DNA of 64,000 nucleotides from Branchiostoma floridae (lineage: Eukaryota; Chordata; Leptocardii; Amphioxiformes; Branchiostomatidae). The notes under the pieces were generated by a model. That model saw only the letters and a list, made by a program, of their open reading frames with translations, searched no databases and was not told the DNA's origin. Below are positions 1 to 64,000 of the stretch, in pieces (position 1 is the first letter of the stretch; every line of letters begins with the position of its first letter). The translations under genes and the position numbers were made by a program. The DNA is taken from assembly GCF_000003815.2 (NCBI RefSeq), contig NC_049987.1, positions 1,384,065-1,448,064 on the forward strand, in the 5' to 3' direction.

Positions 1-239
1 AATGGTTCAGCAGCACGGCTCGGCAAGTGATTCCTCCCCAGGTCAGAAAATCACCTTCGTTACAAAACTGTATTTTAAAATTTGGCAATTTTTGATGACT
101 TGATGACTTGTCCCCCTTGTAATGAAGATGGAAAGCATTTGCTCCTATAGGTCCTGTTAATAGAGAGCACACTGAAAGACAATCTGATAGTCTTTTTTAT
201 GTGAGCACTTCCATAGAGGCGTGACTCTACGCGCAGGAG

Positions 240-672
240 GAAAGAGGTCGTCAGTTCCTTTCTGTGATACTCGTCCCACAGCGTGAACATCTTGCTCTCT
301 AGTACACGGTACGACGTCCGCTTGCTAGCTGATTCAAGCTAAAAAACTTAGCCTGCAGACTCACGTACTGAGACTTAGTGTGTGTAGTAAAACTGCAAAC
401 TGTGTTGGGTCTTCTTGTTGAGCCTTTTGTGGTAGTCCTCAGTGTCGTTATTCGTGCGGATGGGCTGGACCATTCCTCCACTGATCACACAGTGCTGCAC
501 AGCCACTCATCCTACATGTACTCCATCAGCTGCATCAGCAAAGGCTGGTCCGTCTGCTCTCGCAAATCGTCAAACGCACCTCTGATGTGTTCGGACAGCA
601 AGAAATGCAGAACCACCAGCTTCCGCATGAACTCGTTTGTACCTGTCTTCTCGAAGTAGACCGGCTGGAGAC
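240..672 (-). pseudogene. MULE transposase C-terminal fragment (copy B), frameshifted
   Basis: Read on the minus strand, the segment from 672 resembles the C-terminal part of a MULE-type transposase of the kind fused to FLYWCH fingers. Visible pieces are GLQPVYFEKTG, FMRKLVVLHFLL, LLMQLMEYM and, after a frame change, NDTEDYHKRLNKK, which matches the family's NDxEgwHxRLN block; then LWDEYHRKEL. A splice acceptor (tcttttag) lies just upstream of 672. The reading frame is broken by a stop near 510 and by frameshifts, so it is a relic. A sister copy with the same blocks sits at 6340-6735. The catalytic core is absent here. Confidence 0.6.
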
Positions 673-991
673 CTAAAAGACGATAGGAAACATATTCACT
701 TAGATAAAACATTCAAGAAAAATGTGTGCTTACATTTAAATCAATGAAACATGTTTGCATTTACATGTTAAGTAACCAATATTAACAATGCAATTAACAA
801 AGTTAATAGATAACGATATAGAGCAGCCAAAATAGCGATATGAAAAAGCAAGAACTCCTCAATACATACGGCACTTTGTATAAAATGTTTCGGAGCAGAA
901 TGTTATAGAAAGTCAAAATTGAACGTTATCTAAGAGAGATAGAATTAATTGAACATCGGTACAATGAAAATTTATTTACTTTGCTTAGAGC

Positions 992-1294
992 TTAGTTTTG
1001 GATTATTTCCACATCGGTATAGTCCGTCCTAATTGGCTCGTGTTTCGGCAAGCCCGGCTCAAATACATCTCCTCTATGTACCACTGATGCAGGACATGTG
1101 ATGGTTTTGTTCCTCACGCTGCCTCACCAATACACGATGGTCTGGGTTTTCCTCTTGAAGGTGTATCCATTACTGCTGATCAGCTTGTTGTTGCCCCTTT
1201 GCGAGGACTCGGGGATGAAAGTGTAGATAGTAGCCGGGTTGTCGTAGGTGACGTGCGGATCTTCATTGAATGTCACGTCGACGTCAGGCTGCTG
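992..1294 (-). pseudogene. FLYWCH zinc-finger exon with an internal stop
   Basis: The minus-strand frame contains QRGNNKLISSNGYTFKRK, then TIVYW, then TCPASVVHRGD and GLPKHEP. This is the usual order of a FLYWCH finger (a GYxYxR segment, YW, then CPA). A TGA falls right after YW, where a zinc-ligand cysteine is expected shortly after. A polypyrimidine tract and cag acceptor precede 1294. FLYWCH fingers are commonly N-terminal DNA-binding domains of MULE transposases. This exon therefore pairs naturally with the transposase C-terminal fragment immediately downstream (240-672). The stop makes it a relic. Confidence 0.6.
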
Positions 1295-1850
1295 CTGTGA
1301 GAGACACAAACATCAGACACAGTTCCGTGACTGAAGTCTGACAGACTGTTTCGGTCCTCTTCATTGATCATTTGGCAGGTTGTACATGTCGTTGTCATCT
1401 TCGGGCTAGGGGACAGGCTCGAGGCGTGTGCTTGCCGCAGCAGGTGCTAGGGGTAGCTCAATGTCCATCGAAGGTTGAGAACAGTCGTTGCACCTACCCT
1501 CCATTCATCCGTCGGATTCGTCACCAACCTACCTAGTTAAACGTTGTAGCAGACGAGCCTGCCATCACCTATCCCCCGCAAATCTCTCTCCAACTTGTTA
1601 CATGTACCATATCCTATCTGACTCCCGGGAGGGCTCCGAAGAAAGGGTTACATATGGGCAAACACGTCCGGAGCAACGCCCAGAGAGTCGTACATCTAAA
1701 ACTCCTGAGAGGCATAATAAATCGTGTGGATTTTGACAATGAAAAAAAAAGGTCAAAATCAGCAAAAGAACATAAATATTCACAATATTTTTTTTTATTT
1801 ACGACCCAGGGCAGTAGTAGGCAGTCTCGAGGGCAGTCTTCTCCCCAGTC

Positions 1851-2760
1851 TCATACTGTGTCCATAGCTAGAAAATCTTCTCTTGTGCAATCCTGCTGCC
1901 CGTTCTTTGCGTACCGGACAGTTTCAGATCCTGATGTTAAAATGCACCAGGGCCGCTTCCTTCTGCAGGTAGGGATCAAGCAAGTAGAATGGCATGTTGC
2001 TTTTCCCCTTCTCTTTTTTGTTAAAGGCGTTGTGCCATCCCTCAATGTTTTTTTTTTGTTCGGATGTTCTTCTTGTAGATACTCTGTCTTTGGAGAGTGC
2101 ATTGATGAGTCTATCCAGTTGTCTATTTACTGGGCTAAGGTGATGAGGGCTGGGGTTGATGCCTGTGCCTTCAGGGCTTCCCATTCGGTGGCGATCCCAT
2201 CTGCAGGCAGGAAAGGCAACGAGATTGTCTTCCTGAGGTACTTATATGTGCTGCCTATTTGGAGGTATGTGTTCTGCAAACCGACCTCTTGGAATTTTCT
2301 CCACACGCACTGGGTCCGATGAAACATGCATTCAGTCAGACTTACGTCGGGCAGAACTTGTGCCATGGCCGGCCACATGGCCTTTTAAGGTCCATCATTG
2401 CTCGTATTACATTTGGTGGTCCCAGCAGGAAGTCCAGTATATTCTTCGGAACTTTCTTGTTGTCTTTCTCTCGTCTGCTTATAAGCACGAAGACCAGGGG
2501 GACGCTCTTCATGCAGTCATCCTAACTGATGAACACGCTGATGGTGAACAACTGTCCAAGTACCATTTCTTGGCATCGGCCAGGTGTTATTTGAGCTGCG
2601 TGTCTGTAGCAAAAACTAGGTGACGACTTTCGCTGTCCCCGCGGCAAACCCGGATATCCCTATATAATGGCGGCACGAACTCCTTATCAACCTCAATGTT
2701 CAGATATTTCGGCTCGTCGGGTCTGAGCTTTTGTTTGCGGCGGTTGGCAGCTCTCGCCAT
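1851..2760 (-). pseudogene. MULE transposase core and C-terminus (copy A), multiply frameshifted
   Basis: On the minus strand the blocks appear in family order but in different frames. They are NRRKQKLRPDEPKYL, then SRHLVFATDTQLK, LADAKKWYLD (the WYxDGTF-type block with a catalytic aspartate), and SVPLVFVLISRREKDNKK. Then come AMWPAMAQVLPDVSLTECMF (the block before the second acidic residue), KTISLPFLPADGI and NIEGWHNAFNKKEK. This is the rve/MULE DDE fold of a FLYWCH-type Mutator-like transposase. At least three frameshifts are needed to read it through, so it cannot be active. It is the only one of the three copies here that keeps the catalytic region. Confidence 0.65.
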
Positions 2761-3189
2761 GTGTTGGTATATATGCATGTGGAATAGGGTAAAAAAAAGT
2801 ATCAAGCAATGCAATAGATAATGCAATAATCTGCTTTAAAAGAATCCGGCATTCAGTAACATTTTGGCATTATTTTCCTAAAAATTGCTTTGAACTGTTG
2901 ACAAAAAACAATTAACAAAACTTCAGAATCATGATTTGACTTTGACTTTATTCAGATTGTAATAATACAATGCACTTTGGTCACATGCAGTGATTTCTGA
3001 TGCTGTAACCCACACATTAACACATGCATAACAATACACAAATGCTAGTAATAAATAAATACAATCTAAAATAAAGTCCTATATATGAAATACCTATTAT
3101 GTAAACTCTAAGATACTTAGTATTCATCTGGTAGTTCAATTAGATAGACTGGGCGTTTTTATCACTGCCTATGGTAGTTGGCCCCGCGT

Positions 3190-3440
3190 ATAGAATGGAA
3201 TTGTTCGATCAGTGCGGTCACCCTCCCTGTACACTGGTGAAACAGTTCACTGTTTCCACTCTGCTGGGAACTGGCCCGTTGACAGGGAAAAGTTAACCAG
3301 TTCACACAGGGAGGTGCAGATGACTGTTGCTGTCTCCGTAAGCAGTCTGTTGGATATCCCGTCAGGACCGGGGGCCTTGTTGGAAAGTGTTTATAGGGTG
3401 CCTTCGACTTCCTCCACCGACTCTACGATTGTTCTTCGTT
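3190..3440 (-). pseudogene. Non-LTR retrotransposon reverse-transcriptase fragment
   Basis: The minus-strand frame reads NKAPGPDGI, then about 25 residues later ELVNFSLSTGQFPAEWK, a stop, then TVSPVYREGD. This is the N-terminal part of the reverse transcriptase of CR1/jockey-like LINEs (KAPGPDGI ... G.FP..WK.A.V.P..K.GD). The single in-frame stop replaces the residue after WKQ, and homology is lost after GDR. The 5' and 3' parts of the element are missing, so it is a truncated relic. Confidence 0.75.
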
Positions 3441-4552
3441 TTTGACCATTGGGACACGTCTGGTACAGTCAGGGTGGGTAGGTTCCCTTGTGACATTGAG
3501 AAAGGTGTCGTTTAACTATTTCGTATGTTAAATTTTAATACTCTTTGATGATACATTTATCTAGAACTCGCCTGTTGCAGCCTCACTTTTTTTAACGTGT
3601 GTCTGTGCTCAGCATACTTGCCCCTTTAGGTACGCACCTGGTCATCCCTCTTACACCGATGGTCCTTCTTTCTTGACAGCATCTAGAATTGAGGAAATTA
3701 TTAAATTAAACCTTGATTATAAAAGATCATAAAACGGTTTACTGCATCTAAAGGGATATTTTTGAGCTGGCTGGCCTCGGTATCCGTCCACCGTCGTGTC
3801 AGGACGTTTCCCCGTCATGCCTTTCCCCGTCATACCTGGACGTTTTTCCGTCAATGAAATCTTTATTAACACGATAAAAGTACAGCGACTTTCGTAAGGT
3901 CTAGATCAACTACTTTCAGTACAAATAAACAGACATATGTGAATCTCTATATCACTATTGGCTTTAGTATGCCATCTACACTGCTGGTTCTACTGTACAG
4001 ACATTCTTGGATATATTTGCCTATTTGCACACTTTGAGGGTTTTCTCATCCAAGAATGTGTTTGACTTTATTCATCGAACAGAGAGCACAGTCAAACCTG
4101 TATAAGAAGGGCCACTCTAGGGACCCAGCGAAAGTGATCTTCTAACATAGGTGGTCCTCATATAAAAAAAAAAGAAGAAACATGGCGGCATTAAAGAAAC
4201 TGACAAGTTTTCAATAAGTTCCACAGACTTTGTTGCCCATGTCTTTACTACTGTGTACAAATGTATGGCACAAGTACACTAACAAATAATTATAGTAACA
4301 ATTACATGCACAAAACTTTTCCAAGGATTGTCCATTGGATTGTCCATCTCAAATACATGACTTGCATAATTTAAATCCAACTTATCGACTAATGCTGTTT
4401 ACACATACACACACTCCATCGAAAACATAATGTTCTTGGTTAATAAACCAATGTGTTGAACTTAAGCTTATATAAAAAATCCCAAACAATACAAGCAGCT
4501 GCATTCTCTGAACAAATTTATGTGTTTGAGTTCGTCCAGAAAAGTTCTTTAC

Positions 4553-4674
4553 CTCCTTCGTTAACGTCACCGTCATCCTCGTCGTCATCGTCCTCTTCCT
4601 GGCACTTGTCCTCCTCCAATCCAGTTCTTCCAGAATGGCTGTTGCTGGCTGTGCCCAGTCCCTCTTTTAAGTCT
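4553..4674 (-). CDS. Possible internal exon encoding an acidic stretch
   Basis: A minus-strand open stretch is bounded by a good acceptor (atttgcag before 4674) and a donor (GTAAAG after 4553). It would encode a Gly/Ser segment followed by a run of Asp/Glu (EEDDDDEDDGD). No neighbouring exon could be tied to it and no family is recognised. It could belong to the same decayed minus-strand transposase genes that flank it, or be a chance open frame. Confidence 0.25.
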
Positions 4675-5790
4675 CTGCAAATTTTTTAGAGCAAGCGAAA
4701 AGTCGGTGTTAGTATATTGCCCTTCAACGCGGATATTGGAACGATCTGCGTTACTACATGTGACTGTACAATATAGTCGGTCTAGTATCTGTTTTATGTA
4801 GTGTTTTTTTTCTCCAATTTTGACGAATTTTGCAGATGTTCTAGTGTACAGACTGCGCCGGCGGGGACTATTTCCCCGAAGTTAACATCACCAGATGAAG
4901 TGTCAAGTTGTCGATTACGACGACTGCTTGACCAACAAAAACTTAAACGTAGCAATATTGGACATGTATGATGAGATCTGTACAATAATAGTGTTTATAT
5001 GCGTTGATATGCAGCGCAGGAATGGTATATTGATTGACGGCCGACTTATCCAACATGGCGCACGCACTTTCGTCGGCTTTCGGTCCGTTCCGCGCCCATT
5101 TTGCCGATTAAAATACTGCCCGTGTACCAGATGAGAAGGAGAAATTAAAATGTTTCCGTACATCTTTCTACAACGCACACAAATTATCCCTCACCGCCAA
5201 CTAAAGCTAGACCAGCATTTATTTGTAACGGTTCACTATGACTAGCTTATAGGTCAAAGGTCGGTGGGGAACAAACGCAGCAAAAACTGAGTAACGTTTT
5301 AAAATAAAAAATATGCGAAAAATAAAATAAAAATTCTATTTTCTCAGACATTCCCATTAGAAAGACAAACTAACATTACAAAACACAAAAAAATACAAAC
5401 GTCATTTATTAAAAGTATCATTATAAAACACATATGTACAGAATACTTCAATCACAAAAATACCTTGCATATTAGAAAATTTCTAACAACTTAGATTTAC
5501 CAATGATTACCTTACATAATATTGATTGTTCTGAGAAACTTACAAAATACTACGCAATAGAAAATAGTTACGCCGTTTCTTCTCCCCACCATAACGTTAG
5601 CCCCCAAGTTCACAAACGTAGGCGAGTGGAATACCTCCTTCTTCCAAAGCTCTAAGTATTGCGTAGTAGATGTTATCAGTGTTAGCTGGGTCCATCTACC
5701 TCATGCAGCTTGATACATCGTGTCCTGATCTCCCCGTGACAGCACAGACTCAAAAACAAAATCAAGTTTTTGGAAACACTAATGACTTAC

Positions 5791-6309
5791 TTTCGTCAAT
5801 CATGATCGAAACAGCCACACTGTCGGCGATTTTTCGGGTCCAGATCTTCTCCGAGGACGGCTGCTATGGCGTCCTGAAAGCCATGATCCAGTCGTACGTG
5901 GCGTTGCACCCCCCCCCCTCCTTTCCCCTCTGCAAGTAGGACATGGCCTCGTATCTCACATCTTCCTGAAGCTCCAGTAGCGACTTGTGCTTCCTGGTCA
6001 CTCATTCTTCTTTAGCCAAAGGTAGACATTTTCATGACGGCCACAACATCGGTCTCTGCCCTGCTCACGACCTTTTCGCCGCGTTAACAATACTGCCGTA
6101 GATTATGTCCGCGCGTACTGCTGCTTTGTGCGTATTAGATTCCGCATTGTCTTCCAGGGAATCTTTCTGGAAGGTTGTACTCTGGAGAATGCAGACTTCT
6201 TCTTCCGATAATTGATGCACAATTTGCAGTACATTATGTCCTCGTTTTTTCTGTACTCTATAAACCAGTCACGAAACTTGTCAATGCTGAGCCAGCTCGG
6301 CAGTGACAC
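5791..6309 (-). pseudogene. TTF-type zinc finger / hAT-like transposase N-terminal fragment
   Basis: The minus-strand frame starts near SWLSIDKFRDWFIEYR and continues NEDIMYCKLCINYRKKKSAF, which resembles the TTF/BED-like finger of ZNF862- and KIAA1586-like proteins. About 150 codons on, ADSVAVSIMIDESK matches the start of the hAT catalytic region (IMIDESTD). A GTAAGT donor follows directly at this point. Stops and at least one frame change lie between, so it is broken. The family is domesticated or decayed hAT-related transposases. The alternative, a live host zinc-finger gene, is unlikely because of the stops. Confidence 0.5.
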
Positions 6310-6339
6310 CTTACTTGTCCAAGCTGTCCTGCTTCACAT

Positions 6340-6735
6340 TCGACAGACTTGCCTCGGATGCCTGGACCTTGTCCTGGTTAGAAGGAGTCGTGAGTTCCTT
6401 TCTGTGGTAGTCCTCCCACAGCATTATCAGCCGGCTCTCTAGCTAGCACTCGGTACGGCTTTCATTTGCAAGCTCATGTACTTAGACTTAGTGTGTAGCA
6501 GATCGACTAAAAGGTAAAACAGCAAGCTGTGTTGGGCTTTCCTGTTGAGTCTGGTGTGGTAGGCCTCAGTGTCGTTTTTTTTTGTGCGAATCGGCTGGTA
6601 ATACACAAACCATTTCTCCACCGTTCACACGCTGTTGCGCAGCCTCTCATCCTCCATATAGTCCATCAGCTGCATCAGCAAATGCTGTTCGAACGCATCC
6701 CTTTCTTGATAGGCAAGAAGTTTTTTCTACCTTGA
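6340..6735 (-). pseudogene. MULE transposase C-terminal fragment (copy C)
   Basis: Same blocks as the copy at 240-672: LLMQLMDYMEDERLRNSV, NDTEAYHTRLNRKAQ, LLFYLLVDLLHTKSKYMSLQ and LWEDYHRKELTT, read on the minus strand in shifting frames. The NDTExYHxRLN box is the diagnostic part. Like copy B, it is preceded upstream by a FLYWCH remnant (7000-7155) and lacks the catalytic core. Copies B and C therefore look like duplicates of one internally deleted parent. Confidence 0.6.
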
Positions 6736-6999
6736 CATTTCAAGCAGTTGACCACGGTGGGTGGTTTTGGTAGTTCTCACCACGTCTCAAGACCACAGTC
6801 CTTTCCACCAGCGATGCAGGACAACTCGTCCTCTTTGCTCTCTTTGCACACTCCCAGCACGTCGCTTCAGTGGGTTTACTGCCCAAAAAAACTTATGCCC
6901 AAAAAAATTAAACTGAAGAAGACAAAAAAATGAAACTGGTGCGAATTGGGCCTTATAGAATTTTCCAGCATCATTTGGAGTGGTAAAGTTCGAGATTGT

Positions 7000-7155
7000 A
7001 AATGTTCCATAGTAAATTACCTCCTCTTGACTGTGTAGGCGTAGCCCAGGCTGTCCGTCAGCTTCCCGCGTCCTTTCTTTGTTCCCCTTTGGATGCACGT
7101 GAAAGTTACGCCCCTCTCCTCTTCGACGCTGGGTAGCTAACGCAAAGTAATCCAT
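7000..7155 (-). pseudogene. FLYWCH zinc-finger N-terminal half
   Basis: The minus-strand frame reads VTFTCIQRGTKKGRGKLTDS followed by LGYAYTVKRR, the opening half of a FLYWCH finger (RGxxKLxDSxGYxYxxxR). The frame then runs into a stop and the YW/CPA half is not recognisable. It lies upstream of the MULE C-terminal relic at 6340-6735, repeating the order seen at 992-1294 and 240-672. Confidence 0.45.
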
Positions 7156-7663
7156 GGGGCATGAGGACCGAGCTGTACGTCAAAACTGTCGGACATTCTT
7201 CTAGCCGTTGCACAAACAGTGGGCCACCCAACATACAAACGTCTTCCGTTACTCTTCGCACATATGTAATGATATGACGTCGCTTGTAAATTGTCTAACA
7301 TCAACACCCTCCGTACGTTGCAATATTCAACGGTGACGTAATTCTGTTTAGTAGACTGGGTTATTTATAAAGTAATACACATAAAAGTCCTCCTGGCAGC
7401 CTGGGAGGCTGAATAGCGAGGACATTACAATTATGTTCCTTTCCACAGTACAACAATTAGCACACTTTATGAGCGGCGTTAAAACAAAGGGTTAATGATA
7501 AGATCATAACAATAGTTACTAGTTAAAATACATTTTCGAAGTATTACGAATTTGCTGTGTTCAAAGAATTCTCCTATTTATAGGCTTAGAATTTATATAT
7601 ACTTTAAAAAATGAGTTCGAAAGTCACCACGAGGAGGCAATAATAGCCACTGAGAAATAAAGT

Positions 7664-8065
7664 TCAGCTGGATTTCGTTAAGCGTTTCCATAATGGCCGG
7701 GATGGCGCTTGTCCTGTAGCGCTTTGACCCAGAAGGCTGCTGGTACTGTCCAGAGTTGCGTAAGTTTTTGCCATGCTGTTGGGCACGGGTGGGGGGCAGC
7801 CAAGAACAGAACTGTGGGGATTTCTCAACTTTGGTAGCAAAGTCAACATACAGGCTCCGACGGCGGTCTAATAGGTGTTGTAGATTGAGATGTACCAGCG
7901 TCCAATGATCATTTTGCAGGAATGTTTCTGCACTCGCTCTAGGGCTGCAGACTGTTTGCCTGTGAGTGCGGCACTCCAGCAGGGAGCACCATATTCCAGA
8001 ACGGGACGGATGTACCCGCAGTATATGATGGTGAGATCAGATGCTGGTACTCTGCATCGGCGCAA
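7664..8065 (-). pseudogene. C-terminal tail of a CR1/L2-like LINE ORF2
   Basis: The minus-strand frame contains LRRC-type text (MRRCRVPASDLTIIYCGYIR, then PVLEYGAPCWSAALT, then SAALERVQKHSCKMIIG). This is the conserved thumb/C-terminal region of CR1/L2-type reverse transcriptase. After frame changes it continues as QHGKNLRNSG and KRYRTSAIPAIMETLN, the usual last block before the stop of these proteins. The frames are broken, so it is a 5'-truncated, decayed copy. Confidence 0.75.
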
Positions 8066-8139
8066 CCTACTGATGAGGAAGAGTCACTTGTTTCACTAAC
8101 TCATTCCCAACGGCATAATACATCCATGTCATTCAGCTT

Positions 8140-8620
8140 CCTGAGCATTGTAAGTCGCATTAGATTATAGCATTAATTACTGCACAATGACCCACCCAAT
8201 CCATATCTTGTATTACCCACGTGGTGCGACGTTAATTACTGCACAACTATTCGATAAATCGAAATCGTCTGTTACACACGTGTTACTGAATTCATTTTCA
8301 AATCACATGAAAATTGTTTCCACCCATATCCATCCCGTGATAAATTTAACATAATTACTGGTCAATGTTCAAATGAATCCATATATCTTCCCGGTTGCAA
8401 ATGTGATACCAAATTCACATTGAAATCACCGGACAATTACTTCCGACCGGATCCTGCTTACCTATGTAGGAAATCGCACACATTTTAAATAATTACCGGA
8501 CACTGGCCCATCCGATTTATTATTTACATAGCACGTTACACACTAGGTACCGAATATATATTCAAACTACCGGCAATTGTTCTCCTTCATGTGTTCTTTT
8601 CAAAAGCGTCTCTTATCAAA
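8140..8620. repeat. Degenerate short repeats (TAATTACTG-like motif)
   Basis: A motif close to taattactg(c/g)acaat recurs at irregular spacing (about 60-120 bases) at roughly 8170, 8232, 8350, 8430, 8495 and 8566. Loosely conserved text such as catccatat or catccgat follows. It looks like an old minisatellite or decayed transposon interior. No ORF is supported here. Confidence 0.35.
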
Positions 8621-8625
8621 CGAAA

Positions 8626-8877
8626 TTTTCTTAGCATTGAGGTCAAGCTGACTGGGCGGTAGTTTCTGGGTGCTTTTGTAACCATTCGTGACGTGACCTT
8701 GGCGTGACGTCGGCGGTCTTCCATACCGAAAATCGGTTAGTCTGGGGAAGGAACTTTTCTTAGCATTGAGGTCAAGCTGACTGGGCGGTAGTTTCTGGGT
8801 GCTTTTGCAACCATTCGTGACGTGACCTTGGCGTGACGTCGGCGGTCTTCCATACCGAAAATCGGTTAGTCTGGGGA
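8626..8877. repeat. Tandem duplication, two copies of about 123 bp
   Basis: The segment starting ttttcttagcattgaggtc at 8626 repeats from 8755 with a 129-base offset. I saw only one difference across about 120 bases (tgtaacc against tgcaacc). The near identity indicates a recent local duplication. No coding potential was noticed. Confidence 0.85.
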
Positions 8878-8939
8878 TGGCCTTACGCGCTTCTGCTGTT
8901 TTGGTTTGCCTTTCGTAGCATTTTTGCGTTTAGACGACA

Positions 8940-9150
8940 CTTCCCTGCCCAATGTCCAAGGTTGCTTACAAATGGAACATGGGTGCGTCTGTGATGTCCT
9001 CCCCGGGGCGCTCCCAGCCGGCGAGCCTTGGCCACTTGACCTTGCCATGCCGTTAATGGCTTGTGTAAACTGAGTACGTAGATTAGTTGTCTGCTCCGGG
9101 TGTACACATACGCTGCATGCCCACCAGCTGCCACGAGATCTACCATGCTA
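8940..9150 (-). pseudogene. Retroelement CCHC zinc-knuckle remnant, frameshifted
   Basis: Two overlapping minus-strand frames together give CSICK(Q)...LGHWAGKC, a C-x2-C-x4-H-x4-C zinc knuckle split by a frameshift, followed by a basic stretch. Such knuckles occur in retroelement nucleocapsid-like proteins and downstream of the RT in some LINEs. It lies on the same strand and downstream of the RT fragment at 9480-9800 and may belong to the same element, but continuity is not proven. Confidence 0.35.
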
Positions 9151-9479
9151 CTAGTATCCTGTTTGTCATCAGATGTGCCATATTGCCTAACGTGACAGCC
9201 ATGCGCGTTTCCATGGATGTCTTCCAGGAACTGAGCTTCAACACGCGCATCCTGGAGAGTTTGGACGAGTCTTCTTTACCTCAAATGCCAACTGGGGGTC
9301 AACCAACATTTGAGTTTAGCCCATAGTCGGAAGCAGTTCGGAGCACGTTTTCTCATTAGTCACCCATGGCGCTTAGATGTCTCAAGATATTGCGTCTTGC
9401 TCAGTTGTATTTAGGCCTTCCGAATATTACACTTTCAATGTTTTCCGGTATGCCATTCAAAAGTGTCTTAGTCCTTTCC

Positions 9480-9800
9480 TTTCTTCCGTAATATTATAAT
9501 TGTCATCTGCATATTCATCATGGTTAGACCCTTCATTGCTCAGCATGTCACATGTGTACCTGTTGCATAAAGTTGGAGAGATGATAGCTCCCTGTGGTAT
9601 TCCTATTCTTGTTTCTTTCCATCATCCACGCTGAACCTGTTGAGTCTGTCTTTCATGAACCCATGTATGAACTTATGAAGCACCCCTACTATAATTACTA
9701 TATGGCTATACACAATAGGACCCCCTCTTCTAGTCTAATTGCCAAAGCTCGTCTGCTTGTAAACAAAATATATGATACGGTTTGTCCAATGACCATGTGA
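9480..9800 (-). pseudogene. Non-LTR reverse-transcriptase fragment with YADD box
   Basis: The minus-strand frame reads IGIPQGAIISPTLCNRYTCD and, about 15 residues later, DEYADDNYNIT. The PQG..SP.L box followed by YADD is the catalytic heart of reverse transcriptase, and YADD carries the two metal-binding aspartates. The preceding text, KFIHGFMKDRLNRFS, matches the usual block before it. Stops and frame changes on both sides show it is a relic. The class (CR1, jockey or related LINE) cannot be fixed from this piece. Confidence 0.75.
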
Positions 9801-9829
9801 ATATTTCATTTCGCTTTCTGCGGTCGCCT

Positions 9830-10700
9830 AACCCGTTACAGCTATAACTACGGATGTTAACTTTTGATATTGAATGACATCAAGCCCATAAGTAAACTAG
9901 AAAGGCCGGCATTTGCTTGAGAGCAAATTTCAGATATCTCCCTCTCCATGCGTCAATAGACTGTTCCAAAATCAGCCATTTGAAAAATCAATTTTACTAC
10001 TGACGGTTTAACCCAAAAATGAATCTAAAAACACCTCAATTAAAAATGGAATTTTTAATTTTTTAGCATCAACCGTCCAAAATGAATTTGAAAAAAATCC
10101 CCCTCCGTGTGCAAGAATGAACTGTTCCTGTGATACCCATATGTAAAGTGGAGCAGTCCAAAAATACAACCGCTAATATAGGACTTTGACATAGTCACCA
10201 AAGTCCAAAAATGGATTTAAGAATTACTCGTCAACAGTAAAATTCAAATTGTTACGCACATTTTTTAAATAAAGACGTGTTTAAAACATGTGGCAATCAA
10301 AACCTTCAAGAGTGATCAAATAACTGCGTTCTGAGAGTACGTACTGGATTCATCGTCACCGTTCACTAAAGAGTTTAAACGTAGTGTCAAGTGTCAAGTG
10401 CCAATACAAATAAAGCAAGAAACTCGCATATGGCAAAACTCGCTTTGCCTCCTGTGTTCAATATTGTCCTGGCCTTTCTTGGGCAATGGGCCATCTTTCC
10501 CCAGGGGAAACCTCACCTAGAAGTGACCGTCCTCCTCGAACAGGAAACATCGGCCATCATACTGGTTTAATGTCTGCGCTCTTCGAGCGGACGAAGTGGT
10601 TTGGCGGTACTGTGAAAGGTGAGGGTGTTAGGCTACCGCTGCAAATTCCTTTGCTACGTCTTTATCTTCTTTAGGGCCTAGAGCCTGTCACAACATCGGG
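9830..10700. other. Non-coding stretch, nothing recognised
   Basis: AT-rich sequence with short recurrent text such as ccaaaaatgaat and gaatttgaaaaa around 9960-10230. No ORF, repeat boundary or RNA gene could be supported. Confidence 0.4.
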
Positions 10701-10708
10701 GGGGTTAC

Positions 10709-10906
10709 TTAACTCTTGGCCTTATGCAGAGTCACCCGGAATGTTGGAAGCTCCGCATAATTCACCTCCATCGTCTTTTCCTCCAGGTATGTTAATGCCG
10801 AAATCAGCCTTGTCGCCGAAAACATGGCCTCCTCCACTTCAATATTTTGTTGTTGTTGCCTCGTCCCTTTTAACTCAACCAACTCCCTTTGCAGCTGCTC
10901 TACGCT
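10709..10906 (-). CDS. Possible terminal exon, coiled-coil protein
   Basis: A minus-strand frame opens directly after a good acceptor (cttcattccag) at 10906 and runs to a TAA at 10709, giving about 65 residues. The text SVEQLQRELVELKGTRQQQQ is strongly heptad-like and suggests a coiled coil. The rest (EEAMFSATRLISALTYLEEK and beyond) is helical in character. No family is recognised and no upstream exon was identified. It may be the 3' exon of a host gene or part of a retroelement ORF. Confidence 0.3.
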   Translation of the reverse strand, partial: SVEQLQRELVELKGTRQQQQNIEVEEAMFSATRLISALTYLEEKTMEVNYAELPTFRVTLHKAKS

Positions 10907-11403
10907 CTGGAATGAAGCACACAAACATTACTGTAGACCACAGAAGTGCGTATTTTCTAAATTTCCTACCATTTCAGCTAAATTCTTTAAATGTAGCACA
11001 ATTACGAACAGTAAAAACCCTTTCCCTGAAACAGTGTATTTTTATTTATGTTAAAACAAAGAGCAGTGGTGTCCTCACTGTGCTTACGACGCTATGTAGT
11101 GATGGAGCGAAGGGTGTTCTCGCAATTTAGAAGTTAAAACGTTGACTGTGTGTAGTGCGCTCTCACCGTGTTTTCAAGGACATACTTTGAAGCAGGGAAT
11201 CGTGTCCTCGCTGTATTCACATTTTAATTTAGGGAGTCAACGTATGGTATGTCTTAACGCGTTGTTTTTGCATATCCATGCTATACATATGGCTACCTGA
11301 CCAGTTGACTGTCCAGGTGTGTAATGACTGCAGGGGGTCTGCTCCTGACAAGGTGTCACCTCTTAAGATGCGACACCCGGTAAGGAGCGCTCTGGTGCCT
11401 TAC

Positions 11404-12175
11404 TTAGAATAGGATTGACAACTCTCTTAAGTTGGAAACCAACACACGGACCCCGAGCCTGTTCAGGTGGTAGCCGTCTGAGTTGTACAGGTCTTCCTTT
11501 GGCGACCCCATGTGCGCCAAGCTAGTGCTGTCCGCGACGTAAACATAGCTAGTTTCTTCCGCTACAACGCTCAGGAAAGTGTTCATGTCATCTCCAACTT
11601 CCTGATGGTCACGATCACGTCTTGGTAAAATCGAGGAGAAAAAGAGTGAGGTTTGGGGGTACTTGTCATGAGATACCTGTATCAGCTTTCTGAAGTTCTC
11701 GGACACAACTTTTGGGTCCGCCGTGTCACGAATGTCATTTGTTCCGACATGAAAAAAAATGATTTTGGGATTTGGTCTGGTAGAATTCCGAATGAAATGC
11801 ATAGCTTGTAACAAGTTGTAGGTCAGTTCCTTTGCCACACGTCTATGTGAGTATAGGACTTTTGTTTTGATTGTCACCAAGGAATGGTCAGGCGACATCT
11901 TTGCTGTTGTCGTAGTTGCCTAATTGTCGAGTTTTGTCTGTGCTTTGTCTATTTGTCTGGGTTTTGAATTGTTCTGAAGACTGCTTCGCTCCAGGTTTGT
12001 TTGCTTCTTCACGGTGTTTCGCACCTGAGTTAGAAACTGACCTGGTGTCGTTCGCGTCATCGTTATGCTCAGTCAGGGCCTGGATCCTGTAATGAACACT
12101 CTCGTTGGCTAATCCGTAAAGTAATCTGTCGGCTCGATCTGACTCGTCCTGTGTGATTTGTGTCTCAGTGGACAC
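11404..12175 (-). pseudogene. SGNH/GDSL-esterase-like ORF, probably LINE ORF1 remnant
   Basis: Minus strand. The frame from 11898 to 11404 contains IIFFHVGTNDIRD (SGNH block III, with the conserved GxND), SSILPRRD and, near the end, LYNSDGYHLNRLG (block V, with the D-x-x-H pair). Upstream (12175-11888) lies a polar Gln/Ser/Asn-rich region ending in a stop. Right after it, in another frame, comes FLGDNQNK, where the catalytic-serine block (GDS) would be expected but reads GDN. Esterase domains of this type occur in ORF1 of CR1-like LINEs, often after a coiled coil. A decayed coiled-coil-like stretch is present at about 12640-12930 on the same strand. Stop, frameshift and lost serine argue for a dead copy. 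Confidence 0.55.
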
Positions 12176-13194
12176 TGTCTAGCCATGTGAAAAAATGGGA
12201 AAATCGTAACTTTTGTATGGTGCTGGATAGTTCGTCATAGCGGAGGGTACAGGTTCAGAAAATTCAGGTACAGGTACAGTTTAGGTCCAGACCTGAACCT
12301 GGGCCTGATTCAGTATGTAAAAATTTGTGAATGGACGATACTCAAAACTATGGTTCATTTCGCTACACGAAAGTCTGTTTTGTGGAGTATTCGACTCCCA
12401 CTGGCGTTTTAAAACCCTACAAGGCTAACTTCCTCTGTACGATTGACTGAGGAACTTGGTAGAAATGACTATAGACTCTACCCTGCTTCGCCCTTGTTAT
12501 TTTCTTCGACCGGTAAGTCCAAAAACGTATGAATGCCTGATCATATAATCTGTGTATTTTCCAACAGGTCCAACATCCGGTCCAGTGAGAAACGCCGGTT
12601 TTGTACCGGTACACCGTACCGGTACCCAGCCCTAGTTCGTCATACTTCCGTTGGAGTGACTTTGCTTCGCTCTCATGTTAGCGCTTGACATTTTCCAGGC
12701 GTGCAATGTCTTCCACAAGTTCCCCCTCACGTACATGGTCATGTTCAATTTTTTAGTCTGTCCTCGAGCATAGACTGTCTTTTTAAAATTGAGTCCTTTG
12801 CCATCTCCCTTGCGCTGCCGGCACCTTTCATCCGGGTCACACGACTCATGCTGCTCTGTATCTCATCGTCTGTGTAGGTTTCGAAGCATACTTTATCTCA
12901 AAGGCTGTCAGGAACTGAGTCCATTTCATTGACAACATAACACAGCATTTTGTCTATAATGACGTTCTTTTATATCTATACTGAAATGAGAAGTGGCAAT
13001 TATTACTTTAGAAAATGATAACAATTCATTGCCACTGCAACAAATCCAATATTCACCAGTTCCCGTCATCTCAGTCTATTACCCATCAATCATTCTGTTC
13101 TGCCATGGCACGGCTCCTACTGGGTTGTTGAAGTAATACTTGGGGACTGTCCGCTGCCTCTTTCCAGCCTTAGTGTCTGTACCATCCCAAATGT

Positions 13195-13320
13195 GCTTTA
13201 TCCTAAAAGCGCTTTTAGGATAGAAGCAATTCTTGGATAGGCCTGCATCCTAAATGTGCTTCTATTCTAAAAGCGCTCTAAACCAGAGCGCATTCAGGAT
13301 ATCCCAGACGCGCTCCTTTG
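13195..13320. repeat. Partial copy of the AAAAGCGCTTTT foldback module
   Basis: The segment contains the palindrome tcctaaaagcgcttttagga, a second half-site run (ttctattctaaaagcgctc) and the word gagcgcattcaggatatcc. These are the same words that build the larger foldback at 14190-15185. About 70 bases later, text close to ggtttccatatttggttcgacctcgcga also recurs at about 14660-14690. It is therefore a partial relative. Confidence 0.7.
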
Positions 13321-13329
13321 TCGCCGTCA

Positions 13330-14180
13330 ATCATGGTGATTGACAGGACCGCAAGCGACTATTATTTACGCCCAGGTTTCCATATTTGGTTCGACCTCGC
13401 GATCGAGATATTCTTACACACAATATTTTTGTGTAACATATTTCACAAGTTAGATTTCATGGAGCAAAATGCTCATTCATCTGGAAAGAGTGACCTTGTG
13501 TTCAGAGCAATTTCAGAGTACAGTAGTGTTAAACTTTGACGCAGGAGGAGCTGCGGGTATGCTGAAAGTATGCTGTACAATTTTTTTGTCTTGTTGACAA
13601 ATGTACAACTATCTGGTTGAACCGCAACATACTGTTTTGAAGGTTTGTTAAAATTTTGAAATGATATTGGCCCAGTCATTCATCTAAGACATCTTGTTTC
13701 TGAAATAAAAGCATGGAGGAACTGGATGAGATTATATCTATATATATATATGCAACAATCCTTTTAGTTACTGATAAAGTTTTCAAAGCCCTGTCGTTCT
13801 GTTTATTTGTAACTTTTATTTCTCTTTCATGGATAAATCTATTTATTAGGCAAAGAAAAGATGACAAATCTTATAATAAAAGTTATCTTTATTGTAAGTT
13901 AATGCACAGAGGTAATTGCTCACTGCTGGACGATATGTATACAGTGTATACAGATAATGGGAAATTTATTAAACATGCAGATTAAACACTATTTTGTCCT
14001 TTTGATTGCAACTATAGGATTTTTTATCCATATAACTGTGCAAGGAAAGCACAGAAAGCACTTCTCAATAGTGTATACCAAGATGTACTACAAAATATAC
14101 CATGGAAAGTACTACAAAATGTACCATAAAACATGACAGTCAATGAAAACGCGCCCTGCTCAAGTCCCCAAGCCATTCAG
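13330..14180. other. Non-coding stretch, nothing firmly recognised
   Basis: AT-rich sequence with a short hydrophobic open frame on the plus strand (13713-13985) that shows no recognisable motif, splice context or family. I see no supported gene here. Confidence 0.35.
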
Positions 14181-14189
14181 TTCTCAGGT

Positions 14190-15185
14190 TGTATTTCATC
14201 GCAAAAGCGCTTCTTGGATAGAAGCAGATGTTCGTCTAACAAGAATAGTAGATTGTTGTCTATCCTATAAAAGCGCTTCTGGGATATCCAGAACACGTCG
14301 CAAGCGAAGGAGCGCATTCTGGAGATCCTAGAAACGCCTTTAGGATAGAAGCACATTTGGGATAAGTTTGCATCCAAAATGTGCGTCTACCCTAAAAGCG
14401 CTCTTCCAGGATATCCAGAACACGTCGCAAGCGAAGGAGCGCATTCTGGATATCCTGAATGCGCTCCTGTCGAAGGAGGTCGACATCGGTCTTCTCCTGT
14501 GCAGAGTGACTTTGTTAATGGTTTGGTGAATTTCAGCTTCTGGTTTGTTTCGAACTATCGAATCGGAGATAGCGATACTACCTCGGTGTGACGGGTCCAT
14601 GGTGACACGTCGCGAGAAAATGGCAGCGGTGACTTCCGGTGATTGTTTACACCAAAGTTTCCATATTTAGTTTGACCTCGCGACACCTGCCGTAATCTAC
14701 TTGATCAAAATCCGCAGATTATAAAGCAACCGCTAAACCTAGATTTTACGTGATTATGTGAGGGTTAGACCGGCCCACGTAGTCCCCCAAAGTGATTTGG
14801 TTTGTGCAAGCTACGTTAATTTGGTGTAAGTATATGTATATGGGATCTTCTATCACAATCAAACCCGGAAGTGACCGCGTGGGGACAACAAAGATGGCGG
14901 CCTTTTGACTACGAAAAATCACATGCAAGATAGTCTCCACCTCATGAAACACTAAGCTCCTCCCACAAGTGCACGTTCTGGATAAACACGTCGGCTTATC
15001 TTATCCTGAATGCGCTCCGACAGAAGCGCATTCAGGATATCCAGAATGCGCTCCTCGCTTGCGACGTGTTCTGGATATCCTAGAAGCGCTTTTAGGATAG
15101 AAGCACATTTTGGATGCCGGTCTATCCTAAAAGCGCTTCTATCCTAAAAGCGCTTTTAGGATAGACGACATTCTAGGATGCAACA
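14190..15185. repeat. Modular foldback element with palindromic GCGC words
   Basis: The left arm (about 14368-14478) and right arm (about 15014-15122) are inverted copies of one roughly 110-base module. The module carries ggatatccagaa, cacgtcgcaagcga, gagcgcattctggatatcc and ctaaaagcgct. The left side holds a second, tandem copy of part of the module (14190-14350), and the right side ends in repeated aaaagcgcttttaggatag. The arms enclose about 530 bases of unrelated sequence. This fits a foldback-type nonautonomous DNA transposon or a satellite built from palindromic words. No protein is encoded. Confidence 0.7.
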
Positions 15186-15786
15186 GTGTCCCTGAGAACT
15201 CGTAATGTAGTCATTGAATCCCCGTGTTTTTCTGGAGACATTGCAAACCCTTCCTGTCATTTTAGGTAAACATGTAAAGTGTACTACAATATAACCTTGT
15301 ATGCTGTTGTAACGTACCCTCGGTTCAACTACTTCAACATTACACACAGGGATGACTAGAGTATAATTTGATTGATAGAGTTTGTTTTTGGAACATTCAA
15401 TTTCATTCATGTGATCAATACGTACTTTCTCAATAACAGGTGTCACGAACGGCAAGGCAGAGCGAAGCAATACCCGTATATGCACTACTTTTATGAAGGT
15501 TAGACGTGCAGGTAAACAATGATCGATACAATTCAATCTCTACAACTGAATAAAGAAATTGTGAATTTCCTTGTTTGTCCAGTTGTGGAGATAAAGTTGT
15601 ATTTGATTTTCTCGTATAATAGTGCTGTCTTTCTTGCTATAAAGAAAAGTTGTACAAGTAATAATAGTTGAACAAGAGTTCGAAGAACTCCTATCTTCGC
15701 CTTCTAAGTTGCCTTACTACAATGCAAATTATGTGCAGACGGCTGTTATTAGTATGGTTCGTATTAATTCATTATATTCTCTTTCC

Positions 15787-15935
15787 AAATCACATACTCT
15801 CCAAGCAGAGGTTCGTCTCCAGGCCCGCAAATATAAAGAAACGGTACAAAATTAATGATAAATTTTGACAATAGTGCCTACAAACACGTTCTAACTGCCA
15901 AAGCCGTGCCTCTGCTTGGAGAGTAGAAATCACAT
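15787..15935. mobile_element. Small inverted-repeat element (MITE-like)
   Basis: A perfect 17-bp inverted repeat (tactctccaagcagagg at 15795-15811 and its complement at 15909-15925) encloses about 97 bases. The same nine bases, aaatcacat, occur immediately outside both arms (15787-15795 and 15927-15935), which could be a 9-bp target duplication as in Mutator-like elements. The left copy overlaps the arm by one base and the right copy is offset by one base, so the boundary is not exact. Confidence 0.5.
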
Positions 15936-15939
15936 GTGG

Positions 15940-18400
15940 TGTAATGTATATATAGTTACGAAATAAGAATAGAAAATGCACAACAAACTGTCATCACGAA
16001 CGCAATTTTTATCAGCGTCTGCGGCCTTTTACACACTCAGATCCCTCATTCACTTTCTCTTTAGAGCATTTTGTACCCAAATCTTATCTTCTCCAGTTAT
16101 CTGCTAAACATCAGATCAGATTAAAACCCATCTCAGTTGCTATATGGTTAAAAACCAGTACTACAAACATGCATTCCTAACGTGCTTTTTACAAGAGGAT
16201 TTTTCCTTCTACTATACATACAGGCTTTCCTTCAACAAGCCGATTCTGGGCCTCATATATAAGTCAAATCATAACTTTTTACTTTGTACTGTAAACGTTA
16301 AATGTTGTAGAAACTGACATCTCGATCTATTTTTTTTCTTCTTTTTAGAACATTTTTCTTGGAATACATTTATAGATAATATTTTTTTCTAATTGTCATG
16401 TAGATTTAAAAGACTAAAACTGAATCAAGGCCTATCATTTAATCTCATTACTATGAACCATACGATAATCATATAGACTGAGTTTTTTCACTTTTGTGGA
16501 ACATTTGTACAAAGCACATCTAGGTTACATGTTTCTTGGTCAATGTTCAATACGTCATAACTCCTACACAGGAATAATATGAACTAACATTTTTAGTGAT
16601 TTTTTTTTCCAGTTCTGATCATATTAGGGTTTCAAAAATTATCTGACAACTCATTTATGTTTTAAACTTACTACACTATGTAGGGTAACCATGTGACATA
16701 TACAACGTTTTCTTTGTTCAACACCAAAATCACATTGTTGAAGGCAAGAACCTGGCCACCCTGAATCACGGTACTAATAACGATGTTACAAATCATCGAT
16801 GTTAAGACAAAATAACTTTCCCATAACTTGAGCTGTCAAGGTGAGGGTCGTGTAAGGGTAATGTTTTGCCTCCACATCGCGACCTGAGATTTTTAGTCCA
16901 CTCAGACGTCTGCTTGTTAATTACCCGGCCACACAGGTGTGACGCATTATTCTCCAATCACGTACACCGGAAACCCCCAAGCAATGTTGGGACAAATACT
17001 TGACAGGAGAGAAATTTGGCCTGACACCGGGCAGCACATGATCACCCACAACAGTATATGCCTTATGGAGACTACGCCATGTTAATGAATTACACAACTA
17101 ATTAATTCTACCCACAAAAGCTACATAGTCATGTAAGCATTACTTTCACTTCCTAAAGAAAGTGTAACAGTCATACAAAACTCAGGTAACATTCAGAATG
17201 CTCTACTACCCCCTTCAAAAGAGTTACACTGTACTGTAATATGTTGCATTGCTAAATTGCTCAGAAGGATCGTCATCTACAAGTGAAACCCTTAAGAGGG
17301 TATCCATATACAAATGTCATGTACCCATAACAAAGATAATTATGAATTACACATAATTCTATAATGATCATATTCACAAAAGTGTTTCTTTTTGATTGCG
17401 GTCACCGAAACAATAGCAAGGGCACCAACCCCCGTAATAACTACTGGCTAATGATAATTGAGTACAAAGATGTGCATAATGAAATTCAAATTATCGATCT
17501 ATTTCTACAATTTGTGATGAAATTTAATAAATAATTCTAGTGTTATCTTCCAGGGTTTATACAAATATATAAACAAAAATACACAACACTGTTATAATAA
17601 GACAATTCCAGGGTAATCAATACTTACGAATTACACATCAAAAGTCTAAAATCATTTGCCTTTCACCATCATATTGACTCTGCCAATGAAATGTATGACT
17701 TTAGTATCCAAAGTCTTAATATCAGTCATCAGGTCATCCCAAAGCTTCGCAACTCTGTATACGACTTTTTCTCCTCTTAATTTTTGCATTTTGTTTTAGG
17801 CAGTCAATAATGATACTTTGACCATCTTATTAAGTATTTATGGCGTCGATGTGTCGATGAAGATTAGAAATCCAAGTAATAAGACAAGCTTGGTAGATAG
17901 TCAACGTATGGGGTAAATGTTTTTATAAGATAAGCCAAACTTCAGCGACACTGATGAAAGGTATTGGATGCTACCTGAAAAGTCTGACCGTTTTCCGAAA
18001 TCATTTCCAGCTGCTTCAGTAACTACTAGTACTATTTTGCGTATCTTATTACCTGGATGTCTAACCTTCATCCACGTGTTTTTTAAATTATATTTCATAT
18101 ACTGCCATTTAGCGTATGGCGTTCATGAACTGGCACAAAGTGTTTACTTGTGTCCTTTGACTCACCTGTGACAACAATCCTAAGGAATAGTTTAAAAAAA
18201 AAAAAACTTACACTTAGTTCGTCTCTTAGATATTATCAGTAACCAAGCTAAATCTGAATGCATTCCAGTCATGTGTACATCATTTCATAGAGAGCCTGCA
18301 GGCTCAGTTTTGCCTTTGTCCCCTCTAGACTATCCCTTACAATAACGCTGCACAGTAGTTCATGACTGACGGACCTAAGGCTTGGATAACAATTTTTTTT
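15940..18400. other. About 2.5 kb with no recognisable gene
   Basis: AT-rich sequence with homopolymer runs. The longest open frames are short (about 65 codons), lack motifs and lie in both strands. No transposon ends or RNA genes were recognised. Confidence 0.45.
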
Positions 18401-18404
18401 GACA

Positions 18405-18410
18405 GAAGAT
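18405..18410. repeat. 6-bp target-site duplication, left (GAAGAT)
   Basis: GAAGAT lies immediately outside the left end of the inverted-repeat element and is repeated exactly at 22569-22574 outside the right end. Confidence 0.85.
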
Positions 18411-19608
18411 AGTAGTATAGTAGGGACAGGATCACTATTATTATTCAGGAGCAAGAAGGAGCAGGTCAGAGGTCAAATATGATTTATTCGGGCGGAGCAG
18501 GTCATAGGTCAGAGGTCATCGTCTGCTGAGATAATTTATTCAGGAGCGGGTCAGAGGTTATGTTATGACGGCAAAATCTAGGGGAATAGGTATGTTTTTA
18601 GATCTGGTCGGGGTGAAATAGGGGTCAGGCCGCCCTTTTGATAGACAACCCCACCCCAACCCCAAATGAACCTCCCCTCTCCAATCGTGAATGACATGCC
18701 CTTATATGGCCTGGTTCTAAGTCTCTAAGTCAATCAATCGGTTGAATCTGCTGAGATCAGTCTCTAATGGATGCGCTGAAAGCACAAACAACAGACGTCT
18801 TTCGCCAGTTACTATATCACAAAGCCCCAGGCTTGTTTCCCCAACATCGGCGGCTTCCCAGTTCGGTGGAGTACGTAAAAGTAATACAATGGGTGGATAC
18901 GATCTCGGCGGACGAGGAATATGAAAAGATTATAGACAATTTCGTGGATAACGTACCCAACGCGAGGGATGGGCTGAAAACGGTGCTCGAAAAAGTACTG
19001 CAAGAGGAACGATTAAACTGGGGTCGACTCGTTATCGCAATGTCTTTCGCCGCGGACGTATGTGTCAACTTGCACGAACGGTATGACAAAAATACCGACG
19101 CAATCTCGACCGAGTTACCAACGTTGATTTGCAACTATGCGGGAAACTGGTTGTTACACCAACGTGGATGGGACGGATGGATTGACCGTCGCCGGCACGA
19201 CAAGTACCCGTCGTTTGTACAGTGTCTCTGTTGGCTTCTCACTGCACACGTTTGCATCATCGTGACGTACATTTTGCACTGAACACGCCCGAACATGCCC
19301 GAACATGTTAAAACACGCCCACGCACGGTACGCTGGTTGGCCAACGCTAGATGTAATGTTGATTTACATAATTGCATAAAATTATTGCTTTGGAGTAGCT
19401 ATACGTGTTGCTCCGGAGTAAAAACACTGCTCCGGAGTATGCTCCGGAGTAAGTGAGTAACTATATTTGTTGTAAGTATGTATATTTGTCATGCACGTAC
19501 GAACATATCTATATGTACATGCAGTAAAACATTGCTTTGGAGTAACGTATAGTGTTGCTCCGGAGCAAAAACACTGCTCCGGAGTAAAAAATACTGGTCC
19601 GGAGTAAA
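18411..19608. repeat. Left terminal inverted repeat (1,198 bp)
   Basis: Pairs with 21371-22568 in inverted orientation. I saw only three substitutions: ggttatgttatg against ggttattttatg near 18560, cgcaatctc against cgccatctc inside the Bcl-2-like ORF, and attgcataaaatta against attgcataagatta near 19377. Homology stops at 19608, just after ggtccggagtaaa. Confidence 0.85.
18767..19282 (+). CDS. Bcl-2-like protein, left-arm copy (171 aa)
   Basis: Intronless ORF. It carries a BH1 region centred on NWGR (residues 84-87), followed by a hydrophobic helix and a Cys-Val end, as in Bcl-2 relatives. A BH2 region has paired tryptophans in QRGWDGWID (about 131-140). A C-terminal hydrophobic tail (about 150-171) could anchor it in mitochondrial or ER membranes. 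The length of 171 aa fits a compact Bcl-2 fold. A weak BH3-like helix may lie near residues 10-25 but is not convincing. Family members with BH1/BH2 and a tail either block or promote apoptosis; which applies here cannot be told. The ORF points inward from the element end, and an identical protein is encoded on the opposite strand in the other arm. Lack of introns and a place inside a mobile element suggest capture from a host or a viral-type accessory gene. Confidence 0.8.
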   Translation: MDALKAQTTDVFRQLLYHKAPGLFPQHRRLPSSVEYVKVIQWVDTISADEEYEKIIDNFVDNVPNARDGLKTVLEKVLQEERLNWGRLVIAMSFAADVCVNLHERYDKNTDAISTELPTLICNYAGNWLLHQRGWDGWIDRRRHDKYPSFVQCLCWLLTAHVCIIVTYILH

Positions 19609-19870
19609 TGAGTAAGTACATTTGTTGTAATAAGTTAGTACATTTGTTCTGTACGTACGAACATATCTATATGTACATGCAGTGAAACAATGCTTTGGAG
19701 TAACTATACGTGTTGCTCCGGAGTAAAATAAACTGCTCCGGAGTAAAAATAAACTGCTCCGGAGTAAAATAAACTGCTCCGGAGTAATATTAACTGCTCC
19801 GGAGTAAAATAAACTGCTCCGGAGTAAAATAGACTGCTCCGAAGTATGCTCCGGAGTAAATGAGTCAGTA
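19385..19870. repeat. CTCCGGAG palindrome array, left
   Basis: At least twelve perfect CTCCGGAG octamers and two variants occur, mostly spaced by short A/T-rich linkers (such as taaaataaactg). They are grouped into higher-order units that begin near 19385, 19528 and 19685 with gctttggagtaac and end with a conserved tail holding gtacgtacgaacatat and ctatatgtacatgcag. The first 224 bases belong to the terminal repeat; the rest is specific to this side. The assembly gap follows directly. Confidence 0.85.
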
Positions 19871-19938
19871 TATTTGTTGTAATAAGTTAGCATATTTGCC
19901 ATGTACGTACGAACATATACTATCTATATGTAAATGCA

Positions 19939-20300
19939 NNNNNNNNNNNNNNNNNNNNNNNNNNNNNNNNNNNNNNNNNNNNNNNNNNNNNNNNNNNNNN
20001 NNNNNNNNNNNNNNNNNNNNNNNNNNNNNNNNNNNNNNNNNNNNNNNNNNNNNNNNNNNNNNNNNNNNNNNNNNNNNNNNNNNNNNNNNNNNNNNNNNNN
20101 NNNNNNNNNNNNNNNNNNNNNNNNNNNNNNNNNNNNNNNNNNNNNNNNNNNNNNNNNNNNNNNNNNNNNNNNNNNNNNNNNNNNNNNNNNNNNNNNNNNN
20201 NNNNNNNNNNNNNNNNNNNNNNNNNNNNNNNNNNNNNNNNNNNNNNNNNNNNNNNNNNNNNNNNNNNNNNNNNNNNNNNNNNNNNNNNNNNNNNNNNNNN
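19939..20300. other. Assembly gap, 362 N
   Basis: A run of N lies inside the element, immediately after the palindrome array. The true length is unknown from the sequence. Repeats on the left and the long terminal repeats make collapse or mis-sizing likely. Confidence 0.99.
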
Positions 20301-20392
20301 ACGTACGATCCCTAAAAACCTAAATGCCCGACAAATATATGTGTGCACATCAATATCTAATCATTTTCCTTCTGTCCACCGAACAAAAAAGT

Positions 20393-21028
20393 ATGCCTCA
20401 CGTCTGCGAAATTTGTGATCGGGAGTTTGATCGTGCGTTCAACCTCGAGCGTCATCTTGAAAGAAAACACCGAGACAAGTCAGGTGTTGCCTCGGGAGAA
20501 GTCGTCGTTGATGCCGAGACGGGCTCTTACCGGGAGCGCGATGTTTTCGACGACTCCGATGTGTCGTCCGAACACGACAAGGATACGGTTGGTTCCGAAG
20601 ATGGGGATTCGACGGCATCACAAGATGAAGAAAGCGTCTCAGACGCCGAATCTGTGATGGGCTCCGAGCAGGGAGACTCCACAGAAGAAACCGACAGCGA
20701 CCAATGTGGTTCCGAGAGTGATACAGGGACAGATGTGTCTTCCGGAACGGTTTCATCTGATGAAAGTGAATGTACCGGCTACGACAGCGGCTACCAGAGC
20801 GGTGACGAGGAGGAGTGGACACTCTATCGAGACTGGTCCATCGCACTACCTCACCAGCCAGGCGATGTTCCTCAATGCGTCATCAAACAGAAGAAGCGCG
20901 CTGGCAAAAAGTTTTATCTAATAGAGTTCGCTGCATTGCCTCGTTACAGTAATGAGATTGTAGACAGCAAGAACTGGGTGCCAGAACAGACATTGATGAA
21001 AAAATATGGTTACCTCGTCCTGAAGTAA
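20393..21028 (+). CDS. C2H2 zinc finger / acidic / chromo-like protein (211 aa)
   Basis: The start is taken at 20393 because the zinc finger begins three residues later; an in-frame ATG at 20324 would add 23 residues without any motif. The N-terminus has one C2H2 finger (CEICDREFDRAF ... HLERKH, spacing C-x2-C-x12-H-x4-H). Residues about 45-145 are very rich in Ser, Asp, Glu and Gly. The C-terminal 55 residues contain KKFYLIEFAALP and, after a short insertion, NWVPEQTL. This resembles the aromatic cage and WxPExxL ending of a chromodomain. Chromodomains occur at the C-terminus of Polinton and other integrases, where they read chromatin. A role in targeting or in regulating the element is plausible but inferred. 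It is unique to the interior and not part of the terminal repeats. Confidence 0.7.
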   Translation: MPHVCEICDREFDRAFNLERHLERKHRDKSGVASGEVVVDAETGSYRERDVFDDSDVSSEHDKDTVGSEDGDSTASQDEESVSDAESVMGSEQGDSTEETDSDQCGSESDTGTDVSSGTVSSDESECTGYDSGYQSGDEEEWTLYRDWSIALPHQPGDVPQCVIKQKKRAGKKFYLIEFAALPRYSNEIVDSKNWVPEQTLMKKYGYLVLK

Positions 21029-21339
21029 TGTGAGGTCGCCATATCGCTTGCAGTACAATTTTTCTTTCCTAATGTGATACCATATTTGACATATAGGACG
21101 ACATGTGTGTTGGTTATGAATTCCTTAATACAATTTTGATCGCCGTCAAGTAATAGTAAAGTGTTGAGAAACAGGATCACCGTACACAAGTGCCTTTTGT
21201 GTTGTGTTGATATATGCCTACATAACAGACACGTATAAGACTACTACAAAGCAATGATTTCCTGCATGTACATATAGATGACATATGTCCGTACGTACAT
21301 GACAAATATGCTTACCTATAACAAATATACTTACTCATT

Positions 21340-21600
21340 TACTCCGGAGCATACTCCGGAGCAGTTTTATTTTACTCCGGACCAGTATTTTTTACTCCGG
21401 AGCAGTGTTTTTGCTCCGGAGCAACACTATACGTTACTCCAAAGCAATGTTTTACTGCATGTACATATAGATATGTTCGTACGTGCATGACAAATATACA
21501 TACTTACAACAAATATAGTTACTCACTTACTCCGGAGCATACTCCGGAGCAGTGTTTTTACTCCGGAGCAACACGTATAGCTACTCCAAAGCAATAATCT
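21340..21600. repeat. CTCCGGAG palindrome array, right
   Basis: Seven perfect CTCCGGAG octamers plus one variant in this stretch form the mirror image of the inner end of the left array. Higher-order tails with ctatatgtacatgcag are again present (about 21265-21285 and 21455-21475). Bases 21371-21600 lie in the terminal repeat. Unlike the left side, the array is short and no long run of taaaataaactg units is seen. Confidence 0.8.
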
Positions 21601-22568
21601 TATGCAATTATGTAAATCAACATTACATCTAGCGTTGGCCAACCAGCGTACCGTGCGTGGGCGTGTTTTAACATGTTCGGGCATGTTCGGGCGTGTTCAG
21701 TGCAAAATGTACGTCACGATGATGCAAACGTGTGCAGTGAGAAGCCAACAGAGACACTGTACAAACGACGGGTACTTGTCGTGCCGGCGACGGTCAATCC
21801 ATCCGTCCCATCCACGTTGGTGTAACAACCAGTTTCCCGCATAGTTGCAAATCAACGTTGGTAACTCGGTCGAGATGGCGTCGGTATTTTTGTCATACCG
21901 TTCGTGCAAGTTGACACATACGTCCGCGGCGAAAGACATTGCGATAACGAGTCGACCCCAGTTTAATCGTTCCTCTTGCAGTACTTTTTCGAGCACCGTT
22001 TTCAGCCCATCCCTCGCGTTGGGTACGTTATCCACGAAATTGTCTATAATCTTTTCATATTCCTCGTCCGCCGAGATCGTATCCACCCATTGTATTACTT
22101 TTACGTACTCCACCGAACTGGGAAGCCGCCGATGTTGGGGAAACAAGCCTGGGGCTTTGTGATATAGTAACTGGCGAAAGACGTCTGTTGTTTGTGCTTT
22201 CAGCGCATCCATTAGAGACTGATCTCAGCAGATTCAACCGATTGATTGACTTAGAGACTTAGAACCAGGCCATATAAGGGCATGTCATTCACGATTGGAG
22301 AGGGGAGGTTCATTTGGGGTTGGGGTGGGGTTGTCTATCAAAAGGGCGGCCTGACCCCTATTTCACCCCGACCAGATCTAAAAACATACCTATTCCCCTA
22401 GATTTTGCCGTCATAAAATAACCTCTGACCCGCTCCTGAATAAATTATCTCAGCAGACGATGACCTCTGACCTATGACCTGCTCCGCCCGAATAAATCAT
22501 ATTTGACCTCTGACCTGCTCCTTCTTGCTCCTGAATAATAATAGTGATCCTGTCCCTACTATACTACT
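21371..22568. repeat. Right terminal inverted repeat (1,198 bp)
   Basis: Inverted copy of 18411-19608 of exactly equal length. It is followed by GAAGAT (22569-22574), which matches the six bases before the left end. Confidence 0.85.
21697..22212 (-). CDS. Bcl-2-like protein, right-arm copy (171 aa)
   Basis: Same protein as the left-arm copy, residue for residue as far as read, encoded on the opposite strand so that both genes point into the element. The only nucleotide difference noted in the ORF is a synonymous change in an alanine codon. BH1 (NWGR), BH2 (GWDGW) and the C-terminal membrane tail are intact. Having the gene inside the terminal repeat means every transposition duplicates it, and gene conversion between arms can keep both copies functional. 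Confidence 0.8.
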   Translation of the reverse strand: MDALKAQTTDVFRQLLYHKAPGLFPQHRRLPSSVEYVKVIQWVDTISADEEYEKIIDNFVDNVPNARDGLKTVLEKVLQEERLNWGRLVIAMSFAADVCVNLHERYDKNTDAISTELPTLICNYAGNWLLHQRGWDGWIDRRRHDKYPSFVQCLCWLLTAHVCIIVTYILH

Positions 22569-22574
22569 GAAGAT
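22569..22574. repeat. 6-bp target-site duplication, right (GAAGAT)
   Basis: Exact repeat of 18405-18410, directly adjoining the element end. Confidence 0.85.
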
Positions 22575-22684
22575 TGTCTAGCATTCATCAATCAAAGTTT
22601 TGTAGTTAGATTTTTGACATATAGATTCCTAGATAGAGTCAGTTCGTTGAAGAAGTCCATCAATTATGTATCAATACAGTTGCT

Positions 22685-22960
22685 TCAAATTTTCTTCAAA
22701 CAATGCCTGTTTTTAACACTTGGAGTAACTAGAGTCATTTCAATATGCAGACGCAAACTTTCTGCTTCCGAAACCTGTTCAACAACACCACAACCAATTG
22801 ACAAGTCCAGGGTGGTGTTGGACAAGAGAGCCACCTTGCGAGCTGTTCCCAATAAAATGCATTCCGTCTTCAATACTTACATAATAAGACGATTGGGCCA
22901 AACCCAGGACAAAATTGTCATAAGGTTAGGTTGCAAAGTATCAAATTTTTGATTGAGAGA
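22685..22960 (-). pseudogene. Non-LTR reverse-transcriptase C-terminal fragment
   Basis: The minus-strand frame shows LQPNLMTILSWVWPNRLIM, a stop, then KTECILLGTARK and LDLSIGCGVVEQV. This matches the segment after the YADD box of CR1/L2/jockey-like reverse transcriptases (LQ.NL..v..W...N.L..N..KTe.MLLG ... l.l.l.g..l..v). Frame quality declines downstream. It lies just outside the right end of the Polinton-like element and before the 3' exon of the propeller gene. Confidence 0.65.
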
Positions 22961-23011
22961 ATTTTGAAAAATTGCCAATGTAGCTTATTGTTAGTATCCA
23001 GATTTCACTTT

Positions 23012-26000
23012 TTACTGGTCAGGTTTAGCTGACTGCCGAAGCCCGGAGAGCCGCTGGACAGTAGCGGTGATGGTTTCACCTGTCGTCTATGGACGTCCTG
23101 GAAAAATTAACATAATTAACGAGATGCGATGTGGAATTACGTGTCTTTGACAAGCGAAATAATGATCTAACGTGCTTAAAAAGTGGCGAATACGTAATGG
23201 CATTGAGTCGCGATGCAATTGCAGCTTACAACAATAATAGGTTTGTCAGGATAAAACACTGAGAAACTACCAATTCTCTGTGTCTATTTTGTCACAGACT
23301 TTGGACAAGAATATCTCAAGAACGAGGTGGCGAATCGTCATGAATTCCGTTATGTAGATGACTGAGTAATGAGACTTATATATTCATCTAATAAATATGC
23401 AAATCAACAGATGTTTCGCATAATTAATGTTGAAATTTCAAAATCAACTGTATCCATAAAAGGACTCTCAAACTTGTCAAAACTTGGGAAAGAGAGAAAT
23501 CATTATGGATATCAATTGTTTAAATGAAGACATTATTTTCATAATTAATTAGAAAATGCTATAAATTCATAGCGGTACACGATGGGAATTTTATTCTTGC
23601 AGCATTATGAATATAAGTAAAGGTGAACACTACTAGACGTCGATCACGCAAATCAGTGTCATAATTACATACTTTCATTCTTTGAACAACTTATGGTATT
23701 TGGATAGAGCAACGGAGACAAGTTATGCAAATGAGGACATTGATTACATGATTAATGAAACTTTGTATATTACTTCACCGGAAAAGGTTGATATCATTCG
23801 GCGGAGCTATGAAGTTGTGACAATCTAGTTGTGTCATAAAATGAGAAAATTTTTTACCACCTGTCTGGCTTCGTACTTTATGCATGCGTAAATAAAAATC
23901 CATATATCATATGATCGAAACAAATATGTTTAAACAGTTTGGCGAATCCGTCAGGAGTTGTACTTACCATTGATTACACCAGGAGGCTCTGCCTTGGACA
24001 GGTAGATGCCATATGGGTACTTTAGGCCATCCACCTGTGCCATCCACCTGCTTGTCTTTGTTAGGTGGGACTTGGACAGCCTGGAGTTGTGGAACCAAAT
24101 ATGATCGATGCTAGGTTTTTTAGTGTATACACATGAGTATACTTAAGTTAAGAGTTTAAAAATAGGGATTCAAAACTATAGATACATATATTCTTATACA
24201 GATGTTGGTTTGCATTTTTGCACGTATATGAGGATATGTTTTTATACTTATATGTTATTTCAGTATTTCATTTCATGCAGCCTGGAAATGTAAACCAAAA
24301 AAACGTATTTTCGTGTGTACGCATGCGTATACTTAGAGTAAGGGTGTAAAAAAGGACTTCAAAACATTGAATATATATTTCTATACTTTGATGCATAATT
24401 TCACTAGGTATACAGATTTATTTCTACAAATTGCTTTCAGTTAATAAAGGGGATTTCCTCACTTTCCGATTTTTCCCTGCCAGAATGAATCCTGCCAGGC
24501 AGAAGACCAGTAGACGAAGTTCTCATCCACTGCAATTCCCCGAACATACTTGTCGTGTTCATACATCACTTCTCGGGTATCGTTGCCCAGCAGGTCTGAG
24601 CTGTAGATGCCACATCCCTGATTACCGTAGTACAGCCGATCCTCTAAATCAGATGAACAAATATACTGATCACTACTAAGTAGTTAGAGTTTTTCTTAAG
24701 AGTACAGAGCAGAGAAAACATGCACATACGCAGTGCCTTACACGCACAGGTAGTCTAAAGATCAATGAACATGTGATAAAGTCAGAATACCAATGACAAT
24801 CATTCATTTGCCTTAAAGGGCCTAGTAAAACTATATAAAGAACAGATAATGTAAACTATGGGATTCAGCATGCTACAGGCACTCGTGCAGTTCACATCAG
24901 TGGTGGTCTGGCTGAGAAAGTTTACTCAGAAGTTACTGTTCAAGTCATGTTCGAAAGCTAGATACAACAGACAATAAATTGAAGTATGACTACACATAAA
25001 GAAGTTAGTTTGAAGTACACCTAGCCCAGAATATGAAGTAATGATAATACAGGGTGGATATTAAGTGTGGGAAATTCACAAGCAGTTAAGATATGGTCTA
25101 TACTGGTATCTTGCCACAGGCCAAGACACGAATATTACAAGTAATATTTCCACACACAGAACTGAGAGCTGATTCAGCTATGAGGAAAACATCTTCAAGT
25201 TGGATATTTAGATGCAATTTGATACTTCGATAATGGAATTTGATACTTTTTAAACATTTTGACAGGGCTTAAAAGTTCTCTTATTCGCCGCATGTCAGGT
25301 AAAATTATGAACATGATTCATAATATTGAAGAAAGTTGATTTTCACAAAACTGCAGATAGTATGGTCTTATATTGGATTTTATCTGATTGCAACCTCCTA
25401 GGATCATGTAACTTCGTCACTTACATTGGGTCATTCTATTTGGTTTGACAGTGTTCCTATGGTCTCCTGTGAAAACCAGTAGAGAATATTTGAATCCTGT
25501 GACCAGTATTATGCTAATCTGTCCCTGGCCTTTGTTCCCGGCTGGTAGACAGTTTGGCATGTTTATGAGTTTATGTGGTTATGGGGGTCAATCCACCTTT
25601 TAAGTCACAGTGGGAGTACCTTCTTAATGTTCTCGCCCTAGGTATGATTTTGTCCCCTATACGTAGATATGATCATATTGGCAACAAGTCACTAACTAGA
25701 GCCTGTTTCCTCACCTTTGAAGTCTATTGTAATACAGATGGGATCACGCAGACCCGTGATGATGGTGGTTTGTTCACTGCCGTCCATCTCAGCACGGTAA
25801 ATACTTCCTTTAGAACCGTCCACCCAGTACATGAATCTGTAGAAAAGATACCGACAAACAGAAATATTATATCTCCGCGAAATGTATGGAAATTGTTGTT
25901 TTATTGTGCATCAACTCATTAAGTCAATAGTTTCAACAGTTTTCTTTAGAAAACAACAGCCTCGCAGCGTGTACAAAACAAGATGAATAACACTGATTTG

Positions 26001-29000
26001 TACAATTGTTGCATTAACAAGTACAATACACGACGAAGAAATACCAACCAAAGTTATACAAAATGTCATTCAATGAACACTACAGTAAGGACAAGAACGT
26101 CCTAACAGTATTACTGAGAGGACTTGATGTACAGGCGTATAGCCTGATGATTATAAAGCTAAAACTACAATAATCCATTTGCACTGATGACCTTCTCTAC
26201 CTAAGACCACGCAATACAAAAGTAGCAAAAATAGTTGACTTCAGTATAAAATCTAAGACTAAACACACGGAGTATGGTATACGAACAATAGTTTTTTTTT
26301 AAAATTATTTTGTACACAATATTTCATACGAATTTTGCACTGATGATCTCCTCTACCTAAGACCACGCAATAAAAAAAGGTACCAAAAATAGTTGACCTC
26401 AGTACCTAGGGCCATGTTGATTGATGATATGGATGGCATCCTATTGCAACACATTCTACACATATTATCTAACTTTGGAAATTACTTTGGCATTCTATGA
26501 GATAAATATCCGTTTTCCGATTTTTTTTTTTCTATGGCATATTTTAGAACTGCTTTGTACGATTTACAGTATTATGAAATGCATTTTACTCACTTATTCC
26601 TGGGGTCCAGGACCAGGCCTTCAGACCGGAAGCCTGGTGACGTCAGGAGTGTCCTGGCGGACGATCCATTCATCTTTGCCACAGAGATAGACTTTGCGCC
26701 AGATACAGACCAGTAGATATTACCCCCAGCGTGGTCCAACGCCAGGCCATTGGCAGCTGCAGAAAAGGTATGCTTATTTATTACTTATATTTATTTCGTT
26801 TGTTTAATTTATATTAATTGTAATTAGTAAGTAAAGGGAGGCCTTCGTATAAGCAGAAGCTATTGGACTCCCTTGCACTTTTATGTTCCTTTATATCTTA
26901 TCGTCATGTAGTTGCTGTTTTTTTAGTTCAAAACAAATAAACAATGTACAGATTCCCCAAAGATGTTGGGGTTTTCCCAAAAGACCGACAAATCTCAGCC
27001 CAGAAATACGTAACTAAGCCCACCATGCAGTCAGTCTATTTCTGTTAACTTTGATTGCATTCTAATCTCTAAACTGATGTCATGATTATATCACGTTTGC
27101 AGCCTTTCAAAGCCATTTGCAGATTATGTCCAAGCAGATGTTAGGATCTGCTTTATTCTCCATGTCCTTAGCCTTTATTTGCAACATTTTTCATTCTTTT
27201 GTAGAATTGTATTCTGATAAAGATTCGCCTTTTCCCACATCAACAAAAGAACAAAGATGGATTCGTTCATATACTGAGATCATCTGGATACAGCTTTCTC
27301 CAAAATGTTCTGGATATAACTTTTTTTTTCCTGAACCAAAATCATGTTTGTCATTTTGCAATGCTTACTTCTGACTTTGAATTTAGGATTACAATTGCAA
27401 TTTATAACTTACTGCTTCCGGTATTTATGATGGTTTCCATGCCGCTTCCATCCCGACGAGCCCGTTTGATGTTGCAGTTCCCGCTATCTGACCAGTACAC
27501 ATAGTCTGTGATCGGGTCGTAATCCAGGGCTACGGGCTGTCCAACACCTACCAGTGGAAGTGTGACCTTTGATCCGGAAGTGATGTCAACTTGCAGAATG
27601 GCATTCTCCTCACTGTCAGCGACCAAGAGAAATAGCTCCCTGTTCTTACGGGAGTCAAGGTTTTCTAAAGATGGAGGAAATCAGACTATTAGAAAAATGC
27701 AACGGCTGTTTCCCAAACAATCGCAATATTTTAAATCAGTATCTATATTCTTTAACATATAATATCACGAAAAGTATCAAATCATGGAATTATGATAGTC
27801 AACGCTGTTTTGGGCGACGACTCTGGGGTTAGCATAACAGTGTAGTATACGTCCTATTGACAAAAATGCCAGGAATTTTTCATGAATTCCTCCGGGCGTG
27901 CGAAGTTGCTCATCCTTTTGGAGGGGAATAATTCAAGAAGGTGTTGACGGATGGTTGTTATTTTCAGAATTTGGATAGCTACACACGTGTCCTTTACATG
28001 ATTAAACACTGATTATGCAAATCTTACTTACGTCCATAATTAATGAGAACGTTTTATAAATCCACTGCATAGGATACTTGGCTATGAAAATTATAGAAAG
28101 ACATCAATTGTGCTTTTTTTCTAATTTTCAAGTATCGGAATGAGAATGTATTGTAATTCCATAGAGGTAAATCATTGCGGTTTCCTATCTGCGATATTTG
28201 GCAGCTAAATAAATTGGGAATTAGGGTATCATTTACATATGTTAATAGGAATCGATATAAAGGCTTTTACTGCGTAAAACAATTTTTATATACAACTAGG
28301 TCGAGGGATATAACACAAATACGAAAACAATCAATAACACAAAACAAACATATAAACCATACAGCCGTCGCCATGACCATGGTTTTTAATTGCCACATTT
28401 TTATAGTAATGATGTTGCCCAACACACCATGCCGAATGGCCCACAAAACAGCTGAAACCCAACTTACCTGTCGTCTTACTCGTTTTGTCAAGATGCTGCT
28501 CTGAGGCGGGGCCGGTTCGGCTTCGCTCCTTGTCCAGGTCGAGCTTCAACGCGTGAACAGTGGTGGGCAGTTGGCGCATGTCGTCTTGGTCACGCTTCAA
28601 GGTGTCAACAGTGGTGGTCAGTTCATACATCTCCTGCAAACGTATAAATATATATATGTACGTCAGAATACCAAACGTTAAAAAAAGGAAATAACGAAAA
28701 GTTCTGACTTGATGGACTCAATAAACAGAAAAGAAGCAGTGTCTAAAAAATTGATTTCCAGCTTTTTTTTATTTTGTGATACAAGAGCGTCTACCTCATT
28801 GTTGATGAACGCCAGAAGGGCAAGTCCCATAGCGACCAGGCTTAGCAGCACCGCAATGCCCGCGACCATATATATAAGCTGGGAGCGGATGAAGCTACAG
28901 AGAGCACAGCGACCACTTACTCCAGCAGGATACATGCGGTCTGTTAGAAAACAAGGGGATTTAAAACAATGATTTTTTTCAAAATTTTTAAACTTTAATT

Positions 29001-31243
29001 TCCAACACGAAAATTAAAAACGACAGTTTTGACTGTCCAACGGACTGTCCAACTCCTGTCTTTTTCAAAGAATTAGAATGACTGACAAAGAACGGGGATG
29101 GACAGTCGAAATTTGTGTAAGTCCAAGTTTTGTGCTGTAAATTACGTATACAGCTTAATTTTCCTTTAGAATAGGCAAATCGTAAATAACACAGTACAAC
29201 AGATTAAATTATGATCGTTAGCAGAAGATTATTCAATTAGTGACATAACCCAGACGTAGATTTGCAGAACCAACGGAACGGACGGTACATATAAATTCAG
29301 CAATCTATTTATTTACTAGTATTTTATTTCTATTTTCTTTAACATACAAATGGCTCGCCGATCTAGGGAGTAAGTCTCAAAAGTTTGTTTTAAAAACTGC
29401 GCATTTTTGCTGGGGACGGACTGATCACAGACTTTTTTTTATACTTTCCACAGTATTATACCAATCTTCGTAAAAACTGATGAGAAAATGTAGCAGATAT
29501 TGACTGACTGAAGTCAATGAAGGGATTTTCTTCAAACCAAACTGTTCAAATAGCACTTCAAAATTTACGCCTGGGGTCCAAATGGACCCCACTCGGGTGT
29601 TTGAGGGTTAAGTAATATAGCAAAATATAAATCACATTTGTCTGTATTTCAGCCGAGTTAGTGCCATAGCGAGATGTCATGACGTCACGTCCGTCGAAGC
29701 TTGTTTAACGATTTTGAAGTCATAGAGTTATCAAGCAGTTCATGATAGAACCGACCAAAGAGAAGTATATAAGACAGTCATTTTGTAACAAGACAACAAA
29801 GGCTTGTATGGCACCCTCGCGACCCAGGTATATATTGCCTCCTTCGGTCAATGTTTACCAAGGTAAAATCCTAATTGATATCCGTCTTGGACCAAGATCG
29901 TAAGCATTATCGTATGGAAATTTTACGACAAAGCTTACAAAGGACTTTAAAGATTTACCTGCTCTGGAGGCGTACATAGGGTTGGGTATACTCGCAGTGG
30001 CGTCGGCACGTGCTTGCCAATCAGTCTGCTGCTTTGGTGTGGTGCCTGGAAGAAAATTACAAAATCAAAATGGCGTATACGGTATGAATAAGGAGAATAG
30101 TCACTTCAAGATTTTATGAAATTAAAATACAATATGGTGTGAACAAATATAAATCCATTAACTATGGTAGTATCACTTTACAAATTGACACCCTTCTCCT
30201 GTTATTGTACATCGCACCATCAGAGAGTCATTCTTCAAACTCGAGTTGTTTTTGTCGCATGGCAATCGGAAATCCATGGCAATCTCGTGTTTACAGGCTC
30301 ATCTATAAAATCCACACCTCCCATATTGTGTAACTTATAAATATACTAATAAATGTCGAATGTTCAAGTTCAATGACGTTCACATGGAAACTACACCCTC
30401 TTAACGGAAGAATGACGGTTATCAGTAGCAGAAGATTCTCTCTGACTCCCCTTGAAATTAAAGTGTGTAAATGTATACCTATATCACCTTACCGCCAGCT
30501 GCACTCTGTGCGTTCCTGGGTTTGCGAGTGCCGCTCATGTTCCTGTCATTCCTTCGTGGGATCGAAGTGTCAGTATCATTCCTGGAAGTGACAGTATCAT
30601 TCCCGGAAGTGCTAGCATCATTCCTGGATGTGCCAACATCATTCTCGGATGTGCCAGCATTATTCCCGGATGTACCAGCAGCTTCCATTTCGTGTGACAG
30701 GCTGTTGTCATCAGCAGCACCTTCGTCCTGATATCTGACGGCATATGGGTCCATGCTGGCTGGTCGATGGTCTTTATCAGCATCAGCACCTTCCTCCTGA
30801 TACCTGACGGCATATGGCTCCATGCTGGCTGGCCGCAAGTCAGTATCAGGATCCGTGCCCTCGCCCTTCAGGTCATGTCCGTATACCGGGTTGGAGGCCT
30901 CACGTGCACGCACGGGGTCAGAGGGCCACAGGTTTTCCATGTGCTCGTACGTGAGGTTAGATAGGGGGTTCATGTGCGGGGAGGCTTCGTTTGGAGGATG
31001 TGGAAATTCACGCATGGTACCGCCGCCCCCGGTAAGGGCTGGAGCACTGTTCTCGGGTCTATCACGTCCTGCTAAGGCATGGCACATGTATGTATCGTTC
31101 TTTGGTTGAATAGTGTCCTTTCCCTGCCCGCTATGAGTTGCAGCTTTACCTTTATAAGGCATGGTCAGCTCGTGTGTAACAGCGTATGGACTGATGTTGG
31201 GATCACTGTTGGTTGTTCTATGGGTAAGACTTCCCGTGTACGT
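23012..31243 (-). CDS. Type II membrane protein with NPxY motifs, coiled coil and YWTD propeller
   Basis: Ten exons with GT-AG borders and matching phases: 31243-30493, 30045-29959, 28940-28795, 28633-28468, 27664-27413, 26756-26594, 25836-25715, 24643-24463, 24080-23968, 23079-23012 (TAA at 23014-23012). From the Met at 31162 the product is 655 aa. The frame stays open to the acceptor at 31243, so a further 5' exon is likely. In order: a long polar cytoplasmic part with SNPVYGHD, two DPYAVRYQ repeats, a run of seven-residue TSxNDxx repeats and IPNPMYAS; a single membrane segment (LIYMVAGIAVLLSLVAMGL); a short coiled coil; then six YWTD-type blades (LFLLVADSE, YVYWSDSG, IYWSVSG, MYWVDGS, LYYGNQG, VYWSSAW) making one complete LDLR class B propeller; and a short tail. 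It probably binds a ligand at the cell surface. The orientation is reversed relative to LDL receptors. The partner is unknown. Confidence 0.8.
24110..24420. repeat. Diverged direct duplication in an intron
   Basis: Text of the form tatacttaagttaagagttta ... ttcaaaac ... atatattcttatac near 24135-24200 recurs near 24325-24400 (gtatacttagagtaagggtg ... cttcaaaacatt ... atatatttctatac). It is an old local duplication within an intron of the propeller gene. Confidence 0.4.
26177..26410. repeat. Direct duplication in an intron (period about 157 bp)
   Basis: The block gcactgatgaccttctctac followed by ctaagaccacgcaat and aaaatagttgac occurs at about 26178-26245. It recurs with small changes at about 26337-26405. 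Confidence 0.6.
30556..30690 (-). repeat. Coding 21-bp minisatellite (TSxNDxx repeats)
   Basis: Within the first known exon of the propeller gene, a 21-base unit encodes about seven imperfect seven-residue repeats of the type GTSxNDx/DTSxxND (for example GTSGNNA, GTSENDV, GTSRNDA). It forms a low-complexity cytoplasmic linker and is likely to vary in length between alleles. Confidence 0.7.
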
Positions 31244-31249
31244 CTGTAA

Positions 31250-32730
31250 TGCAAAAAGTAATTACTCAAGCAACTGGGTATGGTTTTTAAAACGGTCAGT
31301 ATGCCGGTTGGATCCGAGAGGACCAATGATCAGGGGTTATATGAAGACTTACCGTATACAATCTGTCGGAAATGCGCTTGCTAAAAGTTGACAGATCAGG
31401 TTAGCATTTGAGGGCAAGTTTTTATGCATGGTCTGAAGGTTTAATTCTTGAGATAATGAAACCTTTGTTTTCCTGCACTTATCCATAGGATTACGTACAT
31501 TACGTTGATGAAGAAAAGATATGCAGGTAATAAGATATGCCAAAAAGTATTTACTCAAGCGACTGGATATGATTTTGGAAACGGTCAGACGTTTCAACTA
31601 GCATCCATTAGTTTTCGTTAGTGATACTGGAGTGATCTGGAAAAAAAACCTGAAAAAATCGGATTCGAATTAAAAAAAACAACAAAGGTAAAACAAAGTC
31701 AAACTGAAGACAATTTCGGATTTCATTGGGAAAGAAAGCTAAGACACAGTTAATGCAAATGAGTCAATTATCTCCTGTTGCTTATGTCCCAAGTGCCTGA
31801 AAGTTCCATACGTCGGTTACGTACGAGTTATTAGTAATTCCAACAGATTCTATACGGTTAGTCTTCAGATCACTGGTCCTCAGGGCAGCAATTGGCATAC
31901 GAACGACCATTCCACTATTCAATGGGGATGCGGAAAGCCCCGAGATGGACAAATGTTGATTTTTTTAAGGTAATCAACAAGCACAGAGTTTTACCTGCCT
32001 TAGCCACACCTAAACTGCCGAAATTTTTAGAAAAAAACTGAATTGGGTTGGGTTGTCAGTCAGACTGATTTCCAAGGGATCTCAAAATAGGATACAAAGA
32101 CAAATAAATACAATGATATAAAAGTAAGTTACAGGTAATACAAGTAAACCGTGATTAATTCTTAATTCGTGTCCCATTGGTTTTATAAAGAAGGTTAGAA
32201 GTGGTAGAATCTATTTTGAGTGATGGTGTTTGCAATACATTTATTGCTAATCTTAAATACATATTCCTGGCAGTGGCACTAGAAGGATAACTGATTATGG
32301 TAATCTGATCTGGGACCAAGCAGAGCCACGCCAATCAGGAAAGTGTCTGTCCTTATGGCAAACAATAACTCCTGCTGTGATTTGGAACCGGTACTTTTGT
32401 TTCGAAGACAAATTAAGCACTAGTTTCTATACTGATTCTTTATAAAAAATATCACCAGCCAAAAATACGTTATATTTACGAATCATTACATGAATTAAAC
32501 TTCTATAATTGAAAACAGTGGAATGATAGATTTCCTCAATTCATTCTGTGAATTTAGCGCCAAAACTATACCACCATTTTTCATGGAGATAATGATTATC
32601 AAACACACAAGGGATTAATCGTAAAGAAAGCGTACAGCATTACATAGCGCCATAGAAACACAGAAAAAAACTCAAAGTATCATTGAGATAACCCCTGGCC
32701 GATTCTCCTGCCTGGATATTACATCATTAC
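31250..32730. other. Region upstream of the propeller gene
   Basis: A donor-like site (TATACG before GTAAGT, 31354-31349, minus strand) with a possible small exon beginning after cttttag near 31384 could be the missing 5' exon. It fits the phase of the exon at 31243 but is too short to be sure. The rest to 32730 is AT-rich and shows no gene. Confidence 0.3.
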
Positions 32731-33699
32731 AATTAACCGATGGCACCAGCTTACGCGTTCCTCTTACATGTATGTGCAAATCCAATCGTCAAGTCAACCG
32801 ACTAATAAGAACTGCATGATTTGGTTAAAATGAGAGAAGCCACACCACATCATGTTGAACACGAGGTGCACCGCAGACGTACATTACATATGAGATGTTT
32901 CTTCACATCAACGTTTGTCTCCTTGAGACATCTTTATCTCACATGTCACATTGCAGCAAGTACCTTGAAAGTTTAGGTATACACTGAAAATGACACTGCA
33001 TGAAAACCGCTCTTTAAGCTCTCTTAAAGTGTGCTTAAGGGTGCCGTATTGGCATTCTTTAAGTTACTTTAAGCAATGCTTACGCATTCGTAAATATTAT
33101 GTTTAAGCCATAATTACATGCGTCCGTAAACGGCACGTAGTGGCACACATTTAAGCAACATTTAAGTTTCGTAAAGCATACTTAATTCCAAATGATTACG
33201 CTACCTTTAAGCTCTGTAAAGTTCCGTAAAAGATTTGATTTAAGTTGTCTTAAAGTTTTCTTAAAGAGTAATTAATGGCACTCATTTAAGATCTGTAAAT
33301 CAGTTGGAAATATCGATATTTAAGCTTGACATAAGCTTCTTTATTTCAATGATATTTCATACTACGATCATGTGTCAGTGAATGTATCTTTTATGTAATG
33401 TGGTGTAATGTTATGTAATTCAGGTATCCTTTCTTGTTTGTTTTTTATGGCCAGCCGTTGTTGTGTTCCAATCTTTGCACATGCACGTAATCAAATATGC
33501 CATGTTTAGCTCCACCCTCTATGTCTCGGCGTGATGCATTCACTCCTGGGCCAGTAGAACACCTTGCTTTCTGCATTCTTCGTCCAGTTCCGTCCATTCA
33601 GATGTCTCAGGCCTCCATGTCATCTGGAAATCTTGAACTACGTAGACTTTCGTTCAGGGTTGAAGGAGATACATGCCCCATAAATCGACTATCCGGCGA

Positions 33700-33763
33700 G
33701 GCGGCGTAACTCCCCGGGCTTGATACGGGGCATGTTGCTAGGGGCCCGGGGAGTTACACCGCT
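33700..33763. repeat. 20-bp imperfect inverted repeat (hairpin)
   Basis: The left arm 33700-33719 (ending gtaactccccgggc) and right arm 33744-33763 (gcccggggagttac...) pair with about two mismatches around a 24-base loop. It lies in the GC-rich interior of the CACTG element. Confidence 0.7.
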
Positions 33764-33853
33764 GCGCTCCCTTGCCTACTCCAGGAAACCAAACTGGGTA
33801 ACGGGAATACCGATCCCCGCCTGCCCAACGCGGCCGCACTACCAGCTGGCCCC

Positions 33854-33923
33854 ACTTACGTCGGCCCGCGACTATCGCTCGCTTCTCCGAGAGGCAAAGC
33901 GATAGTCGGGGGCCGACGTAAGT
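33854..33923. repeat. 26-bp near-perfect inverted repeat (hairpin)
   Basis: The left arm 33854-33879 (starting acttacgtcggccc) and right arm 33898-33923 pair with one mismatch around an 18-base loop. It is very GC-rich and sits about 90 bases from the other hairpin. It could be an RNA hairpin or a nested palindromic insertion. Confidence 0.8.
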
Positions 33924-36900
33924 AGCTCTGGATCGGCAGACGGGCGGGTGTTTTGGGCCCGGGGCGCGGGGATTGGTAAACCTTTGCGCGCTGGCTCTTA
34001 GCCTTAGGAGTTCTGGCTTCACAGGGTATCGATTGGCTGGCTAGCGCTTTCCTCCAATAAGCAGGGTGATCCAATTCTTGTCCAGGGCAGCAATAGTCGA
34101 CCGACCGGCCAGGCTCACGGCTTTGCTGTTCTTGGTGACCATACGGTGTCTGTGTCCTGGAGCCATTATATTCTGTGTCCCCTGGGCTGAGTTATACGTT
34201 GGAGCTGTAGCAGGTCCACACCCAAGCAAGCTACGATAACAAAATGATGACAGACTAGATTTGAATTAGGAGCGCGAGTGCTGATTGGTCCAATCCGCGC
34301 GTTGTTTAAATTGAAACAATGATTTGCATAGTCAGCAGACATGATGGTCTATGTCATGTGTATTGCTATTGTTATTCATAGACAGGCTTGCTGACCATTT
34401 CACAATTGAACAATAGAGTCTAAATCAACAGCCCAAGAAGGGTGTAAAATGTATTCCAGTCTAAATACATGCTAAAAAGCTTGCCCATGCAGAAATCACG
34501 TCTAGAAATTGTACATTTTACCAACGCATAGAAAAAAAATTAATAAGTTCAGTCAAATACAAACATGATAAGGTCAATTAAAGCCAGCAGGAAAAGTCAA
34601 ATCATAAAAGTGAGCTCCGATGAGCCTGGTGGAAATCGAAGACATTAAAAAGCGTAATATAGAATGTCCTTCCAGAAATGAATTCTTATTGTGCCGAGGA
34701 AATTCAGTCCCCAGGCTGGGAGAGACTGCTGCAGCGCGTTATATCTAATAATGAAAGTTATGAAAACATGAACTTTATGTGATCCAGTATGAACGACTTT
34801 CTGTGGTGTCTACGGTACAATTTGGTACTTGATTGTGTTTTAAAGCTTAGGAATGGATTGAAACAAAGATGGCGTGGGCTGAGTCAGTGGATATGTAAAC
34901 AAAGAAAAAAATCCCGCTCGGAACTTGAATTTGTTTTTATGATCTAGATACACTTGCTGGCTCTCATTAAACCCGCTACTTCACAATTTTTGTTCTGCAA
35001 TTCATATTGGTCGATCTTGTGATACTGTGCAAGACTTTACAAGGCTGAAAATGTGCATGATTCGAGAAAATCAGTTATCACATCGGTAAACCAAGGACTA
35101 TACTTATTTGTATGATGCTTTGTTTTGTTTTGTTTTAGTTTGCGTAGGCTGCACAGGCCGTCTCCTACGCGACGCCTTCGAATCTAATACAATTATGCAT
35201 TGAATGCTATAGCTTTAGGATCTAAGTCCTGTTACGTTTTATGTCTTTATATCTGAAACTCTATCACATATATCAGTAAATTGTACTACATATTTTTTTG
35301 GCAGTATTATGACAATGCAAAGTTGGTGTTGTCCGCTTCTGCAGGACTTTTGCCTCCTGACTGTAATTATAAAAGGCGTGTGCGCTGAAGCTTTTGAATA
35401 AACTCTATTATGACAAGATATCAAGGAGTAAAGTATTCAAAATCCATTAATTGAAGAAAAAATTAGACTGATGACAGACGCTGCTACCACCAACTTTAAG
35501 CAGCTTAAATAAAGCTTAAATAAACGACTTTAAACTCTCCTAATGGGCGTTTAAATGTATCGTAATGAAATAATTAAAAATGAAGAGTAAAAGCGATGAT
35601 TATTTTAGTCAATACATCTAAACTTTGTTGGCAAAACTGCGCAAATTAATGTCATATCTTTAAGGCAAAGTTAAGTATACCTTAACTAATATGTAAAGTT
35701 ATTTACATGTTTAAGTGGACTTAACGTTTTTCTTAAATGTGTCTTAAATATCGATTTTTAGTTGTGGCATTTACGACTTCTTAAATGTAGCTTAATAATA
35801 GCTTAATCAAATTCAAATGTTTAAGCTTCATTTACGAATCCCATTAAGCATGCTTAAATATTCAATTTGGTGCAGTGTGAAAGCTTGAGCAATCCTGAAA
35901 TAACTTCGATACCCCACCCCAATGCTATCGCTTGATCCTGATATCCGAGCAGAACGAACAAAAATTGTCCAACCGCATACAATGGATGCCCGTCCACAAA
36001 CCTATTCCTCCCTTGCAAGCCTCCCTCCCTCCCTTGCTAACCTCCCTTGCTAACTCCCCCCCCCTTGTTAAAATCTCTCCCTTGCTACCCTCCCTCCCTC
36101 ACTCCCTCACTCCCTTCGGCCAACGCCCGTGGAAGGCCAATCGCTCGGATCTTTGAAGTCCCTACCTACTGTATTTAGCTGGGCTTGTTGCTGACGTGTA
36201 CTTTTCAGATATGCTTGTTCTTGAAATATTTTTCCTGAGATCTTGTAATTTTCGAGAGTTTAGGATTCACCCATCATTTTGTGTGAAATGCCATTAGGGA
36301 CAATAAACAACTACAATTTTCAATATAATCCACGTAAATACAAACCAATGAGTAGTATATCTGGTATAAAGCTGTTGTTGTCGAAATGACACGCCCAACC
36401 CATTTTGCTACTGAAAAAAAAAACTTCTTCAGAATTAGAGGCGAAAACAAACAAAAAAGTTTTTTTTTTAAATCGGATATCCCTACTCACGCGCGACCTC
36501 TAAAGCGGTTCCAACCGACCTGCTGGAACAAGACGTTACCGCTTCCTGAGGATGCGACTCAAGACGTTACCGCTTCCTGAAGATGTGCCTTGAGTTCTAG
36601 GTGGCAGCGGCTCTCTGGGTGTGTTTACTGTGACTTCAAGCTGATCGCTTATCATCAGGCAGAATGCAGTGTGTATGTATATTTATGTATGACATAATGT
36701 GATATTATAGATTTAATATGCTGACCGTATGTCATTATGCTAATGATGATATGTGATTGGTCAATTTAGATTTGAAAGTTGGCAAGAACTATTCCTTCGG
36801 GGGGGGGCAGACACAGAATTATACGCAAACAAATCAGCAGACGTTTCATTCGAGGATACGAAATATGAATATAGAGGGATAACGTGGCATGAGGCAGTAA

Positions 36901-37221
36901 TGGCATTTTGTTTTTCTGCAAATGACAGACTAATTTTCTGGGAAAAGAAGTTAATTTGGGAAAGGTAGGAGAAACATCAAAAAGTTTTTGTGTCAGAACT
37001 CAGTGTAGTCTTTAAATAACCGTGTTTTTCTGGAGGTGTCACTGACCCTTCCTGCCATTTTGGGTAACATATATTAAGTGTACATAGCCTCATTTGCTAT
37101 TTTTATTGCAGTTATATGGTCATGTTCTTTCAGAATGACTGTAATTGACAGGTGCCAGGAACATAAAGGCACAGCGAAACAATACTCGTATACTGTAAGA
37201 CAGTGTAAGTCTTTCAAATAT

Positions 37222-37387
37222 AAGAATGCCTAAAACTACACACACATACAAATACACATACGTGCCTACACACACACACACACAAACATACATACACACA
37301 CTCACATACACACACACACACGCATACATGCATACACACACGCGCGCACACGCGCACACACACATAAACACATGCACATAGGTGCAT

Positions 37388-37449
<62 letters not shown>

Positions 37450-37465
37450 GTGTGTGTGTGTAAAA
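37222..37465. repeat. CA/TG microsatellite followed by (TA)n
   Basis: An interrupted CA tract with tacgtgcctacaca and cgcgcgcacacg passes into about 20 TA dinucleotides (37408-37447) and then a short GT run. It sits at the same position within the array unit as the other CA tracts. Confidence 0.95.
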
Positions 37466-38994
37466 TATTGCAGTTAACCAATGGCACCAGCTTACGCGTT
37501 ATCTTATGTGCATATCCAATCGTCATGGCAACCGACTAATAAGAGCTGCATGATTTAGTTAAAATGAGAGAAGCGACGGCACATTATGTGGAACATGAGG
37601 CGCACCGCAGACGTTCATTACATATTTGAGATGTTTCTTCACAACAACGTTTGTCTCCTTTAGAGATCTTCATCTCACATGTCAAATTTCAGCAAGTATC
37701 GTGAATATTTAGATACACACTGAAAATGAAAGCTTGAGCAATCCTGAAATAACTTCGATACCCCACCTCCATAATATCGGCTTGATCCTGATATCCGAGC
37801 AGAACGAACAAAAATTGTCCAACCGCATACAATGGAGACTTCCCTCCCTCCCTTGCTAACCTCGCTCACTCCCTCCGGCCTACGCCAATGGAAGGACGTG
37901 AAGGATGCTGGGAGCAGCAGGCAAATCCAATCAACACGGAGCTTTGAAGTCCCTATCTACTGCATTAGCTGGGTTTGATGCTGACGTGTACTTTTCAGAT
38001 ATGATTATTCATGAAATGTTTTTCCTGAGATCTTTCTTAGAGTTTAGGATTCACCCATTATTTTGAGTGAAATGTCATTGGGAACAATAAACAATAAGTA
38101 TTAATGTAATCCACGTAAATACATACAAAGGAGTAGTATATCTGGTTTGAAACTATTGTTGTCGAAAGGACACGCCCTAACTATTTTGTTACTGAAGAAA
38201 CTACCTCAGAATTGGAGGCGAAAATAATAAAGATAGATGAATTCCAGATATCTCTACTCACGCGCGACCTCTAATCTAAAACGGTTCCAACCGACCTGCT
38301 AGGACAAGACGCTACCGCTTCTTGAAGATGTGTCTCGAATTCCAGGTGGCGGCGGCTTTCTGGGTGTGTTTACCGTGAATGCAAGCTCAGCGCTTATCAT
38401 CAGGCAGAATGCATTGTGTATATAACATAATACATATGTGATATTATAGATTTACTTTGCTGACTGTATGTCATGCTAATGATGAGATGTGATTGGTCAA
38501 TTTAGATTTAAGAGTTGTCGCGAACTATTCCTTCGGTGGAAGGGCAGACACGGAATTATACGTCGAATAGCACAGAAAACGCAAACAAAGCAACAGACGT
38601 TTCATTCAGGTATAAGAAATATGAATATAGAGGGATGACGTGGCATTAGGCAGTAAGAATGGCATTTTGTTTTTCTGCAAAAAAACAGACTAATTTTCTG
38701 GGAAAAGAAGTTAATCTGGGCAGGGAGGAAGAAACATCAAAAGACTTGTGCGTCAGAACTCAGTGTCGTCATTAGATCCCCGTCTTTTTTCTGGAGATGT
38801 CACAGACCCTTCCTACTATTTTGGGTAAAAGATGATAAGTGTTCTCTAACAGAGCCCCATGTGCTATTTTTATTTCAGTTATATGGTCATGCTCTTTCAC
38901 AAAGACTGTGATGGGCAGGTGTCAGAAACGTCAAGGCAAAGCGCAACAATACTGCTAGTCTTTTAAATATAAGAATGTCTACAACTACACAAAG

Positions 38995-39265
38995 ACAGAC
39001 ACACACACACACACATACGTGCCTATACACACACGCACACACACTTACGTGCCTACACACACACACACACACTTATGCACAAACACACACTCACACACAT
39101 ATACACACACACACTCACATACATATGTGCCTATATACACACACACGCACATACACACATACACATACGTGCCTATACAAACACACACACGTATGCACTC
39201 ACACTTACCCACCCTTATGTGCCTATACACATACGTACGCACACACACACACACTCACAAACATA
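38995..39265. repeat. Interrupted CA microsatellite
   Basis: A CA tract broken by recurrent tacgtgcctatacac and tatgtgcctatacac words. It lies in the second array unit after the tataagaatgtctacaacta landmark. Confidence 0.95.
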
Positions 39266-40991
39266 TCTTTACGCGCATTTTACATTATTTATAGACACGC
39301 TACGTCATCCTTACAGTTCAGCATAACCAGTGTATGCTTCTTATCCAAGAAATGCATAATTAGATAAAATGATAGCTAGTTTCTTGCAAATTCTTCCCCG
39401 AGGGCTAATTGCAGGTAGCATGAAAAAGACAGACAAACAGTGTAGTACAATATAGCATGTGTCTTACTCTTGTCTAAAGCTAACTGCAATTGAATTGATG
39501 AGGCCTAAATTTAACAGAGCTCCACTATGATAATTCTCAATATACCCGGTAAACACAGCACACCAACAACAGGCCACTTTTGTCTTATCTAAACGGATGA
39601 CGTGGCTTTAGGTGGTGCGAATAACATTTTGTTTTTCTGCAAGTGGCAGACTAATTTTCTTGGAAAAGAAGTTAATCTGGGAAGGGCGAGGAAACATCAA
39701 AAAGTTTTTGCGTCAGAACTCAGTGTAGTCATTGAATCCACGTGTTTTACTGGAGATGTCGCAGAATTGCATGATTTAGTTATAAATTGACAGAAGCCAC
39801 AGCACATGAAGCGGAAAAAGAGGCGCACTGCAGACTAACATTCATTAAATAAGGTGATGTTTGTTCACAACAAAGTTAGTTTCCTTGAGACATCTTCATC
39901 TCACATGCCACATTGTACTGTGAATGTTTAGGTACACACTGAAAGTGAAAGTTTGAGCAATCCTAAATAACTTCGATACCCCAGCCCAATACTATCGGCT
40001 TGATCCTGATATCCGAGCAAAACGAACAAAAATTGTCCTAGCGCATACAATGGATGCCCGTCCACAAATCTATCCCTCCCTTGCTAGCCTCCCTTCCTAC
40101 CCTGACACCCTCCCTCCCTCCCGCCAACGCCCATGGGAGGCCGTGTAGGCGGCTGGGAGCAGCAGACAAATCCAATCAACACGGAGCTTTGAAGTCCCTA
40201 CCTACTGTATTAGCTGGGCTTGTTGCTGACGTGTACTTTTCAGATATGCTTGTTCCTGAAATGTTTTTTCTGAGATCTTGTACTTTTCTAGAGTTAAGGA
40301 TTCACCCATCATTTTGTGTAAAATGTCATTAGATACAATAAACAACTACAAGTATTAATATAATCCACGTAAATACATACCAAGGATCAGCATACCTGGT
40401 TTAAACTGTTGTTGTCGCAAGGACATGCCCAAAGCATTTTGTTACTGAAAAAAACTACTTTAGAATTAGAGGCAAAAACAATAAAGATTAAATAAATTTC
40501 AGATATCCCTACTTACGCGCTAGGACAAGACGTTACCGCTTCCTTAAGATGTGTCTCGAATCCCAGGTGACGGCGGCTTTCTGGGTGTGTTTACCGTGAG
40601 TGCAAGCTGATCTCTTATCATCAGGCAGAATGCAGTGTGTATAGATATTTATGTATAACATAATACGTATGTAATATTATAGATTTGATACGCTGACTGT
40701 TTGTCATTATGCTAATAATGGGATGTGATTGGTCAATTTAGATTTGAGAGTTGGCGCGACCTATACTATACTGCGCGAATCATTCTGAGAATATAGAAAA
40801 CGTAAACAAAACAACAGACATTTCATTCAGGTAGATGAAATATGAATATAGAAGGATGACGTGGCATTAGGCAGTACGAATTGCATTTTGTTTTTCTGCA
40901 AATGACAAACTAGTTTTCTGGGAAAGAAGTTAATCTGGGCAGGAAGGGAGAAACATAAAGAAAATTTGTGCATCAGAACTCAGTGTAGTCA

Positions 40992-41937
40992 TTAACCCTA
41001 TTCAGACCGGGCTTTTTTGGTCATCCCTGGACCGGGGGGGGGGGCTTTTGAGGCCCTCCACTTCTAAGTCCTTTAATTCTAAAACAAAGTGCCGTAGGGC
41101 CACCAAATTTTTAGGACATGATGTCGACATAATATCTGACAAGTATCTGACGTTTGACGTTACGTTGACGTAAGATGACGTAATTATGACGTCATGAATT
41201 TGATTATATTGGCCGGACCCATGAAAAAAGGGTATTCTCAGAAAACTTCACGTTATGCTACAAAAATGTAACAACAAGTGCAGATAACAGAATAATAATG
41301 TTTATTACGACTTGTGTTGGCAATAGCAACATCAATGACGTCAAAATGACGTCATAAAATGACGTCATGTACATCCAAGTTGGGCTGCGCCATATTATAT
41401 CCACCACCTTGAATTTTTAAAAATACTTTTTTTGCAACAAATAATCACAAAGGGCAGTGGAAATAGACTAAATTCATTCATTTAGATGGTTTTTGATGAA
41501 AAAATACCAGGTAGTTACAAATTTTAAGGGATAATTAGCTTGTTATTCTTGATCTGGCCATACGGTCCGCCATCTTGGATTTTAGACTGATGACGTCATC
41601 ACATTAGCATAATTTATGCATATATAAGTATGAAAGATATGCTAAATAATATAAGATTTTATTTATGTAACAAAATAGCAGTAACATTGCAAATAAATGT
41701 GAAAAATACATTGTTAGAACCAAAAATAGTGATTTTTGGCAAAACTGCCTGTCAACAAACGGTTGCCATGGCAACACGAAAAAATGGAAAATTTGTCAAA
41801 CGTCGTAAAATTATTGCCAACAATATTTTAGGAAAACTCACCAAATTTGGTGGCTCTAGCGTAAGCCGTTCTGGCGTTATAAAACATCAAAGTGGGCGCG
41901 GGCCTCAAAAGCCCCCCCCCGGTCTGAATAGGGTTAA
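40992..41937. mobile_element. piggyBac-like nonautonomous element with TTAA duplication
   Basis: The ends CCCTATTCAGACCGGGC and its complement (40996 and 41933) are flanked by TTAA on both sides (40992-40995, 41934-41937). Sister array units show gtagtcattgaatccccgtg or gtagtctttaaataaccgtg at the same site, without the insert. CCCT ends with TTAA duplications are typical of piggyBac elements. The 938-bp interior has no transposase but contains five perfect TGACGTCA octamers (41187, 41336, 41347, 41360, 41591) and further TGACGT half-sites. Confidence 0.8.
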
Positions 41938-42154
41938 ATCCCCCGTGTTTTTCTGGAGATGTCACAGACCCTTCCTGCCATTTTGGGGAAAATATATTAC
42001 GTTTACTAACATCTAGCCCCATGTGCTGTTTTTATTTCAGTCTTGTTCTTTCTGAATAAAAGTGATGAACAGATGTCAGAAAAGTTAGCACAACAATATT
42101 CGTATACTGTCAGTCTTTGGAATGTAAGATATAAGTACTATATGTCTATAACTA

Positions 42155-42425
42155 CATACAGACACATATGTGCCCACACACACACGTACGCACACACCAA
42201 TACGTGCCTATACATACACACACAGACATATATAGTTGCTGATACACACACACACACACATCTATCTATCTATCTATATGTATAGATAGACAGATATAGA
42301 TAGATAGACTGATATCGATAGATAGATAGATATAGATAGATAGAAAGATAAATAGACAGATAAATAGATAAATAGATAGATGTAGATATAGATACATATA
42401 GATTTATATAGATATACATTCACGT
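42155..42425. repeat. CA microsatellite followed by GATA/TATC repeat
   Basis: A short CA tract (42165-42262) is followed by tatctatctatc and then about 130 bases of imperfect gata/gatagata with interruptions, changing strand sense in the middle. Confidence 0.95.
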
Positions 42426-43689
42426 ATACACAGAGCGAAAAACACACAAATATATCTTCACGCGCATTTTACATTTATTTTTACACACGCTACGTTGTCT
42501 TTACAGTTCAGCATAACCGGTGTATGTTTCTTATCCAATAAATGCAAAATTGAATATACTGATAGCCAGTTTCTTGCAAATTCTTCACCGATGACGAATT
42601 GCATTTAGCATAAAGGGGACAGACAGACAGTGAGTGTAGTACAATATAGCATGTGTCTTACTTAACTCTTAAGCTAACTGCAGTTGAATTGATAGGCCTT
42701 ATGTTAACAGAGATTAATTATGATAATTCACAATATACCCAGGAAACACAACAACAGTTCTCTTTTGTCTTATCTAAACGCATGACGTGGCATAAGGTAG
42801 CACGAGTGGCACTTTGTTTTTCTACAAGTGGCAGACTAATTTTCTGGGACTGAGAGGGAGAAACATCAGAAGGTTGGTACGTTAGAACTGTTTCTATAGT
42901 CATTGAATGCACGTGTTTTTCCATAGTCCAGAAAATTCAATTCCTTCCTCTGCGCACCCCAGTTCCCGCCGTTTTAGACTGACGAAGTTCTGAGACTGTA
43001 TGATAGTTTAAAAATGCACATGGTTCGAATCTGTTTTATACCGTTCCTTTGTTTTTGTTTATCACGGGATTCAGAGTCGGAGTTGTTTTTACCAAAGCAT
43101 CAGAAGTGGAGTTTGAATGGAGTTGGAATTGTATGTAGGGAAACCAATCAAGATTAAATAAAATTCAGATATTATCCTTACTCACGTGCGACCTCTGCAG
43201 CGGTTCCAACCGACTAGCAAGGACAATACGTTACCGCTTGCTGAAGATAAGACTCCAAACGTATATTTTTCTGAAGATGTGACTCAAGACGTTACCGCCT
43301 CCTGAAGATGCGACTCAAGACATCACTGCTTCCTACAGATGTGTCTTAAGCTTTAGGTGACGACAACTTTCTTCGTGTGTTTAGCGTAAATGCGATCTGA
43401 TCGATTATCATCGGGCAGAATGCAGCGTGTGTACATATTTATGTATAACATAAAACATATGTGATATTATAGATTTAATATGCAGACTGTATGTCATTAT
43501 GGTAATGATGAGATGTGATTGGTCAATTTAGATTTGGGAGTTGGCGCGAAGTGCTATTCCTTCTGGGGGAGGACAGACACAGAAATCTACTAAGAATAGC
43601 ATAGAAACAAAGCAGCAGACGTTTCATTCATGTATACGAAATATGAAGATAAGAGGGATGACGTGACATCAGGCAGTATGAATGACATG

Positions 43690-43935
43690 CTTGCCTACAC
43701 ACACACACACATACACACATACACACACATATGTGCCTATACACACACACACACACATACGTGCTGGTACTCTTACCCCCCCCCCCCCCCACACACACAC
43801 ACATATACACACAGATATGTGCCTATATACACACACACACACATACGTGCTGGTACTCTTATCCCCCCCCACACACACATACACAGAAACACACACACAC
43901 ATACCGGGCTACACACAAACACACACATACATACA

Positions 43936-43976
<41 letters not shown>

Positions 43977-44060
43977 GTTTGTACACACACACACACATGT
44001 TTGTACACACACACACACACGTGTTTGTACACACATACGCACACACACACACATGTATAT
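43690..44060. repeat. Long interrupted CA microsatellite with C-runs
   Basis: CA tracts are interrupted by two related blocks (acgtgctggtactcttaccc...) that end in runs of C, and by several gtttgtacacac words. It is the longest CA region of the array. Confidence 0.95.
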
Positions 44061-44782
44061 ATAAGAACGAATAAAAACTGCATGATTTTGTTAATTGAGA
44101 GAAGCCACAACTCATCATGCTGAACATGAGGCTCACCACCGACGTACATTCATTACATAAGGAGATGTTTGTTCACAGCAACGTCTGTTTCATTGAGACA
44201 TCTTAATCTCGCATGCCGCATTGCACTGTAAGATCTTAATTACACACTGGAAAAAAAAGCTTGAGCAATCCTGAACTATCTTCAACACCCCACCACATAC
44301 TATCGGCTTGATCCTGATATTAGAGCAGAACGAAAACATACAATGATTGCTCAACCGCATACAATGTATACCCGTATATAAACCTATCCCTCCATCCCTA
44401 GTCTCATTCAGGTGTAAGAAATAAGAATATATATGGGTGACGTGGCATCAGGCAGTAAGAATGACATTTTGTTTTTCTGCAAATGACAGACTAATTTTCT
44501 GGTAAAAGAAATTAATCTGGGCTGAGAGGGGAAACATCAAAACAATTGTGCGTCAGAATTCTGTGTAGTCATTGAATCAGCGTGTTTTCTTCTGGAGATT
44601 TCGCTGAAACTTCCTGCCATTTTGGGTAAAAGATATTAAGTGTACTCTAACATAGCGCCGTGTGCCTCATTCATATAGACATGTTCTTTCTCAATAACAG
44701 TGATGAACAGGTGTCAGAAACGTCAAGGCACAGCGCAATAATACTCGTATACTGTCAGTCTTTCGAATATAAGAATGTCTAT

Positions 44783-45180
44783 AACTACACACAGACACAC
44801 ACACATATATGCCTAAACACACACAAACACACACACACACATACGTGCCTATACACAAGCGCACACATACATACATTCACATACGCACACACCCATACGT
44901 CCCCCCACCCATACGTCACACACACACATAAACGCACAAACATAGGTACTAATAAAAACACACATACACACATAGGTGCTAATACAAACACACATACACA
45001 CATAGGTGCTAATACAAACACACACACACATAGGTGCTAATACAAACACACATACACACATAGGTGCTAATACAAACACGCACGGGCCTATAAACATACA
45101 CACACCCAAACCAACACAAACACACACGCACACAGTACATGTACGCACACAGTGAGACACACACACACACACACACACAT
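44783..45180. repeat. CA microsatellite with nested 30-bp minisatellite
   Basis: CA-rich throughout. From about 44943 to 45085 a unit containing taggtgctaatacaaaca plus a short CA run repeats five times with few changes. Confidence 0.95.
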
Positions 45181-46029
45181 ATTTTCACGCGCATTTTACA
45201 TTTATATACACACCCTACGTCGTCCTTACGGTTCACCACAACCAGTTGATGTTTCTTATACAAGAAACCCAACAATGAATATGATAGCTAGTTTCTTGAA
45301 AATTCTTCCCCGATGGCTAATTGCAGGTAGCATGAAAGGGACAGACAGGTAGATATATAAACGTAGTACAATATAGCATGTTTCTTACTCTAAACTAAAG
45401 CTTACTGCAGAATTTTATTTCATGAGGCCTAACGTTAACAGATAACTAGCTCCACTATGATAATTCACAATATACCCGGTAAACACAACACAACAACAAC
45501 AGGCCACTTTTGTCCTATCTAAACGCATGACGTGGCATTAGGTGGTGCGAATGGCATTTTGTTTTTCTGCAATGGGCAGACTAATTTTCTGTAGTGAGAG
45601 GCAGGAACAACTGAAGGTTCGTACGTAAGAACTCTTTCTATAGTCATTGAATCCACATGTATTTCTGGATACATTGCAGATCCTTCCTCTGTGCACCTCA
45701 GTTCCGACTTTTTAGAGTAACGAATTTCTGAGCCTGTATGATAGTTAAGAAATATATATATATATATATACATGTTTTGAATCCGTTCCTATGCTTGAGT
45801 TTATCATTCGATCCAGCCTGCGAGGTGTTGTTTTTACTTCCATGAAAAATGGAGGTATTGTTTTTAAAGTGATTGCCTGTGTTTCCACTCACTTCAGCCA
45901 CCAGTACGTAAATTAAGCTCAGAGTGGATGACCCATAGAATTTCGCTCTCGCTGCGTTGGCAAATTTAACAATTGCGATAAGAGTGCGGTGAAGTCGCCA
46001 AGGGAGCGTGGTGAGAGCGTGGTGAGAGC

Positions 46030-46700
46030 GCGGTGTACGTAACTTGCGATAAAGGACGTCAATCAGATAAGACATTAAATAAGGGCCGTCCCATAACATC
46101 GGATTAGCATCATGATCGTAGCCACTAAAGGGAGAACGGATGAAAGGGAGACTTCGCGCAAAATCGAGATGGGCACTTTCTCATAAGGACGACAGCGAGC
46201 TTGCTTTATATATATAATTTATATGCTAAATTATGGAAAGGGAAAATTATGAAAATGATATAACAAAGGGTCGATGACCTAGTTCATAGCTTACCTAATA
46301 AAGGGATCAGTATGCGCTGTAGAGCCTGTTGTATGTGTCAATCATGAACAAGAATGTGATACGCCGGATTGTACCATTATATATAAGTGTGTCTAAATGA
46401 CTTTATCTTTAATGTTAGCATAGTTTAGTTTAAATCAGTATCACTTTAACTTTTTCTTTAAGTTAATAGTGTTCACAAGGAAGGCATTTCTAAAAAATTA
46501 AAATGGTCAGATTTGCAATTTTGCTTCTATTTTTTCTCACTTTACAAAGTTATCACTGGCTAATCAGCCTAGGTTTTACCCAATAATATAAAATGAAACA
46601 GGCCAATGCAGCAAAGTAAACACTGATAAAAGCGTGAGACAATAGGTTGTTATTCTCCCATTAGGAGCCCAGGTGTGCGTTCTGTAACATTTTTTGTGAC
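46030..46700. other. Non-coding stretch upstream of P450 gene 1
   Basis: A short tandem (gagcgtggtgagagcgtggt) sits near 46003-46030, then AT-rich sequence up to the first P450 exon. A TATA-like cctatatatt lies about 25 bases before the exon's open frame. No gene is seen. Confidence 0.35.
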
Positions 46701-46733
46701 TTTACCTATATATTGTTAGATGCAACAACGACA

Positions 46734-49700
46734 ATGTGGGTTTGGAGCCACATGTTTCCAGCGTTCAGTAGCCTACAGGTGATATTACTAGCCGTTCTGT
46801 GTGTCATCGCTACACTTGTACTGTGTGGGCGGCCGAGAAATCTGCCACCAGGACCGAGAGGACTGCCGATTGTGGGAAATGCCTTGAGCATAATGAAGGT
46901 AAATCTAAGCTCTGTCACACAAATTCCTGCTCCGTTTTATTTTTCTCTGTATTGTAGCCCTCGTGGGTTAGCATTACTTCTAGAGCAAGTGTCAGGGGTA
47001 GGATTAGGTCTATGGTTAGTCCGTGGTCTGGGGTAGGTTCTCCCAAAATCCACTCATCTTTGCACACAAAAAATAGAATAAGTGCGACTGACTTATTTTA
47101 CCTGAGATATACTGAAAATTGTCAAAAATTGTACGGCACATATTTGAAAGGGGCAAAAATTTGTCTTGACACCGGGCTCTTCACTACGAGTTCTACTGAT
47201 CAACATTTTGGGATGGCTCCATTCTGACAGCTGTTAGAAGGAGATGTGGCCGAAATCTGAGAAATTTGATAGATTAAAACTAGTCTCCAAACGCTTTGTG
47301 TGTTCCTTAGACTTCAAGTCTTACTTTTTTATTTCTATATACATTTAAAAGTCAACACTATAACAAGAATGTAGAACAAGGAGAAAAGCCCAGATATCTG
47401 TTACAGATATCAGTTTGTCAGATAAGATCGCATATTAAACATCACAATAACGTAATGTTTCTTAAGTTAAAGTTTAAGATTCCCACGGCACTTACAACAC
47501 TGAGTATCTGCCAACTACATGACAAGAACAAGAACTGCGCATGCCTTCTAATGGAAAGGTTATCAACCAAGTATTGATAAGTTACAATATTCGTCATTTT
47601 CTAGAACTATCGTAGAATGGTTCAAGACAAGTACTGCCATCCCCTTTACACCAGACAACATGTGCAGTGTGGCACGTCGTTTAGTGTAAACAACTACTGT
47701 CATGCCGGCCGCTATATACACTGTCCGATACAGAATATGGTGGCACTATAGATGTATGTAAGAACGCGTTAAAAATGAGATTCTGTTTTGATCTTCTATG
47801 AATCAGATACCATCGGTCGACCAAATAAAAGGCTTAGGTTGGCAGGTGTTTGCTAGTGTTAGTCGGGTCAGCAGAAACACAACCTTTTCTAGAATGATTA
47901 CAATTTTTCATGAAAATAGTATATACGGTTGAATATATACGGGAAGTCTAGAATAAGCAAGTTTGTATTCCTAAATACCCATATTTAAAATAGACACAGG
48001 AATCGTCGGCAATATCCTAACGGTAAAGGCCCCGGCCCTGACTTGTAAACAGTACAGTCTCGACCATAGTATCGAATTTCATAATAATCTCCCGGAATGT
48101 TTTTTTTAAGCTTATGTGATAATACTGTTGCACCACACCCCAGCACTTGAAAAAGAAAAGAAAAAACAACATCAGACTAAAGCAGTGGTCCATCTGTGTG
48201 TGCCTGTGCCTGAAAAAATAGAGCTGCAAAAAACACGCAGGCTACAAAACAAAACAATTATTTATGATTGACAGTTACCTTCAATCTTATAATTTTTAAC
48301 TGAAACCTCGATTTTAATGACGTGCAACTTTTACGACATGATTAGCATGTAAAACAAATCCTTTAGAAATATCATTACGAAACTAAGAATTTAAGTGCCC
48401 ACTCCCTACAAATCGAAAAGGGTAGACATCACAACACACCAGCCAGTGAGAGACTGTGTCCAACATGCCATGATAATATTGAAAATGAATCCCACTTTAT
48501 AATGGATTGTCCAACTTATGGTAGAGAGAGACAAAAAATGTTACAGTCTATTAAATGCAAATCTGATACTATGTTACCACCTACCAAGACAGAAATGTTC
48601 AATATGTTACTATCATGTCCTGCTGATATATCTGCCTATGTCGGTCAATTTATATATAACTCATTTAAAAAACGTGACGATATTATACTATCATGAACCA
48701 GCACATAATGATAGCCTGATTGTAAATATTATATACCATGTGTAAAATAGATTAGTCTCTTAGATTTTTAGATACTAGTAACTCATGTAGTGTTCTGTTC
48801 TGTATGTATTGTATGTTCAAGTTGCCAAACACTGTATCCTCTACAGTTGTCGTGCAATAAAGTTCTTCTTGTTAACATTTTAATCACTGTTTCTATAAGA
48901 AATGATTACAACAGTTACTTATTCATTCGACTTTATTGAATACGTTAAATTAATTCTAAATTTGGAAGTATTCTGTTCTTAATGCTAAGCTGATTTAATA
49001 CATAATTTATGAATAAAAATCAAATACTATCTAAATCTTCCTAATGTGCTTAAGGTAATAAAACATTCAACTCACATTTTTTAGTAACATACGTTTTTGT
49101 TTCAAGTAAATGACTAACCTGTGTTGTATTTCTAATAGGATTCTTCGGCTTATGCCAAATTGTCAAAGAAGTACGGTGACGTTTTTACGATGTATTTTGG
49201 GCCGAGGCGGGTGGTAGTTCTGCACGGTTATGCCGCCATCCACGAGGCACTGGTGAAGAACGCCGAGAACTTCTCAAGCCGTCCCCTGGGGCAGGCCTTC
49301 TTTAGTCCAGATGGAAAGAATTTAGGTAAGAACGCTGCATGGTAGAATGTTTGCTCCAAAGTCACTTCGTAAATAGTGGTTCTCCTGTCGATTGGACAGA
49401 TGAGGAGGAGGATTTTTGCCTGCTTGCCTGACCTGCACATGACTTTTTTTATGGTGAAGGAGGGGTGTGCAATTATAAATAATGCGAATAGTATGAACGT
49501 AAAATTGATATGAGACGAAAATCTACAATCATAAGTTATAACAATATTTGATTATTTATTTTGAATTAAATTGAACTGCAATTTCCATAACAATATACTT
49601 ACCCAAACATTTCACTGCCAAATTCCTTTGTCAGAACATTGGAAACTGCTGCTTAGACGTCACGACTTGAAATTACGATGGGACTTTGAATAACAATGGC

Positions 49701-51875
49701 TACTACCAACAGATAAACTTTTAATTTAGCATTGACTATCCACTGATATAAGGTGCGCTGCAAATGATAAAAATGCATTTCCATTGATATGCGTACCGTT
49801 CTTTTTAATCTCAAGGAATAGCCGAAGAGCCTTATGGTCCGAAGTGGAAGGAACACCGTAAGTTCGCCATGATGAGTCTGCGTGACTTCGGAGTTGGAAA
49901 GAGAAGCCTGGAGGGGAAGATTCTTGAAGAAGCACGTGCTCTAGGTGATGAGATCTGTAAAACAAACGGACGCCCATTTTGTATCTCTCAGATGATGCAG
50001 AATGCTGTTTCCAACGTCATCTGTTCAATTGTGTTCGGTAGTCGTTATGAGTACGACGACATGGTGTTCAAAAGCCTTCTAAAAGCGATTCAACGAGTTT
50101 TTGGAAGAAAAATGGTGGATTTTTTGGCAGAACAATTACCTCCTTTAAAGGTCCTCCCCGGCGTACGCAAAGACTACCAAGACCTTATGCAGAGTCAGGC
50201 TAAAATCATGGACCACATCAAGGAAAGAATCAGGGAGCACGAGGATACATTTGACACGAATGACATACGAGACTTAATTGACGCATTTCTTCTCGAGTCT
50301 AAAAAACGACAGACGTACGAAAACAACACATTTACTGAGCAAGAACTTGCTACTGTAAGATATAATTTAGACTTACGAATTTCCCCATATGCAATTTCTT
50401 TCAAATAATAAAGGACTTTTTAAAATGATATTTTTCAGCTATACGTAATTGTGACTATGTAAGTGTGCAAAATGTGTTCTTTTTGTTTTTTTTTATTGCA
50501 TGTATCTTACATGTTTTATGCATTACACAATTATATATACGTAAATATTGAGCCGGCAATAAAACATGACACCGATACATAATTTTCCCCAAGATCGTCT
50601 ATCAACTGTTCCTGGCAGGAACTGACACAACAGCTACCACCTTACGTTGGGCCCTGCTTTACATGATTCTCCATCCGGACATCCAGGAGAAAGTACAGCA
50701 GGAGATAGACAGCGTTCTGGGACCCAACCAGGAGCCGGCAATGGCACATCGTAATCAGGTAAGAACCGAAGTGCCAATGATAAAGCGATGTCTAAAAAAA
50801 TATATTTTCTTTAGTACGCAAGTTTTGGTTTATAATAAATAGTGTTAGTAAAATGGTAGTTATCACGGTGTAGACATTTCTTGGGCCTTAGATTTTTAGA
50901 TTAGATTTTAGCTTTAGATCTGCCTTCGATTCGTGTCCTGCTCGAAGCTTATGTCACGTGACATACGACAGAAAGTGTGACGTCAGCAATGGGTCAAATG
51001 TGCTCTACAGTCAGTATCATCCCAGTCTAAGTTAAAGCATGTTTGAAGCACTTTAATGTCAATAGCCTCTTTATTACTCCTTAGTAATGCTGTTCAGTGT
51101 CGAAATATATTATATGATAAAAATATATTATGAATTCAATATTAATCAAAATTTTACTAAATGTTTGTAAAATATAGATGCCTTACACGGAGGCGACCCT
51201 AACGGAAGTGAGCCGACACGCTACTGTTGCGCCACATACCATTCCGCACGCTACGAGCAACGATACAACATTCAGGGGGTATGACATCCCAAAGGTAGGT
51301 TAGGAATGTTGTGTAATATGTTTATATAACGTATATTGCAATTTTAAAGTTAAATGACTGTTTTAAGGAAGCCACCTATGCTAGCTTACATTATATCTTA
51401 GACTTGGTTTTCAATACCATATACTACAACAGTCAACATAAATGATTATTTCGTAATTTTCCTATCAGTTAGATTTTAGCCTTAACAAAAAGTTGTATCA
51501 TATATTTATTAGTTTTGTACATATATAAAAATGACCTAATGCCTTCATGAATACTGACAAAATTGAAACATATTTGAATACATGAGAATTTTGCGAGAAC
51601 ATTATGTCTGTTTTTCTAAATAAGGGCACAGTGTTGGAAGTTATTCTATGGTCAGTGCACCATGACCCAAACCTGTGGCCGGAGCCGGACAAGTTTGACC
51701 CTAACCGCTTCATTAATGACGCCGGGAAATATGTGAAGAGAGAGGGAGTTATTCCGTTCTCCCTTGGTAAGTCTAAAAATGCAACATACTTATTACCTCC
51801 ATGTATTATACTGGCGTGTGTGTGTGCATGTGTTTGTGTGTTTGTGTGTGTGTGTTTGTGTGTGTGTGTTTGTGT

Positions 51876-51924
<49 letters not shown>

Positions 51925-52749
51925 CGTGCGTGCGTGTGTATGTGTTTGTGTATGTATTTGTGTGTGTGTGTTTGTGTGTGTGCGTACGTTTTCGGATACT
52001 TGTAAGCATAACTTAATGGATTCTGAATGGATTTCGAATATATTTAAATTGAGCCTTCTTGTGGCCGACCTTGGTAATGCAACAGAACTTTTTTTTTTCC
52101 ATTTAGTCCTTGATATTCTATTGTCTTGACTTTTGTTTTGGTTCCACCTACATTTTAATGTTCTTTGGAACTTTTTTCGATTCAAAATTGACGATAACAA
52201 AGTAAAGGACACATCGTATTTATCTTATTGGTATGCAGGTTTCGTAAAAGAGATGTACACAACGAAACGTGACAAATGAAAATCTGGAATTTTTTTTCAG
52301 AAAACTTGGTTCCAATTTACACCAACCCCATTTAACCCATGTTCTAAAAGACTAGTAAAAGACGAGGTTGATACATCTACTCTCTCTACAAACTATTAAC
52401 TCTATTTCCTGTCACAGAAGTAGCTCAGTCCGTCTTCCCTTCACTTCCTGCTACACTGTGTTGAGTCATACCATGCTGTAATACGGACAAACACAAGGCA
52501 AATGTATTGTAGATTAAATTTGAATGTTGTGGAAAGGAAACCACATATAAGTTTGTTTTTTTTTCAGGCCGTCGTGTTTGTCTAGGTGAACAGCTGGCCA
52601 GGATGGAGCTCTTCCTCATCTTCACATCTCTGCTGCAACGCTTCACCTTCAAGCTGCCAGAGGGCGCCCCTAAGCCTTCGGAAAATGGAATACCTGGTCC
52701 GCTACATCAACCTGTGCCATTTATGCTGATTGCTGAACCAAGAGAGTGA
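46734..52749 (+). CDS. Cytochrome P450, CYP2-clan, gene 1 (498 aa)
   Basis: Seven exons: 46734-46898, 49139-49325, 49816-50354, 50594-50758, 51178-51294, 51625-51766, 52568-52749 (TGA). All junctions are GT-AG and the phases agree. It is a haem mono-oxygenase, expected to be anchored in the ER by its N-terminal hydrophobic segment ([15 protein letters not shown]) before the proline hinge [15 protein letters not shown]-helix: PKWKEHR. I-helix oxygen-binding motif: AGTDTT. K-helix ExxR: EVSR. PxRF region: FDPNRF. Haem loop: FSLGRRVCLG with the cysteine ligand, split by the last intron. The length is normal for the family. The codon that is ATG in gene 2 is TTG here (46713), so the start is put at the next in-frame ATG. 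It is paired tail to tail with gene 2. Substrate unknown; drug/sterol/fatty-acid type CYP2 chemistry is only inferred. Confidence 0.9.
48398..48880 (+). pseudogene. 3' end of a non-LTR retrotransposon in P450 intron 1
   Basis: The plus-strand frame reads [19 protein letters not shown], then [19 protein letters not shown], the C-x2-C...H-x4-C tail found at the end of many retroelement ORF2 proteins. It then runs to a stop at 48696. A 3' untranslated stretch follows and ends with caataaagttcttcttg near 48880. The 5' part is missing, as is normal for LINE insertions. It lies in the first intron of P450 gene 1, in the same orientation. Confidence 0.7.
51816..51995. repeat. GT microsatellite in P450 gene 1 intron 6
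   Basis: A TG/GT tract of about 180 bases with tttgtg and cgtgcgtgcg interruptions lies about 50 bases after the exon 6 donor. Confidence 0.95.
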
Positions 52750-52816
52750 AATGAAATCTAGGAGTTATAGCTACACGAGTTTAACACGCTATATGCAAGT
52801 CAGTAAGGTTGGCTAT

Positions 52817-52822
52817 AATAAA
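52817..52822 (+). terminator. AATAAA polyadenylation signal of P450 gene 1
   Basis: A perfect AATAAA lies 68 bases after the stop codon of P450 gene 1. Confidence 0.6.
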
Positions 52823-52824
52823 CC

Positions 52825-53465
52825 TATATCAGTGGAACACGATATGATATGTACATTTGATAATGAGCAAAGAACATTCGTGGGTAAACCAATCTATTTG
52901 ATATATTGAGTGGCTAAGTTTCATACCATGATAACTATTGTAAATCAGAAATACATTCAAAAATATGGGTGTATAATCTTTTAGAATTAATTATTTCAGG
53001 CACCTCTTTAAGATCTACTTGCTAACGTTAACCAGGTTTTCAAAAATTCCATATTATGTTATGCAGCTTCAAAGTATGAGGCGCACAAATCTAAAACTCT
53101 ACAATACTACTATCCACCTTCTAGATAAACATAAGTAACTATTGGATTATTTCACAGAATAATTTAATTCGCTAGCTAAACTAATCATTTCTAATCCATA
53201 GAGTTAGTAGTAATATTAACTATAACTTAGTGATCAATGGCACGTAAAATTGCGACCAATGGGGTTATTGATAATTATGTAAAATCTTAGTACTTGTAAG
53301 TATTTAGCTAATTGTTAGGTATTATGGTGATAATGGCTATTTTAGTACTGCATGTATTAGTCTTACCTTAAGTAAGATAATATTTCAACATCTAAAACGG
53401 CTTGTGTGTTGGCTATGTGATTTTTTTCCAGTTCCCTTCCAGTGGAGTGCGTCTAGCTGAAAACT
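52825..53465. other. Intergenic AT-rich sequence
   Basis: Between the polyadenylation signal of P450 gene 1 and the second piggyBac-like copy. Nothing recognisable. Confidence 0.4.
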
Positions 53466-54199
53466 TAACTTTATTCAGACCGGGCTTTTTTGGTCATTCC
53501 TGGACCGGGGGTGGCTTTTGAGGCCCTCCACTTTTAAGTCCTATAACTCTAACACGACATGATGTAGGGCCACTAGATTTTTAAGAAATAATGTCGACAT
53601 AAAATCTGACAAATGTTTGACGTTTGATGTTACGATGACGTAAGATGACGTAATTATGACATCATCAATTTGATTATATTGGCCGGACCCATGAAAAAAG
53701 GGTATTCTCAGATAACTTCAATTTATGCTACAAAAATGTAACAACAAGTGCAGATAACAGAATAATAATGTTTATTAACACGTGTGTTGCCGATAGCAAC
53801 ATCAATGACGTCAAAACGACGTCATAAAATGACGTCATTCACATCTAAGATACGAGTTGGGCTTCTCCATGTTATATATACAAAGGGCATTTAAAATAGA
53901 TTAAAGTTATTCATTTAGACGGTTTGTGATAAAAAAAAATACCAGGTAGTTACGAATTTTAAGGGATAATTAGCTTGTTATTCTTGATCTGGCCATACGG
54001 TCCGCCATCTTTGATTTTGGACTGATGACGTTATCAAATTAGCATAATTTATGCATATATAATTATGAAAGATATGCTAGATAATATAAGATTTTATTTA
54101 TGTAACTAAATAGCAGTGATAAGGCAAATAAATATGAAAAATACATTGTTAGTACCAAAAATAATGATTTTTTGCATAACTGCTTGTCAACAAACGGTT
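53466..54199. mobile_element. Second piggyBac-like copy, truncated at the right end
   Basis: It starts after TTAA (53466-53469) with CTTTATTCAGACCGGGC and follows the element at 40996 closely (accgggcttttttggtcat, ggccggacccatgaaaaaag, acgtcataaaatgacgtcat). Homology ends near 54199 (caacaaacggtt). The right terminus is missing and a segment of about 60 bases is deleted. Two of the TGACGTCA octamers are kept (53806 and 53830). Confidence 0.75.
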
Positions 54200-54639
54200 A
54201 TAAGCAGGGCGGTCAGAAACTAAGTGTGACGGTTGAGAAAACAGGGTAAATCCAGACAGGCGGTTTCGCTGTTGGCCTACAATAAATGGTAGGTGTTTAA
54301 TATTTTTTGTCAAATATAATTGTTATCATTATGATAACCATGACATGTGAAATGTATGCAAACGAGGTGATAATATAACTATCAATTTCGAAATTACAAA
54401 AGGGTTTTACACTTTTGTCTATACATACAACATCATGCTATTCATACAACTAGAGAGGAATGTACAAAATGTTAATTATGCAAATTTTGACGGTCATCTG
54501 CATAATCTATGCAGGCATCAAAATATTCTTTAAAATTTTAAACGGACGGCAAACTACGTGCACTGTTTCTGTTTGGACCAATTCAATACACACGTCAGTC
54601 CTTGCAAATAAAAATATGGTAAACAACCCTGAGATAGAA

Positions 54640-54875
54640 TAGTCCAGTCGTCAGAAGCTGCAGCATGCTGTGGATAGTCGATCAGGGGTACGTCTCAGTG
54701 CTGTTTCTTCGTGTTTCTCAATTGCAAGGCCTTGCCCATGTTAATGCGGTCAAGGACTTCAAAAAAGGGATGGACGTAATATGTTAATTGATATTATTGC
54801 AAGAAACGGCTGGACAGAAACGAGTGGAGACACAGGTGTCACCTCCAAGAGGATGAACTGAACTGAACTGATTGC
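54640..54875 (+). pseudogene. 3' tail of a LINE ending in (TGAAC)n
   Basis: The last open stretch reads KRLDRNEWRHRCHLQEDELN followed by TGA, with aactgaactgaactg at the end. A basic W-R-rich C-terminus followed by a short tandem pentamer instead of poly(A) fits CR1-like LINEs. The 5' part is absent. Confidence 0.4.
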
Positions 54876-54989
54876 AAGAAAAGGAATAACAGACCACAGC
54901 CGGGGTTGCAATGAGGGGGTGTGGTTCAGGTGGGGCTAGTTTACTTCTTTCAGTTGGAGCTAGTTTATTCCTTATTGCTGGGGGTCTAT

Positions 54990-55425
54990 TTAGGTGGGGT
55001 TAGTCCATTTCTTCCTGCAGGAGGGACTTTTTAGGTGGAGACAGTCCATTTCATGCTGCAGGAGGGACTGCTCAGGTGGAGACAGTCCATTTCATGCTGC
55101 AGGAGGGACTACTCAGGTGGGGACAGTCCATTTCTTTCTGCAGGAGGGACTGTTTAGGTTGGGACAGGCCATTTCTTCCTGCAGGAGGGACTGTTTAGGT
55201 GGGGACAGTCCATTTCTTCCTGCAGGAGGGACTGTTTAGGTGCAGACAGTCCATTTCATGCTGCAGGAGGGACTACTCAGGTGGGGACAGGCCATTTCTT
55301 CCTGCAGGAGGGACTGTTTAGGAGGGACAGTCCATTTCTTCCTGCAGGAGGGACTGTGTAGGTGGGGACAGTCCATTTCTTCCTGCAGGAGGGACTGTTT
55401 AGGTTGGGACAGGCCATTTCTAACT
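54990..55425. repeat. 41-bp minisatellite, about 10 copies
   Basis: A unit of about 41 bases (gcaggagggactgtttaggt, then ggggacagtccatttcttcc t) repeats ten to eleven times with point changes and one short unit near 55320. Each unit contains ggactg ... cagtcc and could form a small hairpin. It lies in the tail-to-tail interval between the two P450 genes. Confidence 0.9.
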
Positions 55426-55429
55426 GCTT

Positions 55430-57110
55430 CACCTCCTTGCCGCACCCATCTAATTGCAAGGGCTGAATATGTTCACACCTGCCTTTGACATCACCTAGCT
55501 ACAGCTTCACCTGACATTACTTAGTATACACTAATAAGCAAACCTGCGTGTAGGTGTGTACACGTACTTATCTCAAGTTTTTTGTGCAGTTCTACACGGT
55601 TAAGGAAGACAAAAAGGGTAGAATATATATATAACATTTCTGTATCTTTAGATGTTTTATTTGGGGTTACTATGTAAGCAGTATTAGTAAATATGTAATT
55701 TTTATTACTACTACATTTGTATCACATTCTGTCACACATAGTAGTTCCTGTACTTTCTCAATTTCAAGAGAGCGGTCACTAATTCTAAATTTGCTGTTTG
55801 CCAAGCATAGATCTACTTCTAAGTATTTTTTCCATCGTATGTGCCGTTTAAAAACACCAGCTTACCAGTATCAATGCTCAAGATAGCTCAATGACATGAG
55901 GTTTCAATATGCTTTTAAAATATTCTACATCTTATCATTGTACACAGAAATCTGTTGTTACTAAGTGAGTAACATGTAAAAACAACCCTTGCAATGTAAT
56001 ATTTCCTTAACTTGTAGTAACAAGGTTATTCTACGACTTTTTGTAACTTTTTGCGACAAAAGGGCATGGATCTTTTAATATCGTTCTAAATTTAATGGAA
56101 TTATGGAATTATACACTGAAGTAAAATAAAATCAACTAAAGATTCTAAAAAGCTCTACCCTATTAATGAATGGTAACTAGCATTGATTAAGAATACCTCT
56201 ATTTTCCGAATATTTTCAAAAGCTTTCATCATATTACATGCAAAATGATGTGTCATATGCAAATACTTACTTAATATCAACTATTATCACTAAAGGGATC
56301 ATACCTAACTTGATATATAACAGCTGCTACTTTATATTCTACATATAGTTCTTTTAAACGCACTGCATTACTGCATGTTTCAGAAAAATAGAATACTGTA
56401 TACATCCGCAAATTATTACATCAGTTGATATAGTTATGTTGCTCATATCTTTTAAGTTCTGTAAGACATAACCAGGGTAATACATCCAACGTTTCGATGT
56501 CTGTCAGACACCAATCAGGGTTAAAATTACTGGATCTGCCTTACGTTAGGGATGGCATCTACATCTACAGCGCCACCTACCTCGGCTATAAGTAGCATCG
56601 AGAAGGAAATCCAGTCATTATAACCCTGATGATGGTGTCTAACAGACATTGACGAAGTATTATTTGACTTTTTAGAACTTTTTATGGTAAGTATTACAAA
56701 ATGTTTACTTGATTTACAAAAATTCAAGTAAATCTCATTTATAATAGCAATATTATAATACCAAAAAGCACGTCTATCTTTAAAACTAACTGTATTTGTT
56801 TCAAACTTTAGAACTAGCATGGTTATAAATAAATATGCATTGTTACAACGTCTACCTTACATATAATCGCGAAATCTAAACATGCAGTAATGAAATTAGG
56901 AATGTATTTAGCAGTATTAACTCAATGTAGTAGAGTTTTGCTTATTATGGCCCTTATATCTTATAACAATGTCGTAAGTGCGGAAGAAAATATCTAGAAC
57001 TGCACCTGTAATGATACTTCTAAGCACTTTATCATGACCAGATATCTCCACACGACGAACCACAGACTGTTGAAATAACTAATGTATCGAAACAAAGGTG
57101 TCTAAAAGTT
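55430..57110. other. Intergenic stretch, nothing recognised
   Basis: AT-rich. Near 56470-56660 a short inverted pair (ctgtcagacaccaatcaggg and ccctgatgatggtgtctaa) flanks about 100 bases and may be a decayed small element. No gene supported. Confidence 0.35.
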
Positions 57111-57115
57111 TATAC

Positions 57116-57121
57116 TTTATT
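57116..57121 (-). terminator. AATAAA polyadenylation signal of P450 gene 2
   Basis: AATAAA on the minus strand, about 200 bases beyond the stop codon of P450 gene 2. Confidence 0.4.
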
Positions 57122-57319
57122 CTTCTATATAAAAACTGACGCTTTGATAATAATAAATGCCACATAATTCACAAGATTATAATATCATCAATTTTCTTCT
57201 CGACGTATTTGTGTGACGAGGTTTTTACTTTATACGCATCCATCTACCACTACACTGACTAATAAAAGGTTTTGATATCCAACCTGCATGCGCATGTTAC
57301 TAGCAAAATTCCATGTATT

Positions 57320-60300
57320 TCAATCCCTTGGTTCAGCAATAAGCTTGAATGGCACAGGGTGATGCAATGCTGCATGGATCCCTTTCTCAGAAGGCTTAGG
57401 AGCGCCCTCTGGCAGCTTGAAGGTGAAGCGCTGCAGCAGAGATGTGAAAAAGAGGAAGAGCTCCATCCTGGCCAGTTGTTCACCAAGACAGACACGACGG
57501 CCTGGGAAAAACAAGTTTGTGTTCAATATACATAAATGATACCTTAAATATATTTGTATATGTATTGTTTCAATTCTCTTTTCCCCATTTATTCTTAGAA
57601 AACGAAATCCATTTCATAATTGCACAGATTTACAAATAGTCCATATTTCTGTTCTAGGTTAAACCAAGTATCTTCGTGAACAGTTTAATGAATTCTCATA
57701 GAAAACACCGTATTATTCTCTCGCTTTTATTAACATGTTTAATAATGCATTAATACTACTTTAAAATGTTAAAGTACCAGAAATAAACAATGTTATCTTA
57801 CCAATGGAGAACGCAAGTACTTCATTCCTCTTCACATATTTGCCCTCGTCATTCAGAAAGCGAGTGGGGTCAAACTTGTCCGGCTCCGGCCACAGGTTTG
57901 GGTCATGGTGCACGGACCAGATGTTTACTGTCACCGACGTGTTCTAAGTAAGAAAACAAATAAAATGTTAATATTAGAGCGTATTATATCATATCATATC
58001 ATATCATATCATATCATATCATATCATATCATATAATTGCAAACCATATTTGACCAAAGTAAATATCCTTTGTCAAACCAGCCGACTATTTTTTCGGTGG
58101 TCTTCAGTGTCTCAGATTTTCGATTTTGCACTACTATAAATACAGTTTATATTTGAAAGGTATATCATTTCTTCTGACGAACGCCTTACCTTTGGGATGT
58201 TGTACCCCCTGAATGCTGTATCGTTGCTCGTGCCGTGGGGGATGGTCATCGGCGTCACAGATGCCAGTCGGCTCACTTCTGCCAGTGTGGCCTCCGTGAA
58301 TGGCATCTATTTTCAAACATTATACGGCCAATGTTAGCAGCTTTGAAATGTACATCTAACGTCATTTTAAGTGAAATACATTTCATGAACAAGAAATTAG
58401 TGTGATTCAATGGAAATGTCTGTGTATTTGACTTTGCTCACATCGGTTACCGCTAGGTCACAATAAAATCATTTTTTAACTACAAAAAATGATTTGATTT
58501 CATTAGGACTTCTGACTTGGCTACGATGTGCCATTGCCGGCTCCTGGTTGGGTCCCAGCACGCTGTCTATCTCCTGCTGTACTTTCTCCTGAATGTCCGG
58601 ATGGAGGATCATGTAGAGCAGGGCCCAACGTAAGGTGGTAGATGTTGTGTCAGTTCCTGCCACGAACAGTTGATAGACGATCTTGGGCGATAAAAACATC
58701 GTTTGTTTACATTCAGACAGACAAGGACACTTGGCACTGCAATCGAATTTTAGTAATTTTCTAAAACAGTGACACATACAACGAAGAGAAAGAAGGTTAA
58801 TGCAGTCCTCTAGACTCTTCCAGGCCCTTTGGGCATGATATTCTATGTCGAAGCCTTTTGCCACCTTTTACCCCTTTTCTTTCAGCCTTAGTGGAGTAAG
58901 GAAAGTCGTCCTAATGGCGAAAGATCGGTGACATGGACCCCAAGGCTCTGTTTGTGCCACCCAAAACAATTTTTGTTTGTATTTAAAAGAAATTGTAATG
59001 TATGTTTTAAATGTTCATGGTTTTGTCATTAAAAATCTTCTACGCAGTGGAAATTAATGTAATGACTGGTGCCTGCACGACTCATAACCCCAACTTATAT
59101 ACTGAATCCCATTTTTTTTACAAATACGTTCTCAAATGCTACGGTTGTTGAAACAGAAGTACTATTACATAATGTCATGAAGATTATATCTTACCGCGGC
59201 ATGTTCCTGCTCAGTAAATGTAGAGTTCTCGTCTCCCTGCCGTTTTTTAGACTCCAAGAGAAATGCGTCAATAAAATCACGGATGTCCTTAGGGTCAAAA
59301 GTGTCTTCGTGTTCTTTGATTCTGTCCCTAATGTGGTTTATGAGTTTTGCCTGGTTCCGTTTAAGTTTTTGAAACGGCTTCCTAACTCCTGGTAGGATCC
59401 TCATTGGACGAAAGACTTGCGCAAATATCACTGCAAAGCTTCGAGAGAATACTCCATTTATTGCATTTAGAAGATCTTTGAATGCCATGTCATCATACTC
59501 ATAACGGCGGCCGAACACAATTGAACAGATGACGTTAGAAACAGCATTCTGCATCATCTGAGAGATACAAAATGGTCGTCCTTCTGTTTTGCAGATCTCA
59601 TCACCAAGACCTCGTGCCTCTTCGAGAATCTTCCCCTCAAGACTTCTCTTCCCAACTCCGAAGTCACGCAAACTCATCATGGCGAACTTACGGTGCTCCT
59701 TCAACTTGGGACCATAAGGTTCAGCGGCTATTCCTGAAGGTCAAAATAAAAGTAACTTAGAGAGACCAAGACAACAGCTAAGAATCGCAATGCATTGAAG
59801 CGGTTAATATCAAAACTTACATGGATTTCGCATCAAATATGAATACATGATAAACAGCTTGTCTTTAAGCATGTCCGTCGTCATATGTATTCTGTGACAT
59901 ATGTGGTACTAGTTTAATTACACTCTAAACGGTCTTTTAAAAAACCGGAATGGAAGAACATTATCATTTAAAAATGCCAATTTGATATGTCAGATGGGTC
60001 TTTAACCTAATGAAAAGTCCGTATGATTAACAAAGCCATTGTGTTGACTTACCAAGTGTCTTTCCATCTGGAGTCCTCATTGCGTGAGACGGCGAACGGC
60101 TGGAGAAGTTCTCCGCGTTCTTCACCAGTGCCTCGTGGATCGCGGCGTAACCGTTCAGAACTATCGTCAGTCTGGGACCAAAATACACGGTAAAGACGTC
60201 ACCGTACTTCTTTGACCAGTCGGTATAGACCAGCGGAAGAGCACCCTGTTGATGATACAACCCATGTCAACACTTTGGTTTTAGCGGAAATGTATGGTGA

Positions 60301-62700
60301 GAACAATTATTTGTTCTAAAGAATATTGAGATTTCTGTTTTAGTCTGTTTACTATTCATTATCAACAAAAAGGGAAGAAGCTAGCTTTTTTGATGATATA
60401 GATGTGGACATCCTGAAGCCTGATTAGATATCAAATTCTGCGATGGCTAGAGATTTGCCTTAAAGTAAAACGGACAGTTAGTGCCATGATATTATATCAC
60501 ATCATATCGAATATTTTTTCGCACAACCAGAACTAGCAAAATGAAAAAATAAAATATTATATTATATTATGACCTAATTATAGCATGATTGAAGACTGCT
60601 AACAGCATATCAACAATTAGTGTTCACATTGTGAATTTTAATGATCGTTAAAGTATGTAAGCGGAGAAAATGCGCTGTTGTAGAAAATACAAAAACACTT
60701 CAATTGTATGACGTTGTACGTGAAATGTAAATGGTTTCAATATTCTTTAGAAAAACATTGTGCGATCATATTTAACATGTATTTGCAGGGACACAGATGC
60801 AGACACAGAAATAAATAAATGTATGTTCGGCAAGTTAGGAGCAACTGGAAATTGAACAAAACTCCATGTAGATGTCATTTTGTTTGTTCGAAACTTTGTT
60901 TATGCATAGAATCGGAAGTCGACTTGCAGGCCACTTATTATTCAGTCCGTTGATATTATGTTGGAAATGGAGTATTATGAAAGTAATTTTGCGTGTTTTC
61001 ATAGCTCGATATTATTTTTAGGTCCGTGAGAATCCTATGTTTGAATAGCTAGGTTCGAAGTATTTACATTACGCGTAGATGTGTTTGAATAATATCAACA
61101 CCAAATCGACCATGCAGATGTTTGTGCATCATAATCCTTTGTATTTTCCCAGTCCTATTCTACACACATGTTAAAGTTAAGTTTTTAGGTTTTTACAGAA
61201 TATAGAAAATTACAACATACTCAGGCGTCAGTTATTCCAAGTGATCGAATTCATTACATTTGAAGACAACGCGTTTAAAGGTATACACGACATTCTGTAT
61301 GTAAAGGGAGTTGTCTTAGATCATTTAACTCTAGTTAGGGAACTGTTACCAAAGCGAATTTTTTTTATTTCGATACCAACTATCATTGCATCTTTATTCG
61401 AAATAACAATGGACCTCCAATCTGGAAGTTACCAAATGGCCAACCGGGAGCTCTCTGATAAAGGTGCACGTTTACCGAGAGATGTAAATAAAAAATGAGA
61501 TTCAAAAGTGGATAACTTAGGATAAAACGGATTTTTCTAGAATAGTGTTGTACAACTTCCGGTTTTGCTATCTTCTGCTAGCTCTGAACACGCTATGGCC
61601 AGGAATTTTGAGTATTAGATAGCTCTTGTGCTCAGAAATATGAGACCTACGTTTGCGCCCACTACCAACTATTTTGGGATAGCAGAGGCATTTTTGTAAA
61701 CATCTTCGAAAGTGGATAACTCTAGTTTAGATTAAATAACCAACTGACTAACATCTATGTTTATCTCCAATCACCTATCAATACAGGTAGGAAGATAACT
61801 GGGCACTTTTGTCAAAGGTCAACTCGTAGTGAGGTCAGGGGTCAAACCGCGAGAATGCACTGGAAGTTTAGAAGCCTATGAGGGGTTTGACATCCGAAAA
61901 TACTTATAAGCGTTTGATTTTCTTTGTCATACGAAAAGAAATTAAAACGGTGATTACACTTGAACGCGACAAAATATTGCAAATTGATTGTTGGACCCTT
62001 TATACATTCACTAGAAGCGGAAATATGCCTTCCTGCAGCTTTTTATATAGGTCATGAGGGGAGTGTCAGATAAAATATAACAGAGATGCAGATTACATCA
62101 GTTACTAATAAATCTATTAACGCAAATCATTACATATGCATTATGCAACCACATAAAGTCATCGACAGGTCAGTATTCTTTTTTGTCCGTTCGTTTTGGT
62201 CATATTTTTCTGTTCCAAGAGTCTCATAAAGGAGGTCAGATTTGGAGCCGTTTGTGTGTCTGGTGGTAGGTTGTTTAATACAATTGGTAAACGGTAGGCT
62301 ATCGATCTTTTGAAGATTTCTCATTTAGGTTTCTGGACAACCAGCTGACTGATTGTACTTTGTTTGGTTCTTCGTGTGCTATTTGTAAGTCTAATTAAAT
62401 CTAATGGACTTAACTGATTAAACTTTGAAGATAAAAATCTATTTGTATTCAACGTTCTTTTATTTGCGCCAATAAACCATCCACTGTATTTTTCTACTAG
62501 TACTGAACACTTACCTTGAGTAGGCTTATAGCATTGCCGACAATCGGCAGTCCTCTCGGTCCTGGTGGCAGATTTCTCGGCCGCCCACACAGTACAAGTG
62601 TAGCGATGACACACAGAACGGCTAGTAGTATCACCTGTAGGCTCCCAAAGGCGGGATACATATAGCTCCAAATCGACATAGCTTTACTAACGTCTAACAT
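57320..62700 (-). CDS. Cytochrome P450, CYP2-clan, gene 2 (507 aa), C-helix Trp replaced
   Basis: Seven exons: 62700-62515, 60245-60053, 59733-59195, 58681-58517, 58306-58190, 57943-57802, 57501-57320 (TGA). Phases agree throughout. Exons 3-7 have exactly the same lengths as in gene 1 and most coding text is shared, so the pair arose by inverted duplication. Features: an N-terminal anchor identical over [20 protein letters not shown], the hinge [20 protein letters not shown] in the I-helix, EVSR in the K-helix, FDPTRF, and the haem loop FSIGRRVCLG. Two oddities: the C-helix tryptophan that gene 1 keeps (PKWKEHR) is leucine here (PKLKEHR, TTG for TGG near 59704), and the exon 4 donor is CAA/GTCAGA, a poor match to consensus. 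It is probably functional or recently impaired. Substrate unknown. Confidence 0.88.
57986..58030. repeat. ATATC pentanucleotide repeat, 9 units
   Basis: Nine perfect ATATC units in the intron between exons 5 and 6 of P450 gene 2. Confidence 0.98.
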
Positions 62701-63480
62701 ATATCGTCAGGTAAAATCCAAACTAATGATACCGAACGTACATCCGGGCTGTAAATGGGAAAATGACAGCCTTTAGTCTCACGCTTTAGCTGCGTTTGCT
62801 TTGCTGCCCTGGATTGTTCCAACATTGGGCAATTTAGGTAAGCAGTCCCTTCGAGTAATAGTGTAAGGTAGATTAAATGTCGTGGTGTAAAGTTATTTAT
62901 TGAAGATGTTTTCAATTCTTTATCACGGAAATCAAACGTGTGAAACGATATTGATCTTACTTTTGGTTACATAAAAGGAATCAAAAGTCAAACTAACCCC
63001 AGGTCACATATAGTAGACTTTCCGGATAACCATATCTTGTTAGTGATCAGCACATTGTTGACAGAAACAGCATGTTGACCACTTAGCGAGTGGACTTTAA
63101 CCTGCGGATCCTCCCCCTTTTTATATTAGACTGACTTCATCAAATGGGTGGCATCTATTGGGCCCTGTAAAAAGACGCAATAGAGCGTGCTAGAAGTTAA
63201 GCCAAAAGTTACCTTATAACGTACAGTACGGTATACTGAACAATGCATTCTACTCTATTGCAATACTTCCAAGACCTTTGAAAGTATTGCATAAGCGTTA
63301 AATCATTCTGACCTGTAAGACAATATGAGCTGAAATTATTGATTTCTGCAAGTGATAATGTTGCCAAAATGTTGAACATACATATTTTTTTCATAGTCGA
63401 TATATATTTGTTTAAGGTGGGGTCACACATGCGTATAGATTTAAGTCCGTATGAGGCGCGCATGGGATTATTTGCCTCCA
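62701..63480. other. Upstream region of P450 gene 2
   Basis: Non-coding sequence before the start codon. No clear TATA box, repeat boundary or second gene was recognised. Confidence 0.35.
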
Positions 63481-63487
63481 CCTGGCC

Positions 63488-63650
63488 CCATAGGTCGCCG
63501 GAAAATAATAGAAATTGGACAAACGTAGACAGATAACATGTCAAACAAGTTATCTTGGTCGCTAACCAAGCTTCTCGGTCAGCTAACGCATCTGGTATGT
63601 TATGTATCTATATTTGTCCAATTCGTACTATTTGTCCCGCGACCTGTGGA
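63488..63650. repeat. Inverted-repeat (foldback) element, diverged
   Basis: The left arm 63488-63540 (ataggtcgccgg, aaattggacaaac, gataacatg) is matched in inverse order by 63596-63650 (atgttatgtatct, tttgtccaattcg, cccgcgacctgtgg) with several differences. A loop of about 55 bases separates them. Confidence 0.6.
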
Positions 63651-63940
63651 GCCTGGTAGAGACTAAGAGCTTTATACACACCTCAAGACGCGCTCTCTCT
63701 GCGACCCAAAATTTTACATATTGCTCAACGAATTGCATAAGAGAAACAATTTTTTTAAACCGTGTGCGTTTTGTCGTCTTTTCGGTTACACTTTTACATT
63801 TTGTATCGTATACGTAGTATGGAAGTTAAGGTTGCACATATCCCACGTAGGACTAGCCTCCGTTGCTGTCTTCGTACGGGTATCGTTTTTATTTTCAACG
63901 TTGGCTTGGTTCTCTTGTGCCGTGAAAGGGATTTTGCTGT

Positions 63941-64000
63941 CACTGCACCAAATTGGATATTTAAGCATGCTTAATGGGATTCGTAAATGAAGCTTAAACA
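63941..64000. mobile_element. End of a second CACTG element, running off the window
   Basis: From CACTGCACC at 63941 to the window end, the sequence is almost exactly the reverse complement of the right terminus of the element at 32994-35877 (35818-35877), including the atttaagcatgcttaa palindrome. It shows that this is a family of dispersed elements. Confidence 0.8.

Follow-up and report, generated by a model that had tools for sequence, protein, structure and literature searches.

A Polinton-like element of Branchiostoma with a Bcl-2-family gene in each terminal inverted repeat

The window, a 64,000-nucleotide stretch of Branchiostoma floridae contig NC_049987.1, contains a 4,158-bp element at positions 18411-22568, whose ends read AGTAGTATAGTAG...CTACTATACTACT. 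The following features were located (positions are those of the window):

18405-18410 and 22569-22574, no strand: target-site duplication GAAGAT, a perfect 6-bp match
18411-19608, plus strand: left terminal inverted repeat (arm), 1,198 nt, from the repeat search
21371-22568, minus strand: right terminal inverted repeat (arm), 1,198 nt, from the repeat search
18411-18423, plus strand: terminal motif AGTAGTATAGTAG, an (AGT)2 end of the Maverick type, as in the accessible part of PMC8097293
22556-22568, minus strand: terminal motif of the right end, counterpart of AGTAGTATAGTAG
18767-19282, plus strand: Bcl-2-family ORF of the left arm, 171 aa
21697-22212, minus strand: Bcl-2-family ORF of the right arm, 171 aa
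18700-18709, plus strand: CCTTATATGG (CArG-like) box, 67 nt upstream of the left Bcl-2 ATG
22270-22279, minus strand: CCTTATATGG (CArG-like) box of the right arm at the mirror position, read from the sequence
19373-19938, plus strand: left minisatellite of the TGCTCCGGAGTA type, inward of Bcl-2 and partly within the arm
21263-21606, minus strand: right minisatellite of the TGCTCCGGAGTA type, from the repeat search
19939-20300, no strand: assembly gap of 362 N between the arms
20324-21028, plus strand: C2H2 zinc-finger ORF, 234 aa, or 211 aa when counted from the ATG at 20393

The arms were 100% complementary by the repeat search; reading by eye gave two mismatches, including a synonymous one in the Bcl-2 ORF, and both arms encode the same protein. 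The near-identical 1,198-bp inverted repeats and the perfect GAAGAT duplication claimed by an earlier, sequence-only reading of this DNA were thus borne out. The CCTTATATGG box, which resembles the CArG consensus, is a putative promoter element.

The same reading had proposed an intact Bcl-2-like ORF with BH1, BH2 and a membrane tail in both arms, and the protein indeed aligns as Bcl-2. It matched the Pfam Bcl-2 family (E 4.4e-12) with 46.9 bits, above the cut-off of 31.4. Its best solved-structure matches were Mcl-1 (E 1e-6) and BCL2A1 (E 5e-6), spanning BH1 and BH2, and the motifs NWGR (BH1) and QRGWDG (BH2) align to Mcl-1. A hydrophobic C-terminal tail is predicted, with a 19-residue hydropathy maximum of 1.92 starting at residue 151. 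Most of the listed copies of the gene have a stop after about residue 167, which the window copy lacks, extending to residue 171. A pro-survival role of the product appears likely. Protein searches returned two entries each, one of them the window's own, and none of seven pattern matches in viral contigs was confirmed. A second Polinton family (C19) carries a Bcl-2 gene just within its repeat, with 25% identity to that of the window (E 8e-13).

No integrase, PolB, protease, ATPase or capsid gene was found by ORF and Pfam analysis in the readable part of the element, which excludes the 362-bp gap, so the readable sequence does not hold the gene set of an autonomous Polinton. The gap could conceal sequence. 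Neither the gap nor the zinc-finger ORF between the arms figured in the sequence-only reading. This ORF belongs to a multi-copy family in Branchiostoma and has an acidic middle and a conserved C-terminus. The C-terminus bears a weak likeness to an integrase chromodomain (34 and 65 of 5,000 shuffles were equally good; hhalign probability 2.3), which serves as a lead only.

An 18-nt terminal pattern had 83 matches in the genome, and the reversed-pattern control had 0; by our pairing, 54 of the matches form 27 facing pairs. Exact 6-bp duplications were present in 25 of the 29 elements with both ends recognised (a set that leaves out the Bcl-2 pairs C3, C5:0.70M and C14) and absent in four. On checking of the flanks, C3 and C5:0.70M showed no clean duplication. 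The search for further copies with 6-bp duplications, suggested by the sequence-only reading, was therefore productive, and its assignment of the element to the Polintons is upheld: the window element has (AGT)n/(AG)n ends, a 6-bp duplication and inverted repeats in common with larger, gene-bearing Polintons.

Four such larger relatives, which that reading had also proposed to look for, were each read in part. Together they contain integrase (two of the four, C158 and C12), PolB-type, ATPase, protease-like and capsid-like genes, the parts read giving the full set in no single one. C15:3688421-3705755, with an exact duplication, carries capsid-like and protease-like genes, an A32-type ATPase (E 2e-5), a PolB-type gene and the reductase small subunit (E 4e-116). 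Its protease-like match, at 19.5 bits, lies below the Pfam cut-off of 21.3, and its capsid-like ORF, presumably a capsid gene, had no Pfam or PDB match. C2:3827921-3843025, also with an exact duplication, carries an ATPase-like gene, a PolB-type region divided over two ORFs and the reductase. C158:1539765-1556408, again with an exact duplication, carries an integrase (rve, E 4e-13), a zinc-finger PolB-type start and the reductase. The PolB-type label rests on motifs judged by eye and on a match to the C19 PolB with 30% identity over 134 aa (E 3e-15). The Pfam DNA_pol_B_2 search listed none of C15, C2, C158 and the long C12 element; it placed PolB in five regions elsewhere (C5, C12:14.28M, C7:18.09M, C19 and C9:0.96M), all more than 400 kb from any exact match to the terminus.

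The terminal repeats of C15, C2 and C158 are about 190-265 bp long. In C15 and C2, a single Bcl-2 gene flanked by two PC4-like genes lies close to one end but not within the short repeat, and the reductase lies at the opposite end. Because the gene is single and outside the repeat in these elements, the double copy belongs to derivatives. The fourth relative, C12:19841177-19865099 (duplication GTTCTC, 6/6), has a 393-aa integrase ORF, 95.7% identical to that of C158 over 276 aa, a PolB-type start, a second PC4-like gene and the reductase at the other end. It carries the window-type arm once (82% over 973 nt), and the homology of the window arm to this C12 end covers the terminal repeat, the leader box and the Bcl-2 gene. 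C12 is therefore a plausible candidate for an intermediate between the larger Polintons and window-type elements. Given the relatives with Bcl-2 at a single end and this intermediate, we favour reading the window element as a non-autonomous Branchiostoma Polinton/Maverick whose Bcl-2 end was duplicated in inverse.

We consider it probable that, taken as a whole, the element was derived from the Bcl-2 end of larger relatives and that its gene was kept readable. In a first step, a deletion, or an exchange with subterminal DNA from the opposite end, would have removed the PC4-like gene that separated Bcl-2 from the repeat in a full-length ancestor, so that Bcl-2 came to adjoin the repeat and the inward CArG-like box. 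There is also a likeness of 68-71% between positions 1-317 of the window arm and the end of C2 and C158 on the reductase side, so this step may have been an exchange. An inverted copy of the Bcl-2 end would then have taken the place of the opposite end, for instance when protein-primed replication switched strands or copied a panhandle, so that the gene came to lie at both ends. The resulting short element would move in trans by means of integrase and polymerase supplied by larger relatives, its two arms being kept alike by replication. Finally, the ORF would stay readable because its product, a hydrophobic-tailed Bcl-2-type protein, most likely promotes survival of the infected or transposing cell.

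This last step has a serious competitor, although one that we do not favour: a Polinton end was duplicated with Bcl-2 there by chance, the gene is useless to a non-autonomous element, and its frames are inherited from the larger Polintons, which carry it too. The composition of the short elements speaks partly for this explanation. Bcl-2 was found in both arms of 11 inverted pairs (the window and ten others), but in 9 of the 21 short elements with paired ends, the ends read lacked both Bcl-2 and reductase; Bcl-2 is thus no constant component of the ends. Among the gene-less short elements, some have arms 99.8% alike (C15:2307771), which indicates that Bcl-2 is unnecessary for mobility. In another seven short elements it is the reductase that sits in both arms; there, however, it was truncated in 7/7 (at most 266 of 345 aa), whereas at least 23 of the 40 Bcl-2 loci had a full-length gene. 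This count leaves out the right arm of the window, and the filter that the other 17 loci failed missed at least one intact copy (L038).

Frame preservation argues against a useless gene. Frameshifting indels per 100 substitutions amounted to 2.0 in the coding region, 8.3 downstream and 33.8 in the leader, shared indels being counted more than once. Frameshifts in Bcl-2 are thus 4- to 12-fold depleted, the 12-fold figure being inflated by variable C-runs in the leader control. Omega was about 0.57 (2dlnL 20.4 versus omega=1, a test that spends up to 2 degrees of freedom, as kappa was fixed at 2.5 in the omega=1 fit). In the most recent clades pN/pS was near 1 on few changes, as expected for a bystander gene. 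Against this, all 19 intact copies without an upstream PC4-like gene have kept the leader box, and their frame is preserved as well (omega about 0.58, 2dlnL 14.5), though some of them may sit in larger elements.

Beyond a derived Polinton with a readable gene, we advance a more speculative picture, which as a whole we rate as unlikely. The short elements may form a satellite lineage that uses the integrase and polymerase of larger Polintons, with repeats that act as paired promoter-driven survival-gene cassettes. Double dose and arm homogenisation would be favoured via host-cell survival during copying, and the element would be regulated by its own zinc-finger gene, located between the arms.

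An assembly artefact, in which one arm was duplicated in inverse around the N gap, would fit the 362-bp gap and the nearly identical arms. It is very improbable, as the differing flanks share an exact duplication and Bcl-2 occupies both arms in ten further inverted pairs; in the nine of these compared, the arms are 83-99% alike. Arm identity within pairs was 94-99.8% in seven of the ten Bcl-2 pairs compared and merely 83-86% in C7, C11 and C3, and most other copies were 78-91% identical to the window arm. It is just as hard to believe that a domesticated Bcl-2 serving the animal lies in transposon ends by chance: the preserved frame would agree with this, but the copies are many and dispersed with element-specific duplications, and a 12-row protein tree, which leaves out three of five host-type loci (no sequence), groups the element copies with the gene of the Polinton C19 and separates them from host-like sequences. 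Acquisition of Bcl-2 by another superfamily with 6-bp duplications, which the lack of a recognised integrase, PolB or capsid gene in the readable window element might suggest, is contradicted by elements that combine these ends and this Bcl-2 region with integrase, PolB-type, ATPase, protease-like and capsid-like genes, and is the least credible of all.

Vertebrate Polintons/Mavericks, in the accessible part of PMC8097293, have the same (AGT)2 ends, inverted repeats and exact 6-bp duplications, and their integrase, PolB-type and ATPase genes recur in the larger lancelet relatives. Unlike them, the window element is 4.2 kb long, lacks those genes in its readable sequence and holds a whole gene in its repeats. 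The accessible main text of PMC8097293 does not mention bcl, ribonucleotide or nonautonomous (so spelt), and has apopto once, in the reference list. That of the adintovirus paper PMC11071296 does not mention bcl, Branchiostoma, lancelet or amphioxus, and describes no gene within terminal repeats, whereas the window element has one. Planarian Burro elements, Gypsy-type retrotransposons, carry a BCL2-like motif according to the accessible part of PMC6431247; they are thus transposons with a Bcl-2-like domain, as is the window element, but the domain lies within a polyprotein and not in the ends.

A literature search on inverted end duplications in adenoviruses found no report. Poxvirus inverted terminal repeats hold duplicated host-interaction genes. 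As in the window element, end genes of a linear DNA genome are doubled there by repeat expansion; poxviruses are, however, an unrelated virus family and not non-autonomous transposons. Because one genome contains larger Polintons, short derivatives and what is likely an intermediate, the gene-swallowing growth of viral-type terminal repeats can be read stepwise. Bcl-2, often whole in the arms, and the reductase, always broken there, offer a natural comparison for asking whether a transposon selects for host-cell survival.

Two further long candidates were set aside. C11:79134-99753, a 20.6-kb pair, was dropped as a full-length Polinton because, of three pieces of its interior (8.5 kb), two had ORFs that we read as LINE-like and DIRS-like retroelements and the third short ORFs only. 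C13:9091573-9107535 has the terminus on both sides, yet its flanks are inverted too (TAACTT/AAGTTA), which indicates a larger palindrome.

The window corresponds to C9:1384065-1448064 of the genome assembly (513 Mb, 431 contigs; C numbers denote contigs). The element within it is as follows:
Window 18411-22568: 4,158 bp, flanked on both sides by GAAGAT
Its arms of 1,198 nt each are essentially identical (two mismatches, by eye), and each contains one 171-aa ORF that matches Pfam Bcl-2 (E 4.4e-12); the solved structures it matches include Mcl-1 and BCL2A1. Alignment, ORF reading and the Pfam match confirmed the inverted arms, the ORF in both arms and the GAAGAT duplication observed in the sequence-only reading. 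Its proposal of a Polinton-type element with Bcl-2 in the ends is also supported, with the refinement that the element is almost certainly a non-autonomous Polinton derivative. More of the TCCGGAGTA-type minisatellite and a 362-bp gap lie between the arms, as does a C2H2 zinc-finger ORF (20393-21028). Its product shares 97% identity with a Branchiostoma floridae entry and belongs to a family with multiple copies in both B. floridae and B. belcheri. Of 37 relatives, 35 carry Branchiostoma names and two no name, and 13 are labelled 'Crystallin, lambda 1'. Elsewhere in the window, two ORFs on opposite strands (49809-50408 and 59165-59740) are cytochrome P450 exon-like (by eye).

Searching the genome with the window arm gave at least 144 match rows, with 40 of the 200 candidates scored. 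The terminal pattern AGTAGTATAGTAGNNACA occurred at 83 genome places, compared to 0 for the control pattern, and 54 of these formed, by our own pairing, 27 inward-facing pairs of 65 bp to 24 kb. Together with two elements with variant ends (C15:10.75M and C11:0.08M; M, position in Mb), 29 elements were available for the duplication count. Other copies with 6-bp duplications, which the sequence-only reading proposed to look for, are present: the duplication is exact in 25 of the 29. The exceptions are C9:15286031 (5 of 6), C12:3154272 (2 of 6 in register), and C7 and C13 (none). Outside the 29, a clean duplication was looked for and not found in the Bcl-2 pairs at C3 and C5:0.70M. Vertebrate Mavericks have (AGT)2//(ACT)2 ends and 6-bp duplications, according to PMC8097293.

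Bcl-2 was present in both arms of 5 of the 27 pairs (window, C1:26.98M, C5:27.58M, C18, C9:15.29M) and reductase fragments in both arms of seven. Both genes were absent from the ends read of nine short pairs (1.2-1.7 kb per side; three read whole). Four pairs are larger Polintons (C15, C2, C158 and the long C12 element), and the remaining two (C7 and C13) were assigned to none of these classes. Bcl-2 is therefore one of several cargoes of the short elements. The 65-bp element C9:19250864-19250928 (L066:101-165; L labels denote extracted stretches) consists of little beyond two termini, with an exact GACGTG duplication. At C7 (L019:150-222), by reading, a family terminus comes immediately after the zinc-finger start of a PolB-type ORF, which looks like insertion of one Polinton into another. 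C13:9091200-9107900 (L053, L054, L058) is a near-perfect palindrome with Polinton termini and inverted flanks; its arms contain a divergent fragment of Bcl-2 as well as a PC4-like gene, and inside lie another Bcl-2 ORF, which is host-like, and possibly a dUTPase-like ORF (by eye).

The larger relatives and their end genes are as follows:
C15:3688421-3705755: larger Polinton, family ends, exact duplication
C2:3827921-3843025: larger Polinton, family ends, exact duplication
C158:1539765-1556408: larger Polinton, family ends, exact duplication
C12:19841177-19865099: long C12 element, GTTCTC on both sides
L071:1159-2196, L074:894-1928, L059:2-721: reductase small subunit and PC4-like genes of larger Polintons

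C15, C2 and C158 were read in pieces, and their gene set is pooled across elements, none of which has every gene in the sequence read. C158 (rve E 4e-13) and the long C12 element both contain an integrase, and C15, C2 and C158 contain PolB-type ORFs. C15 also encodes an A32-type ATPase (E 2e-5), a protease-like ORF (Peptidase_C5 E 8e-4, below Pfam's cut-off) and an ORF that we take to be capsid-like. Elements with these ends, integrase and PolB, which the sequence-only reading also proposed to look for, are represented by C158 and long C12 (integrase and a PolB-type start; each read in part). The PolB-type ORF L060:2132-3877 has a weak Vsr mismatch endonuclease match near residues 101-162 (E 0.004).

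One end of C15 and C2 carries a PC4-like gene, then Bcl-2, then a second PC4-like gene, which in C158 and C12 is followed by the integrase. At the opposite end is a gene for the ribonucleotide reductase small subunit, with open ORFs of 345 aa in C15 (Pfam E 3.6e-116) and 344 aa in C2. Because the terminal repeats of the larger relatives span only ~190-265 bp, Bcl-2 lies outside the repeat in C15 and C2, where it is single-copy; C158 retains a Bcl-2 remnant.

At one end of the long C12 element lies the reductase; the element also has a PolB-type start, the second PC4-like gene and an integrase whose 393-aa ORF is open. Its other terminus is a window-type arm (82% over 973 nt) with repeat, CArG-like box and Bcl-2, without the first PC4-like gene. 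It plausibly has the look expected of the short Bcl-2 elements' ancestor before end duplication. In C2 and C158, the end on the reductase side is 68-71% alike to arm positions 1-317, and therefore the PC4-like gene may have been lost by exchange between element ends.

Eleven inverted pairs carry Bcl-2 in both arms, and seven short elements a truncated reductase:
Delimited Bcl-2 pairs (seven, one with a 5 of 6 duplication match): window; C1:26.98M; C5:27.58M; C15:10.75M; C18:12.34M; C9:15.29M; C11:0.08M
Bcl-2 pairs with unsettled ends or duplications (four): C7:19.10M; C3:33.31M; C5:0.70M; C14:20.8M
Truncated reductase in both arms (seven elements): L080, L081, L084-L089, L092-L095, L098, L099

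Arms within an element were 94-99.8% alike in 7 of 10 compared and 83-86% in C7, C11 and C3, and the window arm was 78-91% identical to most other copies. Since Bcl-2 or reductase was caught in arms, either end appears open to capture as arms grow, and a mechanical origin is thereby favoured. Inverted end duplication is a likely origin of the double Bcl-2. Of the two genes, only Bcl-2 was found whole in arms: at least one full-length ORF is left in 8 of 11 pairs, and the reductase is always a fragment (at most 266 of 345 residues).

A full-length ORF was present in at least 23 of 40 Bcl-2 loci examined, by a filter that overlooked at least one intact copy. Median pairwise dN/dS was 0.43 (240 of 253 pairs, dS above 0.03). 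The codon model gave omega ~0.57 for 23 copies (2dlnL 20.4 over omega=1); for the 19 that lack a PC4-like gene upstream, some of unsettled element type, omega was ~0.58 (2dlnL 14.5). Thirty-three loci, taken regardless of intactness, had 2.0 frameshifting indels for every 100 substitutions in coding sequence (24 per 1,219). The corresponding values were 33.8 for the leader (105 per 311) and 8.3 for downstream sequence (17 per 206). We give this depletion as a 4- to 12-fold range because leader C-runs vary and inherited events are counted repeatedly; for these reasons, the Fisher value of 6e-38 is not usable as a probability. In the closest clades, pN/pS was ~1 with few changes, which speaks against selection but would be the pattern if selection worked on lineages that are being copied rather than on copies already settled. 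A survival function of the Bcl-2 product has about an even chance.

Alternatively, Bcl-2 merely happened to lie in the duplicated end and is useless to the short element. The nine short elements with neither gene and the leader, a poor indel control, add weight to this explanation, which we regard as possible yet not probable, and take some from the two readings given next. That the short elements exploit larger Polintons, with arms as survival-gene cassettes, is unlikely. The best explanation overall, a non-autonomous Polinton derivative in which the Bcl-2 end was duplicated in inverse and Bcl-2 kept readable, we still consider probable.

CCTTAT[A/T]TGG lies 40-67 nt upstream of the ATG in 19 of 19 intact copies without the upstream PC4-like gene; four copies with this gene upstream (C15 and C2 among them) have TATATA there. 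By our count, CCTTATTTGG occurs in 40 of 50 end sequences from 25 elements, larger ones included, and any such box on one strand in 8% of random 700-bp window pieces. The box fits the CArG consensus and may be a promoter.

In the literature searched (PMC6431247, PMC11071296, PMC2836005, PMC8097293 and PMC6943099 included, as far as their text was accessible; subscription literature mostly outside), we found no description of Polintons with Bcl-2 inside their terminal repeats or of amphioxus Polintons carrying Bcl-2-type genes. The placement in terminal repeats is therefore apparently new, Polintons themselves being known.

A second Polinton family also carries Bcl-2:
C19:818257-835386: integrase with chromodomain, PolB
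C19:834391-834900 (L050:592-1101): Bcl-2 ORF, 169 aa

This ORF lies ~145 nt inside the right repeat and is 25% identical to the window Bcl-2; the target-site duplication is not readable because the element sits in an AC repeat. In a 12-row tree, taken as a lead, Polinton Bcl-2 genes stand apart from host-like ones. As the C19 family has its own Bcl-2 near an end, this placement may be an old arrangement in these elements.
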